From contig DAIDHS010000015.1 in assembly GCA_027451985.1 (NCBI GenBank), forward strand, positions 1 through 60,483: a stretch of DNA of 60,483 nucleotides, in the 5' to 3' direction. The notes under the pieces were generated by a model, which ran no database searches, had not been told where the DNA came from, and saw only the letters and a list, made by a program, of their open reading frames with translations. The position numbers and the translations under genes were made by a program. Origin of the DNA: Elusimicrobiota bacterium. GTDB lineage: Bacteria > Elusimicrobiota > Elusimicrobia > UBA1565 > UBA9628. The first letter of the stretch is position 1; the number at the start of each line of letters is the position of its first letter. Below, in pieces: positions 1 through 60,483 of the stretch.

Positions 1-171
1 GATAGCGGCTACATTTTCTAGGAGAAAGCCCATGCGGCAGCGACACTTCTGGCCTGCCCTTCTCGGCTCGGCCACCCTCGCTCTGACGGCCCTTGCCGCC
101 GCGCCCGCCAGCGCCGCGAAAACGGTCAGGCCGGAAAGCAGTGTGGTTCTCACACCCTTACTGGTTTTCAT
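1..171 (-). CDS. Signal-peptide ORF running off the left edge
   Basis: On the minus strand an ATG at 171, preceded by GGAG with a six-base spacer, opens a frame with no stop before base 1. Its first 28 residues (M-K-T-S-K..., hydrophobic core, ending A-A-A-R-A) resemble a signal peptide. The following residues are Arg-rich and look like antisense translation of the opposing ORF at 32-190. It may be the true start of a gene that continues to the left, or half of a chimeric junction. Partial; function unknown. Confidence 0.3.
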   Translation of the reverse strand, partial: MKTSKGVRTTLLSGLTVFAALAGAAARAVRARVAEPRRAGQKCRCRMGFLLENVAAI

Positions 172-190
172 GCCGTGCTCCATTTTTTGA
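32..190 (+). CDS. Short signal-peptide ORF, probably a broken gene
   Basis: This 52-residue reading frame starts at an ATG preceded by a good ribosome-binding site (AGGAG at 20-24). Its first 30 residues look like a classical Sec signal peptide: R-Q-R-H, a hydrophobic A/L stretch, then P-A-S-A-A. After that it runs only about 22 unremarkable residues to a stop. It overlaps, on the opposite strand, another convincing signal-peptide start (ATG at 171). Both cannot be ordinary intact genes. I read it as the 5' end of an exported-protein gene lost to a rearrangement or an assembly junction near the contig edge. Function unknown. Confidence 0.3.
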   Translation: MRQRHFWPALLGSATLALTALAAAPASAAKTVRPESSVVLTPLLVFMPCSIF

Positions 191-318
191 TTGACCGTCT
201 TGTCTTGCCTGCCGTTTGTATGATAACTTGGATCAATTCTGCGGACAATGCGAGTTCGGTGAATTCCTCGTGACATCCGCGTGACGAATCGCCGCTTGAA
301 CGCCGTGAGGAGGGGGAT

Positions 319-834
319 ATGGGGAAGGGAATCGTCGTAGGCGCCGTCGGAATCATTCTGGCGGGGGTTGTCGCCGCATGGATCGGGATTTCGCTGGGCT
401 ATGCGCCCGCCAATGCCGACGCGAAGCCTTCCAGCGTTGAGCGCTTCATTGCGATGCACGCGCTTCACGCCGCCATCCATAGGCTGGCGCCCAAGGGGCC
501 CAACCCCGTGGCCTCCACGGACGCCAACGTCATCGACGGCATCAAGCTTTACGCCAAGAACTGCGCCGTCTGCCACGGCGGCGCCATGGGCGAGCGCTCC
601 AACATCGCCGAGGGTCTTTACCAAAAACCGCCGCAGCTGGCCATGGACGGCGTCGAGGACGACCCGGCCGGCGCCACCTACTGGAAAATCGCGCATGGCA
701 TCCGCATGACCGGCATGCCGGCTTTCGACGGCACGCTCTCTCAGGAGCAGATATGGAAGATCGCGCTGTTCTTAAAGCGCATGAACTCGCTTTCGCCTGC
801 GGCCGAGAAGGTCTGGGACAAGGTCGAGAATTAA
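319..834 (+). CDS. Membrane-anchored class I cytochrome c
   Basis: A 171-residue c-type cytochrome. An N-terminal hydrophobic segment at about residues 5-28 anchors it or acts as an uncleaved signal. One haem-binding motif C82-A-V-C85-H86 follows, with a likely axial methionine at M133 in G-M-P-A-F. It should sit on the periplasmic side and carry electrons. The start has a strong Shine-Dalgarno (AGGAGG) just upstream. It stands alone, convergent with the two-component pair. CcdA and a TlpA-like thioredoxin at 34.0-35.3 kb could serve its maturation. Family assignment is firm; the redox partner is not visible here. Confidence 0.9.
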   Translation: MGKGIVVGAVGIILAGVVAAWIGISLGYAPANADAKPSSVERFIAMHALHAAIHRLAPKGPNPVASTDANVIDGIKLYAKNCAVCHGGAMGERSNIAEGLYQKPPQLAMDGVEDDPAGATYWKIAHGIRMTGMPAFDGTLSQEQIWKIALFLKRMNSLSPAAEKVWDKVEN

Positions 835-863
835 AGGCGCCAGCCTGCTAGGCCGGGCTTTTG

Positions 864-1886
864 TCAGGGGAGCGGGGCCGGAAACTCCACGCGGAAAGTC
901 GTTCCTTCCCCGAAGCGGCTCTCCACTGAGACGCTGCCGCCATGGCCTTCCACGATGTGCTTGACGATGGCCAGGCCCAGTCCCGTCCCGCCCATTTCAC
1001 GTGAGCGGGCCTTGTCCACCCGATAAAAACGCTCGAAAATCCTGGGCAGATCCTCGGCCGGGATGCCGCAGCCCGAGTCCTGGATGAACACCGTCTCCCG
1101 CCCGTCGCGCAGCTCCGCGCGGACCTGAACGAGCCCCTTGTCTCCCGTAAACTTGATGGCGTTGTCGATGAGGTTGGTAAAAACCTGCTTCATCTGGCCC
1201 TTGTCGGCCAGGATGTCGGGCATGTCGGGGAAGGGATCTAGGCGGAGCACGATTTGCTTTTTCTGGGCTAGGGGCATGAGCGCCGCGACGACTTCGGCCG
1301 CGGCCCTCATGAGGGAGACGCTTTCCCGCGCACCCGGCCGCTGACCCGACTCGAGGGCGGAGAGTTCCAGCAGATCATCGACTAGGCGTGACATGCGGTC
1401 GGCGCTTTTCTCGATTTCGCGGATGAATTCTTCAGCGGTCTCGCGCTCCGCCAAGGCCCCGGAAGACAGTGTTTCGGAAAAAGCCTTGATGGCGGCCAGG
1501 GGCGTGCGCAGCTCGTGCGAAACATTGGCCACGAAATCTCGGCGCATTTCGTCGAGCCGGCGCAGGCGGGAAAAGTCATTGTCGATGCGCTCCGCGAGAC
1601 GGTTTAAGGACTGGGCCAAGCGGCCGTATTCACCGGGTAATATCTCGCGAATGCGGCTTTTGTTGCGCCCCTGGGCCAGATCATCGGCCATGCGGCACAG
1701 GACTGTGAGAGGACTTAAATCGTTGCGGGCCAGAAGGACCGCGAGGACGGCGGCGGCGCCGATGAGGCCCGCCTCGGGAGCCTTCAAAGATCCGTGCGTC
1801 CACAGGCGCGCGGCCAGAGCGGCCGCGGCGGCGAAGAGAAGCGCGAACAAAAAGCGCCTAAGGGAAATTTTTCCGAGCCAGGCCAT
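864..1886 (-). CDS. phoR: PhoR-type sensor histidine kinase
   Basis: A 340-residue membrane histidine kinase. Two transmembrane segments (about residues 8-28 and 38-54) are separated by almost no periplasmic loop, so sensing is probably within the membrane or through partners. A HAMP-like linker leads to the H-box with phosphoacceptor H124 (V-S-H-E-L-R-T-P-L), then the N-box (N-L-I-D-N-A-I-K-F), the G1 box (D-S-G-C-G-I-P) and the G2 box (G-T-G-L-G-L-A-I). The ATG at 1886 lies seven bases after the stop of the response regulator. Longer upstream reading is out-of-frame shadow. The pair resembles PhoB/PhoR, but no pst or pho genes are nearby, so the phosphate role is only a family guess. Confidence 0.85.
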   Translation of the reverse strand: MAWLGKISLRRFLFALLFAAAAALAARLWTHGSLKAPEAGLIGAAAVLAVLLARNDLSPLTVLCRMADDLAQGRNKSRIREILPGEYGRLAQSLNRLAERIDNDFSRLRRLDEMRRDFVANVSHELRTPLAAIKAFSETLSSGALAERETAEEFIREIEKSADRMSRLVDDLLELSALESGQRPGARESVSLMRAAAEVVAALMPLAQKKQIVLRLDPFPDMPDILADKGQMKQVFTNLIDNAIKFTGDKGLVQVRAELRDGRETVFIQDSGCGIPAEDLPRIFERFYRVDKARSREMGGTGLGLAIVKHIVEGHGGSVSVESRFGEGTTFRVEFPAPLP

Positions 1887-1893
1887 GGCGGCT

Positions 1894-2586
1894 CTAGTCG
1901 TTCTTGACCCGGTAGCCCACGTTTTTGACAGTGACGAGGCGTGCCGCCTCGGGGCCAAGTTTCTCCCGCAGCCGGGCGACGTGCTGGTCCACGGTTCTGG
2001 TGTCGAGCTCCATGCCGCGTTCGTAACCCCAGACCTTCTCCAGGATTTCATCGCGGTTCAAGGCGCGTCCGGCCGCCTCCAGCAGGCACTTCAAGAGCTC
2101 GAACTCCTTCGCGGAGAGGGCCGCCTGCCGGCCGCGGACGACGGCCTCGTACTTGGCCGGATCGAGTTCGATGCCGCCCGCGCGCAGCACGGAGGCGCCG
2201 GCGGCCGAGGAACCGCCCGGCTCGGACCGGCGGAAAATGGCCTTGATGCGGGCCATGAGCTCGCGTACGCTGAAGGGCTTGGTGACGTAATCGTCGGCGC
2301 CCAGTTCCAGGCCGAGGACGCGGTCCAACTCCTCGTTCTTAGCCGTGAGGATGATGACGGGCGTCTTGGATTTTCCGCGGACGCTCTTAAGAATGTCGAG
2401 GCCGCCTTTCTTAGGCAGCATCAGATCGAGCAGAATGAGATCGGGTTTCTCCTTGCCCACGGAGGCCAAGCCCGCCTCGCCGTCTGCCGCCGTCACGGCC
2501 GCGTAGCCCTCCTTTTCGAGGTTGTACTTGAGAATCTTGGACAGGGCTTTTTCGTCCTCGACGACGAGTATCTTTTTAGGGGGCAT
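1894..2586 (-). CDS. phoB: PhoB/OmpR-family response regulator
   Basis: A 230-residue response regulator with an N-terminal receiver (acidic pocket near residues 10-12, phosphoacceptor D54 in L-L-D-L-M-L-P, conserved K103 in V-T-K-P-F) and a C-terminal winged-helix DNA-binding domain (about residues 130-230, ending G-Y-R-V-K). It is transcribed ahead of its kinase partner with a seven-base gap. I prefer the ATG at 2586 because the receiver starts immediately after it; a TTG five codons upstream is possible. A TATAAT element lies at 2604-2609. The target regulon is unknown. Confidence 0.87.
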   Translation of the reverse strand: MPPKKILVVEDEKALSKILKYNLEKEGYAAVTAADGEAGLASVGKEKPDLILLDLMLPKKGGLDILKSVRGKSKTPVIILTAKNEELDRVLGLELGADDYVTKPFSVRELMARIKAIFRRSEPGGSSAAGASVLRAGGIELDPAKYEAVVRGRQAALSAKEFELLKCLLEAAGRALNRDEILEKVWGYERGMELDTRTVDQHVARLREKLGPEAARLVTVKNVGYRVKND

Positions 2587-2603
2587 GTCCAGAATCCGCA
2601 ACG

Positions 2604-2609
2604 ATTATA
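2604..2609 (-). promoter_or_regulatory. Putative -10 element of the phoB-phoR operon
   Basis: Minus-strand TATAAT lies 17 bases before the phoB ATG at 2586. The matching -35 (TTCCAT-like) is poor. The divergent gene at 2697 has its own promoter in the same 110-base gap. Confidence 0.45.
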
Positions 2610-2656
2610 AGATTTATCGCAAGATGATGGAAGCGGCGGGACCTCCCGAATGTTCC

Positions 2657-2686
2657 TTGAATTCTCCGCCTCGGGCGAAGTATACT
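2657..2686 (+). promoter_or_regulatory. Putative sigma-70 promoter of the Sel1/PilP-like gene
   Basis: TTGAAT, an 18-base spacer and TATACT lead to an ATG at 2697. The expected transcription start falls only about four bases before that ATG, so the message would be nearly leaderless. Confidence 0.55.
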
Positions 2687-2696
2687 TCTCTTGGCC

Positions 2697-3398
2697 ATGA
2701 GAATTCCACTTGTCATCGTGATGTCGGCGGCGTGCGCCGTCTTTTGCGCGGCCGCCCAGCCGGCTCCTTCCACTGACGCGGGCCTGGCCGCTTTCCATCA
2801 AAAAGACTACTCCCTGGCGGCCCAAATCTTCAAACAGGCCGCCGCCGAAGCGGATCCGACCGCGGAACTCATGTTGGGTTACCTTTACGAAAACGGAAGC
2901 GGCGTGGCCAAGGACGCGACTCAAGCCAGCCAGTGGTATGCCCTGGCCTTGGATAAAATGGGCGACATCGCGCGGATGGCTCCGTCGGCCAAAGATGCGG
3001 CTTTCCTGCAAGGCCTGCTTCTCAAGGCCAAGGACTTCGTCTCGGCTCATAGGCCGGATCATCCTCAAGCCTCGGTCTCCAACGTTTACACCGGCGATCG
3101 CTACCGGGATCCTTTCGCCCCCCTGAGCGGCGGCAAGCCCACCAGGAAGTTTTCCCTGTCAGATTTCAGCATCCATCACCTGGCTATGCGCGGGGTCATG
3201 GGTGTCGGCCGCTCTGGCTACGCTCTTTTCACGGATCCAGCCTATGGGGTAAGCTTTATTTTGAAGAGCGGCCGCCTCTATGATGAGCGCGGCAAGCAGG
3301 TTCCCGGAGTCTGGGGAAACGTCGACGCGCGGGCGAAAACCGCGAAATTGGCGACCAGCGGCGAGGATATTCAGTCTTTCCGCATGGGCGCCCAGTAG
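2697..3398 (+). CDS. Exported Sel1-repeat protein with PilP-like C-terminal domain
   Basis: This 233-residue protein has a signal peptide (about residues 1-22). A Sel1/TPR-type helical repeat follows (L-G-Y-L-Y-E-N-G-S-G-V, then A-S-Q-W-Y-A-L-A). The C-terminal half (from R-D-P-F) has the pattern of PilP-type pilus-assembly domains: D-P-F, a short beta-strand set with L-x-x-R-G-V-M-G, A-L-F-x-D-P, a glycine turn, then a final strand group. I infer that the C-terminal part is PilP-like; this is pattern recognition, not an alignment. Pilus motor genes occur at 23-27 kb but no other pilM-Q gene is in the window. The ATG at 2697 is chosen over an in-frame TTG at 2691. Confidence 0.6.
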   Translation: MRIPLVIVMSAACAVFCAAAQPAPSTDAGLAAFHQKDYSLAAQIFKQAAAEADPTAELMLGYLYENGSGVAKDATQASQWYALALDKMGDIARMAPSAKDAAFLQGLLLKAKDFVSAHRPDHPQASVSNVYTGDRYRDPFAPLSGGKPTRKFSLSDFSIHHLAMRGVMGVGRSGYALFTDPAYGVSFILKSGRLYDERGKQVPGVWGNVDARAKTAKLATSGEDIQSFRMGAQ

Positions 3399-3411
3399 GA
3401 CCGGCGTTCGC

Positions 3412-3789
3412 GTGGAGTGGGAGGACATTATCGCTCTGGCCGGGCGTCTCTTGATCGCGGCGCTGTTTCTGGCGTCCGCGTTCGGAAAGATTACGAATTT
3501 TCCGGGAACGGTCGCATATATGGAAGGCGCGGGAATGTTTGGGGCGCCGTTTTTCTGCGCCGCGGCCGCGGCGCTTGAGGCGGCGTGCGGCGTGGCTCTC
3601 GTCCTGGGCTGCCAGACGCGCTGGGCCGCGGCGGCCTTGGCTGCCTATCTTGTTCCGGTCACATGGATATTCCACTTGTCTCCGCGTGTCGAAGTGCTGA
3701 AAAACTTGGCTATCATGGGCGCCTTGCTCCAAATCGTGGCTTGGGAGCCCGGGCGCCTGAGCCTTGATGGAGGAAGCGATGAAGACTGA
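3412..3789 (+). CDS. DoxX/MauE-like small membrane protein
   Basis: A 125-residue integral membrane protein with about four transmembrane helices. It follows the DoxX family pattern: G-R-L-L-I-A-A-L-F-L-A-S-A-F-G-K-I near the start, then an alanine-rich second helix and a Val-Glu-Val-L-K-N-L-A-I-M-G-A final helix. The start is a GTG at 3412, 13 bases after the previous stop. Upstream reading in the same frame is only the shadow of the preceding gene. The end overlaps the start of dnaX by 11 bases, suggesting co-translation. DoxX-family roles (redox, quinone or sulfur chemistry) vary too much to assign one. Confidence 0.7.
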   Translation: MEWEDIIALAGRLLIAALFLASAFGKITNFPGTVAYMEGAGMFGAPFFCAAAAALEAACGVALVLGCQTRWAAAALAAYLVPVTWIFHLSPRVEVLKNLAIMGALLQIVAWEPGRLSLDGGSDED

Positions 3790-5428
3790 GGGGCACAAGC
3801 CTTACCTTTCCCTCGCGCGACGCTACCGCCCGCAGACCTTCGACGAGGTGGCTGGCCAGGAATCCGTCTCCGTGACGCTTAAGAACGCCGTCTCGGCGGG
3901 GCGCATCGCCCAGGCCTATTTATTTACCGGCCCCCGCGGCGTGGGCAAGACCACCATGGCCCGCATTCTGGCCAAGGCGCTCAATTGCGCCAAAGGCCCT
4001 TCGTCCGAGCCCTGCGGCCGCTGCGACTCATGCCGGGAGATCGGCTCCGGATCGTCATTGGACGTCTTGGAGATGGATGCGGCTTCGCACACGGGCGTGG
4101 ACAATATCCGCGAAGTCATCATCGACACGGTGTCCTTGGTTCCCAATCGGGATCGGCGCAAGATTTTCATCATCGATGAAGCCCACATGCTCTCCACTGC
4201 GGCCTTCAACGCGCTCTTGAAGACCCTTGAGGAGCCGCCGTCGCATGTGGTCTTCGTGCTGGCCACCACAGAAGCCGTGAAAATTCCGGCGACAATCGCG
4301 TCGCGCTGCCAGCGCTTCCGCTTCAAGCCCCTCGCGCCTGAGGCCGTCTCGGCCTATCTTGAGAAAGTCGCGAAGGCCGAGAAGATTTCCGTGGAGACCG
4401 AAGCTCTCGCGCTTCTGGCCAAAGCTGCGGACGGGTCTTTGCGCGACGCCTTGAGCCTTTTGGATCAATGCGGCGCATCGAGCGCCGATGGGTCCGTGCG
4501 CGAGGAGACGGTCCGGGAAATGTTCGGGTTGGTTCCGGAGGAAACCGTCATGGGCGTGGCCCAGGCTCTTGCGGCCCGGGACGCGAAGTCCTTGGGAGAT
4601 TGGCTTGAAAAGATTTATGCCGAAGGGCTCGACCCGAAGGAGATGCTGCGGGACTTGCGGGCGGCGTTCCAAGAGATTTATATCGGCAAAATGGGCGGCG
4701 CCGGACCGGCAAAGCCCGCGTGGAAAGAGATCGCGGAAAGCCTCGGCGCCGACGGAGCCGCATTCTGGCTCAGGCGCATCTCGGTGATTTTTGAGTCCAT
4801 GCGCTTCGACGAGCAGCCCCGCATGAGCCTCGAGATGGGGCTTTACGGCGGCCTGGAGGCGGCGGGTGACTTGTCGTCTTGGGTTCGGCGGCTGGAGGCG
4901 TTGGAGGCCAGGTTGTCCCAGCAGGGTTCACTTGACTCTCTTCCGCCGGAGGCCCCCTTCGCGTCTGCGGCGTCTCCCCATGCCGTCTCCTCGCCGCCCG
5001 CGGCTTCCGCGGCGGCTCCTGAAGGAGGAGTGTGGCCCCGCGTCGTGGCCGCGATCCGGCAGGAGAAGGCGGCCCTAGCCGCCACTCTGGAGATGGCCTC
5101 CGCCGCCCAAGGCGCGGACGGAAGCTGGAAAATCCGCTTTCGCAGGCCGTTCGATTTGGAATTGGGCGAGAAAAACCGCCGGCTTATCGAGGCAAAAATG
5201 GCCGAAGCCTGCGGCGGCGCGGTCCGCATTTTGATGGAGGCGGGCGCCGCGGCGTCCGGAGACCACCCTGAGGAAGTTGTGGACAAGGCCGTCCCGGTTT
5301 CTTCCGCCGGCTCCGTGCCCGGCGGAGAGTGGCATGACGTGACCGAGGCTGCGGCGTCGTGCCCTCCGGAGCTGCAAAAGGCGCGGGACATCTTGGGCGG
5401 CCGCGTCAAAGTCAAGAAAAAGTCGTGA
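3779..5428 (+). CDS. dnaX: DNA polymerase III subunits gamma and tau
   Basis: A 549-residue clamp-loader ATPase. The Walker A motif G-P-R-G-V-G-K57-T is followed by the zinc-binding cysteines C70, C79, C82 and C85, Walker B I-I-D133-E-A-H, and the L-L-K-T-L-E-E-P-P segment that carries the SRC-type arginine finger downstream (S-R-C-Q-R-F). After residue 360 comes an Ala/Pro-rich linker and a tau-like C-terminal domain. The ATG at 3779 is preceded by GGAGG at the right distance. It overlaps recR at GTGA, the common dnaX-recR arrangement. No clear frameshift slippery site for gamma was seen. Confidence 0.95.
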   Translation: MKTEGHKPYLSLARRYRPQTFDEVAGQESVSVTLKNAVSAGRIAQAYLFTGPRGVGKTTMARILAKALNCAKGPSSEPCGRCDSCREIGSGSSLDVLEMDAASHTGVDNIREVIIDTVSLVPNRDRRKIFIIDEAHMLSTAAFNALLKTLEEPPSHVVFVLATTEAVKIPATIASRCQRFRFKPLAPEAVSAYLEKVAKAEKISVETEALALLAKAADGSLRDALSLLDQCGASSADGSVREETVREMFGLVPEETVMGVAQALAARDAKSLGDWLEKIYAEGLDPKEMLRDLRAAFQEIYIGKMGGAGPAKPAWKEIAESLGADGAAFWLRRISVIFESMRFDEQPRMSLEMGLYGGLEAAGDLSSWVRRLEALEARLSQQGSLDSLPPEAPFASAASPHAVSSPPAASAAAPEGGVWPRVVAAIRQEKAALAATLEMASAAQGADGSWKIRFRRPFDLELGEKNRRLIEAKMAEACGGAVRILMEAGAAASGDHPEEVVDKAVPVSSAGSVPGGEWHDVTEAAASCPPELQKARDILGGRVKVKKKS

Positions 5429-6036
5429 AAAGCCTCAACCGGCTCATCATGAGCCTCAAGCGGTTGCCCGGCATCGGGCCAAAACAGGCCGAGCGGTTGG
5501 CCCTTTATCTGTTGCGCGCTCCGGATTACGAATCTGAGAATTTCATCGCCGCGCTTAAAGAGGCAAAAATTTCCGTCAAGTTCTGCCGGGAGTGCTGGGA
5601 CTTCTCCGAGAGCCTGGTGTGTCGGCGCTGCGCGGATGAAAGCCGCGATAAGAGCCTCATCTGCGTGGTCGAGGAGCCGCAGGACGTGCTGGCGGTCGAC
5701 AAGTCGGGTTACCGCGGCCTCTATCACGTGTTGCATGGCGCCCTCTCGCCGCTCGATGGCATCGGTCCGGAGCGCCTGCGCATCCGTGAACTTTTGGAGC
5801 GCTTGAAAGGCCGCGCGGACGCGGCGACCGAGGTCATTCTCGCGACCGACCCGGACGCGGAGGGCGAGACCACGGCCCTCTATATTGCGACCCAGCTTAA
5901 ATCCTCGCCGCGAATCAAAGTCAGCCGCATAGGGCACGGGGTGCCGATGGGCGGCGACCTGGATTATCTCGATGAGGGGACCTTATCTCACGCCTTGGCC
6001 GGACGCAAGGAGATGGACTCAGGAGGAGCCCGGTGA
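5425..6036 (+). CDS. recR: Recombination protein RecR
   Basis: A 203-residue RecR, the usual family length. The order is a helix-hairpin-helix (L-P-G-I-G-P-K-Q-A-E-R), a C4 zinc finger (C54, C57, C66, C69), and a Toprim domain starting I-C-V-V-E-E-P-Q-D with the acidic D-P-D-A-E-G-E-T-T. RecR acts with RecF and RecO to load RecA at gaps. Translation begins at a GTG that overlaps the dnaX stop by four bases. The next gene again overlaps by four bases, so dnaX-recR-CBS are co-transcribed. Confidence 0.95.
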   Translation: MKSLNRLIMSLKRLPGIGPKQAERLALYLLRAPDYESENFIAALKEAKISVKFCRECWDFSESLVCRRCADESRDKSLICVVEEPQDVLAVDKSGYRGLYHVLHGALSPLDGIGPERLRIRELLERLKGRADAATEVILATDPDAEGETTALYIATQLKSSPRIKVSRIGHGVPMGGDLDYLDEGTLSHALAGRKEMDSGGAR

Positions 6037-7451
6037 AATTCGAAAGCGTTCTGGAGACCGTCGGAAACACGCCGCTGATTCGCTTGAACCGCATGGCGGA
6101 GGGCTTGAAGCCCAAGATTTACGTCAAGGCGGAGTTTTTTAACCCGGGAGGCTCGGTCAAGGACCGCATCGGCGTGGCCATGATCGATGAGGCCGAGCGC
6201 CGCGGGCTTTTAAAGCCCGGTGGGACCATCGTGGAGGGGACTTCGGGCAACACTGGCATCGGGCTGGCGCTCGTCGCGGCCTTGCGCGGCTACAAGCTCA
6301 TCTTCACCATCACGGATAAGCAATCGCGCGAGAAGATCAACTTCCTGAAGGCCTTGGGCGCCGAGGTGGTTGTTTGCCCCACCAACGTCGAGCCCGAGGA
6401 CCCGCGCAGCTACTATTCCGTGGCCAAGAAGATGGCGGCGGAACTGCCCAACGCCTTCTATCCCAACCAGTACGACAACCCGAATAACCCGGAGGCTCAC
6501 TACCGCACGACCGGTCCCGAGATTTGGCGCGATACCGAAGGCAAGATCACGCACTTCGTCGCGGGCATGGGCACGGGCGGAACCATCTCCGGCACGGGCC
6601 GCTATTTGAAGGAGATGAACCCCAAAATCAAGATCATCGGCGCGGATCCGATCGGTTCGCTCTATTACGAGAAGTTCCACCACAACCGCGTGGGCGAGGC
6701 CAAGCCCTACGTGGTCGAGGGCATCGGCGAGGATATTTTCCCTTCGACCATGCACTTCAAGGTTTTGGACGATATCGTCCGCGTCACGGACAAGGACAGT
6801 TTTCTGGCGACCAGATCTTTGGCGCGGATGGAGGGGCTCTTCGCCGGAGGCTCGAGCGGATCCGCGGTGTGGGCCGGGCTTCACTTCGCCAAAAAACTCT
6901 CCGCGCGGGACCTGATGGTCATCCTGCTGCCGGACACGGGCATGCGCTACCTCTCCAAGATTTATAATGAGGAGTGGATGCGCGAGAACCGCTACCTGGA
7001 GGACGAGACGGGTTTGAACGCTCAGGACGTGCTGCGCGCCAAAGCTCGGCGCTCCAAGCCGCTGGGCTTGGCCTTCGCCCGCCCCAAGGACACGCTGTTC
7101 GAGGCGTTGAAACTCATGCGCCGACGGGACATCTCGCAGCTGCCGATTTTGGAGGGCAAAAAAATCGCAGGCGCCGTCTTCGAAGATGACGTCTTGAATC
7201 TTATGATCAAAGGCCGCGACATCAAGAAAATGATCGCCCGCGAGGCCATGTCGGCGCCGTTACCCGTCGTGGCGCCCAGTGCGCGCATTGAAGCCGTTCT
7301 TGGCCTCATGGGCGCGCAGCGCCCCGCGGTTCTCGTCGAACTGCGCCTGGGCGCTTACGACATCATCACGAAGTACGACGTCCTGAACGCCGTGTCCGAC
7401 TTCGCGGCGCGCGGCGGCGCCTTCAACCGCCGCATGGGAGGCGCTTCATGA
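6033..7451 (+). CDS. Cystathionine beta-synthase (PLP domain plus CBS pair)
   Basis: A 472-residue fold-type II PLP enzyme. The PLP lysine is K43 in G-S-V-K-D-R; the substrate loop is S71-G-N-T-G; the phosphate-binding loop is G180-T-G-G-T-I-S-G. The last 125 residues form two CBS domains. PLP domain plus CBS pair is the architecture of cystathionine beta-synthase rather than plain cysteine synthase, and a cystathionine gamma-lyase/synthase follows two genes later. Together they would run homocysteine plus serine to cysteine. The GTG start sits after GGAGG and overlaps recR. O-acetylserine sulfhydrylase activity cannot be excluded from sequence alone. Confidence 0.87.
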   Translation: MKFESVLETVGNTPLIRLNRMAEGLKPKIYVKAEFFNPGGSVKDRIGVAMIDEAERRGLLKPGGTIVEGTSGNTGIGLALVAALRGYKLIFTITDKQSREKINFLKALGAEVVVCPTNVEPEDPRSYYSVAKKMAAELPNAFYPNQYDNPNNPEAHYRTTGPEIWRDTEGKITHFVAGMGTGGTISGTGRYLKEMNPKIKIIGADPIGSLYYEKFHHNRVGEAKPYVVEGIGEDIFPSTMHFKVLDDIVRVTDKDSFLATRSLARMEGLFAGGSSGSAVWAGLHFAKKLSARDLMVILLPDTGMRYLSKIYNEEWMRENRYLEDETGLNAQDVLRAKARRSKPLGLAFARPKDTLFEALKLMRRRDISQLPILEGKKIAGAVFEDDVLNLMIKGRDIKKMIAREAMSAPLPVVAPSARIEAVLGLMGAQRPAVLVELRLGAYDIITKYDVLNAVSDFAARGGAFNRRMGGAS

Positions 7452-8665
7452 TTCGAATCCTAGCGTTGTCGGTTTTTCTGGCGGCGGGCTCCGCGTCCGC
7501 CCAGGCGCCCTTCGCGGCGCCGCAGCCGGCGGCACAGGCGTCCGCCGCGCCCAGCACGGCCGACTTGGCGGCCCGCGCGTCCGCGGTCGAGCCGCAGACG
7601 CCCACGCCCAAGCAAGCCTTAATTCGACGTTGGAACTTTCTTGAGGCCGCGGCAAAAAACGACGATTACTTTGGCGCTGAGTCCGCCATGGTCGACGATT
7701 TGAACCTCCTGATTTCCCAGAACCCGGCTTCTTTGGAGGCGGCGCAGGAGCGCTTTTTGGCCGCCTCTTTGGAAGAGCGCGAAGGGCTTCACGAGCAGGC
7801 GATGGTTGATCTCCTGCATCTGCTCTACGAGTTTCCTAACGCGGATGTCTCGATGCAGGCCCAGTCCATGTTCCAGGACATCGCCAAAAAGCGCCTGCCT
7901 GGCCGCTACAAAGGCGCCGTCGCGAACATCTCCCAGGCTTCTTCGGGCTTGTCCGCCGATGATCGGCTTGCGACGCTCATTCACCTTCTGGTCCAAAATT
8001 TCGGCGCCGAGCTCTATGGTCCGATCCGCGGGGAAATCCGGGGCTTCATGGCGCGGTTCCCGGATTATTCGGGAATGGACCGGGTGCAGTGGGATTTGGT
8101 GAACCTGGACGAGTCCGAAGGAAACAGCCGGGCCGCGCTGCTTGAAGCCCAGGAGTTCTTGGCTCTCTATCCTCGAAGCGCGCTCGCGGAGAAAGCCCAG
8201 TTCGAACTGGGCTCCCTCTACGCCCGGCTGGGGCTCTATCAGAAGGCGGTTGGCGCCTACCAAGCGTTTACCGCAGCCTATCCGCAGAGCCCAGACTCCG
8301 TTTCCGCGCTTTCTCAAATCGCCGCCATCTTCGCCGAACATTTGGATCAATACGAGATGGCGGTCAAGACCGACGAGATGATCGTTGCGCAAGTTTCCCA
8401 GGGCCGTCCGGCCGCCGAAGCGCTCTACCAGGAGGCGGGGCTCTACGACTGCCGCTTTTTGTTCTTCAGCTGCAAATTGGACGACCCGGCCAAGGCCTTG
8501 TCCGTCTACCAGCGCATCGTCAACACCGGAAATTTGGATTTCCTGGATCGGAAAGAGGCGGAGCGGGTGAGAAGCCGCATCAACGATTTGAGCAAGAGCG
8601 CGGCTAAGGCGCAGGCGCCGTCCCAGACGGCTCCTGCGGCCTCCGCCGGCGCGGGGGGGCAGTAG
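7448..8665 (+). CDS. Exported TPR-repeat protein
   Basis: A 405-residue secreted protein with a signal peptide ending A-S-A-Q-A (about residue 19) and an Ala/Pro-rich stretch. A long helical region contains tetratricopeptide-like repeats, clearest at F-L-A-L-Y-P-R-S-A-L-A-E-K-A-Q-F and A-Y-P-Q-S-P-D-S-V, similar to BamD/YbgF-type outer-envelope scaffolds. The start ATG overlaps the CBS stop (ATGA) and the end is one base from the next start. It is therefore sandwiched in the transsulfuration operon with no obvious metabolic role. The tail is Ala/Pro/Gly-rich. Function unknown. Confidence 0.7.
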   Translation: MIRILALSVFLAAGSASAQAPFAAPQPAAQASAAPSTADLAARASAVEPQTPTPKQALIRRWNFLEAAAKNDDYFGAESAMVDDLNLLISQNPASLEAAQERFLAASLEEREGLHEQAMVDLLHLLYEFPNADVSMQAQSMFQDIAKKRLPGRYKGAVANISQASSGLSADDRLATLIHLLVQNFGAELYGPIRGEIRGFMARFPDYSGMDRVQWDLVNLDESEGNSRAALLEAQEFLALYPRSALAEKAQFELGSLYARLGLYQKAVGAYQAFTAAYPQSPDSVSALSQIAAIFAEHLDQYEMAVKTDEMIVAQVSQGRPAAEALYQEAGLYDCRFLFFSCKLDDPAKALSVYQRIVNTGNLDFLDRKEAERVRSRINDLSKSAAKAQAPSQTAPAASAGAGGQ

Positions 8666-8666
8666 C

Positions 8667-9827
8667 ATGAGCACCGCGAAGAACGCCGGATTCTCCACTT
8701 TGGCAGTACACGCGGGGCAGGCGCCCGACTCCGCGACCGGCGCCGTGATGACTCCCATTTATCAAACTTCGACTTACGCCCAGGAGGCGCCCGGGCGACA
8801 TAAGGGTTTCGAGTATTCCAGAACTGGCAACCCGACCCGCGCGGCGCTTGAGGCCAATCTTGCGGCTCTGGAAGGCGCGCGCTTCGGCCTGTGCTTCTCC
8901 TCGGGCATGGGCGCCATCTCTTCCGTCATCATGACCTTGAGCGCCGGCGATCACGTGGTTTCCGGCAACGACGTCTACGGGGGGACCTACCGGGCCTTCA
9001 CCAAAGTCTTCTCACGCATGGGCATCGACTTCACCTTCGTGGACGCGACTGATTTGGGCGCCGTTGAGCGGGCCATGACGCCGCGTACCAAGCTGCTCTG
9101 GGTTGAGACGCCGTCCAACCCTCTTTTGCGCATCACGGACATCCGCAAGGCATGCGTATTAGCTAAGAAACACGGCGCTTTGGCGGCGGTGGACAATACC
9201 TTCGCGAGTCCTGCACTGCAGCAGCCCTTGGCTTTGGGCGCCGATTTGGTCGCTCACTCGACCACGAAATACCTGGGAGGGCACTCGGATGTGGTGGGAG
9301 GCTTCGTCGCCACCAGCGACCAAGCGCTTTACGAGAGGATTAAGTTCGTGCAGAACTCCGTGGGCGCCGTGCCAGGGCCCATGGACTGCTTTTTGGTTTT
9401 GCGCGGGACCAAGACCCTTCCCCTGCGCGTGCGGCGGCACTGTGAGAACGCCATGGCCGTGGCCAGGCACTTGAGCGCGCATCCTCAGGTTGCGCGGGTA
9501 TACTACCCCGGACTTCCCGGCCACCCGGGCCACCGCATTGCCAAGGCCCAGATGAAGGGCTTCGGCGGGATGATTTCCTTTGAGCTTAAGGGCGGTCTCG
9601 AGCGAGCCAAGAGGATGATTTCCGCGACCAATATCTTCGCGCTGGCCGAGAGCCTGGGGGGCGTCGAATCCCTCATCGGTCATCCCGCCACCATGACCCA
9701 CGCCGCGATTCCCCGCGGGGAGCGCCTGAAGTCGGGCTTGGCCGACGGGCTCATTCGTCTTTCCGTCGGCATCGAGGACGCGAAAGACTTGATCGCGGAT
9801 TTGGATCAGGCCGTGCGTAAGAGTTAG
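8667..9827 (+). CDS. Cystathionine gamma-lyase/synthase family enzyme
   Basis: A 386-residue fold-type I PLP enzyme of the Cys/Met metabolism family. Diagnostic segments are the N-terminal V-H-A-G, the Y-S-R-T-G-N-P-T motif that binds PLP phosphate from the neighbouring subunit, the S-S-G-M-G-A-I-S-S loop, the D-N-T-F-A-S-P strand and the PLP lysine in H-S-T-T-K-Y-L-G-G-H. The C-terminal S-L-G-G-V-E-S-L and R-L-S-V-G-I-E are also family hallmarks. Next to cystathionine beta-synthase, a gamma-lyase completing cysteine synthesis is the most likely role; gamma-synthase or methionine gamma-lyase activity remains possible. Confidence 0.88.
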   Translation: MSTAKNAGFSTLAVHAGQAPDSATGAVMTPIYQTSTYAQEAPGRHKGFEYSRTGNPTRAALEANLAALEGARFGLCFSSGMGAISSVIMTLSAGDHVVSGNDVYGGTYRAFTKVFSRMGIDFTFVDATDLGAVERAMTPRTKLLWVETPSNPLLRITDIRKACVLAKKHGALAAVDNTFASPALQQPLALGADLVAHSTTKYLGGHSDVVGGFVATSDQALYERIKFVQNSVGAVPGPMDCFLVLRGTKTLPLRVRRHCENAMAVARHLSAHPQVARVYYPGLPGHPGHRIAKAQMKGFGGMISFELKGGLERAKRMISATNIFALAESLGGVESLIGHPATMTHAAIPRGERLKSGLADGLIRLSVGIEDAKDLIADLDQAVRKS

Positions 9828-9840
9828 GCGGTTCGGCCTA
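9825..9840. terminator. Short hairpin between convergent genes
   Basis: TAGGC and GCCTA form a perfect 5-bp stem around a six-base loop, spanning the stops of the two converging genes. There is no T-run, so it is at best a weak bidirectional terminator. Confidence 0.25.
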
Positions 9841-12800
9841 GATTCCCAGTTCCTGCCGCACCTCTTCGGCTATTTTTTGGCGTTCCAATTCATCCGCGAC
9901 GCCTTCCGAGAGCCGACGGACAACCTCCGGGTAGATGGCGTTGAGCACGCTGGGAACGGCATAGCCCCCGAGCTGGCGCAAAGTTTCCCGCTTCCGATCG
10001 TTCATGGTCATGGGTTCGTGCGAAAAAACCCCGAAGTCGGCGACGAGCACCCCGCGCCCGTCCTTAGTCACGCGAATATTTTCGTCGTGCATGTCCGTAA
10101 AGCCTCCGGCGCCAAGGAACCCTGCTCCGGAACTTCCACTCCAGCCCATGCGGTGCAGGCGCACGGCGGCAACCGTGGCGTCCGTTGCGACCTGCCGCAG
10201 GACGTCGTCAAAAGATATTTTCTTCTCGGCCGCGATGGCCTGCATGAGCGGCGCCGCGTGCTTGAAGCGTTCTCCGTCGCCATAGCTGAAAAGCAGCAGG
10301 CCTAAAGGAATTTTATCGCCGTAGCTCATATTCTTGCCGTAGAGCCGGACTTTGCCGGTAAACTGACCGAAGTAGATGGGCTTGACTACCCCGGGGTCTT
10401 GGGGACTCTTCTCCCACAGATCCTTGGCCACCGTGAAGTTTTCCGGTTCGATGTAGGCCCGATCCGCATTTTGCCCGGGCATCTTAAGCTCGACGGCGAA
10501 AACCCCTTGCGCGTCTTCGACGTAGATGATGTGGCGGCGGAAGCTTGAACTCACGGGAGCGATGCGGAGTTCCTTGTATTGGAAGACGGCCTGGTGTTCT
10601 TGGGCCCATGCCAGCGGCGTGTCTCCGCCGGCGAAGTGCCCGGCATGGTTAAGATCGTAATGGTAGGTTAGGCGAAGGAAGCTTAGAGCCATCAGAAATT
10701 TCGGAAGGCGCTGGGGGTCCGAAAGCAGAGCCCAAAGCGTCGGCATTCTCGTGCGGATTTGGTCTTGGCTTTCCTCGTTGAGCCAAGATTGAGCCCCGGG
10801 AATCGGGGTCAACTCGTCTTGAGCGGAAGACTTGAAAATTTTATTCCACCAGGCTTTGGCACCGCGGATCGCGGGCGCCTCAGAGGCATTCCCAGAGATG
10901 TTCTTAGTGAGCGCGCTCCAAAACGACTGCGCCCAGCGGCGATTGCCCGCGACCGCCGCGGCGGCTAATTTTTGCGTACGCCGCTCGGAGAGCGATCCGA
11001 TTTTGGCCGCCACGGCGTCAATGACCGGGGGAGAGAGGCCGGAATGATCGGCGATGGGATCGCGCTGGTTTTCTCGAACGGCGGAATCCATGGAAAAGTC
11101 GAACACGGCGGGAGCTCTCGAGACGAATCCTCCGTCGAGCATGCCCAGAACGTAAATTGCGCCGCTCTTGGACGGGCTCAAGGCGACGACGTTGCGCCCC
11201 GAGGCCGCCATGGGAAAGGTGATTGATTTTTCCTCGTCCGTGACCCTTCCCTCCGGGTCGGCCGAGAAAATTTCGTAGCGCCGGGCGTCGCGGTCATAGC
11301 CCAGCAAGGTCTGGTCGGCCGGATTGAAAATCAAGGTTTCGATGGGGTGGGAGGTTGGGGTTTCGGGTCCCTGCGACAGGACTCCGCCTTGGGAAAGGTT
11401 CCAGGCCGCGATGCTTTTACCGTCGGCGTTGGCGAGATAGAGGATGGATCGTCCCTCATCGTAGGCGGCTCCCGACCAGGAGTCCGGCGCCCGGATTTCG
11501 GAGCGAAGCTCGGGGGATTGCGCGGAAAGGTTCAATATCTCCGCGTTTTCGCCGCCGACCACGATGAGGTTGCGGCTTGTCGCGTCATAAAACGTTCCCA
11601 GCGCGTCGGCCGGGCCGGAGAAGCTCATCCTCTGCTCGGCCTTCCCTATTTTGCCGTCTTGATCTACGGGGCGTTTTTCAAGCGCGTACTCGCGGCCGGT
11701 ATGGCCCACCAAGATGACGGAGCGCTCAGCCTCGTTGTAATGGACTCCGGTCAGGGTCCCTCCGGAGAAGTCTAGATTCTGATCGCGATCGGAAATGCCG
11801 CCCTTGGATTGGATGGCACGGACTATGACGCCGCTGCCGAGAGATTGCTGGAGAAAGATCGCGCCCAGGCCCGGGGCGGCGAAAACCGATTTCGCGGCTC
11901 TGTCCAGCATGGTGATGCGTTCAACCGAGGCCGCTCCTTCTCCGGAGCGGCCCCGCAGGGCCCGCTCAAGCTTGGAGAATTTTTTGAGCCAGCGGGCTTG
12001 AAAAGCCGCCACCGCTTCTTCGGCCGTGGCGGAAGAGCCGGCGCCGAGTCCGTTTCTCCCGGATTCTTGGGAAGAAAGCCTTAGGGGTTCGGCGATCCCC
12101 TCTTCTAGGTGCTTTCTGAGCAGGAGTCGGACCAGGCCGTCGACGGCACCGGTCTCGCTTTGTTTGCCGAATCCCAGGGCATTCCTGATTTCTCCGGAGA
12201 GCAACACCAGAGCGGAGCCGCCTCTTTTCGCGGGCGGCTCTTGTGAAATGTGGACACTTTGAAATGGGATGTCAATGCCGCGGCTCTTAAGGTAATTTGC
12301 GGCGCGCATGAGGCCGGACGCCTCTTCCCCGGGATGAGCGGCCGTCCAATCTCCCGAGGGCGAGCGTTTGAGAAGGATGCCATCGTTGTCAAAGAGCGTG
12401 CCGAGGCTGGCCGGAAGGTTGCGGCCGGCTTCGATGGCGCTTAAAGAGCGGGCGTTCGCTATTTTTTTGAAGTCTTTCCTGACGGCGGTGCCCGGGGCCC
12501 GTCCTTGAACGGCCGGGAGGATGCCCTGTTCTGCCGTTTCGTGCGACCTTGAGCCGCCCGGAGCCGTTTCTTGAACAGGCTGCGGCGCGGCCGCAGGTTG
12601 CGTGCTCGGCTGTTCAGCCCGCCGCGCCGGCACGGCGGGCTGGGGCAATCCAGGAACTGCTTCGGGCAGGGCCGCGGCCGGCGCAGCAAGGCTTGTCGGG
12701 AGCGCGGCGGCGGGCTCTCGCCCAAGGTCGATGTCGCCTAAAAAGGGTTGCGTAAAGTCTGCTTGCGGAAGAAGCGGAGCTGCAAGATTGGAAATTGCGG

Positions 12801-12939
12801 AGGGAGCTCCGATGGAAATTCCGGAGGCCTCCGTTGCTTGCTGGGAGCCTTCCTGCTGAGCCGCAGCCGCGCCCGGATAGAGAAGGAAAAAGAGCGCGGC
12901 GGCCGCCAAAATTCGCCGTTGCGGATGGAGGCTGTTCAC
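9838..12939 (-). CDS. Exported protein with beta-propeller and kinase-like C-terminal domain
   Basis: A 1033-residue protein with a signal peptide (about residues 1-27, ending A-A-A-A-Q-Q), then a long Ala/Pro/Gln-rich low-complexity region (to about 150) and an unassigned alpha/beta domain (150-340). Next are at least five blade-like repeats (about 385-615; strands such as S-V-I-L-V-G and N-L-I-V-V-G) suggesting a beta-propeller. The last 240 residues have the motif order of a protein-kinase fold: a strand ending V-E-L-K819, a helix with E831/E833, the catalytic-loop-like D949-M-H-D-E-N954, and D968-F-G. The D-x-H-x-E-N form resembles aminoglycoside-kinase and LanM-dehydratase kinase-like folds more than HRD kinases. 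Secreted; substrate unknown. The GTG start lies six bases after TATACT. No close family recognised. Confidence 0.6.
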   Translation of the reverse strand: MNSLHPQRRILAAAALFFLLYPGAAAAQQEGSQQATEASGISIGAPSAISNLAAPLLPQADFTQPFLGDIDLGREPAAALPTSLAAPAAALPEAVPGLPQPAVPARRAEQPSTQPAAAPQPVQETAPGGSRSHETAEQGILPAVQGRAPGTAVRKDFKKIANARSLSAIEAGRNLPASLGTLFDNDGILLKRSPSGDWTAAHPGEEASGLMRAANYLKSRGIDIPFQSVHISQEPPAKRGGSALVLLSGEIRNALGFGKQSETGAVDGLVRLLLRKHLEEGIAEPLRLSSQESGRNGLGAGSSATAEEAVAAFQARWLKKFSKLERALRGRSGEGAASVERITMLDRAAKSVFAAPGLGAIFLQQSLGSGVIVRAIQSKGGISDRDQNLDFSGGTLTGVHYNEAERSVILVGHTGREYALEKRPVDQDGKIGKAEQRMSFSGPADALGTFYDATSRNLIVVGGENAEILNLSAQSPELRSEIRAPDSWSGAAYDEGRSILYLANADGKSIAAWNLSQGGVLSQGPETPTSHPIETLIFNPADQTLLGYDRDARRYEIFSADPEGRVTDEEKSITFPMAASGRNVVALSPSKSGAIYVLGMLDGGFVSRAPAVFDFSMDSAVRENQRDPIADHSGLSPPVIDAVAAKIGSLSERRTQKLAAAAVAGNRRWAQSFWSALTKNISGNASEAPAIRGAKAWWNKIFKSSAQDELTPIPGAQSWLNEESQDQIRTRMPTLWALLSDPQRLPKFLMALSFLRLTYHYDLNHAGHFAGGDTPLAWAQEHQAVFQYKELRIAPVSSSFRRHIIYVEDAQGVFAVELKMPGQNADRAYIEPENFTVAKDLWEKSPQDPGVVKPIYFGQFTGKVRLYGKNMSYGDKIPLGLLLFSYGDGERFKHAAPLMQAIAAEKKISFDDVLRQVATDATVAAVRLHRMGWSGSSGAGFLGAGGFTDMHDENIRVTKDGRGVLVADFGVFSHEPMTMNDRKRETLRQLGGYAVPSVLNAIYPEVVRRLSEGVADELERQKIAEEVRQELGI

Positions 12940-12945
12940 GCCCGA

Positions 12946-12974
12946 AGTATAGACGGAAAATCCAGCGAAGGCAA
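12946..12974 (-). promoter_or_regulatory. Promoter of the exported kinase-like gene, leaderless type
   Basis: On the minus strand TTGCCT, a 17-base spacer and TATACT end six bases before the GTG at 12939. Transcription would begin at the start codon itself. No ribosome-binding site is present. Confidence 0.6.
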
Positions 12975-13096
12975 GGGCCTTAAATTATAAGGCCGCGGTT
13001 GAGACGTCCCAGGATTCCATCTCTCTTGACGGATAGGGCGCTAGAAGAGCGCGGCCGCGCCGGCCGATAAGGTGTAGCGCCCGCACATCGTCGGCT

Positions 13097-13411
13097 TCAG
13101 CGCGCTGGAGCGAGTTTGACGCCTTCCTTGATAAGCATGCGCCGCTTGGTCGCGACGCCGCCCTTGGCGCTATAACCCGTCAGGCGCCCGTCCGCGCCTA
13201 CCACGCGGTGGCAGGGGATGGCCGGCGCGAAAGGATTCTTGCCCAGGGCTTGGCCCACCGCGCGGGCGGACTTGGGCTTGCCGATGCGTCTGGCGATCCA
13301 GCCGTAGGTGCGCACTTGGCCTTTGGGAATTTGCGCGCAGGCGCGCCAAACGGCTTGGTAAAATGGGGGGTAGTCCTTCATTTTTTCCGCAATAACGGCG
13401 GGGATTTTCAT
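13097..13411 (-). CDS. MGMT/Ogt-type methyltransferase, catalytic domain only
   Basis: A 104-residue protein consisting only of the C-terminal DNA-binding and active-site domain of O6-alkylguanine-DNA alkyltransferases. The active-site cysteine is kept in P-C-H-R-V-V, and the recognition helix carries S-A-R-A-V-G-Q-A-L-G-K-N-P. The N-terminal ribonuclease-H-like domain of full Ogt/Ada-C (about 160-180 residues) is absent. Because Cys rather than Trp occupies the active site, true alkyl transfer is possible. Alkyltransferase-like proteins of the same length are the alternative. GGAGG precedes the ATG. It follows anmK by 14 bases and is probably co-transcribed with it. Confidence 0.85.
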   Translation of the reverse strand: MKIPAVIAEKMKDYPPFYQAVWRACAQIPKGQVRTYGWIARRIGKPKSARAVGQALGKNPFAPAIPCHRVVGADGRLTGYSAKGGVATKRRMLIKEGVKLAPAR

Positions 13412-13425
13412 GGTGCCTCCGGGCT

Positions 13426-14532
13426 CTAGGCCGGGATTATTTTACCTAATACGCGCGGGCCCCGGGCGCCGGTGGCCTTGGGACAGTTGTTGGGCAGGCG
13501 ATGGGCGGCGCGCCAGGCCAGCCACGCGAAGGCCGCGGCTTCCTTGGCCATGACGGGGATGCCGCAGCGGTCTAAAGGCGCGACGCGCACGGGAGCCAGC
13601 GCCTCGGCCAGACGGCGCATCAGCACGGGGTTCTTCGCACCGCCGCCGCTGACGACGGCCGTGGAGAGGCCCCTCGGCCCGAAGCGCCGGTAGGCTTGGG
13701 CGATGGAGCGCGCGGTAAACCAGGAGAGGGTCGCCAGCACGTCTGGGAGTTTCCGCGGCGTCACGGTCTTGAAGTGGCGGCGCAGGAATTCGGAGCCGAA
13801 GAGATTCTTGTCGATGGACTTGGGCGGTTTTTGCCGGAAGTAGGGGTGCTCCAGCATGCGGACGAGAATTTTCTCATCGACCCGGCCGCGCGCGGCCAAG
13901 CGTCCGCCCGCGTCCATCTCCAATCGTCCTTGTCCGCCCAGCCGCGCGGCCAAATCCATGAGCGCGTTGCCCGGGCCGGTGTCGAAGGAAGCCGTCAAGC
14001 CGCGCGGGCCGATGAAAGTGACGTTGGCCACGCCGCCGATGTTCTGCACGGCGGTCGGCCGTCCCCCGCGCCGCGCGAAGAGAAACTCGTCGAAGGCGGC
14101 GACTAGCGGCGCGCCTTGACCGCCCGCCGCCATGTCGCGGGGCCGGAAGTCGGCCACAACCGGGAGTCCCGTCGCTTCCGCGATGAAGGAGGGCTCGCCG
14201 ATTTGAAGGGTGTTGGCGGGAGCGGCGTCCGGCCCGTGCCAGAGGGTTTGCCCGTGCGAGCCAATGATGGCTGGCCTTCGGCGTCCTTTAAGAAATTCCC
14301 GGGCCGCCGCGGCGAAGGCCAGGCCTACTTCATAATTTAACCGGGAAATTTCCGCGAGGGGAAGATCCGCGGCGCTTAAAATCCTGCGCTTGAGCGTGGG
14401 CGCGAACGGGTAGGTTTTAAAGGCCAGGACCCGGACGCTCCTCCCGGAAAAGCGGCAGAGGGCGGCCGTGATGCCGTCGGCCGAGGTGCCGGACATGAGT
14501 CCTAGGGCCAGCGAGGCGTTCGTGCGTGGCAC
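13426..14532 (-). CDS. anmK: Anhydro-N-acetylmuramic acid kinase
   Basis: A 368-residue ASKHA-fold sugar kinase that phosphorylates 1,6-anhydro-MurNAc during peptidoglycan recycling. The N-terminal G-L-M-S-G-T-S-A-D-G-I is the family signature; G-S-H-G-Q-T-L-W-H, V-V-A-D-F-R-P-R-D, Q-N-I-G-G-V-A-N and D-T-G-P-G-N-A-L-M-D are further AnmK blocks, and V-V-S-G-G-G-A-K-N is the second nucleotide loop. Length is typical. Translation starts at a GTG, seven bases after an extended -10 (TGA-TATACT), without a ribosome-binding site. No other recycling genes are adjacent. Confidence 0.93.
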   Translation of the reverse strand: MPRTNASLALGLMSGTSADGITAALCRFSGRSVRVLAFKTYPFAPTLKRRILSAADLPLAEISRLNYEVGLAFAAAAREFLKGRRRPAIIGSHGQTLWHGPDAAPANTLQIGEPSFIAEATGLPVVADFRPRDMAAGGQGAPLVAAFDEFLFARRGGRPTAVQNIGGVANVTFIGPRGLTASFDTGPGNALMDLAARLGGQGRLEMDAGGRLAARGRVDEKILVRMLEHPYFRQKPPKSIDKNLFGSEFLRRHFKTVTPRKLPDVLATLSWFTARSIAQAYRRFGPRGLSTAVVSGGGAKNPVLMRRLAEALAPVRVAPLDRCGIPVMAKEAAAFAWLAWRAAHRLPNNCPKATGARGPRVLGKIIPA

Positions 14533-14539
14533 GGGCTTG

Positions 14540-14548
14540 AGTATATCA
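14540..14548 (-). promoter_or_regulatory. Extended -10 promoter of anmK-ogt, leaderless type
   Basis: Minus-strand TGA-TATACT ends seven bases before the GTG start at 14532. No good -35 is visible, as expected for an extended -10 element. Confidence 0.55.
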
Positions 14549-14592
14549 AAAGGGCGCGGAACCTTCCGGGGGCCCCGGTCGTAATCCTGGCG

Positions 14593-16461
14593 ATGCCGAC
14601 ATGCTATCTGCGGCGCCCGCTGTTTTTGGCCCTGGCCGCCTACCTGGCGGCCCTGTGCGTGCTGCGTGCGGCCGGATTTTTCGCTCTCCGGCCAGACGCC
14701 CGCCTCGCGGCCATGGCCGGACGGCGCGCAATTCTCGATGCGGAGGTTCTCGCCGCGCCCGGAGAAGACTACCGAGGCCTGAAAGTCGATATCCGCCTGA
14801 TTTCGTTGAACGGGGCGCCCGCCCCGCCCCAGCGGGCGATCGCCTACTTCCCGTGGTTCTTCTCGCGCGAGGGCTTCCTGCGTCCCGGAGAAACGGCGCG
14901 CTTTTTCGGACGGCTTGCGGCGCCGCAGCCGGCGCGCAACCCCGGAGGCTTCGATGAGCGGGCGTTCCTTGCCGAGCGCGGTGCGTGCTGGGTGTTTTGG
15001 GCCGAGGATTTCGAGCGGCTGCCGCTTCCGGTGCCCTTCCGGCGCCTTCCTTTATATTGGGCCCAGGCGCTCCGCGAAAAAATGCAGGAGGCATACTACG
15101 CGACCTTAGAGGCCAGGAAGGCGCACGTCCTCTCCGGACTGATGTTCGGAGACAAGGGGCGGCTCGAACCCGATCTCTACGCCGCCGTTCAGGACGCCGG
15201 CGTCATGCATCTCTTAGTGCCTTCCGGAGCCAAGGTGGCGCTGGTGCTCTTGTTCGCGGCGTGGCTTCTCTCGGCTCTAGGCGTTTCCCGCGCGCCGAGG
15301 TTTTGCGGCGCGGCCCTGGCCGCCGGGTTCTACACCCTCATGGTCGGGGCGTCCGCTCCCTACGTGCGGGCCTACGGCTGCGCCCTGGCGTACTACGGCG
15401 CCGTGCTGCTCGACCGCGACGCGGGGGTCTTCCAGGGTCTCGTCCTTTCGGCCTGGGCCATCCTTCTTTGGGACCCGCGCTCCCTGTTCTCGCTCGGCTT
15501 TGAGATGACTTACCTCGCCATGCTGGGCCTCTCGGCCGCGGACGCCTGGGGGGCGAGGCTGGGCGCAGGATTTTCCGCGCGTTCGCCCTCTCGGCGGCTG
15601 CTACGCAATGCGGCCGCCACTGCCGCGGTGGAACTTATGCTCTGGCCGGTCTTCGCAGGGGTCTTTGGACGCGGCTCCGTTTTGGGGAGCGCGGCTAATC
15701 TTGTGCTCATTCCCTGCGCCGGAGGCCTCATGGCCGGGGGGCTCGTCTTGGGCGCGGCGTTCATGGCGGGATGGACGCCATTCATCCGCGCGGCGGCTTG
15801 GGCGGTGTCCCTGGGCCTGGGGGCTTTCTGCAAGGCGTGTTTTCTTTTCTCCGTCCTGCCGTTTTCGGCCTCGGCTCTTTTTCCCATGAGCGCGTGCTCC
15901 GTGATCGCCTACTACACTGTGGCCATGGCGTTTCTTTTCGCTTGGCCCAGGCATGCGCGCGCTGCGGTTTTGGGTGCGGCCGCCGGGATTTGGGCGGTAG
16001 GCGCCTTGTGGAGCGCCGCGTCAGGGCCCGGCTTGCGCGCGGTTTACTTATGGCCGCCGAGCTCGGGCCTTGGCGCGGTTGAGACCGAAGGACGGACGGT
16101 GGTTTTCGGCGCTGCGGCGCCCGGGCGTTCTTTGGACGGGCTCCTAAAGACGTGGCGCCTGGGTCGTCCGGATGAGATCGTGCTGGCGGAAGATGCGCCC
16201 GCCTCCGCGGAGGCCGCGTGGCGGGCGCGCTTTTCGGGAGTCCGCCTCCGCCGCGCCCGCGGCCCGTGGCGCCTGTGCGCGCGGGAAGTCTGCGCGGGCT
16301 TCGCCCCCGCGTCTTTCCAAGTCGGCCGTCGGCAATTTGATATAATCGCTTCTCTTCTCAAAGGGCGCGCGGTTGAAATCGAAATTCATGGGCAAGCCGT
16401 CGGTTACGAGGACTCTTCCGGGGTCTCAACGCATCTCCTCGGCCGTCCTTTTCTACAATGA
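14593..16461 (+). CDS. comEC: ComEC/Rec2-like DNA-uptake channel lacking the nuclease domain
   Basis: A 622-residue polytopic membrane protein. The N-terminal part (about 45-130) resembles the ComEC OB-fold region, with F-L-R-P-G-E and N-P-G-G-F-D-E-R-A. The competence domain follows, with the H-L-L-V-P-S-G segment (usually H-L-x-A-I-S-G) at about residue 205 and many hydrophobic helices to about 480. The C-terminal metallo-beta-lactamase domain is not present in recognisable form: no H-x-H-x-D-H, only a stump with G-A-V-E-T-E-G-R-T-V-V-F-G. ComEC normally translocates single-stranded DNA, here perhaps with the type IV pilus. The end overlaps nadK by about 89 bases. Start ATG chosen at the first hydrophobic segment. 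Confidence 0.75.
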   Translation: MPTCYLRRPLFLALAAYLAALCVLRAAGFFALRPDARLAAMAGRRAILDAEVLAAPGEDYRGLKVDIRLISLNGAPAPPQRAIAYFPWFFSREGFLRPGETARFFGRLAAPQPARNPGGFDERAFLAERGACWVFWAEDFERLPLPVPFRRLPLYWAQALREKMQEAYYATLEARKAHVLSGLMFGDKGRLEPDLYAAVQDAGVMHLLVPSGAKVALVLLFAAWLLSALGVSRAPRFCGAALAAGFYTLMVGASAPYVRAYGCALAYYGAVLLDRDAGVFQGLVLSAWAILLWDPRSLFSLGFEMTYLAMLGLSAADAWGARLGAGFSARSPSRRLLRNAAATAAVELMLWPVFAGVFGRGSVLGSAANLVLIPCAGGLMAGGLVLGAAFMAGWTPFIRAAAWAVSLGLGAFCKACFLFSVLPFSASALFPMSACSVIAYYTVAMAFLFAWPRHARAAVLGAAAGIWAVGALWSAASGPGLRAVYLWPPSSGLGAVETEGRTVVFGAAAPGRSLDGLLKTWRLGRPDEIVLAEDAPASAEAAWRARFSGVRLRRARGPWRLCAREVCAGFAPASFQVGRRQFDIIASLLKGRAVEIEIHGQAVGYEDSSGVSTHLLGRPFLQ

Positions 16462-17269
16462 GGACAAGCCCGACGCCGAGGTGGTCATGAGGCGAGTCCG
16501 GGCCGCCCTGCGGCGATCGGGAATCGCGACGGCGGTGAGCCGCCATGACAAGTTTCCATCGGCCGCGCGCGGAGCCCAGATTGCCGTGGCCGTGGGCGGG
16601 GATGGGACCATGCTCCGCGCCGCGCGCGCGCTGGCGCGGCGTCCGCTGCCGCTTTTGGGCGTCAACGCGGGCGATTTGGGCTTTCTGACGGCTTTGGACG
16701 CCGCGGAGCTTTCCCGCCGCCGCGGCGAGCTTGCGCGCGGGCGCTTCGCCTCCGAGCCCCGCATGGCCCTGGAAGTCGAGTGCTTCCGGAGCGGCCGGCG
16801 GATTTTTGGCCCGGCGCCCGCCTTTAATGACGCGGTCGTGCGCTGTGGCGACCAGGCGCGCGCGGTCACCCTGCGCCTGTCCTCGGGAAGGAAAACTCTC
16901 GCGGATTATTTCGGAGACGGGCTCATCGTTGCGACGCCCGGCGGCTCGACGGCCTACGCGCTGGCGGCCTCGGGGCCCATCGTGGAGCCGTCCCTGGAGG
17001 TCCTGCTGGTCGCGCCCATCTGTCCGCACACGCTCACGCAAAGACCCCTGGTCCTGCCTCAGGCGAGCGAGCTGCGCCTGAAAGTTCTGGCGCGCGGCCA
17101 TGAGCCGGCGCGCACGATTTTGTCCTTGGACGGTCAGACCGGCTGCCGGGTGCGGCCAGGCGATGAGATCGCCATCCGGCGTGGGGAAAATCCGCTCGTC
17201 CTTCTGGTGCCGCCCGGGCGCTCCTTTTACGACGTCCTGCGGCGCAAGCTCAAGTGGGGGGAGCGCTAG
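16373..17269 (+). CDS. nadK: NAD kinase
   Basis: A 298-residue NAD kinase that makes NADP. The signature G-G-D-G-T (residues 75-79) is followed by G-V-N-A-G-D-L-G-F-L-T and the T-P-G-G-S-T-A-Y-A-L-A-A-S-G-P-I-V block. The C-terminal S-L-D-G-Q strand is also typical. Two starts are possible: TTG at 16373 with AAGGG upstream, or ATG at 16388 without one; I use the former. Both lie inside the 3' end of comEC, an unusually long overlap. Downstream recN starts one base after the stop, a frequent nadK-recN neighbourhood. Confidence 0.92.
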   Translation: MKSKFMGKPSVTRTLPGSQRISSAVLFYNEDKPDAEVVMRRVRAALRRSGIATAVSRHDKFPSAARGAQIAVAVGGDGTMLRAARALARRPLPLLGVNAGDLGFLTALDAAELSRRRGELARGRFASEPRMALEVECFRSGRRIFGPAPAFNDAVVRCGDQARAVTLRLSSGRKTLADYFGDGLIVATPGGSTAYALAASGPIVEPSLEVLLVAPICPHTLTQRPLVLPQASELRLKVLARGHEPARTILSLDGQTGCRVRPGDEIAIRRGENPLVLLVPPGRSFYDVLRRKLKWGER

Positions 17270-17270
17270 G

Positions 17271-18929
17271 ATGCTGCGTTCCCTGCGCATCAAGAATTTC
17301 GCCGTGGTCGAGGACGTCCTTTTCGAACCGGAGTCCGGCCTCAACGTCCTGACCGGCGAGACCGGAGCCGGCAAATCCATCCTCATCGAAGCCTTGGGTT
17401 TCGCATTAGGGGCGCGGGGTAGCTCGCTATGGCTGCGCTCCGGGGAAAGCCGCCTGCAGGTCGAGGCCGCTTTCGACGCGGCGGATTTTTCGCCGGAAGC
17501 GCGCACTCGCTTTGGCATCTTGGGCGAACGCGCCCTCATCCGGCGCGAGATGGACGATTCGGGGAAGAGCCGCTCGTTCTTGAACGGCCACGCGGTGTCG
17601 GCCGCGATTTTGAGCGACGTCGGCGCCGACTTAGTCGACTTCCACGGCCAGCACGAGCAGCAGAGCTTGGCGCGGGAGTCCCGCCATCTGGAAATCCTCG
17701 ACCGCTTCGGCGGCTTGGAAGCCGAGCGCGCCGCCGTCGCGGAAGCCTTCGAGCGCTGGTCCGCGCTCAACGCCGAGATGGCCTCCTCGCGGCTTTCCGA
17801 GGAGGAGCGCGCCAAGCGCATCGACCTTTTGCGCTACCAAGTCCACGAAATCGAGAGCGCCCGGCTTTCCCCCGGCGAGGACGAGGAGCTTGAGGCCGCG
17901 CTGCCGCGCCTTAAGAACGGAGAGCGCCTGAAGAGCCTGGCGACGGCCGCGCACGAGGTGCTCTACGATCAGGAGGGCTCGGCCGCGGCTGGACTCTTGA
18001 AGGCGGAACGGACCGTTTCGGAGCTGGCCCGCCTCGACGAATCCCTGCGGGTCTTGAGCGAGAGTCTGGCTTCCGCGCGCGCCGCGGTGGAGGAGGCCGC
18101 GCGCGACTTGAGCGATTACCGATCCCGCCTGGAATTTGAGCCGGGAAAGCTCGATGAGATTTTGAGCCGCATGGAGAAAATTTCCGTCTTGAAGAAGAAG
18201 TACGGCCCGGCGCTGGCTGACGTTCTGGAGTCGCATAAGCGCCTTTCGGAGGAGCTCTCCCGCCTGGAACACTCCGGCGAGCGGGCCGAGGTTTTGGAGG
18301 AAGAGCTCGCTCGCGCGGCCGGCGTCCTGGATGAGGTCTGCTTGAAAATCCACCAAGCGCGGCTTAAAAACGCCAAAAAGCTCGAAGGCGCGCTGGCCAA
18401 GGAAATCGCCGGCCTGGGATTCGCCCGCGCGCGTTTTTCCGTCGCGGTCGAAATGGAGGAGGGTTCCTACCGCCGGACCGGCGCCGATGCGGTCGAGTTC
18501 ATGTTTTGCGCCAACGAGGGCGAGGCCCTGCGCCCGATGAAGGACGTGGCCTCGGGCGGCGAACTCTCTCGCCTGATGCTGGGCTTGAAGACCGTTCTGG
18601 CCAAGGCCGACCGAGTGCCTGTTCTCGTCTTCGACGAGGCGGACGCGGGCGTAGGCGCAGCCACCGCGCGCGCCGTGGGGCAGAAGCTGGCCGGCCTGGG
18701 ACGCTTCAGGCAGGTTCTTTGCGTCACGCACCTGCCGCAGGTGGCCTGCTGGGCCAGGACCCAATATCTCGTCAAAAAGGCTGCGGCACATGGCCGGACC
18801 GTGGTTGCCCTCGAGCGGATCGAGGGAGACAAGCGCTTGGACGCCTTGGCGCTCATGCTGGGCGGGCGTTCGGCCACGGCCGCGAGCCGCAAGCACGCCC
18901 AAGAACTCTTGGAGAACTCCGTCCTATGA
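17271..18929 (+). CDS. recN: DNA repair ATPase RecN
   Basis: A 552-residue SMC-like protein of the usual RecN length. Walker A is G29-E-T-G-A-G-K-S; a central antiparallel coiled coil spans roughly residues 150-370; the ABC signature G-G-E-L-S-R-L-M-L and Walker B V-L-V-F-D-E-A-D-A-G-V-G lie near the C terminus. RecN organises double-strand breaks for RecA repair. The ATG at 17271 follows the nadK stop by one base. The stop overlaps gltX at ATGA, so nadK-recN-gltX form one transcription unit. Confidence 0.95.
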   Translation: MLRSLRIKNFAVVEDVLFEPESGLNVLTGETGAGKSILIEALGFALGARGSSLWLRSGESRLQVEAAFDAADFSPEARTRFGILGERALIRREMDDSGKSRSFLNGHAVSAAILSDVGADLVDFHGQHEQQSLARESRHLEILDRFGGLEAERAAVAEAFERWSALNAEMASSRLSEEERAKRIDLLRYQVHEIESARLSPGEDEELEAALPRLKNGERLKSLATAAHEVLYDQEGSAAAGLLKAERTVSELARLDESLRVLSESLASARAAVEEAARDLSDYRSRLEFEPGKLDEILSRMEKISVLKKKYGPALADVLESHKRLSEELSRLEHSGERAEVLEEELARAAGVLDEVCLKIHQARLKNAKKLEGALAKEIAGLGFARARFSVAVEMEEGSYRRTGADAVEFMFCANEGEALRPMKDVASGGELSRLMLGLKTVLAKADRVPVLVFDEADAGVGAATARAVGQKLAGLGRFRQVLCVTHLPQVACWARTQYLVKKAAAHGRTVVALERIEGDKRLDALALMLGGRSATAASRKHAQELLENSVL

Positions 18930-20404
18930 CCGACAACAGCCCCACCCCGAAAGTCCGCACCCGCTTCGCGCCGTCGCCGACGGGCTTTTTGCACATCGGC
19001 GGCGCCCGCACGACGCTCTTCAACTGGCTCTTCGCCCGCCACCACAAGGGCGACTTCGTCCTGCGCATCGAGGACACCGACGAGGTTCGCTCGACCGAGG
19101 ACTCGGTGACCGCTATCCTGGATTCCATCCGCTGGATGGGCATGGACTGGGACGAGGGGCCGTCGGATTTGACCCAAAGCCGCGGTCCCTACGGCCCGTA
19201 TTTCCAGATGCAGCGCCTGGAGATTTACCGCAAGTACTTGGACCAGCTCCTCAAGGAAGGCAAAGCTTATCGCTGCTACTGCTCCAAGGAAGAACTCGAC
19301 GCGATGCGCCGGCTGGCGCAGCTGGAGAAGCGGCCGCCGCGCTACGACGGGCGCTGCCGCAGGCTGACGGACAAACAGCGCGGCGAGCTCGAGACCGCCG
19401 GAAAAAAATTCTCGGTGCGCTTCAAGATGCCCGCGGACGGCGCCACGATGGTGCCGGATCTCATCCGCGGCGCGGTTTCTTTCGAGAATAAGCTCCAGCA
19501 GGACCTAGTCATTTGGAAGACTTCGGACGGGCCGACCTACAACTTCGCCTGCGTCGTGGACGATCACCTCATGGAAATCAGCCACGTCATCCGCGGCGAC
19601 GAGCACCTCTCCAACACGCCGTCCCAAATCCAGATCTACGAGGCCCTGGGCTGGTCCCTGCCGCGCTTCGCGCATCTCTCCATGATCATGGGTCCGGACG
19701 GGACCAAGCTCTCCAAGCGCCACGGCGCGACCTCGGTGCTGGAATACCGGGATCAGGGCTTCTTGCCCGCCGCGCTGCGCAACTACCTGGCGCTCTTGGG
19801 CTGGTCTACGTCCGATTCACAGCAGATTTTTGAAGAGGACGAGCTCATTTCGAAGTTTGATCTGGCGGGTTGCCAGAAGAATCCCGCGACCTTCGACCCG
19901 GTGAAGCTCACCTGGATGAATTCTGAGTACATCCGCAAGACGCCGGTGCCGGAACTTTTGGAGATGGCCAAACCCTTCTTCGCGGCCGCCAAGGTGGACA
20001 CTGCCAAGGGGCCGGCACTCGAAAAGGCCACGGCCCTGGAGCGGGAGAAGTATAAGCTCCTGAGCGAAATCCCGGGGCTGGTGAGCTTCTTCTACCAAGA
20101 TAAGGTGGAGTTTTCCCAGAAGGCTATGGATAAGGTGTTGCGGCAGCCGGGGGTCAAGGATGTCTTGAATGGTTTGAGAGACGATCTGCGAGGCTTCGAG
20201 CCTTTTACCGAGAAGCCTCTTGAGGATCGCATCCGCAAGTTCTGCGCGGACAAGGGTCTCAAAACCGGTCAGGTCTTCCACCCGCTGCGCGCGGCGGTCA
20301 GCGGCCGCACGGACGGGCCCAGCCTCTTCGCGATGCTCGAGATCATGGGTCGCGAGAAGGTCGTTTCCCGCATCGAATCGGCCGCGGCGCTTTTGAGCGC
20401 ATAA
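18926..20404 (+). CDS. gltX: Glutamyl-tRNA synthetase
   Basis: A 492-residue class I synthetase. The HIGH-type motif appears as P-S-P-T-G-F-L-H-I-G-G-A-R (residues 16-28) and the KMSKS-type motif as G-T-K-L-S-K-R-H-G near residue 261. The C-terminal anticodon-binding helical domain ends with the bacterial pattern H-P-L-R-A-A-V-S-G-R-T-D-G-P. Length and layout fit the bacterial enzyme charging tRNA-Glu. Whether it also charges tRNA-Gln cannot be told here. Start overlaps the recN stop by four bases. Confidence 0.96.
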   Translation: MTDNSPTPKVRTRFAPSPTGFLHIGGARTTLFNWLFARHHKGDFVLRIEDTDEVRSTEDSVTAILDSIRWMGMDWDEGPSDLTQSRGPYGPYFQMQRLEIYRKYLDQLLKEGKAYRCYCSKEELDAMRRLAQLEKRPPRYDGRCRRLTDKQRGELETAGKKFSVRFKMPADGATMVPDLIRGAVSFENKLQQDLVIWKTSDGPTYNFACVVDDHLMEISHVIRGDEHLSNTPSQIQIYEALGWSLPRFAHLSMIMGPDGTKLSKRHGATSVLEYRDQGFLPAALRNYLALLGWSTSDSQQIFEEDELISKFDLAGCQKNPATFDPVKLTWMNSEYIRKTPVPELLEMAKPFFAAAKVDTAKGPALEKATALEREKYKLLSEIPGLVSFFYQDKVEFSQKAMDKVLRQPGVKDVLNGLRDDLRGFEPFTEKPLEDRIRKFCADKGLKTGQVFHPLRAAVSGRTDGPSLFAMLEIMGREKVVSRIESAAALLSA

Positions 20405-20449
20405 GACTCACTTTAGGGATTGGATAAAAAAGGAGAAGTTTTATAGAGT

Positions 20450-20944
20450 ATGCCCATGAAAAAGATCGCGAAGAAGCCAGCCAAGAAAACGACGAAATCG
20501 GCCAAAGACAAAGCGTCGGCCGCGCCCAAGGGCGTCAAATCCGGGCTGCAGTCCATCCGGAAGCAGCTTTTAGCCATGCGCGACGAAATGACGAAGGCCT
20601 CGGAGCGCCAGCAGATTACCGCCGACGTCGGCAGTTCGACCGGAGATTCAGTGGACGAAGCCAGCCAGTCCATCGAGCGCGAGCTCTTGTTCGAGCTCTC
20701 GGATAGCGGACGCACGACCTTGGATCAAATTGAGGCCGCGCTGCGCAAAATCGACCGGGGCGTTTACGGCGTCTGTGAATCCTGCCGCAAGCCCATCGCC
20801 AAGCTGCGGCTCAAGACCCTGCCCTTCGCCCGTTACTGCATCAACTGCCAGAGCGGCGCGGAGAGGCGGCCCGATTCGGGCTTGGAGCCGGTTGGGGAGC
20901 TTTCCGGGACGGGCGAAGAGTCTCCGGTTTCTTCGGAATCCTAG
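20450..20944 (+). CDS. DksA/TraR-family zinc-finger protein
   Basis: A 164-residue protein with a Lys/Ala-rich N-terminal tail (residues 1-30), a coiled-coil segment, and a C4 zinc finger (C-E-S-C at about 108 and C-I-N-C at about 129) in the context G-V-Y-G-V-C-E-S-C-R-K-P-I, as in DksA/YocK-type regulators that act in the RNA-polymerase secondary channel. The basic N-terminal tail is not part of classical DksA. The acidic residues at the coiled-coil tip are not obvious, so RNA-polymerase action is family inference. AGGAG lies 14 bases before the ATG. Adjacent to gltX, similar to the dksA-gluQ/gltX neighbourhood in other bacteria. Confidence 0.8.
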   Translation: MPMKKIAKKPAKKTTKSAKDKASAAPKGVKSGLQSIRKQLLAMRDEMTKASERQQITADVGSSTGDSVDEASQSIERELLFELSDSGRTTLDQIEAALRKIDRGVYGVCESCRKPIAKLRLKTLPFARYCINCQSGAERRPDSGLEPVGELSGTGEESPVSSES

Positions 20945-20949
20945 GCTGT

Positions 20950-20965
20950 CGGCGGCGTCCCGCCG
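20950..20965 (+). terminator. GC-rich hairpin after the dksA-like gene
   Basis: CGGCGG and CCGCCG form a perfect six-base-pair stem with a CGTC loop, five bases before a new promoter at 20970. No U-tract follows, so intrinsic termination is uncertain. Confidence 0.35.
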
Positions 20966-20969
20966 TGTC

Positions 20970-20998
20970 TTGAAAAGTTAACACGCCTGCGTTATCTT
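20970..20998 (+). promoter_or_regulatory. Sigma-70-type promoter of the GYF-domain gene
   Basis: TTGAAA, a 17-base spacer and TATCTT. The start codon lies 22 bases beyond the -10. The -10 hexamer is identical to that of the pilB promoter. Confidence 0.65.
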
Positions 20999-21020
20999 AT
21001 TGGGTGGTTCACTCGCGCCC

Positions 21021-22940
21021 ATGAGATATTTCGTCTACAAAGATTCCGACATCGCCGGCCCTTACGATGCCGAGGAACTCGCCCGCCTGGGCGCGGATCC
21101 CGACACTTTGGTCTACGCGGAGTCCGTCGGAGGGGGCAAGGCCTGGCGGCCGCTTTCCGAAATTCTGGGCCTTCCCGCGGACGCGGAGGGCCCGGCGGCC
21201 CTGCCTCCAATCCCGGAGAAAAATCTCGATGAGATGATCGCGGACTTTGATTTGGACGCGGAGCTTTGGCCCGGAGCCGGGGGTGAGGCGGACGCCGCGC
21301 CGCCTCTGGATGTTTTCCTCGATCTCATCGAAATTTCGCCCGAGTTGGGACTGCCGAAAACGGACGCGGCGGAGCCTCGCCGGCCCGAGGCGCCCGTGGC
21401 GCCGGAACCCGAGACGGCGGGAGAAACCGCCCTTTTGGCCGAGATTGCGCGGCTGCGCGAGCGCTTGGCCGCGCTGGAAAAAGCCGAGTCGGATAAAGCG
21501 ACACCAGAGAAGGGCGTTTCTCCGTCGAATCCGGCAGCGTCGGAGGAGGTTCCCACGCGGTACGAAACTCCGGCTGCCGGTTCTCTCGATCCCGTCGTTC
21601 CCGAGCCGCCAGCGGCAGCATCCCAAGCGGAGCCCTCTTTTGAAGCGGAGACGGAAATCGTCTTCGAGGCGCCAAAGACCTTCCCCGTTCTTGATCCGGA
21701 TCCGGCGGCCGAGATAGTTCCAGCCGAGCTTGAGTCCTCGGCGGCGGCCATCGAACCCATTGCCGCACCGGAGCCCGCGGAGGCGTCGTCGGGGCTTCAG
21801 GCCGCCGAGGAAACCTCCGGCTTAAATCCCGCCGAGCCCGAAACCCGCAAGTCTGGAGCGTTCGAGGAGGAATTGCGGAAAGTTTTGGGTCCAGCCTCGG
21901 GAATTTCAGCTTTCACTTCGGCGCCGGCTGCGGGATCTAAAGCCGTGCCCGAGTCCCAACCCCCGAGCGCCGACCTCCAGGTTCCTGCCTCCGGACTTTT
22001 CGCCGCGACGCCCGGGGCGGGCCTCTCCGCCGTGCCCAGTGCCTCGGAGTTCACCACCGGGATTTTCGGGACGACGCCGTCGTTCCAGGCCCCCGCGCCG
22101 GAGCCTTTCGGCTCCGCGGCGGACTTGGCCCCCAAACCCTCCATGCCGAAGCTTGAGACCGCGCCGACGCAGCCATTCGCCGCGGTTGCGGCCGCTCCTG
22201 CCGCGGCCACCCAGGACTTGATTTCCGAATTGGCGCCGTCCGGACCCGCGGCGGCTCCCTCCGCCAAGGGCAAGAAGTCCGCGGCCAAGCCCAAGAAAAA
22301 AGGCGGCAAAGCGGCCTACTTCATCTTGGGAGGCCTCGTGCTCATCGCGGGCGGCGCCGGATATTTCCTTTTGAACGGCGGCCTTAGCCCCGCCAAGCCT
22401 GCGCCTGAGTCCGCTCCCGCCACGGGACTTGCCTCCGCGCCGCCCCCGGTGCTGGTGCAGCAGGCCGCGCAGCCTCAGCAGCAAGGGCAACCATTCCAGG
22501 CGGCCTCGTCCGGGCAGGGCGCGTCGGCCCAGGGGCAGGCGCAGGCTCCCGCGACGCCGCCGATTTCGCCTGAGGCCCAAGCAGCCATCGATTTGGTCAA
22601 GAACTATCCCTTGGACGGCAACCGCGGCACCGTGGCGCAGTGGCTGCAGTATTCCTTCACCGCCAATCCCGGGGACGATAATAGAGAGGAGTGGACGGCC
22701 GGGGCGTTAAGCGGCAGCAGCTACGAAGTCCAGTACCGCGTCGTTCCCGGGCCGCAAAGCTCCCTGCCCCAGTCCATTTCCTATCTTTTCGTGGCCGACG
22801 CCCAAAGCCAGACCGTCCAGGGCGCCAACGCCGCCGCCAAGCAGCTTTTGGCGGGTGGCCAGACGCCCTCCCCAGCCACTCCGGCGCAACAAGCCGCCCA
22901 GGTGACGCCGCAGCAGGCTCAACCCGCGCCTCAAAACTAA
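21021..22940 (+). CDS. GYF-domain, single-pass membrane protein
   Basis: A 639-residue protein. Residues 1-55 form a GYF_2-type domain (Y-F-V-Y-K-D, G-P-Y-D-A-E-E-L, W-R-P-L-S-E-I). A very long Ala/Pro/Glu-rich low-complexity linker follows (about 60-420), with a basic patch, then one transmembrane helix at about 431-453. A Pro/Gln-rich linker and a roughly 100-residue compact domain (around 520-610) end in another Gln/Ala/Pro tail. Topology is inferred as GYF in the cytoplasm and the C-terminal domain in the periplasm. It has its own promoter and is immediately followed by pilB with a separate promoter. A role with the pilus motor is context inference only. Confidence 0.7.
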   Translation: MRYFVYKDSDIAGPYDAEELARLGADPDTLVYAESVGGGKAWRPLSEILGLPADAEGPAALPPIPEKNLDEMIADFDLDAELWPGAGGEADAAPPLDVFLDLIEISPELGLPKTDAAEPRRPEAPVAPEPETAGETALLAEIARLRERLAALEKAESDKATPEKGVSPSNPAASEEVPTRYETPAAGSLDPVVPEPPAAASQAEPSFEAETEIVFEAPKTFPVLDPDPAAEIVPAELESSAAAIEPIAAPEPAEASSGLQAAEETSGLNPAEPETRKSGAFEEELRKVLGPASGISAFTSAPAAGSKAVPESQPPSADLQVPASGLFAATPGAGLSAVPSASEFTTGIFGTTPSFQAPAPEPFGSAADLAPKPSMPKLETAPTQPFAAVAAAPAAATQDLISELAPSGPAAAPSAKGKKSAAKPKKKGGKAAYFILGGLVLIAGGAGYFLLNGGLSPAKPAPESAPATGLASAPPPVLVQQAAQPQQQGQPFQAASSGQGASAQGQAQAPATPPISPEAQAAIDLVKNYPLDGNRGTVAQWLQYSFTANPGDDNREEWTAGALSGSSYEVQYRVVPGPQSSLPQSISYLFVADAQSQTVQGANAAAKQLLAGGQTPSPATPAQQAAQVTPQQAQPAPQN

Positions 22941-22943
22941 ACC

Positions 22944-22972
22944 TTGACAGAAAGGGATATGTCCGTTATCTT
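22944..22972 (+). promoter_or_regulatory. Strong sigma-70 promoter of pilB-pilT-pilC
   Basis: A perfect TTGACA, an optimal 17-base spacer and TATCTT lie just after the previous stop. The predicted transcription start (about 22979) leaves a 12-base leader holding a GAGG ribosome-binding site for pilB. Confidence 0.8.
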
Positions 22973-22990
22973 TAGTAAGAGGCGGACCTG

Positions 22991-24775
22991 ATGCCGGCCC
23001 TGAAAGAATCCACGAATCCCATAGCCATCTCCGCACGCCTGGGGGAGCTTCTTGTCTCCGAGGGGCACCTGACCTATGAGCAGCTCCACGAGTGCATGGA
23101 CGAGCACAAGAAGTCCGCGCGCGCGCTGAGCACCGTCATCATCGATAAAGGCTACCTCTCCTCTGAAAAAATCGTCGAGTTCGTCAGCCAGAAATGCGGA
23201 TTCAAGTTCGTGCGCCTGGCCGATCGCGGCGCCATCAAGAAGGACGTTCTCAAGATGGTGCCCGAGAAGATGGTCCGCCAAAAGTTTATCCTGCCCATCC
23301 AATTCGCGGACGATCAGCTGACCGTCGCCATGTGCGACCCCTTGAATGTCATGGCCGTGGACGAAATCCGCATCACCACGGGCCTCAAAGTGAATGTGGT
23401 CATCACTCCGGAAGGAGACTTGGCCGACGCCATCGAGCGCGCGTACGGAGGCCGCGAGCCTTCCTCCAAGGGCGCGGCCGAGGAGGCTAAGAAACTCGGG
23501 GCGGGCGAGGACGGCGGTTTGGTCGTGCAGAAGTCGGCGGAGAAATCGGCGGATGAGGACGAGGACGATTCGGCCACGCAAATCAGCCAGGAAGAGCAGG
23601 GCGGCATCATCCAGATCGTCAACTTGCTTCTGGTGCGCGCGGTCAAATGTAAGGCGTCGGATATCCACATCGAGCCCTATCAGAAGACCCTGCGGGTGCG
23701 CTACCGCATGGACGGCGTGCTCTACGAGCAGCCCTCGCCGCCCAAGAAGTTCTTGAACGCCATCGTCTCGCGACTCAAAATTATGGCCAGTCTCGATATC
23801 GCCGAGCGCCGTCGGCCGCAGGACGGCCGCATCAAGGTCAAGATCGGCGAGAAGGAAGTCGACCTGCGCATCTCGATTTGCCCTTGCACCTCGGGCGAGA
23901 AGGTCGTCATCCGCATCATGGATTCGGCCGCGACGCGCCTGGACATCAGCCAGCTGGGCATGGACCCGGAGAACCTCTCCATCTTCAATAAGCACATCAA
24001 AGACCCTCACGGCATCATCCTGGTGACCGGACCCACGGGCTCGGGAAAATCCACCACCCTTTACTCCACGCTCCATACGCTCAACTCGCCCGACGTCAAC
24101 ATCATGACCGCCGAGGACCCCGTCGAGCTGGTGCTCCAGGGCATCAATCAAGTCCACTGCAACGCGGAAATCGGGCTTACCTTCGCCTCCGCACTGCGTT
24201 CCTTCCTACGCCAAGACCCGGACATCATCATGGTGGGCGAAATCCGCGATCAGGAGACCATGACCATCGCCATCAATGCGGCGCTGACCGGCCACTTAGT
24301 TTTCTCCACGTTGCACACCAACGACGCGCCTGGGGCCGTGACCCGCATCGTGATGATGGATATCGATCCGGTGCTCATTTCCTCGGCGCTCACCATGGTG
24401 GTGGCGCAGCGGCTGGTGCGCACTATTTGCAAGGACTGCAAGGAATCCTATGAAGTCGAGACCCAATGGCTCGCCAATCTGGGCGTGCCGGCCAAGCAGC
24501 GTCCCGAGACGCCCAAGGTCACCCTTTATAAAGGAAAGGGTTGCGAGAACTGCGCCGGCACGGGCTATCGCGGCCGGGTCGGCATCCACGAGGTCCTGGA
24601 GATCAACGACAACATCCGCGAACTCATCAGCCAGAAGGCCACAGCCATGGCCATCAAGGATGCGGCGCTTAAAAACGGCATGATTACCTTGGAGCAGTCG
24701 GCAGTGCGCAAGCTTTTGTCGGGGCTGACAACAGCCGAAGAGGTTATCCGCGTCACCGGCAGCCATACCTCATGA
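22991..24775 (+). CDS. pilB: Type IV pilus extension ATPase
   Basis: A 594-residue secretion ATPase of the GspE/PilB family. The N-terminal MshEN-type region (about 15-165) may bind c-di-GMP; a GGDEF cyclase is encoded at 53.8 kb. The core has Walker A G-P-T-G-S-G-K-S-T-T (about 346-355), the aspartate box, Walker B I-I-M-V-G-E-I-R-D and a histidine box. A tetracysteine zinc site (C-K-D-C about 480, C-E-N-C about 517) is typical of PilB/GspE and absent from PilT. It powers pilin assembly at the inner membrane. First gene of pilB-pilT-pilC. Confidence 0.93.
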   Translation: MPALKESTNPIAISARLGELLVSEGHLTYEQLHECMDEHKKSARALSTVIIDKGYLSSEKIVEFVSQKCGFKFVRLADRGAIKKDVLKMVPEKMVRQKFILPIQFADDQLTVAMCDPLNVMAVDEIRITTGLKVNVVITPEGDLADAIERAYGGREPSSKGAAEEAKKLGAGEDGGLVVQKSAEKSADEDEDDSATQISQEEQGGIIQIVNLLLVRAVKCKASDIHIEPYQKTLRVRYRMDGVLYEQPSPPKKFLNAIVSRLKIMASLDIAERRRPQDGRIKVKIGEKEVDLRISICPCTSGEKVVIRIMDSAATRLDISQLGMDPENLSIFNKHIKDPHGIILVTGPTGSGKSTTLYSTLHTLNSPDVNIMTAEDPVELVLQGINQVHCNAEIGLTFASALRSFLRQDPDIIMVGEIRDQETMTIAINAALTGHLVFSTLHTNDAPGAVTRIVMMDIDPVLISSALTMVVAQRLVRTICKDCKESYEVETQWLANLGVPAKQRPETPKVTLYKGKGCENCAGTGYRGRVGIHEVLEINDNIRELISQKATAMAIKDAALKNGMITLEQSAVRKLLSGLTTAEEVIRVTGSHTS

Positions 24776-24788
24776 AGGAGTCCCGCTG

Positions 24789-25865
24789 ATGGTCTCGATG
24801 AGCGACTTGCTCATCCTCATGCACGAGAAGGGTGCCTCCGACTTGCATCTTTCGGTGGGGTCTCCGCCTATGTTGCGCGTGGATGGGGATCTGGCCCCCA
24901 CATCCTATGAGAAGCTCACGGCAGAATCCTGCCAAGTCCTGGTCTTCTCGCTTTTGACCGAGGCCCAGCGGCAGAAATACGAGGCCACCAACGAGTTGGA
25001 CTTGGCCTTCGGCTTCAAGGGCCTGGGCCGCCTGCGCATGAACATTTACCGCCAACGCGGGGCCATCGGCGCGGCCATCCGCTCGATTCCCTCGAACTTC
25101 CGAAGCTTCGAGGAGCTGGGCATGCCGAGCGTGGTCCACGGCATCATGAAGATTCCCAAGGGGTTGGTGCTGGTGACCGGCCCCACGGGCTCGGGAAAGT
25201 CGACCACCTTGGCCAGCATGATTGACTACCTGAACGAGCACCGCCGCGCGCACATCGTGACCATCGAGGATCCCATTGAGTACGTGCACGCTCACAAGCA
25301 GGGCTTGGTCAACCAGCGCGAGGTGGGGCAGGACACGGAGAGCTTTCCCAAGGCCCTGAAGTATGTGCTCCGCCAGGATCCGGACATCATCCTGATCGGC
25401 GAGATGAGAGACCTTGACACCGTCTCCGCGGCCCTGACCATCGCCGAGACGGGACACCTGGTTTTCGCCACCTTGCACACCACGGACTGTGCGCAGAGCA
25501 TTAACCGCATCATCGATGTTTTTCCCCAGGAACAAATCGATCAGGTGCGCGTGCAGCTTTCCTTCGTCTTGCAGGCCGTCTTCGCCCAGCAACTTTTATC
25601 CCACGCCTCGGGCACCGGCCGCGTGCTGGCCTGCGAGGTTCTGGTGGTGACCTCCGCTATCCGCAACCTCATCCGCGAGCAGAAAGTGGAGCAAATCCAA
25701 CTGGCCATCCAGACAGGCGGCAAGTTCGGCATGCAGACCATGAATCAGTCGCTTTCCGAGCTTTATCGCAAAAAGCTCATCAGCTTCCAGGAGGCGATGG
25801 AGCACTCCTTGGATCCGGAGGACCTGCGCCGCCTGATGCAGAAGACCATGGCGCCGGTCAAATAA
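24789..25865 (+). CDS. pilT: Type IV pilus retraction ATPase
   Basis: A 358-residue PilT. Features are the N-terminal K-G-A-S-D-L-H-L-S motif, Walker A G-P-T-G-S-G-K-S-T-T (about 129-138), I-E-D-P-I-E-Y, Walker B I-I-L-I-G-E-M-R-D, and the PilT-specific A-I-R-N-L-I-R-E block near residue 290. There is no zinc site. It depolymerises pili, giving twitching and DNA uptake. AAGGAG precedes the ATG, 13 bases after the pilB stop. PilT versus PilU cannot be fully separated, but this is the only copy here. Confidence 0.94.
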   Translation: MVSMSDLLILMHEKGASDLHLSVGSPPMLRVDGDLAPTSYEKLTAESCQVLVFSLLTEAQRQKYEATNELDLAFGFKGLGRLRMNIYRQRGAIGAAIRSIPSNFRSFEELGMPSVVHGIMKIPKGLVLVTGPTGSGKSTTLASMIDYLNEHRRAHIVTIEDPIEYVHAHKQGLVNQREVGQDTESFPKALKYVLRQDPDIILIGEMRDLDTVSAALTIAETGHLVFATLHTTDCAQSINRIIDVFPQEQIDQVRVQLSFVLQAVFAQQLLSHASGTGRVLACEVLVVTSAIRNLIREQKVEQIQLAIQTGGKFGMQTMNQSLSELYRKKLISFQEAMEHSLDPEDLRRLMQKTMAPVK

Positions 25866-25870
25866 CCGAC

Positions 25871-27112
25871 ATGCCCACGTTCGCCTACAAGGCCAAGGCC
25901 CGGGACGGAGCCGTCCGCCAGGGCACGCTCGACGCCGCCGAGCGCCGCGTCGCCATAGAACTCCTGCGCTCGCAGAAGATGGTGGTGCTCGAGATCGGCG
26001 AGAAAAAACCAGGATTTCTGGATACCTTGAAGAACAAGCTCAACGCGGGAGCCACGGTAAAGTCCAAGGACCTGACCATGTTCTCGCGCCAGCTCTCGAC
26101 CCTTATTGGCGCGGGTGTGCCCATTGTGCAGGGGCTCTCCATTCTGGAGACGCAGGCGCAGAACCCCGCGTTCAAGAAGATCATCGGCGCGGTGCGTACG
26201 GACATTGAGGGCGGGCTCTCCATCACGGAGGCCATGAAGAAGCACCCCGGCGCTTTCCCGGAGCTCTACACCTCCATGGTCAAGGCTGGCGAGCTGGGCG
26301 GCATCCTGGACACTATTTTGGAGCGCCTTACGCTCTACTTGGAGAATTCCGAAGCCCTGAGGGCCAAGGTCAAATCCGCGCTGATGTACCCGGCCGTGGT
26401 GCTCTCCATCTGCGCCTTGGTGACGGTTTTCCTATTGACCTTCGTCGTGCCGACCTTCAAGACCATCTTCTCGGCGTTCGGTGGCAAGCTGCCCATGCCG
26501 ACGCAGGTCCTTTTGGGAATTTCGGCCTTCCTGCGCACTTATTGGTACGCCTGGGTGCCCATCCCCATCGGTATCGGCTATGGCTGCAAGCGCTTTTACA
26601 AGACATCTGCGGGCAAGAAGCGTGTGGATGCCTGGATTTTAAAGGCGCCCCTGTTCGGGCCCATCATGACCAAGGTCGCCATCGCCAAGCTTACCCGCAC
26701 CCTAGGCACTCTCATAAAATCGGGCGTGCCCATCATGCAGGGCCTGGAGACCGCCGCAGCCACGGCTGGCAACGTGGTCGTCGCGGAGGCGATTTTGTCC
26801 AGCCGCGAGTCGGTCCGCGAGGGCGGCAAGCTGACTGATCCCTTGAAGAAGTCGGGTATTTTCCCCAACATGGTGACCTCCATGATCTCGGTCGGCGAGG
26901 AGACGGGAAGTTTGGACGCGATGCTGGGCAAGATCGCGGATTTCTACGACATGGAGGTCGACGCCGCGGTCAAGGGTCTGACCTCCATGATTGAGCCCAT
27001 CGTCATCGTCATCATGGGCGTCATCGTCGGCTCCATCGTCATCGCGATGTTCATGCCCATCTTTGATCTGGGTCAGCTGGCCTCGAATATGGGTAACTCT
27101 AAGCACCACTAA
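25871..27112 (+). CDS. pilC: Type IV pilus inner-membrane platform protein
   Basis: A 413-residue PilC/GspF protein. It opens with M-P-T-F-A-Y-K-A, as most PilC do. Two T2SF domains (about 68-190 and 270-395) contain the F-x-R-Q-L-S-T-L-I-x-A-G-V-P motif and its echo T-R-T-L-G-T-L-I-K-S-G-V-P. Three hydrophobic segments match the family topology. It couples the PilB and PilT ATPases to pilin movement. It starts five bases after pilT. Its last 14 bases overlap the 3' end of the convergent uvrC. Confidence 0.94.
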   Translation: MPTFAYKAKARDGAVRQGTLDAAERRVAIELLRSQKMVVLEIGEKKPGFLDTLKNKLNAGATVKSKDLTMFSRQLSTLIGAGVPIVQGLSILETQAQNPAFKKIIGAVRTDIEGGLSITEAMKKHPGAFPELYTSMVKAGELGGILDTILERLTLYLENSEALRAKVKSALMYPAVVLSICALVTVFLLTFVVPTFKTIFSAFGGKLPMPTQVLLGISAFLRTYWYAWVPIPIGIGYGCKRFYKTSAGKKRVDAWILKAPLFGPIMTKVAIAKLTRTLGTLIKSGVPIMQGLETAAATAGNVVVAEAILSSRESVREGGKLTDPLKKSGIFPNMVTSMISVGEETGSLDAMLGKIADFYDMEVDAAVKGLTSMIEPIVIVIMGVIVGSIVIAMFMPIFDLGQLASNMGNSKHH

Positions 27113-28388
27113 AGATTCCCTTTCCGCGCAAATACCGGTTGTAGGTGATGGCGAAGCGGTGCGCCTCGTCTCTGAGGTGCTGGAGCATGCGCAGGGCCGG
27201 CCGTCGGCGCTCCAAGAGAATGGAGCGCGAACGTCCGGGCACAAAAACCTCCTCCAGGCGTTTGGCCAAAGACGCGACGGGAATGTCCAGCCCCAGTTTG
27301 TCCAAGGCCGCCTTGGCCGCGCCCAACTGGCCTTTGCCGCCGTCGATGAGAATCAAGTCCGGCATGTCTTCGCGGCTGCGCCGGCGGTAGCGGCGAAAGA
27401 CCGCTTCAGCCATGGACTTGAAGTCATCGATGCCTGCGGTTTCGCGAATCTTGAAGCGCCGGTAGTGGCTCTTGTTGGGCCGCCCACCCGTGAAGCACAC
27501 CATGGAGGCCACAGTGAAGCGTCCTTGGAAATGGGAAATGTCGAAGCATTCGATGTGGAAGGGGGGTTTGGCCAGGGCCAGCGCGTCTTTTAAGTCCGTC
27601 ACGGCTTGGGATTCCAGCAGAGGCGCGGCGATGTCCTCGGCGGAGAGGGCCTTCAAGCGCACGCGCTCGTCCATTTGAGCGATGGCCGAGAGGTTGTCGC
27701 GAAAGGCCGCGGCGCGCTCATATTCCAGCGCAGACGAGGCCCGTGTCATCTCTTCTTCGAGCTTATCGCGCAGCGCGCCGTAGTCACCCTGGAAGAACAA
27801 AAGCGCGCGTTCGGCCACGGCGCGGTAGTTCGCGCGGCTGATTTTGCCAGCGCAAGGCGCCGGGCACTGGCCGGTGTGGTAGTAGAGGCAGGAGTGAATT
27901 TTGCGCTCGGCCAAGGGCTTTTCCAGGCTGAACTCCCAGCGGCAGGGGCGCAGCGGGAAGAGCCGGCTTCTCCAGAGATAGCGCAGCAGGCTTTTGATGG
28001 AGGCGGCTTTCGGGTAGGGGCCGAAGTAGGCGCTTTTGTCCTTTGTCTTGCGCCGGGTCATCAAAAGGCGCGGGAAGTCCTCACCCAACGTGATTTTAAC
28101 CCACGGGTACGACTTGTCGTCCTTCCACATCGAGTTGAAGAAGGGCTGCTTCTCGCGGATGAGCTTGCGCTCCAGAAGAAGGGCTTCTCGCTCGGAGGCG
28201 CAAGGAATATAGTCGATGGCGCGGATTAAGGGCGTCAACGCCGAGTTCTTGAGATCGGTCTTGGAAGGGTTGAAGTACTGGGAGACACGCTTGGATAAGT
28301 CCACGGCCTTGCCGATGTAAATGATGTCTCCGGCCGCGTCGCGCATAAGGTAGACCCCGCAGGCGTGCGGGAGGTGTGAGAGGTCCAT
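27099..28388 (-). CDS. uvrC: UvrC-like nuclease, C-terminally short
   Basis: A 429-residue excinuclease subunit C homologue. The GIY-YIG domain (about 10-90; G-V-Y-L-M and I-I-Y-I-G-K-A), a cysteine cluster, the UVR region for UvrB contact (about 200-235), and the RNase-H-like nuclease core (C-F-D-I-S-H, L-I-L-I-D-G-G-K-G-Q-L, D-E-A-H-R-F-A) are all present. The tandem helix-hairpin-helix DNA-binding tail of full UvrC (about 600 residues) is missing: the protein stops a dozen residues after D-E-A-H-R, inside the end of convergent pilC. Either a natural short form or a truncation by deletion. TATAAT lies six bases before the ATG. Confidence 0.88.
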   Translation of the reverse strand: MDLSHLPHACGVYLMRDAAGDIIYIGKAVDLSKRVSQYFNPSKTDLKNSALTPLIRAIDYIPCASEREALLLERKLIREKQPFFNSMWKDDKSYPWVKITLGEDFPRLLMTRRKTKDKSAYFGPYPKAASIKSLLRYLWRSRLFPLRPCRWEFSLEKPLAERKIHSCLYYHTGQCPAPCAGKISRANYRAVAERALLFFQGDYGALRDKLEEEMTRASSALEYERAAAFRDNLSAIAQMDERVRLKALSAEDIAAPLLESQAVTDLKDALALAKPPFHIECFDISHFQGRFTVASMVCFTGGRPNKSHYRRFKIRETAGIDDFKSMAEAVFRRYRRRSREDMPDLILIDGGKGQLGAAKAALDKLGLDIPVASLAKRLEEVFVPGRSRSILLERRRPALRMLQHLRDEAHRFAITYNRYLRGKGIFSGA

Positions 28389-28394
28389 GTCCCA

Positions 28395-28400
28395 ATTATA
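28395..28400 (-). promoter_or_regulatory. -10 element of uvrC, leaderless type
   Basis: Minus-strand TATAAT with exactly six bases to the ATG at 28388 and no ribosome-binding site. No convincing -35. Confidence 0.5.
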
Positions 28401-28432
28401 AGTTTTCGGGCGGGGGGCGGCGAAATGGCAGG

Positions 28433-28780
28433 CTAGCGCTGGGGCTCGACCACGACCGCTGTGCCGTAGGCTAGGACTTCCGTGATGCCGGCCATGACCT
28501 CGGTCGCGTCGTAACGCACGCCCACGACCGCGTTGGCGCCCAATTCCTGGGCGTGGGCCAGCATGAGCTCGAAGGCGTCGCCTCGGGCGCGTTCGCAGAG
28601 ATTGGTGTAGAGCGTGATGTTGCCACCGAAAATGGACTGGATGCCCGCCGCAAAATTGCCCACGATGGAGCGCGAGCGCACGATGATGCCGCGCACCACG
28701 CCCAGGTTCTTGACGATGCGGTAGCCGTCGAGGGTAAAAGTCGTGGTGGTCAATGCGTGTTCGACGCGGGTCTCAAGCAT
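28433..28780 (-). CDS. YbjQ/UPF0145-family protein
   Basis: A 115-residue protein of the YbjQ (DUF74) family, small pentameric ring-forming proteins of unsettled function. Recognisable parts are the N-terminal [23 protein letters not shown], the middle A-R[25 protein letters not shown], and the C-terminal E-V-L-A-Y-G-T-A-V. The ATG at 28780 lies six bases after TATAAT. The gene is divergent from the haem-related cluster beginning at 28869. Confidence 0.88.
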
Positions 28781-28786
28781 GCGGGG

Positions 28787-28815
28787 ATTATAGCGGAAAA
28801 CGCCTGGCGGGGCAA
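28787..28815 (-). promoter_or_regulatory. Promoter of ybjQ-like gene, leaderless type
   Basis: Minus-strand TTGCCC, 17-base spacer and a perfect TATAAT, six bases before the ATG at 28780. No ribosome-binding site. Confidence 0.65.
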
Positions 28816-28832
28816 CGAGCGCCGCATCGCGC

Positions 28833-28862
28833 TTGTCCGGCGCGAGGGGGAAAAGATAAGAT
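28833..28862 (+). promoter_or_regulatory. Promoter of the HemQ-like operon, leaderless type
   Basis: TTGTCC, 18-base spacer and TAAGAT, six bases before the ATG at 28869. It overlaps the neighbourhood of the divergent ybjQ promoter, so the two may compete. Confidence 0.5.
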
Positions 28863-28868
28863 CGATTG

Positions 28869-29621
28869 ATGCCGGAAACCCAAGCCAAAGACACCAAGAA
28901 AGAGGCGCCCGCCGTCACCGATTTGCGTGAGCGCGGCCGCGCGGCTGACGGCTCGGTCTCCTTTTCCGATCGCCGGCTCTTTATGAGCTTCTCGGCCTTC
29001 GGCGGGGCGCGGGACTTCGCACCCCTCATAAAAGCCCTCGAGCCCGCCAAGATGCCCGCCGCGCTCTATGCCGACCTGCACGACCCGCGCGGCGCGGGCC
29101 TTCTGGCTATGAGCGAGGATCCGTCCTTTTTCGTCGGCGAACTGCGCAAGTTCTTCAACGCGGGGCCCTTCGCCGATTTGGAATTAAAGCCCGCGTACTC
29201 GATGGCCGGCCGGACCTACGCGCTCGGTCACGAGCCGAATCTGGACGACTGGCTCGTCGATCGTCCGCGCCGCGTGGTCTTGGATCCGGAGTGGCCCTGG
29301 GCGGTGTGGTATCCGCTGCGCCGCGCGGGCGCCTTCGCGGCCCTGCCAGTGGAAGAGCAGACCAAGATGCTGCGCGAGCACGGCGCCATCGGCCACGCCT
29401 TCGGCAACGCGGGGCTGGGCAAGGACATCCGCTTGGACTGCCACGGCATCGACCCGGCCGACAATGATTTTATCATCGGGCTTTTGGGCCGGGAGCTTCA
29501 CCCTCTGTCCGCTTTGGTCGCCGCCATGCGCAAGACCAAGCAGACCTCAGGCTACATCGAAAAGATGGGCCCCTTTTTCATCGGCAAGGCCGTGTGGCAG
29601 TCCAAGGAGAAACCCTCATGA
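28869..29621 (+). CDS. Chlorite-dismutase/HemQ-family haem protein
   Basis: A 250-residue protein whose C-terminal half matches the chlorite dismutase/coproheme decarboxylase family pattern: W-Y-P-L-R-R, then [10 protein letters not shown]171-G-A-I-G (H171 as candidate proximal haem ligand), a G-I-D-P-A-D-N-D-F strand, and the closing [10 protein letters not shown][10 protein letters not shown]. The first 30 residues are a charged extension. HemQ would decarboxylate coproheme to haem b. The ATG is preceded directly by a -10-like hexamer. It overlaps the next gene by four bases and precedes a DUF420 gene, supporting a haem theme. The catalytic Tyr/Arg identity is not certain. Confidence 0.7.
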
Positions 29622-30028
29622 GCGAGAACCGCACTTTCAAAGTCTCGATGTCGGAACGATGCTTCCGCTTTAAGCCCGACGCCCTGGGCAACCACGCCCC
29701 GCCCAAGCCCGGCGTCTACGAATTCGTGACTTTCCATCCGGACGGCAAGCCGGAGGTTCTTTTTGTAGGCGCGGCCACGGGGCCGCAGACCGTGCAGGAC
29801 GCGCTGGCCGCGCACCTGCAGGGCCAGGCCAAGCCCGGATCGACCGAGCTTTTCGCCGCGGCCAAGGACGTTTATTTCGACTACGTGGCCGACGCGGACA
29901 TTTCCTCCATCGAGGACTTGAAGGACATCGCGGCGGCTTTGGTGCAGAAGCACAAGCCCAAGTTCAATCCCGGAGGGCCCGCCTTCACCGGCCGCTACGC
30001 TGCGGTCGCGGTCGAGGAAGTCGACTAG
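29618..30028 (+). CDS. Small protein with a GIY-YIG-like pattern
   Basis: A 136-residue protein co-translated with the HemQ-like gene (ATGA overlap). Its central part resembles a degenerate GIY-YIG fold: P-G-V-Y-E-F, a 14-residue gap, L-F-V-G-A-A, a helix with L-A-A-H-L-Q-G, a strand V-Y-F-D-Y-V, an acidic helix and a closing K-P-K-F-N. The catalytic arginine expected in the first helix is not seen, so nuclease activity is doubtful. I know of no link between such folds and haem synthesis; function unknown. The pattern match is visual only. Confidence 0.6.
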   Translation: MSENRTFKVSMSERCFRFKPDALGNHAPPKPGVYEFVTFHPDGKPEVLFVGAATGPQTVQDALAAHLQGQAKPGSTELFAAAKDVYFDYVADADISSIEDLKDIAAALVQKHKPKFNPGGPAFTGRYAAVAVEEVD

Positions 30029-30037
30029 CCGGCGGCC

Positions 30038-30445
30038 GTGAGCCTCTCGGCGGTCCCTTTCTTCAACGCGTGCTTGAACGCCTCCGCGGGCGTCCTGCTT
30101 GTCCTCGGCTATGTTTTCGTCAAGCGCGGACGGTTTTTCGCCCACAAGGTGTGCATGCTCTCGGCCCTGGGCTGTTCGGCGGTTTTCCTGGCGGGCTACC
30201 TCTACTATCACTTCCGTGCGGGCGTGGTCTATTACCACGGCGCTTGGCGCGCGGCTTACTTTTCGATTTTAGGCACGCACACCGTGCTGGCGGCCATCAT
30301 CGCGCCCTTGGCGATTTACACCGCGTCCTTGGCTCTGCGCGGGCGATTTGTCCAGCACAAGAGGTGGGCTAAGCGCGCGCTGCCAATCTGGCTCTACGTC
30401 TCCGTGACCGGCGTCGTGATTTACGCGATGCTCTTCGGGATTTAG
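30038..30445 (+). CDS. DUF420-family membrane protein
   Basis: A 135-residue protein with four predicted transmembrane helices and conserved histidines: F-F-A-H-K near residue 33, Y-Y-H-F, Y-Y-H-G, G-T-H-T and F-V-Q-H-K. This fits the DUF420 (YozB/CtaM) family, which contains a factor needed for haem-A-type oxidase maturation in Staphylococcus. A GTG start ten bases after the previous stop keeps it in the HemQ-like operon. Haem or oxidase assembly is the reasonable inference, but no oxidase genes are in the window. Confidence 0.8.
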   Translation: MSLSAVPFFNACLNASAGVLLVLGYVFVKRGRFFAHKVCMLSALGCSAVFLAGYLYYHFRAGVVYYHGAWRAAYFSILGTHTVLAAIIAPLAIYTASLALRGRFVQHKRWAKRALPIWLYVSVTGVVIYAMLFGI

Positions 30446-30449
30446 AACC

Positions 30450-30770
30450 CTAGACGCTAAATGAGGTCCCGCAGGAGCAGGTGCTCTTGGCGTGCGGGTT
30501 TTGGATGCGAAAGCCCGCTTCCATCAAGGACTCAAAGTAGTCCACTTGCGAGCCGCCGATGAAGAAGTCCGAGCGAGGGTCAACCACGGCCTTGGCGCCG
30601 AATCCCTCGAACACGATGTCCTCGGGCGCCACTTGGTCTACGATGTCGAACTCATAGCTCAAGCCCGAGCAGCCGCCGGTGCCGACCTTGACGCGCAGGC
30701 AGGGCGCCTGCCCTTTCTTCGAGGCCAGGTCCTTGATGCGTGCGGCGGCTTTCTCGGTGAGCGTGATCAC
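30450..30770 (-). CDS. A-type iron-sulfur carrier (IscA/ErpA family), copy 2
   Basis: A 106-residue HesB/IscA protein. The three family cysteines are present: one in G-T-G-G-C-S-G and two in the C-terminal T-C-S-C-G-T-S-F. Length is standard. It delivers Fe-S clusters to apo-proteins. Translation starts at GTG, four bases after the stop of a second, different A-type gene; the two are a tandem pair from one promoter at 31125-31154. Confidence 0.9.
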   Translation of the reverse strand: MITLTEKAAARIKDLASKKGQAPCLRVKVGTGGCSGLSYEFDIVDQVAPEDIVFEGFGAKAVVDPRSDFFIGGSQVDYFESLMEAGFRIQNPHAKSTCSCGTSFSV

Positions 30771-30774
30771 GGTG

Positions 30775-31098
30775 TTAGAACTGCTTGGATTTGCCGCAGC
30801 CGCAGGAGCCCTTCTCCAGCGGATTCTTGATGCGGAAGCCCGAACTCGTTTCGTCGTCGGCGTAATCGACGATGGCCTGATCGAGCAAGGAGACGCTGGC
30901 AGGGTCTACGACCACGTCGAAGCCCTTCTGCGGCAGGACTACGTCCTCGGGCTTCTTGTCGTCGAAGCTCAGAGAGTACTCGTAGCCGGCGCAGCCCGAG
31001 GGCTTCAAGCCCACGCGCAGACTCTTGCCGCGGAAGTTCTCGTCCGCGGACAAAAAAGATTGGACTTTCTCGACGGCTTTTTCGGTCAGCGTAAACAT
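30775..31098 (-). CDS. A-type iron-sulfur carrier (IscA/ErpA family), copy 1
   Basis: A 107-residue HesB/IscA protein. The cysteines lie in P-S-G-C-A-G-Y and G-S-C-G-C-G-K. It differs substantially from the downstream copy (for example G-C-A-G-Y against G-C-S-G-L), so the pair is an old duplication rather than a recent repeat, perhaps one IscA-like and one ErpA-like. AGGAG precedes the ATG. No iscS or iscU is nearby. Confidence 0.9.
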   Translation of the reverse strand: MFTLTEKAVEKVQSFLSADENFRGKSLRVGLKPSGCAGYEYSLSFDDKKPEDVVLPQKGFDVVVDPASVSLLDQAIVDYADDETSSGFRIKNPLEKGSCGCGKSKQF

Positions 31099-31124
31099 AA
31101 GTGATCTCCTAAGACGAATATCTT

Positions 31125-31154
31125 AGTATACCCCCGTCGGAGGGCTCTGGTCAA
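31125..31154 (-). promoter_or_regulatory. Promoter of the Fe-S carrier pair
   Basis: Minus-strand TTGACC, 18-base spacer and TATACT. The predicted leader to the ATG at 31098 is about 20 bases and carries AGGAG. No obvious IscR-type operator was recognised. Confidence 0.65.
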
Positions 31155-31263
31155 GGCGATCGATGGAATTCCTAATATACGGCCCTAACTCCGTTATGAA
31201 ATCGTAACATCGCACGCCTAAAATAAGGCGCTGGCCCGCGTTGCGCGCGGACGGCGTCCATTC

Positions 31264-33975
31264 ATGAGCGAGGAAAACTTCAAAATCGAAACGGTCAATG
31301 ACGTCGAGACCGCGCGTCTGGCTTTGCGTTGGTCCCTGGAGCGCCTGCACAAGGCCACTGAGGAGCTTGCCTTGGCCAAGGACGAGCGTGACAAGGCCGT
31401 CGCCGAGTCCGGGCGGCTCTCCGAGGAGGCCGCGCGCAAGGACGCGGCCATGGCGCGTTGGAAGGAGACCATCCGACTCTGGGAATCCTCCATCAAGGAT
31501 CACAAGGCGATGGAGGAGTCTTTGCGCGAGGACCTGCGCAAGGAAATCCTGCAGGAAAAGACGATTTCCGAGAAGGAGACCCGCCGCCAGTTCGAGATGC
31601 AGATCGCGGCCTTGCAGCGCGAGCTGGCCGAGCGGGAGGCCCAAATCGGCGCCTTGAAGCGCGCCGCCATCGACGAGTCCAGGGACGCCAAAATCCATGC
31701 CGAACGCGAGGTCGAGATGCTCCTGGAGCGCCAGAACCGAGCGCTCGAGGAGGAGAAGCGCGCGTTTTTGGATCGACTGCGCGCGCAGGAAGACGAGATG
31801 CTGCGCCGCGGGCGTCAAGCCGCGGCCGCAGAGCAAAAGGCGCTCGAAGATCGCCGTGCCGCCTTGGAGTCCGAGTTCGCAGCCCGGCGCGCGGCCAGCG
31901 AGGAAGATTTCCGCCGCCGCGCGGCCGAAGAGGCGGCGCGCTTGGACGAGCGCCTGCGCGCCGAGCGCCAGAGAGACGCCCACATTTTGAAGGACAAGGA
32001 GGCCGCGCTTGAGGCCCAGGCGCGCGAGCAGACCGAGCGCCTCTCCGAGCGATACGCCGCGTTGGAAAAGGAGTGCCGCGCGCGCTTCGAGGCCATGGAG
32101 CGCGATCTCATGGCCGAGAAGGACAAGCGTCTGGCGGAGGAGAGGATCATCCTCCAGCGCGCCTTCGCGGACAAGGAAAAAGATTTGGAGCGCGCGGCGG
32201 CCTCCTCCGCCGCAGCCGCCATCGAGCGCGAGAAGGCGCTTTGGACCGAGCACCAGGAGCGCATCGCCCGCTCCCTGGCCGAGGCGCGCGAGCAGATGCT
32301 TTCCGAGCGCCGGCAGTTCGAGCAGGATTTGGAGGCCAAGAGAAAGGAGTTGGAGGCCCAAGCGGCCGCGTCCTTGGCCGAAAGGGAGCGCGCGCTGGCC
32401 CAGTCCCATGAGGAGCGTTTGGCCGAGGTCCGCGCGCAGTTCGCCGCGCAAATCGAGGCCGAGAAAAAGAGCGCCGCGACCGATAACGAGCGGCGCGAGG
32501 CGCGCCTGAGGGAGGAGCTCTCCGAGCGGCAGCATCGCTGGCTCTTGGAAAAGGAGCGCGCGCACGAGGAATTGCGCCGCGAGCTGGCCGAAAAGAGCTT
32601 GCGCGATTCCTCCGAGTTGGAAGGGCGTCTTGACGAGCGCAGAAAAACTTTGGAGGAGGAGGCGCGACGTCGGCTCGCCCAGGACCTGGAGACTTTACGG
32701 GCGCGCTTCGGGCACCATGAGCGGGAGCTTGAAGGCCGCATGCGCTCCTGGCAGATGCAGACCGAGGAGCAGTTTCGTCGCGAGAAAGCCGAGTGGCTCG
32801 CCGCGGCCGAGAAAGATTTACTCTCGCGCCGCGCGGAGTTGGAGCGCCTGCGCGCGGACAATGAGGCCCGCGTGCAGGAGTCGGCACAGAAGCTCGAGGC
32901 CGCGCGGGCGCAGAAGGAGAAAATCGCACGCGACGAGCTCGCCCTGCGCGAGGCCAAGCTAGAGGAGGAGGTGGGCCGCCGCGAGGATTTGGCGCGCGCG
33001 CGCTACGAGGATCTATTGGCCAAGGAAAAAGCGGCCATGGAGAAACGCTTGGCCGAGCGGGAGGAGTCTCTGCGTCAGAGGCTCGACTCCGACCGCTCGG
33101 CCTCGGAGCGCGACTTGGCGCGGCGCATGCAGGACTTCACGCGCTCCCTGGAGGCCAAGAGCGCGCAGAGGGAACAGGAGCTGCGCAACGTCGTCGAAGG
33201 CCGCCTGGCGGATCTTTCGCGCACCGAGGCGCAGCTGCGGGAATCCTGGGCGGCCAAGGAAGCGCAGATGCAAAAGGCCTTCGCCGAGCGCGAATCGCGC
33301 TGGCTGGCCTCGCAAAACGAGGTGCTGGCCCGCGAGCGCGCGCTTCTGGAGCAGGAGTGGGCGCGGGAGACCGGGCAGCGCCGCGCGCGCTTCGAGGAGC
33401 AGCTCCAGGAGCGGCAGAAGGCCTTGGAGCTCAAGGCCGCGGAGCTGGAGCGCCGCATGCAGGAGCAATGGAACCAGCGGGAAGACGCCTGGAATCGCAC
33501 CAAGCGCGAGGCTCTGGACCTCGAGATCGCGTCCTTGCGCGCGGACTTCGCGGCCAAGGAAAAAGCGCTGGAGGAGCACTTAAAGGAGCGCGAAAAGGCC
33601 GTCGCCCTGCGCAAGAGGGAGTTGGAGGACGATTTTGAGGCCAAGGCGCGCGCCGCGGCCTCTGAGCTCGCGCTTGAAAAAGAGGCCCTGCGGGCCCAGC
33701 ACGAGCGGCGCCTGCGCGAAGTCGAGGCCGAGAAGCAGAAGGCTGGCGCTTGGCTCATGCAGAAGGAGCAGGAGTTGAGCGACAATTTCCAGAAGGTCGA
33801 GCAGGAGCTGCGCAACGAGCTGCACGCCGCGCGTCTGGAGCAGGCAGCGGAGTACGACGAGAAGGTTCGCCGCCTGGCCGAGGAGCGCCTGCTCCTGCAG
33901 AAGGAACACGAGCAAAAACTGCGCGATTTGGAGGCGCGCTACCAGAAAAACGCGGGCCAAAAAGGCGCGGCCTAG
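31264..33975 (+). CDS. Giant coiled-coil protein
   Basis: A 903-residue protein that is almost wholly predicted coiled coil from about residue 15 to the end, extremely rich in Glu, Arg, Ala, Leu and Lys, with no signal peptide or membrane segment and almost no Pro, Gly or Cys. Tryptophans recur at intervals (for example R-W-L-L-E-K, E-W-L-A-A-A, R-W-L-A-S-Q, A-W-N-R-T-K), hinting at a quasi-repeat. It is probably a cytoplasmic filament- or scaffold-like protein; intermediate-filament-like and SMC-like proteins are comparisons, but no ATPase head exists. No clear promoter or ribosome-binding site was found near the ATG. Family not recognised. Confidence 0.75.
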   Translation: MSEENFKIETVNDVETARLALRWSLERLHKATEELALAKDERDKAVAESGRLSEEAARKDAAMARWKETIRLWESSIKDHKAMEESLREDLRKEILQEKTISEKETRRQFEMQIAALQRELAEREAQIGALKRAAIDESRDAKIHAEREVEMLLERQNRALEEEKRAFLDRLRAQEDEMLRRGRQAAAAEQKALEDRRAALESEFAARRAASEEDFRRRAAEEAARLDERLRAERQRDAHILKDKEAALEAQAREQTERLSERYAALEKECRARFEAMERDLMAEKDKRLAEERIILQRAFADKEKDLERAAASSAAAAIEREKALWTEHQERIARSLAEAREQMLSERRQFEQDLEAKRKELEAQAAASLAERERALAQSHEERLAEVRAQFAAQIEAEKKSAATDNERREARLREELSERQHRWLLEKERAHEELRRELAEKSLRDSSELEGRLDERRKTLEEEARRRLAQDLETLRARFGHHERELEGRMRSWQMQTEEQFRREKAEWLAAAEKDLLSRRAELERLRADNEARVQESAQKLEAARAQKEKIARDELALREAKLEEEVGRREDLARARYEDLLAKEKAAMEKRLAEREESLRQRLDSDRSASERDLARRMQDFTRSLEAKSAQREQELRNVVEGRLADLSRTEAQLRESWAAKEAQMQKAFAERESRWLASQNEVLARERALLEQEWARETGQRRARFEEQLQERQKALELKAAELERRMQEQWNQREDAWNRTKREALDLEIASLRADFAAKEKALEEHLKEREKAVALRKRELEDDFEAKARAAASELALEKEALRAQHERRLREVEAEKQKAGAWLMQKEQELSDNFQKVEQELRNELHAARLEQAAEYDEKVRRLAEERLLLQKEHEQKLRDLEARYQKNAGQKGAA

Positions 33976-33983
33976 CCTTAAAA

Positions 33984-33992
33984 TGCTAGACT
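33984..33992 (+). promoter_or_regulatory. Extended -10 element before ccdA
   Basis: TGC-TAGACT, nine bases before the ATG at 34002. The leader would be only two or three bases. No good -35. Confidence 0.4.
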
Positions 33993-34001
33993 GACTGACC
34001 G

Positions 34002-34730
34002 ATGGGTCACATTGGCCTGGGAGCCGCCTTCGTCGCCGGAGTCGCCTCGTTTCTCTCGCCCTGCGTCCTGCCGCTTATTCCCGGATATCTTTCGCTCATG
34101 TCGGGCCTGTCCCTGGAAGACCTCTCCAGCGGCGCCGGCCGCGGCGAGGTCGCGGCCAAGGCGGGGCTGGGTTCGATTTTCTTCGTGCTGGGCTTCTCGC
34201 TGGTCTTCACTTTGCTGGGCGCCTCGGCGTCCAGCGTCGGCGGCTTTCTGGCTTCGGCCCTGCCCGCCCTGGACAAAATCGCGGGCGCGCTCATCGTGCT
34301 TTTCGGCCTGCACATCATGGGCGTCTTGCCCATCAAGTGGCTTTACTATGAGCGTCGCTTCTCCTCGCGCGGCGTCTCGCCGGGCTACGTAGGCTCCTTC
34401 GTGATGGGCCTGGCCTTCGCCTTCGGCTGGACGCCCTGCATCGGCCCAATTCTTGGCGCCATCCTGGCCCTGGCCGCGACCCAGAAGACCGCGGCGGAGG
34501 GGATGATGCTTTTGGCCGTCTACTCCCTGGGCCTTGGCGTGCCCTTCGTCGCCGCGGCGTTCGGCTTAAACGCCTTCCTGCAGTTCTTCTCCCGCTACAA
34601 GCGCTACATCCGCTGGGGCGAAACTTTGGCCGGCGCCTTCCTGGTCTTCATGGGCGTGCTGGTCTTCACCCGGCATCTGGGCCTCATCAGCCGCTATCTC
34701 CCGCAGTCGTTTTTCCGCTTCGCCCTATGA
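34002..34730 (+). CDS. ccdA: CcdA-type thiol transporter
   Basis: A 242-residue membrane protein with six predicted helices in two inverted halves. The reactive cysteines are C21 in F-L-S-P-C-V-L-P and the partner near residue 145 in W-T-P-C-I-G-P, the standard CcdA/DsbD pair. It moves electrons from cytoplasmic thioredoxin to periplasmic thioredoxin-like proteins, here the TlpA-like product of the next gene, with which it overlaps (ATGA). It may serve maturation of the cytochrome c at 319-834. Confidence 0.93.
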   Translation: MGHIGLGAAFVAGVASFLSPCVLPLIPGYLSLMSGLSLEDLSSGAGRGEVAAKAGLGSIFFVLGFSLVFTLLGASASSVGGFLASALPALDKIAGALIVLFGLHIMGVLPIKWLYYERRFSSRGVSPGYVGSFVMGLAFAFGWTPCIGPILGAILALAATQKTAAEGMMLLAVYSLGLGVPFVAAAFGLNAFLQFFSRYKRYIRWGETLAGAFLVFMGVLVFTRHLGLISRYLPQSFFRFAL

Positions 34731-35269
34731 GCTTTCAGCCCAGGAGTTCTTCGGGTGGCAAAAAGCTGTTCGTCATTCTGGGGCTGGCCGCCTTGGCCGC
34801 CGTGCTCTACGCGTTTATTCCGCCCAGCACGTGGCGCGCGCAAAGCTCGGCTCCCATCGAAGCGCCCAACTTCACCCTGACCGACATCAGCGGGCGCCGG
34901 GTGTCTTTGTCCCAGTACCGCGGCCGTGTGGTCTTCATCGATTTCTGGGCGACGTGGTGCGGCCCCTGCCAGGAGGAGATTCCGGACCTCATAACGGTCT
35001 ACAACCGCTTCAAGGGCCAGGGTTTCGTCATTCTAGGCGTTGCCATGGATTCGCTCGGAGCCGCGGCCGTGGTGCCCTTCGTCAAGCAGGCTCACATTCC
35101 TTACCCCATTCTTCTCGCCAACGGCGGCGAGCCGCCGGCAGGCTACCCCGTCCCCGGCTTCCCCACGGGTTTCCTGATCGACGCCAAGGGCCGCATGGTG
35201 GCGCGCTATCTGGGCCCGCAGCCGGCCGACGAGCTTTCCCAGGATGTCGAGGCCGCGCTCAAGGATTAG
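34727..35269 (+). CDS. TlpA/ResA-like membrane-anchored thioredoxin
   Basis: A 180-residue periplasmic thioredoxin. An N-terminal anchor at about residues 12-30 precedes a TlpA/ResA fold with W77-C78-G-P-C81, a central insert, and the cis-proline loop V-P-G-F-P-T-G-F. It should be reduced by CcdA and reduce apocytochrome c or other disulfides. It overlaps ccdA upstream. The next gene starts inside its last 26 bases in another frame. Confidence 0.92.
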   Translation: MSFQPRSSSGGKKLFVILGLAALAAVLYAFIPPSTWRAQSSAPIEAPNFTLTDISGRRVSLSQYRGRVVFIDFWATWCGPCQEEIPDLITVYNRFKGQGFVILGVAMDSLGAAAVVPFVKQAHIPYPILLANGGEPPAGYPVPGFPTGFLIDAKGRMVARYLGPQPADELSQDVEAALKD

Positions 35270-36074
35270 AATCCTCGCGCTGGCCGCGGCGGCGCTGGGA
35301 GCCGCTGTGGTGCGATCCCGCGCCTATAGCGTCTTTCCCGACGGCAACGTGTTCCGGCCCCTGTTGGCCGACCCGCGCGAAATCCAGCTGGGCGCCTCCT
35401 ATTACCGCTTCCGCGGCCAGAACGAGTCGGACATCGCGCTGGGCCACAGTTGGGGCATGACGCGCTGGGAAAGCTCCGGCGGCCTGACCTGGCAATGGGA
35501 CATCGAGGGCATGGCCTACACGCGCTTTCAGATCAGCGGCGGGGTCAATAAGTTCGAGACGGTCGACTTCTTCGCCAACTTGCCGCTCGAAGTCGAGCGA
35601 GGAACGTGGGAGGGAAAATTCTACCTCTACCATGAGAGCGCGCACTTGGGCGACGACTACATCCGCGACACCGGGAACACGGGCTTTCGCTACAGCGTCG
35701 AGGGTGTGCGCGGGCTCCTCTCGGATGAGGTCTGCCCGCACCTGCGCGTTTACGGCGGTGGAAGCTATCTCTTCCACTCCATCCCCACGCCCCAGCGCGG
35801 CACGCTCCAAGGAGGCTTCGAGTTGACCGGCCCGCGGTGGCGCTGGCGCAGGCTCTACCTGCTCACGCCGTACCTTGCCGAGGACGTGCAGTCCCACGCC
35901 AACGTGCAGTGGAACGTGAACTCCAACAGCACGCTGGGCGTGCGCGTGGGCTTCGACGGCACGGACCGGACCATGCGCGCTTTTATCGGCTACTTCGTCG
36001 GCCACTCGCCTTTCGGCCAGTTCTACTCTCTGCCCGAGCACTACGCCTTCATCGGCCTTGGCTTCGAACTTTAG
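35244..36074 (+). CDS. Outer-membrane protein, DUF1207-like
   Basis: A 276-residue exported protein. A signal peptide (about 1-27, ending S-R-A-Y-S) is followed by V-F-P-D-G-N-V-F-R-P-L-L-A-D-P-R-E and alternating amphipathic strands with many aromatic residues, ending F-I-G-L-G-F-E-L. A C-terminal beta strand with a final hydrophobic residue fits an outer-membrane barrel. The F-x-P-L-x-A-D-P-R-E start is typical of DUF1207 proteins. The ATG at 35244 lies within the tlpA end; no later in-frame start leaves an intact signal peptide. Cargo or ligand unknown. Confidence 0.75.
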   Translation: MSRPRSRIRILALAAAALGAAVVRSRAYSVFPDGNVFRPLLADPREIQLGASYYRFRGQNESDIALGHSWGMTRWESSGGLTWQWDIEGMAYTRFQISGGVNKFETVDFFANLPLEVERGTWEGKFYLYHESAHLGDDYIRDTGNTGFRYSVEGVRGLLSDEVCPHLRVYGGGSYLFHSIPTPQRGTLQGGFELTGPRWRWRRLYLLTPYLAEDVQSHANVQWNVNSNSTLGVRVGFDGTDRTMRAFIGYFVGHSPFGQFYSLPEHYAFIGLGFEL

Positions 36075-36119
36075 ATTTCGAACCTCCGTATTCGTCGCAT
36101 GGAGCCCCGGCGGCGAATC

Positions 36120-36128
36120 TGCTAAAAT
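36120..36128 (+). promoter_or_regulatory. Extended -10 promoter of mutS-mutL, leaderless type
   Basis: TGC-TAAAAT ends seven bases before the ATG at 36136. This argues against the in-frame ATG at 36127, which lies inside the -10 element. No ribosome-binding site. Confidence 0.5.
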
Positions 36129-36135
36129 GGCCTTT

Positions 36136-38769
36136 ATGAGCCCATCGACGGAAGCCGCCATGCCCGACACTCCGGTCATGCGGCAGTACCGCGAGTTGAA
36201 AGAGCGCCACCCCGAGAGCGTCTTGTTCTTCCGTCTGGGCGACTTCTACGAGATGTTCGGGGACGACGCGCGCTTGGCCGCGCCAATCTTGGGTTTGGTG
36301 CTCACCTCTCGCCAAGGCGTGCCCATGTGCGGCGTGCCCTGGCACAACAAGGGCCACTACATCGCCAAGCTCCTGCAGGCCGGCCGCAAGGTGGCCGTGG
36401 CGGAGCAAATCGAAGGCGGCGGCGCGGGCGCCGAAACCTCCAAGAAGCTTTTCAAGCGCGACGTCGTGCGCGTGGTGACGCCGGGCACCGTCATCGAAGA
36501 CGATTTGCTCGAGCCTTCCTCCGCTAACTTTTTGGCGGCGATCGAGCGCGACGTGGTCGGCTGGGGCTTGGCGTGCTTGGACGTCTCCACGGGCGAGTTC
36601 TGGGCCGCGCAGTCCTTGAACGACCGCGGCGAACGCCGCTTGGCGGAGCTTTTGGCCCGCGTGCGCCCCAGCGAGATTTTGCTAGGGCCCGCGCGCGGCG
36701 AGGAAGACTCATCGGGCGCCGTGCCCGCTTCGGCCTGCGCGACCATTTACGATCCGCCGCCGGTTCAAGACGAGCCCGAGTGGACCAAGGACTCGGTGTG
36801 GGCCAACCATCCGCTGGCCCGCCGCGCGGCGCTCAAGTGCCGCGCCTACGTCAATGAGTCCAAGCTCCATTTGCGCGATCTTGCGGTGCCCGCCTACCGC
36901 GAGGCCGCTGAGGAGATGGCGCTGGATGAAACCGCCATCCGGACCTTGGAATTGGTCGAGTCCGCCTCCGGCGAGCGCGCGCCCAGCCTCTGGAGTCTCC
37001 TGGATCGCGCCGGCACGGCCATGGGCAGCCGAAAAATCAAGGAATGGATTTTACGCCCGAGCCTGGACCTTCCCGAAATCGAGTTCCGCCAGCAGGCCGT
37101 GGAGGAACTCTCCGAGAGCCCGCTGGCCCGCACGCAGATCTCGGCGGTCCTGCGCGAAATTTCCGATTTGCCGCGGCTCATCAACCGCCTAGGCACGCGC
37201 GAGGCCGGGCCGCGCGACTTAGCCGGCTTGCGCGACTCCCTGGATCGCTTCCCGGACATCGACGCCTGGCTGCGCGGCATGGGCGAGCACTCGGCTTTCC
37301 TGAACCTCGCGGCGCGTTGGAACGAGCCGTCCAAGGAGCTTGCGCGCTGCGCCGAGATGCTCGATCGAGAACTCGCCGAGGAGCCGCCGGCCAAGCTCTC
37401 GGACGGCGGGCTCATCAAGCCCGGCGTTAATCCGGAACTGGACGAGTTGCGCGCCTTGAAGTCCGATAGCCGGCGCTTTTTGGAAGAGCTCGAAGCCAAA
37501 GAACGCCAGGAGACTGGCATCGCGTCCATGAGGGCGGGCTACAATTCGGTCTTCGGCTATTACTTCGAGGTGACCAAGGCCCACCAGGCCAAGGTCCCGG
37601 CGCGCTTCGTGCGCAAGCAGACGCTCACCAACGCCGAGCGCTACATCACTCCGGAGTTAAAGGAGTTTGAGAACAAGATTTTGGGCGCGGAGGAGAAAAT
37701 CATCCGCCTGGAAGGGCGGCTCTTCGAGGACTTGCGCCAAAGGACTTCGGACTACCACGAGGCGGTCTTGGCGGCCGCGGCGGTCATCTCGGAGATGGAC
37801 GCGCTCGCGGCGCTGGCGGAAGTGGCCTGCCTGCACGGCTTTATCAAACCGACGGTCGATCTCTCGCACGATTTCGATATCGAGGACGGCCGCCACCCGG
37901 TTTTGGCCGCGCTTTTACCCGCGGGCGAGTTCGTGCCCAACTCCATCCGCCTCGACGGCCGCGACCCGCAGATCGCGATTTTGACCGGCCCCAACATGGC
38001 CGGCAAGTCCACCTACCTGCGTCAAAACGCGCTCATCGCGCTCATGGCGCAGATGGGCTCGTTCGTGCCAGCCAAGTCCGCCAAAATCGGGCTGGTCGAC
38101 CGCATCCTGACCCGCATCGGCGCTCAGGACGCGATTGCCAAGGGCGACTCCACCTTCATGGTCGAGATGAAGGAGACGGCGCACATCCTTAAGAGCGCCA
38201 CCGCGCGCAGCCTGCTGATTTTAGACGAAGTCGGCCGCGGCACCTCCACCTTCGACGGTATCTCCATCGCCTGGGCGGTGCTGGAGCACCTCAACTCGGC
38301 CTACCGCCGCGAGGAGCAGGACGGCCAGGACGGCGTGCGCGGTCCGCGCGTGCTCTTCGCCACGCACTATTTCGAACTGACCGAGCTCGCCAAGCTCCTT
38401 GAGGGCGTCGCCAACTTCAATGTCGAGGTCAAGGAGTGGACCAATGCCCGCGGGCAGGCCGAGGTGGTCTTCCTGCATAAGATTTCCGAGGGCCCGGCGG
38501 ACCGCTCCTATGGAATCCACGTCGCGGGCTTAGCCGGCCTGCCGCCGCAGGTCGTGGCGCGCGCGCACGAGATTCTGGAGAAGCTTGAAACCGAGTCGGC
38601 GTCCGGCAAAATCTCCGGCTCGGGAGCGGCCTCCGCCTCCGGGCAGGCCGAGCTGCCTCTCTTCGGCGGCAACGCGGTCTTGGAGGCCCTGCGGTTCCTG
38701 GATCCGGAGCGCATGACGCCCATGGAAGCCCTTTCAGCGCTTCAAGAGCTTAAAAAGCGCCTGTCTTAA
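36136..38769 (+). CDS. mutS: DNA mismatch repair protein MutS
   Basis: An 877-residue MutS with the full domain set. The mismatch-reading motif is G-D-F37-Y-E39-M-F; the connector, core and clamp domains follow; the ATPase has Walker A G-P-N-M-A-G-K-S-T (about residue 617) and Walker B L-L-I-L-D-E-V-G-R-G-T-S-T. A beta-clamp-like Q-A-E-L-P-L-F motif lies in the C-terminal linker (near 835). I choose ATG 36136 because 14 residues before M-R-Q-Y matches E. coli spacing and a -10 element lies seven bases upstream. ATG 36160 is an alternative. mutL follows after six bases. Confidence 0.95.
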   Translation: MSPSTEAAMPDTPVMRQYRELKERHPESVLFFRLGDFYEMFGDDARLAAPILGLVLTSRQGVPMCGVPWHNKGHYIAKLLQAGRKVAVAEQIEGGGAGAETSKKLFKRDVVRVVTPGTVIEDDLLEPSSANFLAAIERDVVGWGLACLDVSTGEFWAAQSLNDRGERRLAELLARVRPSEILLGPARGEEDSSGAVPASACATIYDPPPVQDEPEWTKDSVWANHPLARRAALKCRAYVNESKLHLRDLAVPAYREAAEEMALDETAIRTLELVESASGERAPSLWSLLDRAGTAMGSRKIKEWILRPSLDLPEIEFRQQAVEELSESPLARTQISAVLREISDLPRLINRLGTREAGPRDLAGLRDSLDRFPDIDAWLRGMGEHSAFLNLAARWNEPSKELARCAEMLDRELAEEPPAKLSDGGLIKPGVNPELDELRALKSDSRRFLEELEAKERQETGIASMRAGYNSVFGYYFEVTKAHQAKVPARFVRKQTLTNAERYITPELKEFENKILGAEEKIIRLEGRLFEDLRQRTSDYHEAVLAAAAVISEMDALAALAEVACLHGFIKPTVDLSHDFDIEDGRHPVLAALLPAGEFVPNSIRLDGRDPQIAILTGPNMAGKSTYLRQNALIALMAQMGSFVPAKSAKIGLVDRILTRIGAQDAIAKGDSTFMVEMKETAHILKSATARSLLILDEVGRGTSTFDGISIAWAVLEHLNSAYRREEQDGQDGVRGPRVLFATHYFELTELAKLLEGVANFNVEVKEWTNARGQAEVVFLHKISEGPADRSYGIHVAGLAGLPPQVVARAHEILEKLETESASGKISGSGAASASGQAELPLFGGNAVLEALRFLDPERMTPMEALSALQELKKRLS

Positions 38770-38775
38770 GCGCCC

Positions 38776-40554
38776 ATGCCCAAGATTTCCCTGCTTGCGC
38801 CGGAAGTCTACAGCCGCATCGCCGCGGGCGAGGTGGTCGAAAACCCCGCTGCGGTCTTAAAGGAGCTCATTGAGAACTCGCTTGATGCCGGCGCTTCCTC
38901 CATCAGCGTGGAGATTTCAGGAGGCGGCAAAAAGCTCATCCGCGTCAACGATGACGGCTCGGGCCTGGAGCCGGAGGACATGGCGCTGTGCTTGAAGCGC
39001 CATGCCACCAGCAAGATTTCCGTCTTCGACGACTTGGAAAACTTGGAGACTTACGGCTTTCGCGGCGAGGCGCTCTTCGCCGCGGCGAGCGTCTCCAGGC
39101 TTTCGCTCCTGAGCCATGCGGCCGGTGGCCGGGGCTGGAAAATCGAGGCCGAGGCGGGGGAGATTAAGTCCTCCGGCCAGGCAGCCTCTTCTAAAGGGAC
39201 GACCGTCGAGGTGCGCGACTTGTTCTTCAATACGCCCGCGCGGCTCAAGTTCTTGAAGTCCGACGATACCGAGCGCGCGCGCCTGACCGCGGTGGTCGAG
39301 GAGGCGGCTCTGGCCAATCCAGGCGTGCGCTTCGTTTTGAAGTCCGAGGGCCGCGAGAGGCTCAATTTCCCCGTTTTGAAGGGCGAACGCGCGGCGCAAG
39401 ACAGGATTGCGGCCGTGCTGGGCAAAGAGCTCGCGGGACACTTGGTTCCCGCGTCGGCCGAGCGCCCGGAAATGAAGGCGCTCCTGTTCGTTTCGCCGCC
39501 GGAGCATTTGGTCTCCTCGCGCAAGTTCCAATGGTGGTTCGTCAACCGCCGTCCGGTCGAGTCAAGGCTTTTGCAGCAGGCGCTCTACCACGCCTTCCGC
39601 GACCTGCGCGGCGCGCGCCACCCGGCCGTTGTCGCGTTCCTGGAGCTGCCGCCCTCCGCTTTCGACGTCAACATCCATCCAGCCAAGCGGGATATCCGCT
39701 TCAAGGCCGACCGGGATATTTTCGACGTAGTTTCGGGCTTGGCGGCCAAAGCCGCGGCCCGGCAGTCCCCGCCGCCGCTCGTCGGTTCGAGCGGAGGCGC
39801 TTTTGCGCCGTTCGCGGCTTCGGCCGCGGGCGCGGTTTCGGAGGCCGCGGCGGGCTACCGCGTCCCGACCGCCGCGCGGCCCTCCAGTCAGGAGGCGTTC
39901 CTGGATTTGCGGACCGATGAGTCCGCGCGGTCCTTCGTGCCGCGCGGTGGCCTGCCGCGGTGGTTTCATCCGCCCTACCGCTACCTGGGGCAAATTGAGC
40001 GCAGCTACCTGGTCTTCGAGTCGGACGGCGGCATCACCGTGGTCGACCAACATGCGGCTCAGGAGCGCATCTTGTTCGAGAAATACGCCGCCGAGGTGGC
40101 CGACGGCGATGTCCGGGTCCAGCGTCTGATGCTGCCCATGTCCGTGGAGCTGCCCGCCTCGCGCGCGGCCGAGGTCTTGGGCCACGCCAAGCGCATGAAG
40201 GAAATCGGCTTCGAGATGGAGCCCTTCGGCAAGACCATGGTCAACGTCATCTCAGTGCCGGCACTGTTCGAGAAAGCCGAGGACTTGAAGGATATGATCG
40301 GGCGGCTGCTCGATTTCTACGGCGATCCGCGCGCGGCCGCGCGAGAGTCCCGCCACGAGGCCGTAGCCATGATCGCGTGCAAAGCCGCGGTCAAGGCGCA
40401 CGACCCTTTGTCCGAAACAGAAGCCTTGCGCCTTCTGGAAGACTTGAAGAACTGCCGCGAGCCGGCCTGCCCGCACGGACGCCCCGCGCTTTTGGCTCTT
40501 GATCGCAACGAGCTGGCCCGCCGCTTCTCCCGCCCCGGCGCCCCGCCGATTTGA
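38776..40554 (+). CDS. mutL: DNA mismatch repair protein MutL
   Basis: A 592-residue MutL. The GHKL ATPase end shows I-A-A-G-E-V-V-E-N-P, E-L-I-E-N-S-L-D-A-G, D-D-G-S-G and T-Y-G-F-R-G-E-A-L. The C-terminal dimerisation domain carries the endonuclease motif D-Q-H-A-A-Q-E-R-I-L-F-E (about residue 423), A-C-K-A-A-V-K-A and C-P-H-G-R-P. The window therefore has nicking-type MutL, as in bacteria that lack MutH. An Ala/Pro-rich linker (about 330-390) joins the halves. Co-transcribed with mutS. Confidence 0.96.
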   Translation: MPKISLLAPEVYSRIAAGEVVENPAAVLKELIENSLDAGASSISVEISGGGKKLIRVNDDGSGLEPEDMALCLKRHATSKISVFDDLENLETYGFRGEALFAAASVSRLSLLSHAAGGRGWKIEAEAGEIKSSGQAASSKGTTVEVRDLFFNTPARLKFLKSDDTERARLTAVVEEAALANPGVRFVLKSEGRERLNFPVLKGERAAQDRIAAVLGKELAGHLVPASAERPEMKALLFVSPPEHLVSSRKFQWWFVNRRPVESRLLQQALYHAFRDLRGARHPAVVAFLELPPSAFDVNIHPAKRDIRFKADRDIFDVVSGLAAKAAARQSPPPLVGSSGGAFAPFAASAAGAVSEAAAGYRVPTAARPSSQEAFLDLRTDESARSFVPRGGLPRWFHPPYRYLGQIERSYLVFESDGGITVVDQHAAQERILFEKYAAEVADGDVRVQRLMLPMSVELPASRAAEVLGHAKRMKEIGFEMEPFGKTMVNVISVPALFEKAEDLKDMIGRLLDFYGDPRAAARESRHEAVAMIACKAAVKAHDPLSETEALRLLEDLKNCREPACPHGRPALLALDRNELARRFSRPGAPPI

Positions 40555-40610
40555 GTTTTTCTTAATCAATCCTGCCATCTCCAGAGCTTCGCATGGGAAG
40601 AAAATTCTAA

Positions 40611-42191
40611 ATGGGTGAGTACGCGCGAAGTTTCCCCTGGCTTGATTTGGGCTTAATTCTTCTCTGCTGGATTTTATTCCTCCTTCTTTTATTTTATGTC
40701 TGGCCTTCGGGAGTGCTCTTCGGCGAAGAAGCCGTCGGTACCATGGCCTATGCTTGGATTCATCAGATCCCGAACATGATGTCCGGGCCGCACATCCGGC
40801 TCTTTGGATGGGATATTCCTGCTATGTTTGATATGCTCCACGGGCCTTGGAGTATCTACGGGCTGACCCCTTTCGTAGCAGTGCAGGGATGCACTTTGTT
40901 AGCTTTGCGGTCCTATTCCGCTTTTATGTTCTTTTTCGCTCTCTGGGGCACTTGGCGCCTCGCTCGGCTCTTAAACGGCAGCCGATACACGGCTTTTCTT
41001 TCTACCATGCTTCTAGCCATCTGTCCGATGATGGTCATAACGCGCAGTAAACTGGTTACTGCTCCGGATGTAGCCGCTTCCGTGTGGACCATATGCTTTG
41101 CCGTCTTATTCGCCCGAACGCGCAAGCAGTTTTACGCGTACGCTGCATGCGCTTCCTTTTTTATCGGCTTGTGTTCGAGAAGCTGGGTTGCCGGCCTTGG
41201 AGTGGGGCTGGCGCTTTTTATGGCGTTAACGTGGCGTCAAGTGATTTCCCTGCTGCCTGAATCTAAAGCCGCTAAGACTAAACTTGTTGCAGGCTGCTTG
41301 GCTTGCGCTATTTTAATCCTATTACCCATCATTATTTATAATGCAAGTGAAGGATGGCCTGTAGCACGATTTTACATTCATCATCTTGTAAAGCGCGCTT
41401 CATGGTGCTCCAACTTTTCGGGCACATGCAGCAATCTGGATTACTTGGAAAATCTCAAAGTGAGTTTTCTGCAGCTCCGCAAAATTAGCGACGGCGCCGG
41501 GGTCATGATGACGGAGCCATGGCATTGGCTCTACGTGCTTCCGTTGCTTTTTTCCTTTTTTTACGCTGTACGAGAAGCTTGGCATCGTCGCACGCTTTGG
41601 AGTGCTTCCGCGATGCTGTGGGTAGTCGCTATTGGCTATGTGATGTCTTCTGCTGTGAGTCCTACGGAACAATTTTCTATCCATTTTGCACCCTTGGTGC
41701 CCATTTTGTGCGTGCTGGCGGTTCTATGGCTGGACGCTGTTCAATCCAGCCTTTGGTACCGGGCCGCCATTTTAATGATGTCGCTGATCTGTGCCGTTCA
41801 GTTCGCCGCGGATTTCCGCCTCCTAGAAAGTAAAAATATAAACTATGACTTCGCGCAGTCTTCTTTGCTGATTAAAGTTTCCCGCTGGGTGGGCCGGCAT
41901 TCGCGAACGCCAATTATCTCCCTCTACATTCCTTTAACTTTCGCAATCCCGTATTTTTCGCAAAACCAGGCGCGGCTTATCTATTCATCACCGTACGGTG
42001 AACCCAATCCTATTCCATGGGAGGACTGGCTGCGGCGTAGGGATAGACCATATTTGATCCTTAGGAATGGCCGCACAACGGAACGCCGGCTGAAATCTCA
42101 GGCGGATAAGCTTGGTGTCCATCTGATTCTCGTCAAAGTCTTCCATGACTCTTCGGCACAATCAGCTCTTGATGTTTACCGAGCTATGTGA
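40611..42191 (+). CDS. Polytopic GT-C-type glycosyltransferase, foreign composition
   Basis: A 526-residue membrane protein with about ten to twelve hydrophobic helices. An acidic loop after the first helix (V-L-F-G-E-E-A-V-G) recalls the catalytic D/E-E of GT39/ArnT-like glycosyltransferases that use polyprenyl-phosphate sugars. Substrate unknown. Base composition stands out: codons ending in A or T are common and T-runs frequent, unlike neighbours with GC-rich third positions, and cysteines are numerous. GGAAG precedes the ATG. It lies between mutL and a decayed segment, which suggests horizontal acquisition. Confidence 0.65.
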   Translation: MGEYARSFPWLDLGLILLCWILFLLLLFYVWPSGVLFGEEAVGTMAYAWIHQIPNMMSGPHIRLFGWDIPAMFDMLHGPWSIYGLTPFVAVQGCTLLALRSYSAFMFFFALWGTWRLARLLNGSRYTAFLSTMLLAICPMMVITRSKLVTAPDVAASVWTICFAVLFARTRKQFYAYAACASFFIGLCSRSWVAGLGVGLALFMALTWRQVISLLPESKAAKTKLVAGCLACAILILLPIIIYNASEGWPVARFYIHHLVKRASWCSNFSGTCSNLDYLENLKVSFLQLRKISDGAGVMMTEPWHWLYVLPLLFSFFYAVREAWHRRTLWSASAMLWVVAIGYVMSSAVSPTEQFSIHFAPLVPILCVLAVLWLDAVQSSLWYRAAILMMSLICAVQFAADFRLLESKNINYDFAQSSLLIKVSRWVGRHSRTPIISLYIPLTFAIPYFSQNQARLIYSSPYGEPNPIPWEDWLRRRDRPYLILRNGRTTERRLKSQADKLGVHLILVKVFHDSSAQSALDVYRAM

Positions 42192-42362
42192 CCAGCCTTG
42201 CATTGACAAATGGAACTGGCCATGCTACTACGTCAACGACACGGGCACCGGAGAGGCCATGCGCGACATCTCCGCGTCCCCGACTTCAAAAAGGCGTGAG
42301 ACGGCGTGCTGGTGAGCTTCGCGCCGCCGGGCCCGCACGACCCGCAAGGCGGCGCCCGGTGA
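42192..42362 (+). pseudogene. Decayed 3' remnant of an unknown gene
   Basis: No intact gene fits this stretch, yet two frames carry protein-like text. The first gives W-N-W-P-C-Y-Y-V-N-D-T-G-T-G-E-A-M-R-D-I-S-A. A shifted frame gives P-D-F-K-K-A, a stop, then D-G-V-L-V-S-F-A-P-P-G-P-H-D-P-Q-G-G-A-R ending in TGA at 42360-42362. That TGA overlaps the GTG start of the next reading frame (GTGA), as real operonic genes here do. I infer the damaged C-terminal end of a gene whose front was replaced by the AT-richer glycosyltransferase gene. Function unknown. Confidence 0.45.
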
Positions 42363-42931
42363 GGCGTTTGCTTTGGACGACGACGCTTTTCCTGGCGGCG
42401 GCATGCTTGGGGGGGCTGCGCGAAGACGGACCGGGTCTCTCGCCTGCGCTCGGAGCCGATGTACCGCCGCGCGAGCGGGCTTCGTCAGAGCGCTGGCTGC
42501 GCGCGGCTCGTGCCGGTCGAATTCGCGCAGACCCTCCCCGTTCCCCTGGCCAGGAGAGAGGAGGGCTTTGCCGTGCTGTTCTATCCGGTTGAGGCCTCGC
42601 CCGGGCAAGCGCGGGCGCTGACTCCGTTCGTAGAGGGACGCTTCTCGGCCGCGGCTTCGGCCGACTCCTGCGCCGGGATTCCCGCGGCCAAGCCTCGCGC
42701 GCTCGGCGCACCCGTTCCCGTGGGGCTTTCGCGCTCCGGATACTATCTGGCGCAGGCGCGTTTCTGCGTCGCCTTGAGTTCCGCCGCGGACGCGTATTGG
42801 AGCAGAGGGGGAAGCGGACGCAGCCGGGAAGTCGGCGGCCGCCTCAGAACCGCCGACTTCTGCCCTATTATTACAAGCTCAACCCCGGATTTTGGGTGTG
42901 GCTCAAAGCGCAGTCCGGCTATTCGATGTGA
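42359..42931 (+). pseudogene. Lipoprotein gene broken by two frameshifts
   Basis: Starting from the GTG at 42359, the frame encodes R-R-L-L-W-T-T-T-L-F-L-A-A-A-C, then hits a run of seven G (42409-42415). Removing one G restores a perfect lipobox L-G-G-C-A-K and a continuous frame through V-P-V-E-F-A-Q, F-A-V-L-F-Y-P-V-E and S-R-S-G-Y-Y-L-A-Q-A-R-F to about 42800. Near a second G-run (about 42805-42812) the protein-like text moves to another frame, ending L-P-Y-Y-Y-K-L-N-P-G-F-W-V-W and TGA at 42929-42931. The product would be an outer-envelope lipoprotein of about 190 residues. Mutation, phase variation or sequencing error are all possible. Confidence 0.55.
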
Positions 42932-42932
42932 A

Positions 42933-42947
42933 GCCCTAGGCTAGGGC
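42933..42947. terminator. Hairpin between convergent gene ends
   Basis: GCCCTA and TAGGGC form a six-base-pair stem with a three-base loop, overlapping the queE stop. No T-run; weak candidate. Confidence 0.25.
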
Positions 42948-43630
42948 ATTCCCCAGACGGGGTGCCACTGCGGAATGAGCCGCACGTCCTTTAAGAGCGC
43001 GCGGGCTTGGCGGAGAAACCCCAGGACGACACGCGGCTCCGCCGGGAGGACGTCTTCCCGCGCGGTCGCCGGCTGGAGCACGAGCGGGATTTTGAGCGAG
43101 GACTCCTGCATGAGCCGGATGACTTGGCGCCATTCGGCGGGAGTCGAACGGGAAGTCAGAACAACCTTGACGAAGGTTTTTTCCGGAGCGATCCGCAAAA
43201 ATTCCAGGTGTCGGCTCCAGAGCTCCTCGCCCGTCGCGGAGGGCAGCTTCACGTCCATGGCCACCGTGTCGCACAGGGAGGCGATCTTCTCGAGAGCCTG
43301 GGGCATCGTCCCGTTGGTTTCCAGATAATTCTTGAGGCCGGCGCTCCGGGCCCAGGCCATGATATCCTCGAGGGCCGCTCGGTGCACCAAAGGTTCGCCT
43401 CCGGTCCAAGAGACGGCGGCGTGGGGGCGTTCGCGGTTTAGCGCCAGCACGGCGTCCTTGATTTTTTCCGCGCTCCACGGCTCGCCCGAGCTCATGGGGA
43501 TGGTGTTGGGCTCATCACAGTAGTCGCAGCGCAGGTTGCAGCCGCCCAGGCGGACGAAAATCTGCCGCTGGCCCAGGCGGGGTCCCTCGCCTTGCAAAGA
43601 GGAAAACACTTCGACGACGCGGGGCTTCAT
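42941..43630 (-). CDS. queE: 7-carboxy-7-deazaguanine synthase
   Basis: A 229-residue radical-SAM enzyme that converts carboxy-tetrahydropterin to CDG in the queuosine/preQ0 pathway. It opens M-K-P-R-V-V-E-V-F-S-S-L-Q-G-E-G-P, typical for QueE, and has the 4Fe-4S motif C31-N-L-R-C35-D-Y-C38 (C-x3-C-x2-C), then T-G-G-E-P-L and E-T-N-G-T. The ATG at 43630 overlaps the queC stop. Last gene of the glycan/queuosine operon. queD and queF are not in the window. Confidence 0.93.
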   Translation of the reverse strand: MKPRVVEVFSSLQGEGPRLGQRQIFVRLGGCNLRCDYCDEPNTIPMSSGEPWSAEKIKDAVLALNRERPHAAVSWTGGEPLVHRAALEDIMAWARSAGLKNYLETNGTMPQALEKIASLCDTVAMDVKLPSATGEELWSRHLEFLRIAPEKTFVKVVLTSRSTPAEWRQVIRLMQESSLKIPLVLQPATAREDVLPAEPRVVLGFLRQARALLKDVRLIPQWHPVWGMP

Positions 43631-44307
43631 GCGGCGGGGTCCGCGAAGCCCGCTTCGGCAAAGCCCTTGGCGCGGAGTTTGCAGGAGTCGCACCGGCCGC
43701 AGGGCCCGGCCAGGCCCGCGTAGCAGGACCAGGTCAGGCCCACGGGCACGCCCAGGCGCCGCGCCAAGCGCGCGATGTCGGCCTTGTCGAGTCTTAAAAG
43801 CGGGGCCAGGATTTTCACGGGCTTGCCCTCGCTGCCGCGGCGCGTGCCTTGCCGGAACACGGAGCGGAAGGCGCGGTAGAAGGCCGGGCGGCAGTCCGGG
43901 TAACCGCTGAAGTCCACGGCATTGGCGCCGATGACGACGGCCTCGGCGCCCCAGGCGTCGGCCAAGGAGACGGCCAGGGCGAGGAAAATGGTATTGCGAC
44001 CGGGGACGTAGGTCGAGGGGATTTTTCCCCGGCCGATGCGGGAGAGCGGCGTGCGGGGCAGGCTCTTGCGGCACCCGATGAGAGAGGAGACGTCCAGCCA
44101 GGGCAGGCTCAGCCGCACCTCATGCAGCGGCGTGCGCGCGGCCTTGGCGATTTTGCGCGCGGCGCGAAGCTCTTTATGGTGGCGGTGGCCGTAGGCCGCC
44201 GAGAGGGCCACGCAGCGGTATCCTCGGTTCAAGGCCCAGTAGAGGCAGGTGGAGGAGTCGAGCCCTCCGGAGAGAAGCACCACCGCCAGTGGTTTTTGCG
44301 CGGCCAC
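43627..44307 (-). CDS. queC: 7-cyano-7-deazaguanine synthase
   Basis: A 226-residue ATP-dependent enzyme turning CDG into preQ0. The PP-loop S13-G-G-L-D-S-S is followed by Y-G-H-R-H, the P-G-R-N-T-I-F segment, and the zinc site C-Y-A-G-L-A-G-P-C-G-R-C-D-S-C near the C terminus. I use the GTG at 44307, one base after the preceding stop; longer reading is the shadow of the exonuclease gene. It overlaps queE by four bases. Confidence 0.94.
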   Translation of the reverse strand: MAAQKPLAVVLLSGGLDSSTCLYWALNRGYRCVALSAAYGHRHHKELRAARKIAKAARTPLHEVRLSLPWLDVSSLIGCRKSLPRTPLSRIGRGKIPSTYVPGRNTIFLALAVSLADAWGAEAVVIGANAVDFSGYPDCRPAFYRAFRSVFRQGTRRGSEGKPVKILAPLLRLDKADIARLARRLGVPVGLTWSCYAGLAGPCGRCDSCKLRAKGFAEAGFADPAA

Positions 44308-44308
44308 G

Positions 44309-44893
44309 TCAGGAGGGCCGCCGCAGGCCCGCGCGGCGCAGGCACCACTCGCTGAGCTCGTCTGGGTCTTTGGGAATCGCCTCGTAGCGCCCGAGCTGCG
44401 CACGGAAAACCTCCGCCGAGGCGCGCGCGTCGGCCTCGGCGCGGTGGGCGCTTTCAAGGGTCTTGCCGCAGTAGAAGCGGTAAGCCGCCTCCAGGGTGCG
44501 GGGTTCCATCTTGTGGTAGATGGTCAGCGCGTCGAACATGCGCCGCCCGTCGGTTGAGAAAAAATATCCCGCGCGGGAAAATTCCGAGGACAAGAGGGGG
44601 ACGTCGTACTTCAAGATACCGAAGCCTCCCAGATCGCAGTTCTCCAGAAACTTAAACGCGTCCGCTGCCAACTGGGTGAACGCCGGGCTTTGCGCAACCA
44701 TCTCGTCGGTGATGCGGTGGATGGCCATGGCAGCCTTGGGAATGGGCTGCTGCGGGTTGACCAGCGAGCCGAAGAATTCCTCCCGGCCGTTCGGGAAGCG
44801 CTTTAAAAATGCGATCTCAACGATGCGATCCTGATAGGGAGATATTCCCGTGGCTTCTAAATCCATGAAAACGATTGGCCGGTCGATGAGCAT
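44309..44893 (-). CDS. DEDDh-family 3'-5' exonuclease
   Basis: A 194-residue exonuclease-fold protein like DnaQ/RNase T. ExoI is F-M-D11-L-E13-A-T-G; ExoII is G-F-G-I-L-K-Y-D-V-P-L-L; ExoIII is S-A-H-R-A-E-A-D-A-R-A-S, whose His and Asp complete the D-E-D-D-h set. DNA or RNA substrate cannot be decided. It is embedded in the glycan/queuosine operon with a four-base gap upstream and one base downstream. Confidence 0.85.
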   Translation of the reverse strand: MLIDRPIVFMDLEATGISPYQDRIVEIAFLKRFPNGREEFFGSLVNPQQPIPKAAMAIHRITDEMVAQSPAFTQLAADAFKFLENCDLGGFGILKYDVPLLSSEFSRAGYFFSTDGRRMFDALTIYHKMEPRTLEAAYRFYCGKTLESAHRAEADARASAEVFRAQLGRYEAIPKDPDELSEWCLRRAGLRRPS

Positions 44894-44897
44894 GCGG

Positions 44898-45353
44898 CTA
44901 ATTTTTGGCCGGAGCCGGCGCGGCCTTCGCCTTCGGGGCGGTTTTCGCGGGCGTCGCGGCGGACGGCTCCGGGGGAAGCGGCGGCGGAACGCACTGGAAC
45001 ATGATGTGGTGGTATTTCTCCAGATCGTAGTGCTGGATGCCGAACTCGGCGTCCGTCTGCAGGTCTCCGCCGTTGTAGGGCACCGTCGCGTCGGTGTGTA
45101 CGAACTCGTCGATGATCTTGAGGCCCATGTCCTTGCAGACTCGGTGCATGCGGAAAAACGCCGCTCGGCGGCGCGCCGCGATGACCGGGCCCCAGCCCTC
45201 CGCCGAATAGCGGATTTCGCCGCCTCCCGGGATGATGTAGCCGACCTGGGGGACGGGGCCCTTTTGAGGCGCGGTTTCCTGGACCATCTCGGTCACGCAG
45301 CCGCAGAGCGCCAGAGGAAAAACGAGCAGCAGGGCGGTTCGCTTGGACGGCAT
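44898..45353 (-). CDS. Small lipoprotein of unknown function
   Basis: A 151-residue lipoprotein. The signal peptide ends in the lipobox A-L-C-G-C (lipidated Cys near residue 18). The mature part has a compact domain with three further cysteines, a G-G-G-E-I-R-Y-S segment, and a Pro/Ala/Lys-rich tail. GTG at 45356 and ATG at 45353 are both possible; I use the ATG. Spacing to the neighbours is 15 bases upstream and four downstream, so it belongs to the same operon. No family recognised. Confidence 0.7.
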   Translation of the reverse strand: MPSKRTALLLVFPLALCGCVTEMVQETAPQKGPVPQVGYIIPGGGEIRYSAEGWGPVIAARRRAAFFRMHRVCKDMGLKIIDEFVHTDATVPYNGGDLQTDAEFGIQHYDLEKYHHIMFQCVPPPLPPEPSAATPAKTAPKAKAAPAPAKN

Positions 45354-45368
45354 CACGACTGATTATAG

Positions 45369-46733
45369 CTATTTGAGCGGGCGGAGCTCTTCGGAGCCGT
45401 GCTCCGGATCCGCCGCGGCTCGTCCCGAGAGCCTCTCGGCGCAGCGCTTGCCGTCGAGGAGGGTTTCCTCCATGAAGGAGTACTTCCAAGCCCCGTAGCG
45501 TCCGATGGACTCGATGCCGGACTTCTTGAAGTGCGCGAAAATGCGTTGCATGGCCGGTCCGCGGTTGAAATCGTAGACGACATAGGCGCAGGGGATAGGC
45601 TTCCAGAGCTTGACAGGGATTTTATCCGAATCCTTCAAGAGCCCGCAGGACACTAGGCTCCTAAGAACGGCGGGCTCGAGGCGGGCGAGGTTGACCTTGT
45701 CCCCGGCTCGGGCGGAAAACTCGATGTAGAGCGAACTGGTTCCTTTTGGCGCGGCCGAGGTGGAGAAGTTGCTGTAGAAACCAACGCGGTAGAAGGGAAA
45801 CCGCTTCTCCGGGAAATAGATCCAGTGTTTGTCCGAGACCCGCGGCCGGGCGACGCCCAGGTTGAGGCAGTAGACCGAATTGCAGCGCAGCTTGGCTGCG
45901 GCCTCGCGCACGCCCCGGGGCCAGGGTCCGGCCAGGGCGATGAAATCCTTCAAGGGAAGCGTGTTGACCAGCCGTTCGTAGGCTACCTCCCCAATTCCGC
46001 GCACAGTCGCGACGCGCTCGCGCAGGTCGACCGTGAGAACGGGGGAGCTTAAGCGCAGTTGCCCGGGCACAAGCCTCGCGGCCAGGGCGTCGGCCAGAGC
46101 CTGGCTGCCGCCGCGCTTGGGATAACGGAAGACCGCATTGTAGCCGAAGGCCGTGGTCTGCTCCAGGAGGGCTCCGCGCAGGACCTCCGAAGCCCTGGGC
46201 TTGGGCACGAAGCGGCCCTGCCACTCCGTGGTTAGGCGCGAGAGCGGGGTGCGCCAGAGCTTTTCATTGTAGGGGAGCATGAAGCTACGGCTGATGCCTT
46301 TGCCGAAGGTGGCCAAGGACCAGTTTTTGAAGGAGGGCCGCTTAGCCAGGCGCGGCGGACGGTGCACGGTTTTCAGGAACTCCGCGACGCAGCCGTCCGC
46401 AACGCGCTCGGGGAGGCCGTAAGTGTTGGCCTGGAAAGGGTAGCGCGTGTAGGCACCGTGAGAGTAAATCCAGGACGAGCGGTTGAGCACCCGCAGGTTG
46501 CCGGCGAGCAGGGATTCGATGAGTCGCTGGCCGTAGGGATCGTGCAGGTGGATCAGGTGCCCGGTCTGGTCGAAGGTGAAGCCGTCCTGCGTGGTGGAGC
46601 CCGCCGTGCCGCCGGGCGCGGCGTTTTTTTCCACGACTAGGGAGTCCCCGTCGGAGAGGGCGTTTAAATGGTATGCGGCCGAAAGGCCCGCTAGGCCGCC
46701 GCCCAAAATGAGAGTTTTGGTCTTAAGCGCCAC
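45369..46733 (-). CDS. FAD-dependent amine-oxidase/UGM-like protein
   Basis: A 454-residue flavoprotein. The N-terminal Rossmann motif L-G-G-G-L-A-G-L-S-A-A-Y and the following E-K-N-A-A-P-G-G-T-A-G are those of the NAD(P)-binding_8/amino-oxidase superfamily (protoporphyrinogen oxidase, UDP-galactopyranose mutase, desaturases). The tail shows G-R-Y-G-A-W-K-Y and M-E-E-T-L-L-D-G, a pattern of mutase-like members in polysaccharide clusters. With WecA-like and glycosyltransferase genes upstream, a nucleotide-sugar or lipid-sugar role is more likely than haem synthesis. GTG start, four bases after the upstream stop. Confidence 0.75.
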   Translation of the reverse strand: MALKTKTLILGGGLAGLSAAYHLNALSDGDSLVVEKNAAPGGTAGSTTQDGFTFDQTGHLIHLHDPYGQRLIESLLAGNLRVLNRSSWIYSHGAYTRYPFQANTYGLPERVADGCVAEFLKTVHRPPRLAKRPSFKNWSLATFGKGISRSFMLPYNEKLWRTPLSRLTTEWQGRFVPKPRASEVLRGALLEQTTAFGYNAVFRYPKRGGSQALADALAARLVPGQLRLSSPVLTVDLRERVATVRGIGEVAYERLVNTLPLKDFIALAGPWPRGVREAAAKLRCNSVYCLNLGVARPRVSDKHWIYFPEKRFPFYRVGFYSNFSTSAAPKGTSSLYIEFSARAGDKVNLARLEPAVLRSLVSCGLLKDSDKIPVKLWKPIPCAYVVYDFNRGPAMQRIFAHFKKSGIESIGRYGAWKYSFMEETLLDGKRCAERLSGRAAADPEHGSEELRPLK

Positions 46734-46737
46734 CGCT

Positions 46738-47781
46738 TTACTCGCGCATGGCCACGCGCGCGAGCGCCCGGCTTAAAAGGAGGATTTCCGCCGCCAGCAT
46801 CAGGTAGAGGCAGAGCGCCCACACTTCGCTCAGCGCCGTGGCCAAGAACGCGCAGATCCCCAACACCGCCGCCGCGCCGGCCGCCATGGCGACGATTTGC
46901 CGGCGGGAGTAGCCCATGCGCTCCAGGCGCAGGGCGAAGTGATCGTTGGAGCCTAGGAAAGGAGAGAGCCCCTTCTTGATGCGCAGGGCCATGACGAAGA
47001 GGGTGTCGTACATGGGCACCAGCAGGATGATGAGCGGCGCGTAGACGCCGAGATTGTTGACCTTGCTGTAGTGCGTGCCCAACGAAACGGCCGAGAGCAG
47101 GAATCCGGCCAGCAGGCTGCCGCAGTCGCCCATGAAAATCTTGCGCTTGGCGGAGAAATTCCAGGGCAAAAAGCCGGCCGCCGCGCCGGCCAGCGATGCG
47201 GAGGCGAAGTTGACGTAAAACTCGTTGCGCTGGAGGGAAATGAAAAGGAACGCCAGGGCGGAAATGGCAGCCTGGCTGGCGCTCAAGCCGTCCATGATGT
47301 CGATGATGTTGAAGGCGTTGGTGATGCCCACGATCCAGACCAGGGTCAGCGCTTCGGCGACGTAATCTGGCTTGATGAAATGGATGCGGAAGCCGAAAGC
47401 CAGGAGCACCGCCGCGGCCGCGGCCTGCACGGCGAACTTGGTCTTGAACCCCAGGCCGCGCGGCTTCTTCAAATCGTCGACGAGGCCCAGCAGGAAGACC
47501 AGGGTGCCGCCGATGAGGAGCCCGCGCAGGCTTCGGAGCGTGCCGGTTGGGAAACTGGTTGCGAATCGCAGGGAAACCAGCGTCGCGGCGAAGGCGCAGT
47601 AAAGGGCCACGCCGCCCAGCGCCGGAGTCGCGGTCTTGTGCGTCTTGAGCGCGGAGGACGGGGTGTCGTAGAGCCCCAGCTTCGCCGCCGCGAAGCGGAC
47701 CGCGGGCGTCAGCAGAAAGGATATCCCGGCCGCGATTACTCCGGCGCCGGCATAAAGCTCCCAGTAGGCGGCGGTTTTCAT
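46738..47781 (-). CDS. WecA/TagO-type sugar-1-phosphate transferase
   Basis: A 347-residue polytopic enzyme of the polyprenyl-phosphate N-acetylhexosamine-1-phosphate transferase family (WecA, TagO, MraY). Key cytoplasmic motifs are H-K-T-A-T-P-A-L-G-G, the catalytic L-G-L-V-D-D-L, N-A-F-N-I-I-D-I-M-D-G-L and F-M-G-D-C-G-S-L-L. It lacks the peptide-recognition features of MraY, so it probably starts a surface glycan on undecaprenyl phosphate. Gaps of four bases on both sides tie it to the operon. Confidence 0.88.
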   Translation of the reverse strand: MKTAAYWELYAGAGVIAAGISFLLTPAVRFAAAKLGLYDTPSSALKTHKTATPALGGVALYCAFAATLVSLRFATSFPTGTLRSLRGLLIGGTLVFLLGLVDDLKKPRGLGFKTKFAVQAAAAAVLLAFGFRIHFIKPDYVAEALTLVWIVGITNAFNIIDIMDGLSASQAAISALAFLFISLQRNEFYVNFASASLAGAAAGFLPWNFSAKRKIFMGDCGSLLAGFLLSAVSLGTHYSKVNNLGVYAPLIILLVPMYDTLFVMALRIKKGLSPFLGSNDHFALRLERMGYSRRQIVAMAAGAAAVLGICAFLATALSEVWALCLYLMLAAEILLLSRALARVAMRE

Positions 47782-47785
47782 GACA

Positions 47786-49771
47786 CTAGCGGCCGGTTGC
47801 CGTTCGTATCGCCAGCACGGCGCAGCCGGGCGCGCGATAAAGCTGGGTCAGGTAGCGGGAGAGTCCCGCAAAGTTCCGGCGGCCTTGCGCGGTGAGCGTC
47901 CCCAAGCCGGCGCCCAGGCGGCGGGATTCTTCCGGCACGACCAGGAGGCTGGAAAATCCCTCGCCCTTGAGATCCGAGGCCAGGGTCGAGGCATTCGGGG
48001 CCTTGTTCGCCAAAACGATGTATGGATTGTCGCCGTAAATGGTCGACGCGACGTGAGCCGGGCGGACGTAGTAGCTGCGTTGCTCTCCCACGAGCAAAAT
48101 CTTATCATTTTGCCCGGAATGGGCCGACGCGTAGGCCGCGCAGGGATAGTAGGCCAAGCGCTCGGAAAGAAATTCTCGCCGGCTCTGCGTTCCGAGGAGC
48201 ACGCCCGCGCTTTGGAATACGCCCAACTGCACGAAGAAAAATAAGAAAAGATTGCCGGCGGCGAGCAGGCCGACCGCGGCGGCCAAGATCGAGCGGCCCG
48301 ACTTGGAGGAGGATTCCCATATTCCGTAAACGCCCGCCGCCGCGAGAAGGCAGAGTAGGGGCAAGATAGCGATGAGAAAGCGCAGGGCCGCGGCCGTGAG
48401 AATCCAGACCAGGAAATAGGCCGCGCAAAAACCCGTTAAGGCGCGCCAGAACTTGCTTTTGCGTCCAACCCACGCGCCGACGGGGGCAAACCAAAAAACA
48501 ACGGGCCAGCCGAGCGTTCCCAGGACATCCATCCCGCCGCCGAAGGGCGATGCGCCGCCGCGGAAAAGGCGCGGCAAAAATAGCAGGGCGTTCTTGAGTG
48601 CCGCTCCGGCGTGCCGGTATTGGCCCAGGATTTGGAAATAAGCCGCTGCGGCCCGGGCGTCTGCAGGATTTTTAAGCGCGAAGGCACCGGTGAAGAACGG
48701 AAAGAAGGGATCGCCGCAATTGATGAAATTTTTGATAAGCCAGGGCGCAAACGGAATCGTTGCGGTGAGGGCGTAGACGGCCGCATCTTTGAGTTTGGCG
48801 CCGCGCTCCCTGAGCCCGGCTGCGGCCCTCCAGAGCAGAACGGCCTCGAAAATGGCCGCGGCGGCTCCAGCGTAATAGCGCGTTCCCAAAGCCAGCCCGG
48901 TGAACAGGCCCGAGAGCAGCAGCCAGCCGCGCGAACCGGGCCGCCTTTCTCCGCCTTCGCATGAGCGCAGGAAGCACAGCGCGGCGGCCGTCATCCAAAG
49001 CATGGCCAAGGGTTCCACATAGGCCGCCGAGGACAGCAGCATGGCGGCGGGATGGCCTAGGAGCAGCAGACAGGCGAGAAGCGCGCAGGACAGCGGCGCC
49101 TCCAGCTTGCCCATCTCAAAAATCCACCAAGCCGAGAGAGCCAGCGACAGCCACATGAAAAGGTGCGCGAGCGCGTCCGAGCGCAGCAGGAGAGCGACGG
49201 CGAAGAGCATCTCCCCGTTCTGGGGAAAGCGCGCATAGATGGGACTCGCGGCCCCGGCGAAGGAGCCCGTGCGGATGTAGGCCTGAGGGAGGGCCAGGTG
49301 ATAGACCAACGGGTCGTACTGATGGGGCGGGACCAGGCAGGCCAGAAAGATCAGGCCCAGCAGTGCGGCCATCGCTACCACAGCCAAGGGGCGCTCCCGC
49401 AAGAGATTGCGGTTGGCGGGAAGCGATGAGAGCGCCGCGCGCATTTCTGTCCAGCCGAAAATCCAGAATAAGGCGAGGGCCAGCGAGACGGTCCAGCCGC
49501 GCAGGAGATGCGCGGTGGCCAGGGTAAAGACGGAAAGGCTCAATATCCCCAAGCCCAGCGTCGCGCCGACGAGGGTTTTCTGCGACTCGCTGAGGTCGGA
49601 GGGGCCCAGACTGGAGAGGACCAAGCGCCCCGCGCCGGTAACGATGAGCGCTAGGAGCGATATTTCCGCGCCCGCCAGGGCCACTCCGTAGAAGGGGCGC
49701 CAGAATCCAGACAGGACGGCCAGGGCGAAAGCCAAACTCAAGACTGCAGCGGCTTGAGGCCAGCGCGTCAT
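47786..49771 (-). CDS. Polytopic GT-C/GT39-like glycosyltransferase
   Basis: A 661-residue membrane protein with a dozen or more hydrophobic helices. The segment [15 protein letters not shown] after the first helices is typical of GT39-like dolichyl- or undecaprenyl-phosphate sugar transferases. A soluble C-terminal part (about 570-661) follows. The ATG at 49771 overlaps the upstream stop (ATGA); the longer in-frame TTG start is unlikely. It probably adds a sugar delivered by the upstream GT2 product. Acceptor unknown. Confidence 0.75.
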
Positions 49772-50505
49772 GACTTGGGCGAGAAGCGCCTGAGGCGGAG
49801 AACTCCCATGCGGCAAAGAAGATATTGGGACAGGACCAGGAGGGTGGAGAGACCGTAGACTACGCTACGGCGGAAGTTGATGGAGGAGGCTTCTGGAAAG
49901 TAGCGCGTGGAGACCGGCACGTCGCCGATGCGGAATCCGCAGGCCGAAGCTTGGAGGAGAAACTGCTGATCGAAGACGAAGTCATCCGAGTTTTCGTCCC
50001 AGCGTACGGTCTCGAGCACCTTGCGCGAGTAGGCGCGCAGGCCCGAGTGCCATTCGCCCAGATTTTGGCCGGTCAGCAGGTTCTCGAAGACGGTGAGCAG
50101 GCGGTTGAATAGGTATTTGTAGTGCGGCATTCCGCCGGCCAACGCTTCCGCGCGCGTACGGATGCGATTGCCCAGCACCACGTCGCATATGCCGGAGGAG
50201 ATGATTCGGGCCATGATGGGCGCCAGGCGCGCGTCGTACTGGTAGTCGGGGTGGATCATGATGACGACGTCCGCGCCCCGCCGCAAGGCCTCGGCGTAGC
50301 AGGTCTTCTGGTTGGCCCCGTAGCCGCCATTTTTCTCGCGCACGATGACGGCCAAGCCCAGGGAGCGCGCGACCTCCGCAGTCTTATCCCTGGAAGCGTC
50401 GTCGACTAAGATGATTTCCGAGACCGTTCCCGGAGGAATGTCGCGGACCGTTTTTTCCAGCGTCCTTTCCGCGTTGTAGGCGGGCAGGACGGCGATGATC
50501 TTCAC
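49768..50505 (-). CDS. GT2 polyprenyl-phosphate glycosyltransferase
   Basis: A 245-residue GT-A fold transferase like DPM1/GtrB. The N-terminal V-L-P-A-Y-N-A-E, then V-D-D-A-S-R-D-K-T, the [10 protein letters not shown] segment, [12 protein letters not shown] (the D-x-D-like metal site here reads H-P-D) and [10 protein letters not shown] are family landmarks. One C-terminal hydrophobic helix is present. It likely charges a lipid phosphate with sugar for the next gene. The GTG at 50505 has GGAG upstream. First gene of the eight-gene operon. Confidence 0.88.
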
Positions 50506-50534
50506 CGAAGCTCTCCGGCAATCATGCAGGGGCA

Positions 50535-50563
50535 AGTATACCTCTGCCGGCGGCGCGGATCAA
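50535..50563 (-). promoter_or_regulatory. Promoter of the glycan/queuosine operon
   Basis: Minus-strand TTGATC, 17-base spacer and TATACT in a 70-base gap. The predicted leader to the GTG at 50505 is about 23 bases and includes GGAG. Confidence 0.65.
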
Positions 50564-50575
50564 ACGGAGGCGCGC

Positions 50576-51364
50576 TCAGGGCCGCCCGGAAACCTTCCAA
50601 ATGCGTTCGCACTGGGCGCGAGTGAGCGCGTTGCCTTGGGCGGCGTTTGGCGAGCCGTAGCCCAAAGGCCGGTACATTAGATTCCCCGAATCGGACTGAG
50701 CGTGCAGGTGGGCCGAACTTTCCGTCAGGATGTGGACCATCTCGTGCGGCAGAGTGTAAACGTCGCCGCCCATGGCTTCCCGCGCCTTCTCAAAGATGAA
50801 GAAAGTGCCCAGGGCTTGTCGGCGCAAGGACGCGGGAGCGGCCGTTTTGACCTCGGCGACGTAATCGACCGGGATGGAGGTTCCCGCCTCGTTCGGATCT
50901 TCGGAATCCCAGGACAGGTAAAAGGCGGTCAGGGCGTCCGCGTCTTTGGCCCGGTATCGCGAAATCAAGTCGCGTTCGTCCTTAGAAAATACGGGAGAGT
51001 CCTCGTCCGTTTGGAGGTTGCACCGCCCATCGGGCAAGCTGAATCTCGGGTATGGCGCCGAGGGGACCGCAATTTTAAGCCCGCACTGCGACAGGGTTTT
51101 TTGGGCGCGGGCGATGTCGGCTGAAACCTGCGCATCGCTGATGCCGGAGCCGGCGCAAACGTAGGGAACGAGCCGAACCACGCCGCCGGAACCGATGAAG
51201 CGCGGCTCGGCTTGGTTTTGGGCGTCGGCGGCTTTGAGCCGCGCCGAGGCGCGTTTGGCTTCGGAGCTTAGGCTGGAGAAGGCTTGGGATAAATCGGGGC
51301 TCTGCCCGGCCCGCGCCGGACCGGTCGCCAAAGACGCGGCCAGAAAGATTAGGAGCGCCTTCAT
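50576..51364 (-). CDS. Secreted zinc-metallopeptidase-like protein
   Basis: A 262-residue exported protein. A signal peptide (about 1-19, ending A-R-A) precedes an unassigned N-terminal half with three cysteines. The catalytic region has L-P-H-E-M-V-H-I-L-T-E-S-S-A-H: an HExxH zinc site near residue 207 with a third histidine eight positions after the second. G-N-L-M-Y follows shortly after and could be a metzincin-like Met-turn. Spacing differs from the standard H-E-x-x-H-x-x-G-x-x-H, so a new or divergent subgroup is possible. Transcript predicted leaderless. Confidence 0.65.
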   Translation of the reverse strand: MKALLIFLAASLATGPARAGQSPDLSQAFSSLSSEAKRASARLKAADAQNQAEPRFIGSGGVVRLVPYVCAGSGISDAQVSADIARAQKTLSQCGLKIAVPSAPYPRFSLPDGRCNLQTDEDSPVFSKDERDLISRYRAKDADALTAFYLSWDSEDPNEAGTSIPVDYVAEVKTAAPASLRRQALGTFFIFEKAREAMGGDVYTLPHEMVHILTESSAHLHAQSDSGNLMYRPLGYGSPNAAQGNALTRAQCERIWKVSGRP

Positions 51365-51370
51365 AATGTT

Positions 51371-51398
51371 AGTATAGCCGCTCGACCGGAAAAATCAA
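51371..51398 (-). promoter_or_regulatory. Promoter of the metallopeptidase gene, leaderless type
   Basis: Minus-strand TTGATT, 16-base spacer and TATACT, six bases before the ATG at 51364. No ribosome-binding site. Confidence 0.6.
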
Positions 51399-51423
51399 TG
51401 CCGCGGCGGGCGTTTGAGACGGA

Positions 51424-51432
51424 TGCTATACT
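51424..51432 (+). promoter_or_regulatory. Extended -10 promoter of the 51451 gene
   Basis: TGC-TATACT, 18 bases before the ATG. An AGGAAAG ribosome-binding site lies between. Divergent from the leaderless metallopeptidase promoter. Confidence 0.55.
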
Positions 51433-51450
51433 ATATTTAGGAAAGAGATT

Positions 51451-52122
51451 ATGGAGCGCAGGACGATCGAAAAGCTGCTGGGGCAGACCAGCGTCATCTG
51501 CCAGCCTAAACACGCCCTGGCCACCTTCGGAGCGACATCCATCGACTATTACCTGGTCTCTCCCATAGAGGAGATGAAGGACAGGACCCGCCTGCGGCGC
51601 GGCAGGGTGCTGTCGGAAAAGCCTAAAATCCTGACGCCCGAGTCTTGGAGCGAGCGCTTCAGCGGTTTTGGCGAGGATGCTCGGGAGTTCTCGGAGTGGA
51701 TTTCAAGCCGCTACGCCGCCGCCTTGCGCGCCTTGGAGTACAACTTCAAGAACAGCGACATGAGCACGCAGGTTATTTCCGAGGCGCCGCCCCAGGTGGT
51801 CGGGCGCATCCGGGGGGAAATCGAATCGGAAAGCGCAGGCGCCAAGGCGCTCATCGCCTGCCCGGACGCGGCTTGGCCGCTGGCCCTGATGAAGTTTTCT
51901 CTCGATGAGTCCGTCCGCTCCTTTCCGACCAACGTCCGCGACCTCGACCGCCGGGGGCTGTTCAATCCCGGGGAGGCCGAGGAAGCGCGCCATCGGCGGG
52001 AAATCGAGGCCCTCTTTGCGTCAGCGTCGGCGGACCGCTCCGTCCTGGAACTTTTGGGGCAAAAACTGCGCGAATATGGTTTGTTTGCCGAATATGAAGG
52101 CCGTTTCTTGAGCTTTTTTTAA
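51451..52122 (+). CDS. Conserved-looking cytoplasmic protein, family not recognised
   Basis: A 223-residue soluble protein without signal peptide or membrane segments. Notable parts are the N-terminal M-E-R-R-T-I-E-K-L-L-G-Q-T-S-V, two cysteines (C17 and one near 137), a central Y-A-A-A-L-R-A-L-E-Y helix and a charged C-terminal helix ending F-L-S-F-F. It has its own promoter and a clear ribosome-binding site (AGGAAAG), so it is very likely expressed. Neighbours give no functional hint. Function unknown. Confidence 0.65.
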   Translation: MERRTIEKLLGQTSVICQPKHALATFGATSIDYYLVSPIEEMKDRTRLRRGRVLSEKPKILTPESWSERFSGFGEDAREFSEWISSRYAAALRALEYNFKNSDMSTQVISEAPPQVVGRIRGEIESESAGAKALIACPDAAWPLALMKFSLDESVRSFPTNVRDLDRRGLFNPGEAEEARHRREIEALFASASADRSVLELLGQKLREYGLFAEYEGRFLSFF

Positions 52123-52201
52123 AGGCGAACTTCCCCCGCCCTTCGAGCGCCCTCCGCCCCGGAGCGTCGGCCGAGCCCGGTAAAAAGGCTTGAATATATT
52201 G

Positions 52202-52207
52202 TAGAAT
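52202..52207 (+). promoter_or_regulatory. -10 element of the dsbA-like gene, leaderless type
   Basis: TAGAAT, six bases before the GTG at 52214; no ribosome-binding site and no good -35. Confidence 0.4.
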
Positions 52208-52213
52208 CGAGCC

Positions 52214-52849
52214 GTGCCACAGGGAGTGCGCAGAAGGCTCGCTAGCGGCGTGGTTTTAGCCGCCGTTGCCGTCGCCGTGGTCTACGCGGTCCGGGGTTTC
52301 GGGCCGCAGTCGCCTGAAAAAGCGCCCGCTTTCCGCGAGAAAGGCCCCGCGAACGCTCCCGTCGTCATCGCCGAGTTCTCCGACTTCGAGTGCCCGGCCT
52401 GCCGCGCGGCTGAACCCACCGTTCGGCAGATTCTTTCACTCTACGGATCGCGGGTTCGGTTCGTGTTCAAGCAGTTTCCACTTGAGAAAATCCATCCCTG
52501 GGCGCTGCAAGCCGCGCTCGACGCGGAGTGCGCCGGGCGCGAGGGCAAGTTTTGGCCCTTCCATGATCTCCTTTATGATCACCAGGATGACTGGGTTTAC
52601 GCCAAATCGCCCAAGGATGCTCTTTTGAGTTTCGCGCGCAAGGCGGGCCTAGACCCGGCCAAAGTCAAGGCCTGCGCCGAGGAGCCCGGCATCTTGGCGT
52701 CCATCAATGCGGACATTGCCGAGGGAAACCGGCGCTGGGTGGGGGCCACGCCTACCTTTTTCATCAATGGAAAACGCTTCGTCGGCATGGAGCAGTTGGC
52801 CGGCTTGGGCGTTCCTTGGATTGACCGGATACTAAAGGAGAAGAAATGA
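52214..52849 (+). CDS. DsbA-like thiol-disulfide oxidoreductase
   Basis: A 211-residue exported thioredoxin-fold protein. A hydrophobic anchor or signal lies at about residues 10-27. The active site is C60-P-A-C63 in F-S-D-F-E-C, and the cis-Pro loop is V-G-A-T-P-T-F-F-I-N-G-K-R-F-V-G, both typical of DsbA/BdbD-type oxidases. It probably inserts disulfides into envelope proteins such as the cysteine-bearing pilin. It overlaps the next membrane gene (ATGA), possibly its redox partner. Confidence 0.88.
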   Translation: MPQGVRRRLASGVVLAAVAVAVVYAVRGFGPQSPEKAPAFREKGPANAPVVIAEFSDFECPACRAAEPTVRQILSLYGSRVRFVFKQFPLEKIHPWALQAALDAECAGREGKFWPFHDLLYDHQDDWVYAKSPKDALLSFARKAGLDPAKVKACAEEPGILASINADIAEGNRRWVGATPTFFINGKRFVGMEQLAGLGVPWIDRILKEKK

Positions 52850-53358
52850 CGCCGCCGGTCCGCAACAAAAGCCTGCCGGACGCCGTTCCCGCCTGGATGG
52901 GGGTTTTAAGCCGTTTGGCGGTGGGGGCGGTGTTTATTACAGCGGGGACCATGAAGGCGGCGGCGCCCTCGGCCGAGTTCGCCCTCATCATCCAATACTA
53001 CCATCTGCCGTTCCTGTCCTTAAGCGCCATCCCGAGCGTGGCCGCGTTTTTGCCGTGGATTGAGATCGCCGTAGGCTGGTGCCTGGTCGCCGGATACTTT
53101 ACCCGCCAGGCGGCCGTGGGCGCGGGCCTTCTGCTTTTGGCCTTCATCTGCGCCTTGGCTTCGGTCAAGCTGCGGGGCATCCCTCTTCCCAGTTGCGGCT
53201 GTTTCGGGGGCGCCTTCCACCCGACTATCGCGGAGGGGCTCGTGCTCGATCCGTTCCTCTGCGGCCTGTCTTTCCTCGCCTACCGCGCCGGCTGGCGTAG
53301 TTTCAGCTTGGATCAGTGGTGCGCGAGGGCTTCGCAGGGGTCGCAGCCGAGGATCTGA
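52846..53358 (+). CDS. MauE/DoxX-like membrane protein with cysteine pair
   Basis: A 170-residue protein with four predicted helices in the DoxX/MauE superfamily (L-S-R-L-A-V-G-A-V-F-I-T-A-G-T-M-K, then I-E-I-A-V-G-W-C-L-V-A-G). The loop P-S-C-G-C-F-G-G holds two close cysteines, a mark of the MauE-type redox subgroup. Co-translated with the DsbA-like protein, it may reoxidise or reduce it through quinones, in the manner of DsbB or VKOR; that role is inference. The last 15 residues overlap nothing and lead straight into a receiver gene. Confidence 0.75.
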   Translation: MTPPVRNKSLPDAVPAWMGVLSRLAVGAVFITAGTMKAAAPSAEFALIIQYYHLPFLSLSAIPSVAAFLPWIEIAVGWCLVAGYFTRQAAVGAGLLLLAFICALASVKLRGIPLPSCGCFGGAFHPTIAEGLVLDPFLCGLSFLAYRAGWRSFSLDQWCARASQGSQPRI

Positions 53359-53360
53359 TC

Positions 53361-53756
53361 ATGGCCGATAAAAAAATCATCCTGGCCGTCGATGACGACG
53401 CATCCATGTGCGAATTCTACGAACAGGGGCTTGCCGCCCTAGGTTACGAGGTCTTCTGCGCCTCCAACGCCAAGAAGGCGAAGGACTACGTGGCCGGGAA
53501 GCGCCCGGACCTTATCCTCATGGACGTCATGATGCCGGATCAGGACGGCATCAGCCTCACTCGCGAGTTCCGCTCCAACGCGAAGATTTCCGACGTTCCC
53601 ATTATCGTGGTCAGCGGTTTGGCCGATGCGGGCACCTTGAACGACGCGCTCATCTTCGGGGCGGTTGACTACGTGGTCAAGCCGATAGACGTGGACGCGC
53701 TCAAGCTTAAAATCGAGCGGGCTTTCGCGGCCGTAGAGCGGCGGAAGAAAAAATAG
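53361..53756 (+). CDS. Stand-alone response-regulator receiver
   Basis: A 131-residue CheY-like protein. The acidic pocket D11-D12-D13, phosphoacceptor D55 in L-I-L-M-D-V-M-M-P, the S in V-V-S-G-L and the lysine in V-V-K-P-I are all in place. There is no output domain, only a basic C-terminal tail. The ATG at 53361 lies two bases after the previous stop and has GAGG upstream. It sits before a PAS-GGDEF gene, so it may connect to c-di-GMP control. Confidence 0.88.
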   Translation: MADKKIILAVDDDASMCEFYEQGLAALGYEVFCASNAKKAKDYVAGKRPDLILMDVMMPDQDGISLTREFRSNAKISDVPIIVVSGLADAGTLNDALIFGAVDYVVKPIDVDALKLKIERAFAAVERRKKK

Positions 53757-53826
53757 GCCCAAAGGCCCCGTCTAAGGTGGGCCCAAGGACATTGGCCGGA
53801 CAGGCGCGTCCTGGTTAAACTAGTCG

Positions 53827-54705
53827 ATGATGAGCAAGATCGAGGCGGACTACGCGGGCGCGAGGGATTACCTGGAGACCATCGTCAGTTCGACGACCGA
53901 CGCCATCTGTACGACCGATATGCGCGGGCGCTTCATCTATGTGAGCCCCGGAGCCGAGCGGATGTTCGGCGTCAAGAGCGGCGAGCTGGTAGGGCGCTAC
54001 GCTCGCAGCTATTACGCCGGCGGCATGGAGGAGGCGCAGAGGATTATGCGCATGCTACGCCGGCAGGAGCGCATCCAGAACTGCGAAACTGTTTTTAAGA
54101 CGCCCAACGGCCGTCGCATCCACGTCATCATGTCCGTCTCCTTGATGCGGGACAAAACCGGGCGAATCATCGGGACGCTTGGGATTTCCAAGGACATCAC
54201 GCATCGGGTGGATTTGGAGCGTCGGCTCAAGGAGCTTTCAGTCACGGACAGCCTGACCGGCCTCTACAACCAGAGATTTTTCCGCGAGCGGATAGCTCAG
54301 GAGATCAGCCGCGCGCGGCGCCAGCGCCAGAAGCTCTGCCTCCTGCTCATGGATTTGGACGGGTTCAAGGAAATTAACGATGAGCGCGGGCATCTGGCTG
54401 GGGATCGGCTGCTCAAGACGTTCGCGGCATTTGTTTTGCAGTCCATTCGCAGGGACGTGGATGCGGCGTTCCGCTACGGCGGGGACGAGTTCATCGTTCT
54501 GCTGCCAGGCCTCTCCGAGAAGCGCGCGCGCGCCATCGCCGAGCGCATCGCGGCCTGCGGCGGGAAGGCGGGCCGCGAAGGCCTGCGCTTTAGCTACGGC
54601 GTCGCCTCCTTGTCCGCCGATATGGGGCCCAAAGATCTGCTCGAGCGCGCCGACCGCCGCATGTACCGCATGAAAGCCTCTCGCAAGTCCAAGACCGGCG
54701 CGTAA
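53827..54705 (+). CDS. PAS-GGDEF diguanylate cyclase
   Basis: A 292-residue cytoplasmic protein. Residues about 12-130 form a PAS domain ending in G-I-S-K-D-I-T; residues about 138-285 form a GGDEF domain with intact G-G-D-E-F (217-221), the metal-binding L-M-D-L-D-G-F-K and an R-D-V-D inhibitory site five residues before GGDEF. It should be an active, product-inhibited c-di-GMP synthase. The MshEN region of PilB is one possible effector. Two adjacent ATG codons (53827, 53830) are possible; TAAACT lies just before them. Confidence 0.92.
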   Translation: MMSKIEADYAGARDYLETIVSSTTDAICTTDMRGRFIYVSPGAERMFGVKSGELVGRYARSYYAGGMEEAQRIMRMLRRQERIQNCETVFKTPNGRRIHVIMSVSLMRDKTGRIIGTLGISKDITHRVDLERRLKELSVTDSLTGLYNQRFFRERIAQEISRARRQRQKLCLLLMDLDGFKEINDERGHLAGDRLLKTFAAFVLQSIRRDVDAAFRYGGDEFIVLLPGLSEKRARAIAERIAACGGKAGREGLRFSYGVASLSADMGPKDLLERADRRMYRMKASRKSKTGA

Positions 54706-54753
54706 AGTCGCCGCCTTCCGTCGGAAACGAGGACATCGCCCGATCAAGTCGTG

Positions 54754-54773
54754 TATAATGGGGAATCTTCCCC
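54754..54773 (+). promoter_or_regulatory. TATAAT plus palindrome abutting a receiver start
   Basis: A perfect -10 (TATAAT, 54754-54759) is followed directly by the 14-base palindrome GGGGAATCTTCCCC (54760-54773), which ends at the ATG. The palindrome covers the expected transcription start and would form the whole 5' end, so it could be an operator or a translation-blocking hairpin. Confidence 0.5.
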
Positions 54774-55151
54774 ATGGCTAAGGTTTTGATCGTAGACGAC
54801 GATTTCGAAATCGTCGGCCTCCTGACGGAAATCCTAAGCCGTGAAGGGCACCAAGTCGAAGCCGCTTACGAGCCCGCCGAGGGCATGCGTAAAGCGCGGA
54901 CTCTCCAGCCGGATTTAATCATCATGGACTACCATATGCCCGGCATGACCGGCGCGCATCTCTACGAGTCCCTGCGCCGCAACCCCAGCAGCCATGAGAC
55001 GCCCATCCTGTTCTTAAGCGGCGAGGCCGCTCCTGAGCAGATTCTGGGCGAAATCGCCGATTCCTCATCCTCCCGTTTTTTATCCAAGCCGGTCAAACTC
55101 GTGGAGTTCCGGCGGGTCGTGGCCGAATTGATAGGGAGGAAGAATGGCTAA
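54774..55151 (+). CDS. Stand-alone response-regulator receiver
   Basis: A 125-residue CheY-like domain with acidic residues D8-D9-D10, phosphoacceptor D52 in I-I-M-D-Y-H-M-P-G, the S in L-F-L-S-G and the lysine in L-S-K-P-V-K. No output domain. It is preceded by a TATAAT and a perfect palindrome touching its start codon. Its last eight bases overlap gpmA. Confidence 0.88.
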   Translation: MAKVLIVDDDFEIVGLLTEILSREGHQVEAAYEPAEGMRKARTLQPDLIIMDYHMPGMTGAHLYESLRRNPSSHETPILFLSGEAAPEQILGEIADSSSSRFLSKPVKLVEFRRVVAELIGRKNG

Positions 55152-55749
55152 TTTGGTCTTGCTGCGCCACGGAGAGTCCCAGTGGAACTTGGAAAACCGC
55201 TTTACGGGGTGGGTCGACGTTCCCATCACCGCCAAGGGCGAGCAGGAGGCCCATGCCGCGGGCGCGGCCCTTAAAGGAAAGACATTCTCGGCCGCGTTCA
55301 CCTCGGCGTTGCTGCGGGCCCAACAGACGCTGGACATCATCCTTAAGGAAATCGGCAGCCCCGCGATTCCCGTATATAAGGATCAGGCCCTCAATGAGCG
55401 CCACTACGGAGACCTGCAGGGCCTCAATAAGGCCGAGACGGCGAAGAAATACGGCGACGCACAGGTCCACATCTGGCGACGCTCCTACGACGTGCCGCCT
55501 CCGGGCGGCGAGAGCCTCAAGGATACCGCGGCGCGGGTGTTGCCCTACTACCATGCCAAAATTCTGCCCCTGCTCAAGGCGGGAAAGAACATCCTGGTTT
55601 GCGCGCACGGCAATAGTTTGAGAGCGCTGGTCATGGAGCTAGAAGGCATCGGGCCGGAAACCATTCCGAGCGTCAATATCGGCACCTGCCAGCCGCTTTC
55701 CTACGAACTCGACCCGCAAGGGCGGGCGCTTAATCACGCGCTGTCCTGA
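55144..55749 (+). CDS. gpmA: 2,3-BPG-dependent phosphoglycerate mutase
   Basis: A 201-residue histidine-phosphatase-superfamily enzyme. R-H9-G-E-S-Q-W-N carries the phosphohistidine; N-R-F-T-G-W-V-D, the E-R-H-Y-G-D-L-Q-G-L-N-K catalytic segment, P-P-G-G-E-S and A-H-G-N-S-L-R follow. The GpmA-specific insert is shortened relative to E. coli (about 250 residues), as in several other bacteria. Converts 3- to 2-phosphoglycerate. GGGAGG precedes the ATG; overlap with the receiver gene suggests co-transcription. Confidence 0.92.
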   Translation: MANLVLLRHGESQWNLENRFTGWVDVPITAKGEQEAHAAGAALKGKTFSAAFTSALLRAQQTLDIILKEIGSPAIPVYKDQALNERHYGDLQGLNKAETAKKYGDAQVHIWRRSYDVPPPGGESLKDTAARVLPYYHAKILPLLKAGKNILVCAHGNSLRALVMELEGIGPETIPSVNIGTCQPLSYELDPQGRALNHALS

Positions 55750-55774
55750 GAGCCCGCGCCAAAATTGCCGATTT

Positions 55775-55783
55775 TGCTATCAT
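55775..55783 (+). promoter_or_regulatory. Extended -10 promoter of pal-cpoB-tolB
   Basis: TGC-TATCAT between gpmA and pal, about 50 bases before the pal ATG. Confidence 0.45.
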
Positions 55784-55832
55784 AGCCGGGAAGGTGATGG
55801 AACGGTCGCTTAATACGGAGGAGTTGAGAAAT

Positions 55833-56456
55833 ATGAACCTTAAGAATTTTGCTGTTCGCGAATGGTCCGGGATAGCCGCAGCGTTGGGTGTACTATTGAT
55901 AGCGGCGTGCGCGCCAAAGCAGGTGGTGATGACCCCGGCGGTACAGACGCCGCCCGTGGCGGTCTCAACCATCCCGCCCGTGAACGTGGCCGAAGCGAAC
56001 TTGCGCACTGGGGCCTTCGTCGCGGTTCCCGAGATTAAGACCGTTTATTTTGATTTCAACAAGGCCGATCTGACTCAAGCGACACGCGAGGCTCTCCGCG
56101 CCAATGCGGACTACTTGAAGGCGCACCCCGAATTAGACGCCCGGGTGGCCGGCTACTGCGATGAGCGCGGCACGGTAGAATACAACTTGGCTTTGGGCCA
56201 GCGCCGGGCCAAAGCTGTGCGCGATTACTATATTCTTCTTGGGATCGACGGCGGGCGCATCGCGACGATTTCATACGGGAAGGAAGACCCGGTCTGTTTC
56301 GAGCATACCGAGGCGTGCTGGGCTCAAAATCGTCGCGCTGAGACGGGCGTCCGCGAGAACGGAACGACCGCCGCCATGCCTACTCCGGCCTCGGCTCCGA
56401 TCCCGGCCCCTTCGGCTCCGGCTCCGACCACAGCCCCGGCCGCTTCGGGCCAATAA
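55833..56456 (+). CDS. pal: Peptidoglycan-associated lipoprotein
   Basis: A 207-residue lipoprotein with lipobox L-L-I-A-A-C26. An OmpA-like domain (about 65-170) has Y-F-D-F-N-K-A-D-L, the C-D-E-R-G-T-V-E-Y-N-L-A-L-G-Q-R-R-A peptidoglycan-binding block and the R-R-A-E tail. A Pro/Ala/Thr-rich C-terminal extension of about 35 residues is unlike E. coli Pal. The ATG at 55833 has GGAGGAG upstream; earlier GTG/ATG codons would spoil the signal peptide. Links the outer membrane to the wall with TolB. Confidence 0.93.
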   Translation: MNLKNFAVREWSGIAAALGVLLIAACAPKQVVMTPAVQTPPVAVSTIPPVNVAEANLRTGAFVAVPEIKTVYFDFNKADLTQATREALRANADYLKAHPELDARVAGYCDERGTVEYNLALGQRRAKAVRDYYILLGIDGGRIATISYGKEDPVCFEHTEACWAQNRRAETGVRENGTTAAMPTPASAPIPAPSAPAPTTAPAASGQ

Positions 56457-56487
56457 GCCGTCTGTCGTGGTGAGACTGGCGGTGACA

Positions 56488-57288
56488 ATGAAGCGAGGGA
56501 TCATCGTGGCCGCCTTGGCTCTTGCGCTTTCTGGTTGCGTCGCCACCCAAAACGACGTTCTCGACCTGGAGAACCAGACCGCCAGCCTTCGGGTTCAGCT
56601 TCAGGACCTGCAGCAGACGATTTCCTCCATGCAGGCCAACCAGGCGGACTTATCCACCCAGATGGGACAGCTGCACGACACGCTCTCGGCGTTTACCGAC
56701 GCCATCAACTCCTACCAGACGGACATGAACCGCTTGTCATCGAAGATGGACGACCTCAACGCGGCCATTTCCAGTCGGGTCGAGTCCATCGGGACCCAGT
56801 TGACTCAAGCCCAGGCCCAAGCTATGGCCCAGGCCAAGGCCGACTTGGCTAAACAGGCGCAGGCAGTGCTCAACTCTCCGACCGAGCTTTTCAACCAAGC
56901 CGACATCCGTCTAAGCCTGCAGGACTACGGTTTGGCTGTCGCTGGTTTTTCTGAGTATGTGCAGAAATTCCCCCAAGGCGCGCTCATCGACGCCGCGACC
57001 TACAAGCTGGGCCAGGCGTATTACGGCGAAGGGAAATGGGAAGACGCGGGCCGGCAGTTCGCTCTGGTCTTGGAGAAGTATCCTAAAAGCACGCTTATCG
57101 CCCAGTCGCGGTTGATGTACGCGCTGTCCTTGTTGCGCATCGGAGGGAGGTTGGACGAGGCGAAAAAGTACTTGGAGTCCATCCCGAACGATTTCCCCGG
57201 AACTCCCGAGGCGCGGCGCGCGCAGTTGGAACTGCGGGAACTCGCCCGGCATCATAAGAAGGTCCGCCACTCCAAGAAAGCCCGATGA
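56488..57288 (+). CDS. cpoB: Tol-Pal accessory protein CpoB/YbgF, lipoprotein form
   Basis: A 266-residue protein. The signal peptide ends in lipobox A-L-S-G-C17, so here it is a lipoprotein, unlike the soluble E. coli protein. A coiled coil (about 25-110) is followed by TPR-type repeats (about 135-250; F-N-Q-A-D-I-R-L-S-L-Q-D-Y, Y-K-L-G-Q-A-Y-Y, Q-S-R-L-M-Y-A-L). The tail is strongly basic (H-H-K-K-V-R-H-S-K-K-A-R). Its stop overlaps tolB (ATGA). It coordinates wall synthesis with outer-membrane constriction in E. coli. Confidence 0.88.
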   Translation: MKRGIIVAALALALSGCVATQNDVLDLENQTASLRVQLQDLQQTISSMQANQADLSTQMGQLHDTLSAFTDAINSYQTDMNRLSSKMDDLNAAISSRVESIGTQLTQAQAQAMAQAKADLAKQAQAVLNSPTELFNQADIRLSLQDYGLAVAGFSEYVQKFPQGALIDAATYKLGQAYYGEGKWEDAGRQFALVLEKYPKSTLIAQSRLMYALSLLRIGGRLDEAKKYLESIPNDFPGTPEARRAQLELRELARHHKKVRHSKKAR

Positions 57289-58601
57289 GCGGACGCCCTG
57301 TTGTTTCTGGCCGCGCGTTGCTGCTGGCCCTTGTCGGATTGGCGGCGGCTCTCTTGGCGGCGCCGGCCAGGGCTGACGTCTATCTCCAGGTGGGCGGCGC
57401 TTCCCAGGCGGCGCCCGAAATCGCCCTGGCCGTGCCGCCCTTCATCGCCGGAGCTCCCTACAACGCAGAGTCGGCCAAAGCCGCCAAGAACGTCGAGGAC
57501 GTGGTCATTGATGACCTGCTTTTTTCCCGCTATTTTAAGCTCATGCAGGACGGAGCGCCGTGGACGGGCTCCAACTTGGCCGCGGCCGTCGCCGATTGGA
57601 AGACACGCGGCGCGGCTTGGCTTCTGACCGCCCAGGCCACGGCGGTCGAGTCCGAGGTGTCCGTGGTCGTCCAGTTGGCCGATACGCAGTCCGGGACCGT
57701 GGAATTTTCCCGGGTCTACCGGCAGCAAGCCCCATACGAACGCTCGCTGGCGCATAAGATTTCGGACGACGTCATCCGCGACCTCACCGGGAAAAAGGGC
57801 ATCGCGGAGAGCGAAATCGCCTTCGCTAACGACAGCACGGGCCACAAGGAAATCTACCTCATGGACTACGACGGTGCGAACCTGCGCCGGATGACCTGGG
57901 ATCGCTCCATCTGTCTTTTGCCCCGCTTCTCGCCGGATAAGTCGCTTCTGGTCTTCACCAGTTATCGCGACGGCAATCCGGACTTGTTCGGAATCAACTT
58001 GGCCACGGGGCGGCGCGAGGTCGTCTCCGACTCCCAAGGATTGAACGTGGCGGGAGGCTTTTCCCCGGACGGCACCAAGCTGCTTCTGACCATGTCGCGC
58101 GAGCGTACGCCCAGTATTTATATGAAGAATTTAGCGAATGGAAAATTGACCCGCCTGACGGAGAACTTCGGCACGGACAGCTCTCCGACCTTCTCTCCGG
58201 ACGGCGCGCAAGTGGCCTTCGTCTCGGACGTATCCGGCAATCCGGAGATTTACCTCATGGACACTACGACTCTCTCCGCGACTCGCATCACGAGCTTGGC
58301 GTGGTGCGATTCTCCGGCGTGGTCGCCCACCGGCGCCTGGATCGCGTTTTCCGGCCGTGCGAACATGGGCGACAATCTGGACATCTATCTGGTCGACGTG
58401 ACCGGAACCCAGGTTCGGCGGCTTACCCACGGGGAGGGGGCCAACGAGGACCCGCGCTGGTCCGCGGACGGCCGCTTCATCGTTTTTTCCTCGACGCGCA
58501 ACGGCCGCAGCCAGATTTTCATGATGGACGCGGACGGTTCGGCGCCGCATGTCGTTTCGGATATTCCCGGCAACAGCATTACGCCCGCGTGGTCGAATTA
58601 A
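57285..58601 (+). CDS. tolB: Tol-Pal periplasmic protein TolB
   Basis: A 438-residue TolB with signal peptide (about 1-30, ending A-R-A), an N-terminal alpha/beta domain (about 32-165) and a six-bladed propeller (about 170-438) built of F-S-P-D-G/I-Y-L-M-D repeats. It binds Pal. Gene order is pal-cpoB-tolB, the reverse of E. coli tolB-pal-cpoB, and tolQ, tolR and tolA are not adjacent. Confidence 0.94.
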   Translation: MSGRPVVSGRALLLALVGLAAALLAAPARADVYLQVGGASQAAPEIALAVPPFIAGAPYNAESAKAAKNVEDVVIDDLLFSRYFKLMQDGAPWTGSNLAAAVADWKTRGAAWLLTAQATAVESEVSVVVQLADTQSGTVEFSRVYRQQAPYERSLAHKISDDVIRDLTGKKGIAESEIAFANDSTGHKEIYLMDYDGANLRRMTWDRSICLLPRFSPDKSLLVFTSYRDGNPDLFGINLATGRREVVSDSQGLNVAGGFSPDGTKLLLTMSRERTPSIYMKNLANGKLTRLTENFGTDSSPTFSPDGAQVAFVSDVSGNPEIYLMDTTTLSATRITSLAWCDSPAWSPTGAWIAFSGRANMGDNLDIYLVDVTGTQVRRLTHGEGANEDPRWSADGRFIVFSSTRNGRSQIFMMDADGSAPHVVSDIPGNSITPAWSN

Positions 58602-58631
58602 TGCTGAATTTTATGCTAAATTTGATTAGCC

Positions 58632-58660
58632 TGGAAAAGACGGAAAAACTCTGTTATAAT
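58632..58660 (+). promoter_or_regulatory. Promoter of the pilin gene
   Basis: TGGAAA, 17-base spacer and an extended -10 (TGT-TATAAT). It resembles sigma-70, not the sigma-54 promoter common for pilA. The leader of about 35 bases holds GGGGAT before the ATG. Confidence 0.65.
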
Positions 58661-58700
58661 TTTTTCGATATTGGAAGTTCCGCATACAGGGGATAGAGAC

Positions 58701-59210
58701 ATGAATGAAGGATGCATGCCGGGGAGCTCCAGGGCCGCACGGGGAGGCTTCACGCTCATCGAGCTTTTGGTCGTCGTACTTATCATCGGAATTCTGGCCG
58801 CCATTGCCATACCGGAGTACTTCAAGGTCGTCGAGAAAAGCCGCGCTGCCGAAGCGACCAGCACCTTCGACACCATCCGCGGCTCGGAGGAGCGCTATGA
58901 TGCGCAGGCAGGGAACTACTACACGGGTTCACTTACTAGTAATTGCCTTTTAGACGTGTGCACTAATAGTGGCGGTGCATATCCGACCTTGAGTAATTTT
59001 ACTCCTGGAAGCATCATTACCAGTGGGAGCGGTTGGAGCTTAACGCTGACCCGTATCGGTGCTCCCACGGGTTTCGGCAATTACACGTTAACTTATACTG
59101 CTGGTGGTGGAGCGCAGTCGAGCCTAATCGCTAATAGTCCAACAGACCCCAACCCATGTATCGATTTAGGTTTGGGTTCTACGCCCGGCAATAATGTCAA
59201 TTGCTTCTGA
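58701..59210 (+). CDS. Type IV pilin-like protein
   Basis: A 169-residue prepilin. A 16-residue leader ends R-G-G, followed by the cleavage and helix start F17-T-L-I-E-L-L-V-V-V-L-I-I-G-I-L-A-A-I-A with the essential Glu at +5. The E-K-S-R-A-A-E-A segment completes the helix. The C-terminal domain has four cysteines, perhaps two disulfides. The first half has GC-rich codons like its neighbours; from about 58920 onward codons ending in A/T dominate, so the surface domain may be of different origin. Assembled by PilB/PilC at 23-27 kb. Major pilin or pseudopilin status is undecided. Confidence 0.9.
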   Translation: MNEGCMPGSSRAARGGFTLIELLVVVLIIGILAAIAIPEYFKVVEKSRAAEATSTFDTIRGSEERYDAQAGNYYTGSLTSNCLLDVCTNSGGAYPTLSNFTPGSIITSGSGWSLTLTRIGAPTGFGNYTLTYTAGGGAQSSLIANSPTDPNPCIDLGLGSTPGNNVNCF

Positions 59211-59312
59211 TTCGCTGGAGTTAAGTGGTCGCAGCTAAAACCAGCAGTTCTTCGCGGTGCTTAAGCGTATATATATCAAAGCCCAGTATCAGAAATACGG
59301 TGGCGATCGTGG

Positions 59313-59342
59313 TTGCGCAAGTAGCTAAATAATTCGTATCTT
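59313..59342 (+). promoter_or_regulatory. Putative promoter of the V-S-G repeat protein gene
   Basis: TTGCGC, 18-base spacer and TATCTT, the same -10 hexamer as the GYF-protein and pilB promoters. About 17 bases separate it from the ATG. Confidence 0.5.
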
Positions 59343-59359
59343 TTCTGAGGCAAGCAGGC

Positions 59360-59935
59360 ATGAAAAAAGCGTATTTTGTTCAATTGGTGATTCTGACGGT
59401 CGCGGTGGCCGGGTTTTCTGCTCGCGCTCAGGAGCCGTCTGTCGTAGCGAGGCAATCTTTCGCCGCCAGCCTTAACGCTATTTCGGTTAAGGCCATGAAG
59501 GATTTCAAGCCCCTCCCTCGCTCTTCTGCGGCGTCCCTTAAGCCCGCGTTCGTCAGCCTTGAATCGGAGGGAGAGGTCAGCGGCGGGGGCACGGTCTCCG
59601 GCTTCGGCGACTTTTTCTGCAGTCAAACCAACGGCGCTCCTGGTTTCATGTCAGGAGGAGTCATGCTCAACGGCACGGTGGATGTTTCCGGGCCTGGCGG
59701 GGTTCATGGCAACATTCCGGTTTCCGGAAATATTCTTATGAGTGGCCAGTGCTTCTACGGTTCTGGGAACGTCTCCGGTATCGGGACGGTCTCAGGTAGC
59801 GGCACGGTGTATGGCGCCGATGGCAAACCGACGGGGACTGCGCAGGTTTCCGGCACGGTTACGGCAAGCGCTTTCGTGTCTTCCGCAATGGCGTCCATCA
59901 CCCAATACGTGAGCGTCTCAGGGACAGTCCAGTAA
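59360..59935 (+). CDS. Exported protein with V-S-G-rich repeats
   Basis: A 191-residue secreted protein. A signal peptide (about 1-23, ending A-R-A) is followed by a short helical region and then, from about residue 70, many short repeats built around V-S-G with intervening G-x-G or G-T-V (for example V-S-G-G-G-T-V-S-G, V-S-G-I-G-T-V-S-G-S-G-T-V). Two cysteines lie in the repeat region. The pattern suggests stacked beta turns, such as a small beta-helix or fibre. It follows the pilin gene and could be a surface component. Family not recognised. Confidence 0.65.
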   Translation: MKKAYFVQLVILTVAVAGFSARAQEPSVVARQSFAASLNAISVKAMKDFKPLPRSSAASLKPAFVSLESEGEVSGGGTVSGFGDFFCSQTNGAPGFMSGGVMLNGTVDVSGPGGVHGNIPVSGNILMSGQCFYGSGNVSGIGTVSGSGTVYGADGKPTGTAQVSGTVTASAFVSSAMASITQYVSVSGTVQ

Positions 59936-59969
59936 GCCGCGCCGATTCCCCGCAGACCTTCCCGCTCCC

Positions 59970-60041
59970 GGGCCGTTAGCTCAGCGGTGGAGCGTCCGCC
60001 TTACACGCGGAAGGCCGCAGGTTCGAATCCTGCACGGCCCA
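59970..60041 (+). tRNA. tRNA-Val (anticodon TAC)
   Basis: A complete cloverleaf: acceptor stem GGGCCGT pairs with ACGGCCC plus discriminator A; D-arm GCTC...GAGC; anticodon stem TCCGC/GCGGA around loop CTTACAC (anticodon TAC); T-arm with GTTCGAATC. The CCA end is not encoded. It lies just upstream of an IS30-type transposase fragment, a common insertion neighbourhood. Confidence 0.97.
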
Positions 60042-60060
60042 CTCCTTATCTAAAAAGGCG

Positions 60061-60291
60061 CTATTCGTACGGGCGCGGCTTGGGAGAACCGGGCTCGGCA
60101 GGCCCCAACTCCGCGAGTTCCTTGCGCGCCTTGGCAAGATTCTCTTCGCAGGAAGCCAGGAATTTCTTGGCATAGCGCAGCTGCAAATCCCCGGGCTCAT
60201 AATACTGGAGTTCGTAGGTCATGTTTTCTATGGTCTGCTCCAGCCCCATGATGAGCCGCTCCAGGTAATCCCGGCGGTTTTCCGGATTCAT
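60061..60291 (-). CDS. Small coiled-coil protein of unknown function
   Basis: A 76-residue acidic protein, mostly one or two amphipathic helices (R-D-Y-L-E-R-L-I-M-G-L-E-Q-T, then A-K-K-F-L-A-S-C-E-E-N-L-A-K-A-R-K-E-L) with a Pro/Gly-rich tail ending P-R-P-Y-E. The ATG at 60291 is chosen because the helix starts there; no ribosome-binding site is obvious. It may be a real small gene or lie within the flank of the insertion element. No family recognised. Confidence 0.5.
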   Translation of the reverse strand: MNPENRRDYLERLIMGLEQTIENMTYELQYYEPGDLQLRYAKKFLASCEENLAKARKELAELGPAEPGSPKPRPYE

Positions 60292-60380
60292 GCCGGGTAT
60301 TGTCCTTAATTTCCAGCCGCGGCGCAAATGCAACTCTCAGTGCGCCGAGGGTGAATTCAAGGAGCAAGTGCACCAGTGAA

Positions 60381-60483
60381 TTAGTTGAAGACCTCACTGG
60401 GTGTTCTGAAGTTTAAGACTTTTCTTGGTCTGTGATTGAGCCAGGCCTCAATGCGTGCGACCTGAGAAGGCTCAATCTCATCC
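60381..60483 (-). mobile_element. 3' end of an IS30-family transposase gene
   Basis: On the minus strand the last 33 codons read R-I-E-A-W-L-N-H-R-P-R-K-V-L-N-F-R-T-P-S-E-V-F-N and stop. The L-N-x-R-P-R-K-x-L-x-F-x-T-P-x-E-V-F ending is the hallmark of IS30-type DDE transposases. The gene is cut by the window edge, so the catalytic residues cannot be checked. The adjoining 60350-60380 (containing GTGCACTTGCTCCTTGAATT on the minus strand) resembles an IS30-type terminal inverted repeat, but the exact end cannot be placed without the other terminus. Base composition is more AT-rich than the chromosome. Confidence 0.8.

Follow-up and report, generated by a model that had tools for sequence, protein, structure and literature searches.

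What brings a small protein with a degenerate GIY-YIG pattern, and with no expected role in haem metabolism, into an overlapping gene pair with a member of the chlorite dismutase (Cld) family? The question is raised by a stretch of 60,483 nucleotides (the window), which is contig C15 of G000, a 95% complete MAG of the Elusimicrobiota. A first-pass annotation of its letters had described three overlapping or closely spaced genes, all of which were found in place.

28869..29621, + strand: divergent Cld-family protein, 250 aa (PF06778, AF2 model, Tyr/His alignment)
29618..30028, + strand: giy, small predicted pseudo-nuclease with a UvrC-type GIY-YIG fold, 136 aa (AF2, Foldseek BFVD, hhalign)
30038..30445, + strand: DUF420 membrane protein of the CtaM/YozB family, putatively an assembly factor for haem-copper oxidases (PF04238)

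The name giy is used here for the small GIY-YIG-like protein at positions 29618-30028 and for its gene.

Conservation of the gene order

The Cld-like reading frame runs from an ATG at 28869 to a TGA at 29619-29621, and giy starts with the ATG at 29618 and ends at 30028, the sequence ATGA representing a 4-nt overlap with the Cld stop codon. The DUF420 frame has a GTG start at 30038 and ends at 30445. Homologues of giy are present in 38 of the 295 Elusimicrobiota genomes that were screened throughout the phylum, and the frame is therefore not a product of chance. Cld is located directly upstream of giy in 27 genomes with a readable junction, 14 with the 4-nt overlap and the others with genes 1 to 24 nt apart, in agreement with the proposed translational coupling; a 28th adjacent pair is found in G288, where giy is cut by the contig end. 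These 28 genomes span two families of one order, and the adjacency is retained over both at about 50-60% protein identity. DUF420 follows giy at 16 of the 27 readable junctions, all of them in the family of the window. A lack of conservation in relatives had been named as grounds for abandoning the idea of a trio, and the gene order withstood this test.

A probable divergent coproheme decarboxylase

The first gene had been assigned to the HemQ/Cld family, and the Pfam profile Chlor_dismutase (PF06778) matches its product with an E value of 3e-12, albeit in the C-terminal half only. The AlphaFold (AF2) model (pLDDT 78.5) has the alpha+beta barrel of the family, and in Foldseek searches coproheme decarboxylases ranked first (4wws, 5loq, and 6fxj; E about 1e-12, TM 0.61-0.66). 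Y148 and H171 are invariant in the alignment of the Cld-like family and align with the catalytic Tyr and the proximal His of the coproheme decarboxylase (ChdC) from Listeria. The score for the NCBIfam HemQ equivalog is 29 bits against a cut-off of 253; these models were built on other ChdC clades, and the low value therefore suits a divergent member and is no argument against the function. The distal Gln of the firmicute enzymes is replaced, with the invariant residues D186 and R188 on the same strand and insertions adjoining. Profile alignment places D186 at the distal position, and R188 lies on the strand that would carry the distal Arg of chlorite dismutases; hhalign comparison with other Cld-family proteins of the phylum singled out neither as the distal residue.

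The invariant R188 and the restriction of the Pfam match to the C-terminal half might be taken to indicate a genuine chlorite dismutase or some other peroxidase. We regard this as improbable, since the ChdC tyrosine, whose position is occupied by Ile in chlorite dismutases (PMC7611857), is invariant here, ChdC structures are the best Foldseek matches, and G000 needs a coproheme decarboxylase, of which no other was found there. The Cld-like protein is thus most likely a divergent ChdC (HemQ), as judged from its sequence, its predicted structure, and the pathway.

The pathway context of this enzyme was surveyed in 51 genomes. HemE and HemY are encoded in tandem in G000, HemF was found in none of the 51 genomes, and a true HemN was detected exclusively in G171, a genome without Cld; the HemN-like proteins of G000 scored below the threshold. 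With HemE and HemY present and HemF and true HemN absent, only the coproporphyrin route is therefore open to G000, and nearly all genomes of the survey must accordingly pass through coproporphyrin. The divergent Cld is the sole known coproheme decarboxylase found in G000, which shows the context expected of ChdC, i.e., HemE and CgoX without HemN or HemF. The siroheme (Ahb) route was considered for G000 and rejected on the basis of an AhbD-profile search, whose best match was a TIGR04053 protein, and of the genome's HemE and HemY.

AhbD is a known alternative for the ChdC step (PMC7242693). Genus g3 and G277, both without Cld, have a hemE-hemH-hemY operon whose first gene encodes an AhbD-like radical SAM protein, which is consistent with a replacement of ChdC by this protein, with matches in the Cld-less relatives that lie below the curated cut-off. 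Operons with genes for an AhbD-like radical SAM protein, hemE, hemH, and hemY were read at three loci of Cld-less relatives (L171, L172, and L175), two of which also contain hemC. Four further genomes (G182, G229, G273, and G283) possess HemE and HemH, but the search for known enzymes of the last step drew a blank in them; an additional last-step enzyme may therefore exist.

A short CbiX-like protein as a likely replacement for ferrochelatase

The first-pass annotation had advised looking for cpfC (hemH) and oxidase genes elsewhere in the genome. A COX1-type oxidase is present in G000, and ferrochelatase is absent, as no PF00762 protein (HemH/CpfC) and hence no canonical CpfC was found. Altogether, 19 genomes with a divergent Cld, G000 included, are without HemH, and 18 of these 19 encode a short protein of the CbiX family. 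Of 49 genomes tallied, 25 have HemH and no short CbiX, 18 have a short CbiX and no HemH, 3 have both, and 3 have neither; two of the last 3 are also devoid of HemE. The distribution of the short protein thus coincides almost completely with the absence of ferrochelatase. The full-length copies that were read comprise 166-179 aa, with conserved GHG and GG.H.E.EiP motifs.

L215:6004-6525: short CbiX-like chelatase of G000, contig C2
L216:5577-6077: short CbiX-like chelatase of G000, contig C22
L100:2515-3015 and L219:5743-6240: short CbiX-like chelatases

In some genomes, as observed at L219, L220, and L225, the short CbiX gene is located near hemB and hemL (a Pfam match identifies hemB in L219, whereas hemL was recognized from its sequence), and in genus g2 (L100 and L101) it lies two genes upstream of cld-giy. 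The short CbiX-like protein is likely to be a replacement ferrochelatase that would insert iron into coproporphyrin. A literature search retrieved no publication on a CbiX-type coproporphyrin ferrochelatase, and an absent ferrochelatase with a CbiX-like stand-in represents a directly testable enzyme replacement. The giy protein was dismissed as a substitute for HemH, because it occurs both with and without HemH.

A GIY-YIG fold without its catalytic residues

Neither the giy protein of the window nor its family has a match in Pfam or NCBIfam, and the GIY-YIG profile PF01541 matches neither this protein, nor 15 aligned members of the family, nor the giy sites in other loci. Its AF2 model (pLDDT 90.5) has from residue 32 onward two strands, two helices, a strand, a helix, and a strand, which is the order expected of the N-terminal domain of UvrC. 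Foldseek searches of the BFVD retrieved GIY-YIG nucleases with TM scores of up to 0.54, none below an E value of 0.001, and searches of the PDB gave chance-level matches only, with no GIY-YIG protein among the matches listed. In the hhalign comparison with UvrC N-domains of Elusimicrobiota, the giy profile reached a probability of 94.8 (E 5.5e-8), the highest probability among 50 column-shuffled control profiles being 1.9. Folding as something unrelated to GIY-YIG had been the second named ground for dropping the proposal; the model, the BFVD matches, and the profile alignment concur in the opposite, and together they show by prediction and profile that giy is homologous to GIY-YIG domains and has a UvrC-type fold.

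The position of the catalytic, metal-binding Glu of UvrC corresponds to A105 of giy and is Ala in 36, Tyr in 1, and Leu in 1 of the 38 homologues, never Glu. The position of the catalytic Arg corresponds to A62, with Arg in a single homologue and small or other residues in 37. Y34 and H66 are kept in all 38 homologues and N117 in 37, and an N-terminal motif with R17 is conserved across the giy family. The net charge of Cld-linked giy ranges from -2 to -6, that of UvrC N-domains from +2 to +8. The retained fold and the Tyr, His, and Asn positions are what an active nuclease or a nucleic-acid binder would display, but the metal-binding Glu and, with one exception, the catalytic Arg are gone, so that giy should not cut nucleic acid, and its Cld-linked forms are acidic. 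From these residues, nuclease activity is very unlikely, and the lost positions and the charge together led us to reject the nucleic-acid reading, to which we assign next to no probability. Because linked giy is acidic and UvrC N-domains are positively charged, giy probably acts on protein rather than on nucleic acid.

A UvrC protein is also encoded in the window itself (27099-28388). It has the GIY-YIG, UVR, and RNase H domains in only 429 aa; UvrC open frames of Elusimicrobiota usually comprise about 435-560 aa.

Co-occurrence of giy and Cld

A divergent Cld is encoded in 34 genomes, 31 of which also have giy, compared with 7 of the 261 others. Within the family of the window, 25 genomes contain both genes, each gene occurs alone in 1, and 7 have neither (Fisher p 1e-5, a value that ignores kinship; genomes of recent common ancestry are not independent, and at least three lineages are involved). 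Both genes are absent from genus g3, G182, and G210, and HemE remains in all of these but G210. The joint loss of giy and Cld in the family suggests a partner role of giy. In the giy tree, the linkage to Cld takes three changes, e.g., one gain and two losses. Pairwise distances of Cld and giy in 14 genomes show no correlation beyond shared phylogeny (partial r -0.14), and in these genomes giy has not changed faster than HemE (mean distances of 0.55 for giy and 0.56 for HemE).

The small protein had been proposed to be a dedicated partner. The conserved adjacency speaks for a partner, but the dedication is incomplete: giy is found beside other genes in seven genomes without a divergent Cld (G171, G204, G229, G262, G266, G277, and G283), three genomes have a divergent Cld without giy (G113, G159, and G270), and DUF420 participates in about half of the cases. 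Given these exceptions and the absence of excess coevolution, the function of giy is therefore one that we infer. The same observations, i.e., uncorrelated distances and a family that also exists away from Cld, would fit a passenger that is kept by operon structure and has no functional tie to ChdC. This is a rather improbable explanation, as a mere passenger would hardly keep its place at 50-60% protein identity over two families or disappear jointly with Cld from genomes in which HemE, except in G210, persists.

Outside the Cld lineages the neighbours of giy vary. A PPK2 polyphosphate kinase gene directly follows a divergent giy at L078:6781-8843 and L082:6322-8258, in the two genomes G229 and G283, which lack a divergent Cld. 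Elsewhere, giy lies between genes for an acetyl-CoA synthetase and an aldehyde-dehydrogenase-like protein (L041:2737-4900, L039, and L080:325-4172); in L041 and L039, a 400-aa, probably secreted protein is encoded before giy and a SCO1-like frame after it. The SCO1-like frame (SVPDFSFIDQHG...ARCHDECP) was recognized by sequence inspection at these two loci, neither of which has an adjacent Cld. This variability, the conserved pocket-type residues Y34, H66, and N117, and the family-wide motif with R17 would suit a general module for binding small ligands or proteins with lineage-specific jobs, which in the cld operon would be a regulator or sensor and not a subunit. We consider such a module unlikely: giy changes slowly, is tightly coupled to Cld, and has disappeared along with it in one family, which suggests a specific role in that family.

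Relatives of giy were found in Elusimicrobiota only, the search beyond the phylum comprising one strict-pattern scan of a genome collection, viral contigs, and plasmids; the viral contigs and plasmids searched contained none. No paper that joins a chlorite dismutase with GIY-YIG was found in the literature search.

Respiratory neighbourhood

The third gene had been recognized as DUF420, and its product matches PF04238 with an E value of 1.7e-35 over 126 residues. CtaM and Sco are oxidase assembly proteins (PMC9145763, PMC13344008). COX1 is present in 32 of the 34 genomes with a divergent Cld and in 34 of the 38 giy genomes, compared with 27 of the 257 without giy. The main rival of a ChdC accessory is accordingly a general factor for the biogenesis of haem-copper oxidases or of respiration, whose position next to ChdC would reflect nothing more than their common involvement in respiration. 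It would account for giy without Cld as well as for the genes downstream of giy, i.e., DUF420 in 16 genomes and the SCO1-like frame at two loci. Nevertheless, several genomes that possess COX1 and belong to the same family (G085, G099, G275, G182, and G210) have neither giy nor Cld, the loss of giy tracks Cld and not COX1, and the PPK2 and GNAT acetyltransferase contexts of giy have no oxidase gene nearby, which leaves a general factor as a candidate of perhaps one-in-four standing.

Beyond the trio, tandem genes for A-type iron-sulphur carriers occupy positions 30450-31098 on the opposite strand, and they are located downstream of cld-giy-DUF420 in many relatives as well. They are followed by a Glu/Arg/Ala-rich protein of 903 residues (31264-33975), probably a coiled coil, without a Pfam match, and by a CcdA/DsbD-like membrane protein and a thioredoxin-like protein (34002-35269), a pair of the cytochrome c maturation type.

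Proposed role of the locus

Overall, we hold with slightly better than even confidence that the locus combines the final reaction of haem synthesis via coproporphyrin (ChdC) with two respiration-linked accessories, one of which, giy, would be a repurposed fold. As ChdC, the divergent Cld would convert coproheme into haem b with peroxide, a step for which the indirect support is good. The acidic giy fold might work via protein contacts, most likely as a ChdC accessory that is produced in step with the enzyme through translational coupling, and it could either assist ChdC or pass haem to oxidase biogenesis on the DUF420/CtaM side. In Staphylococcus aureus, ChdC interacts with CpfC and IsdG (PMC10991733). 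The more specific scenario of a dead GIY-YIG domain that has come to serve the terminal haem enzyme as an accessory, in a pathway where a short CbiX-type chelatase replaces ferrochelatase, is put forward tentatively, at somewhat less than even odds. Conserved and coupled to ChdC, giy is a concrete candidate for the handover of reactive porphyrins between soluble enzymes and, if this is true, a nuclease fold turned to a role without nucleic acid.

Comparison with known systems

With ChdC/HemQ of Listeria (lmo2113), Geobacillus, and Corynebacterium, the Cld-like protein shares the fold, the proximal His, the catalytic Tyr, and the role expected from the pathway; it differs by an identity of only about 20%, the replaced distal Gln, the giy gene next to its own, and the many genomes without HemH. 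AhbD performs the same step as ChdC, but is an unrelated, oxygen-independent radical SAM enzyme. The N-terminal GIY-YIG domain of UvrC resembles giy in the order of strands and helices, the GVY and YVG-like motifs, and the terminal Asn, whereas giy is acidic, stands alone, lacks the catalytic Arg and Glu, and bears an additional strand at its N-terminus, in which the motif S-E-R-C-F-R-F-K-P is found. The DUF420 protein of the window corresponds to CtaM/YozB in its Pfam family, its size, and the haem-copper oxidase in the same genome, but unlike the CtaM/YozB pattern it is encoded beside ChdC and giy instead of oxidase genes.
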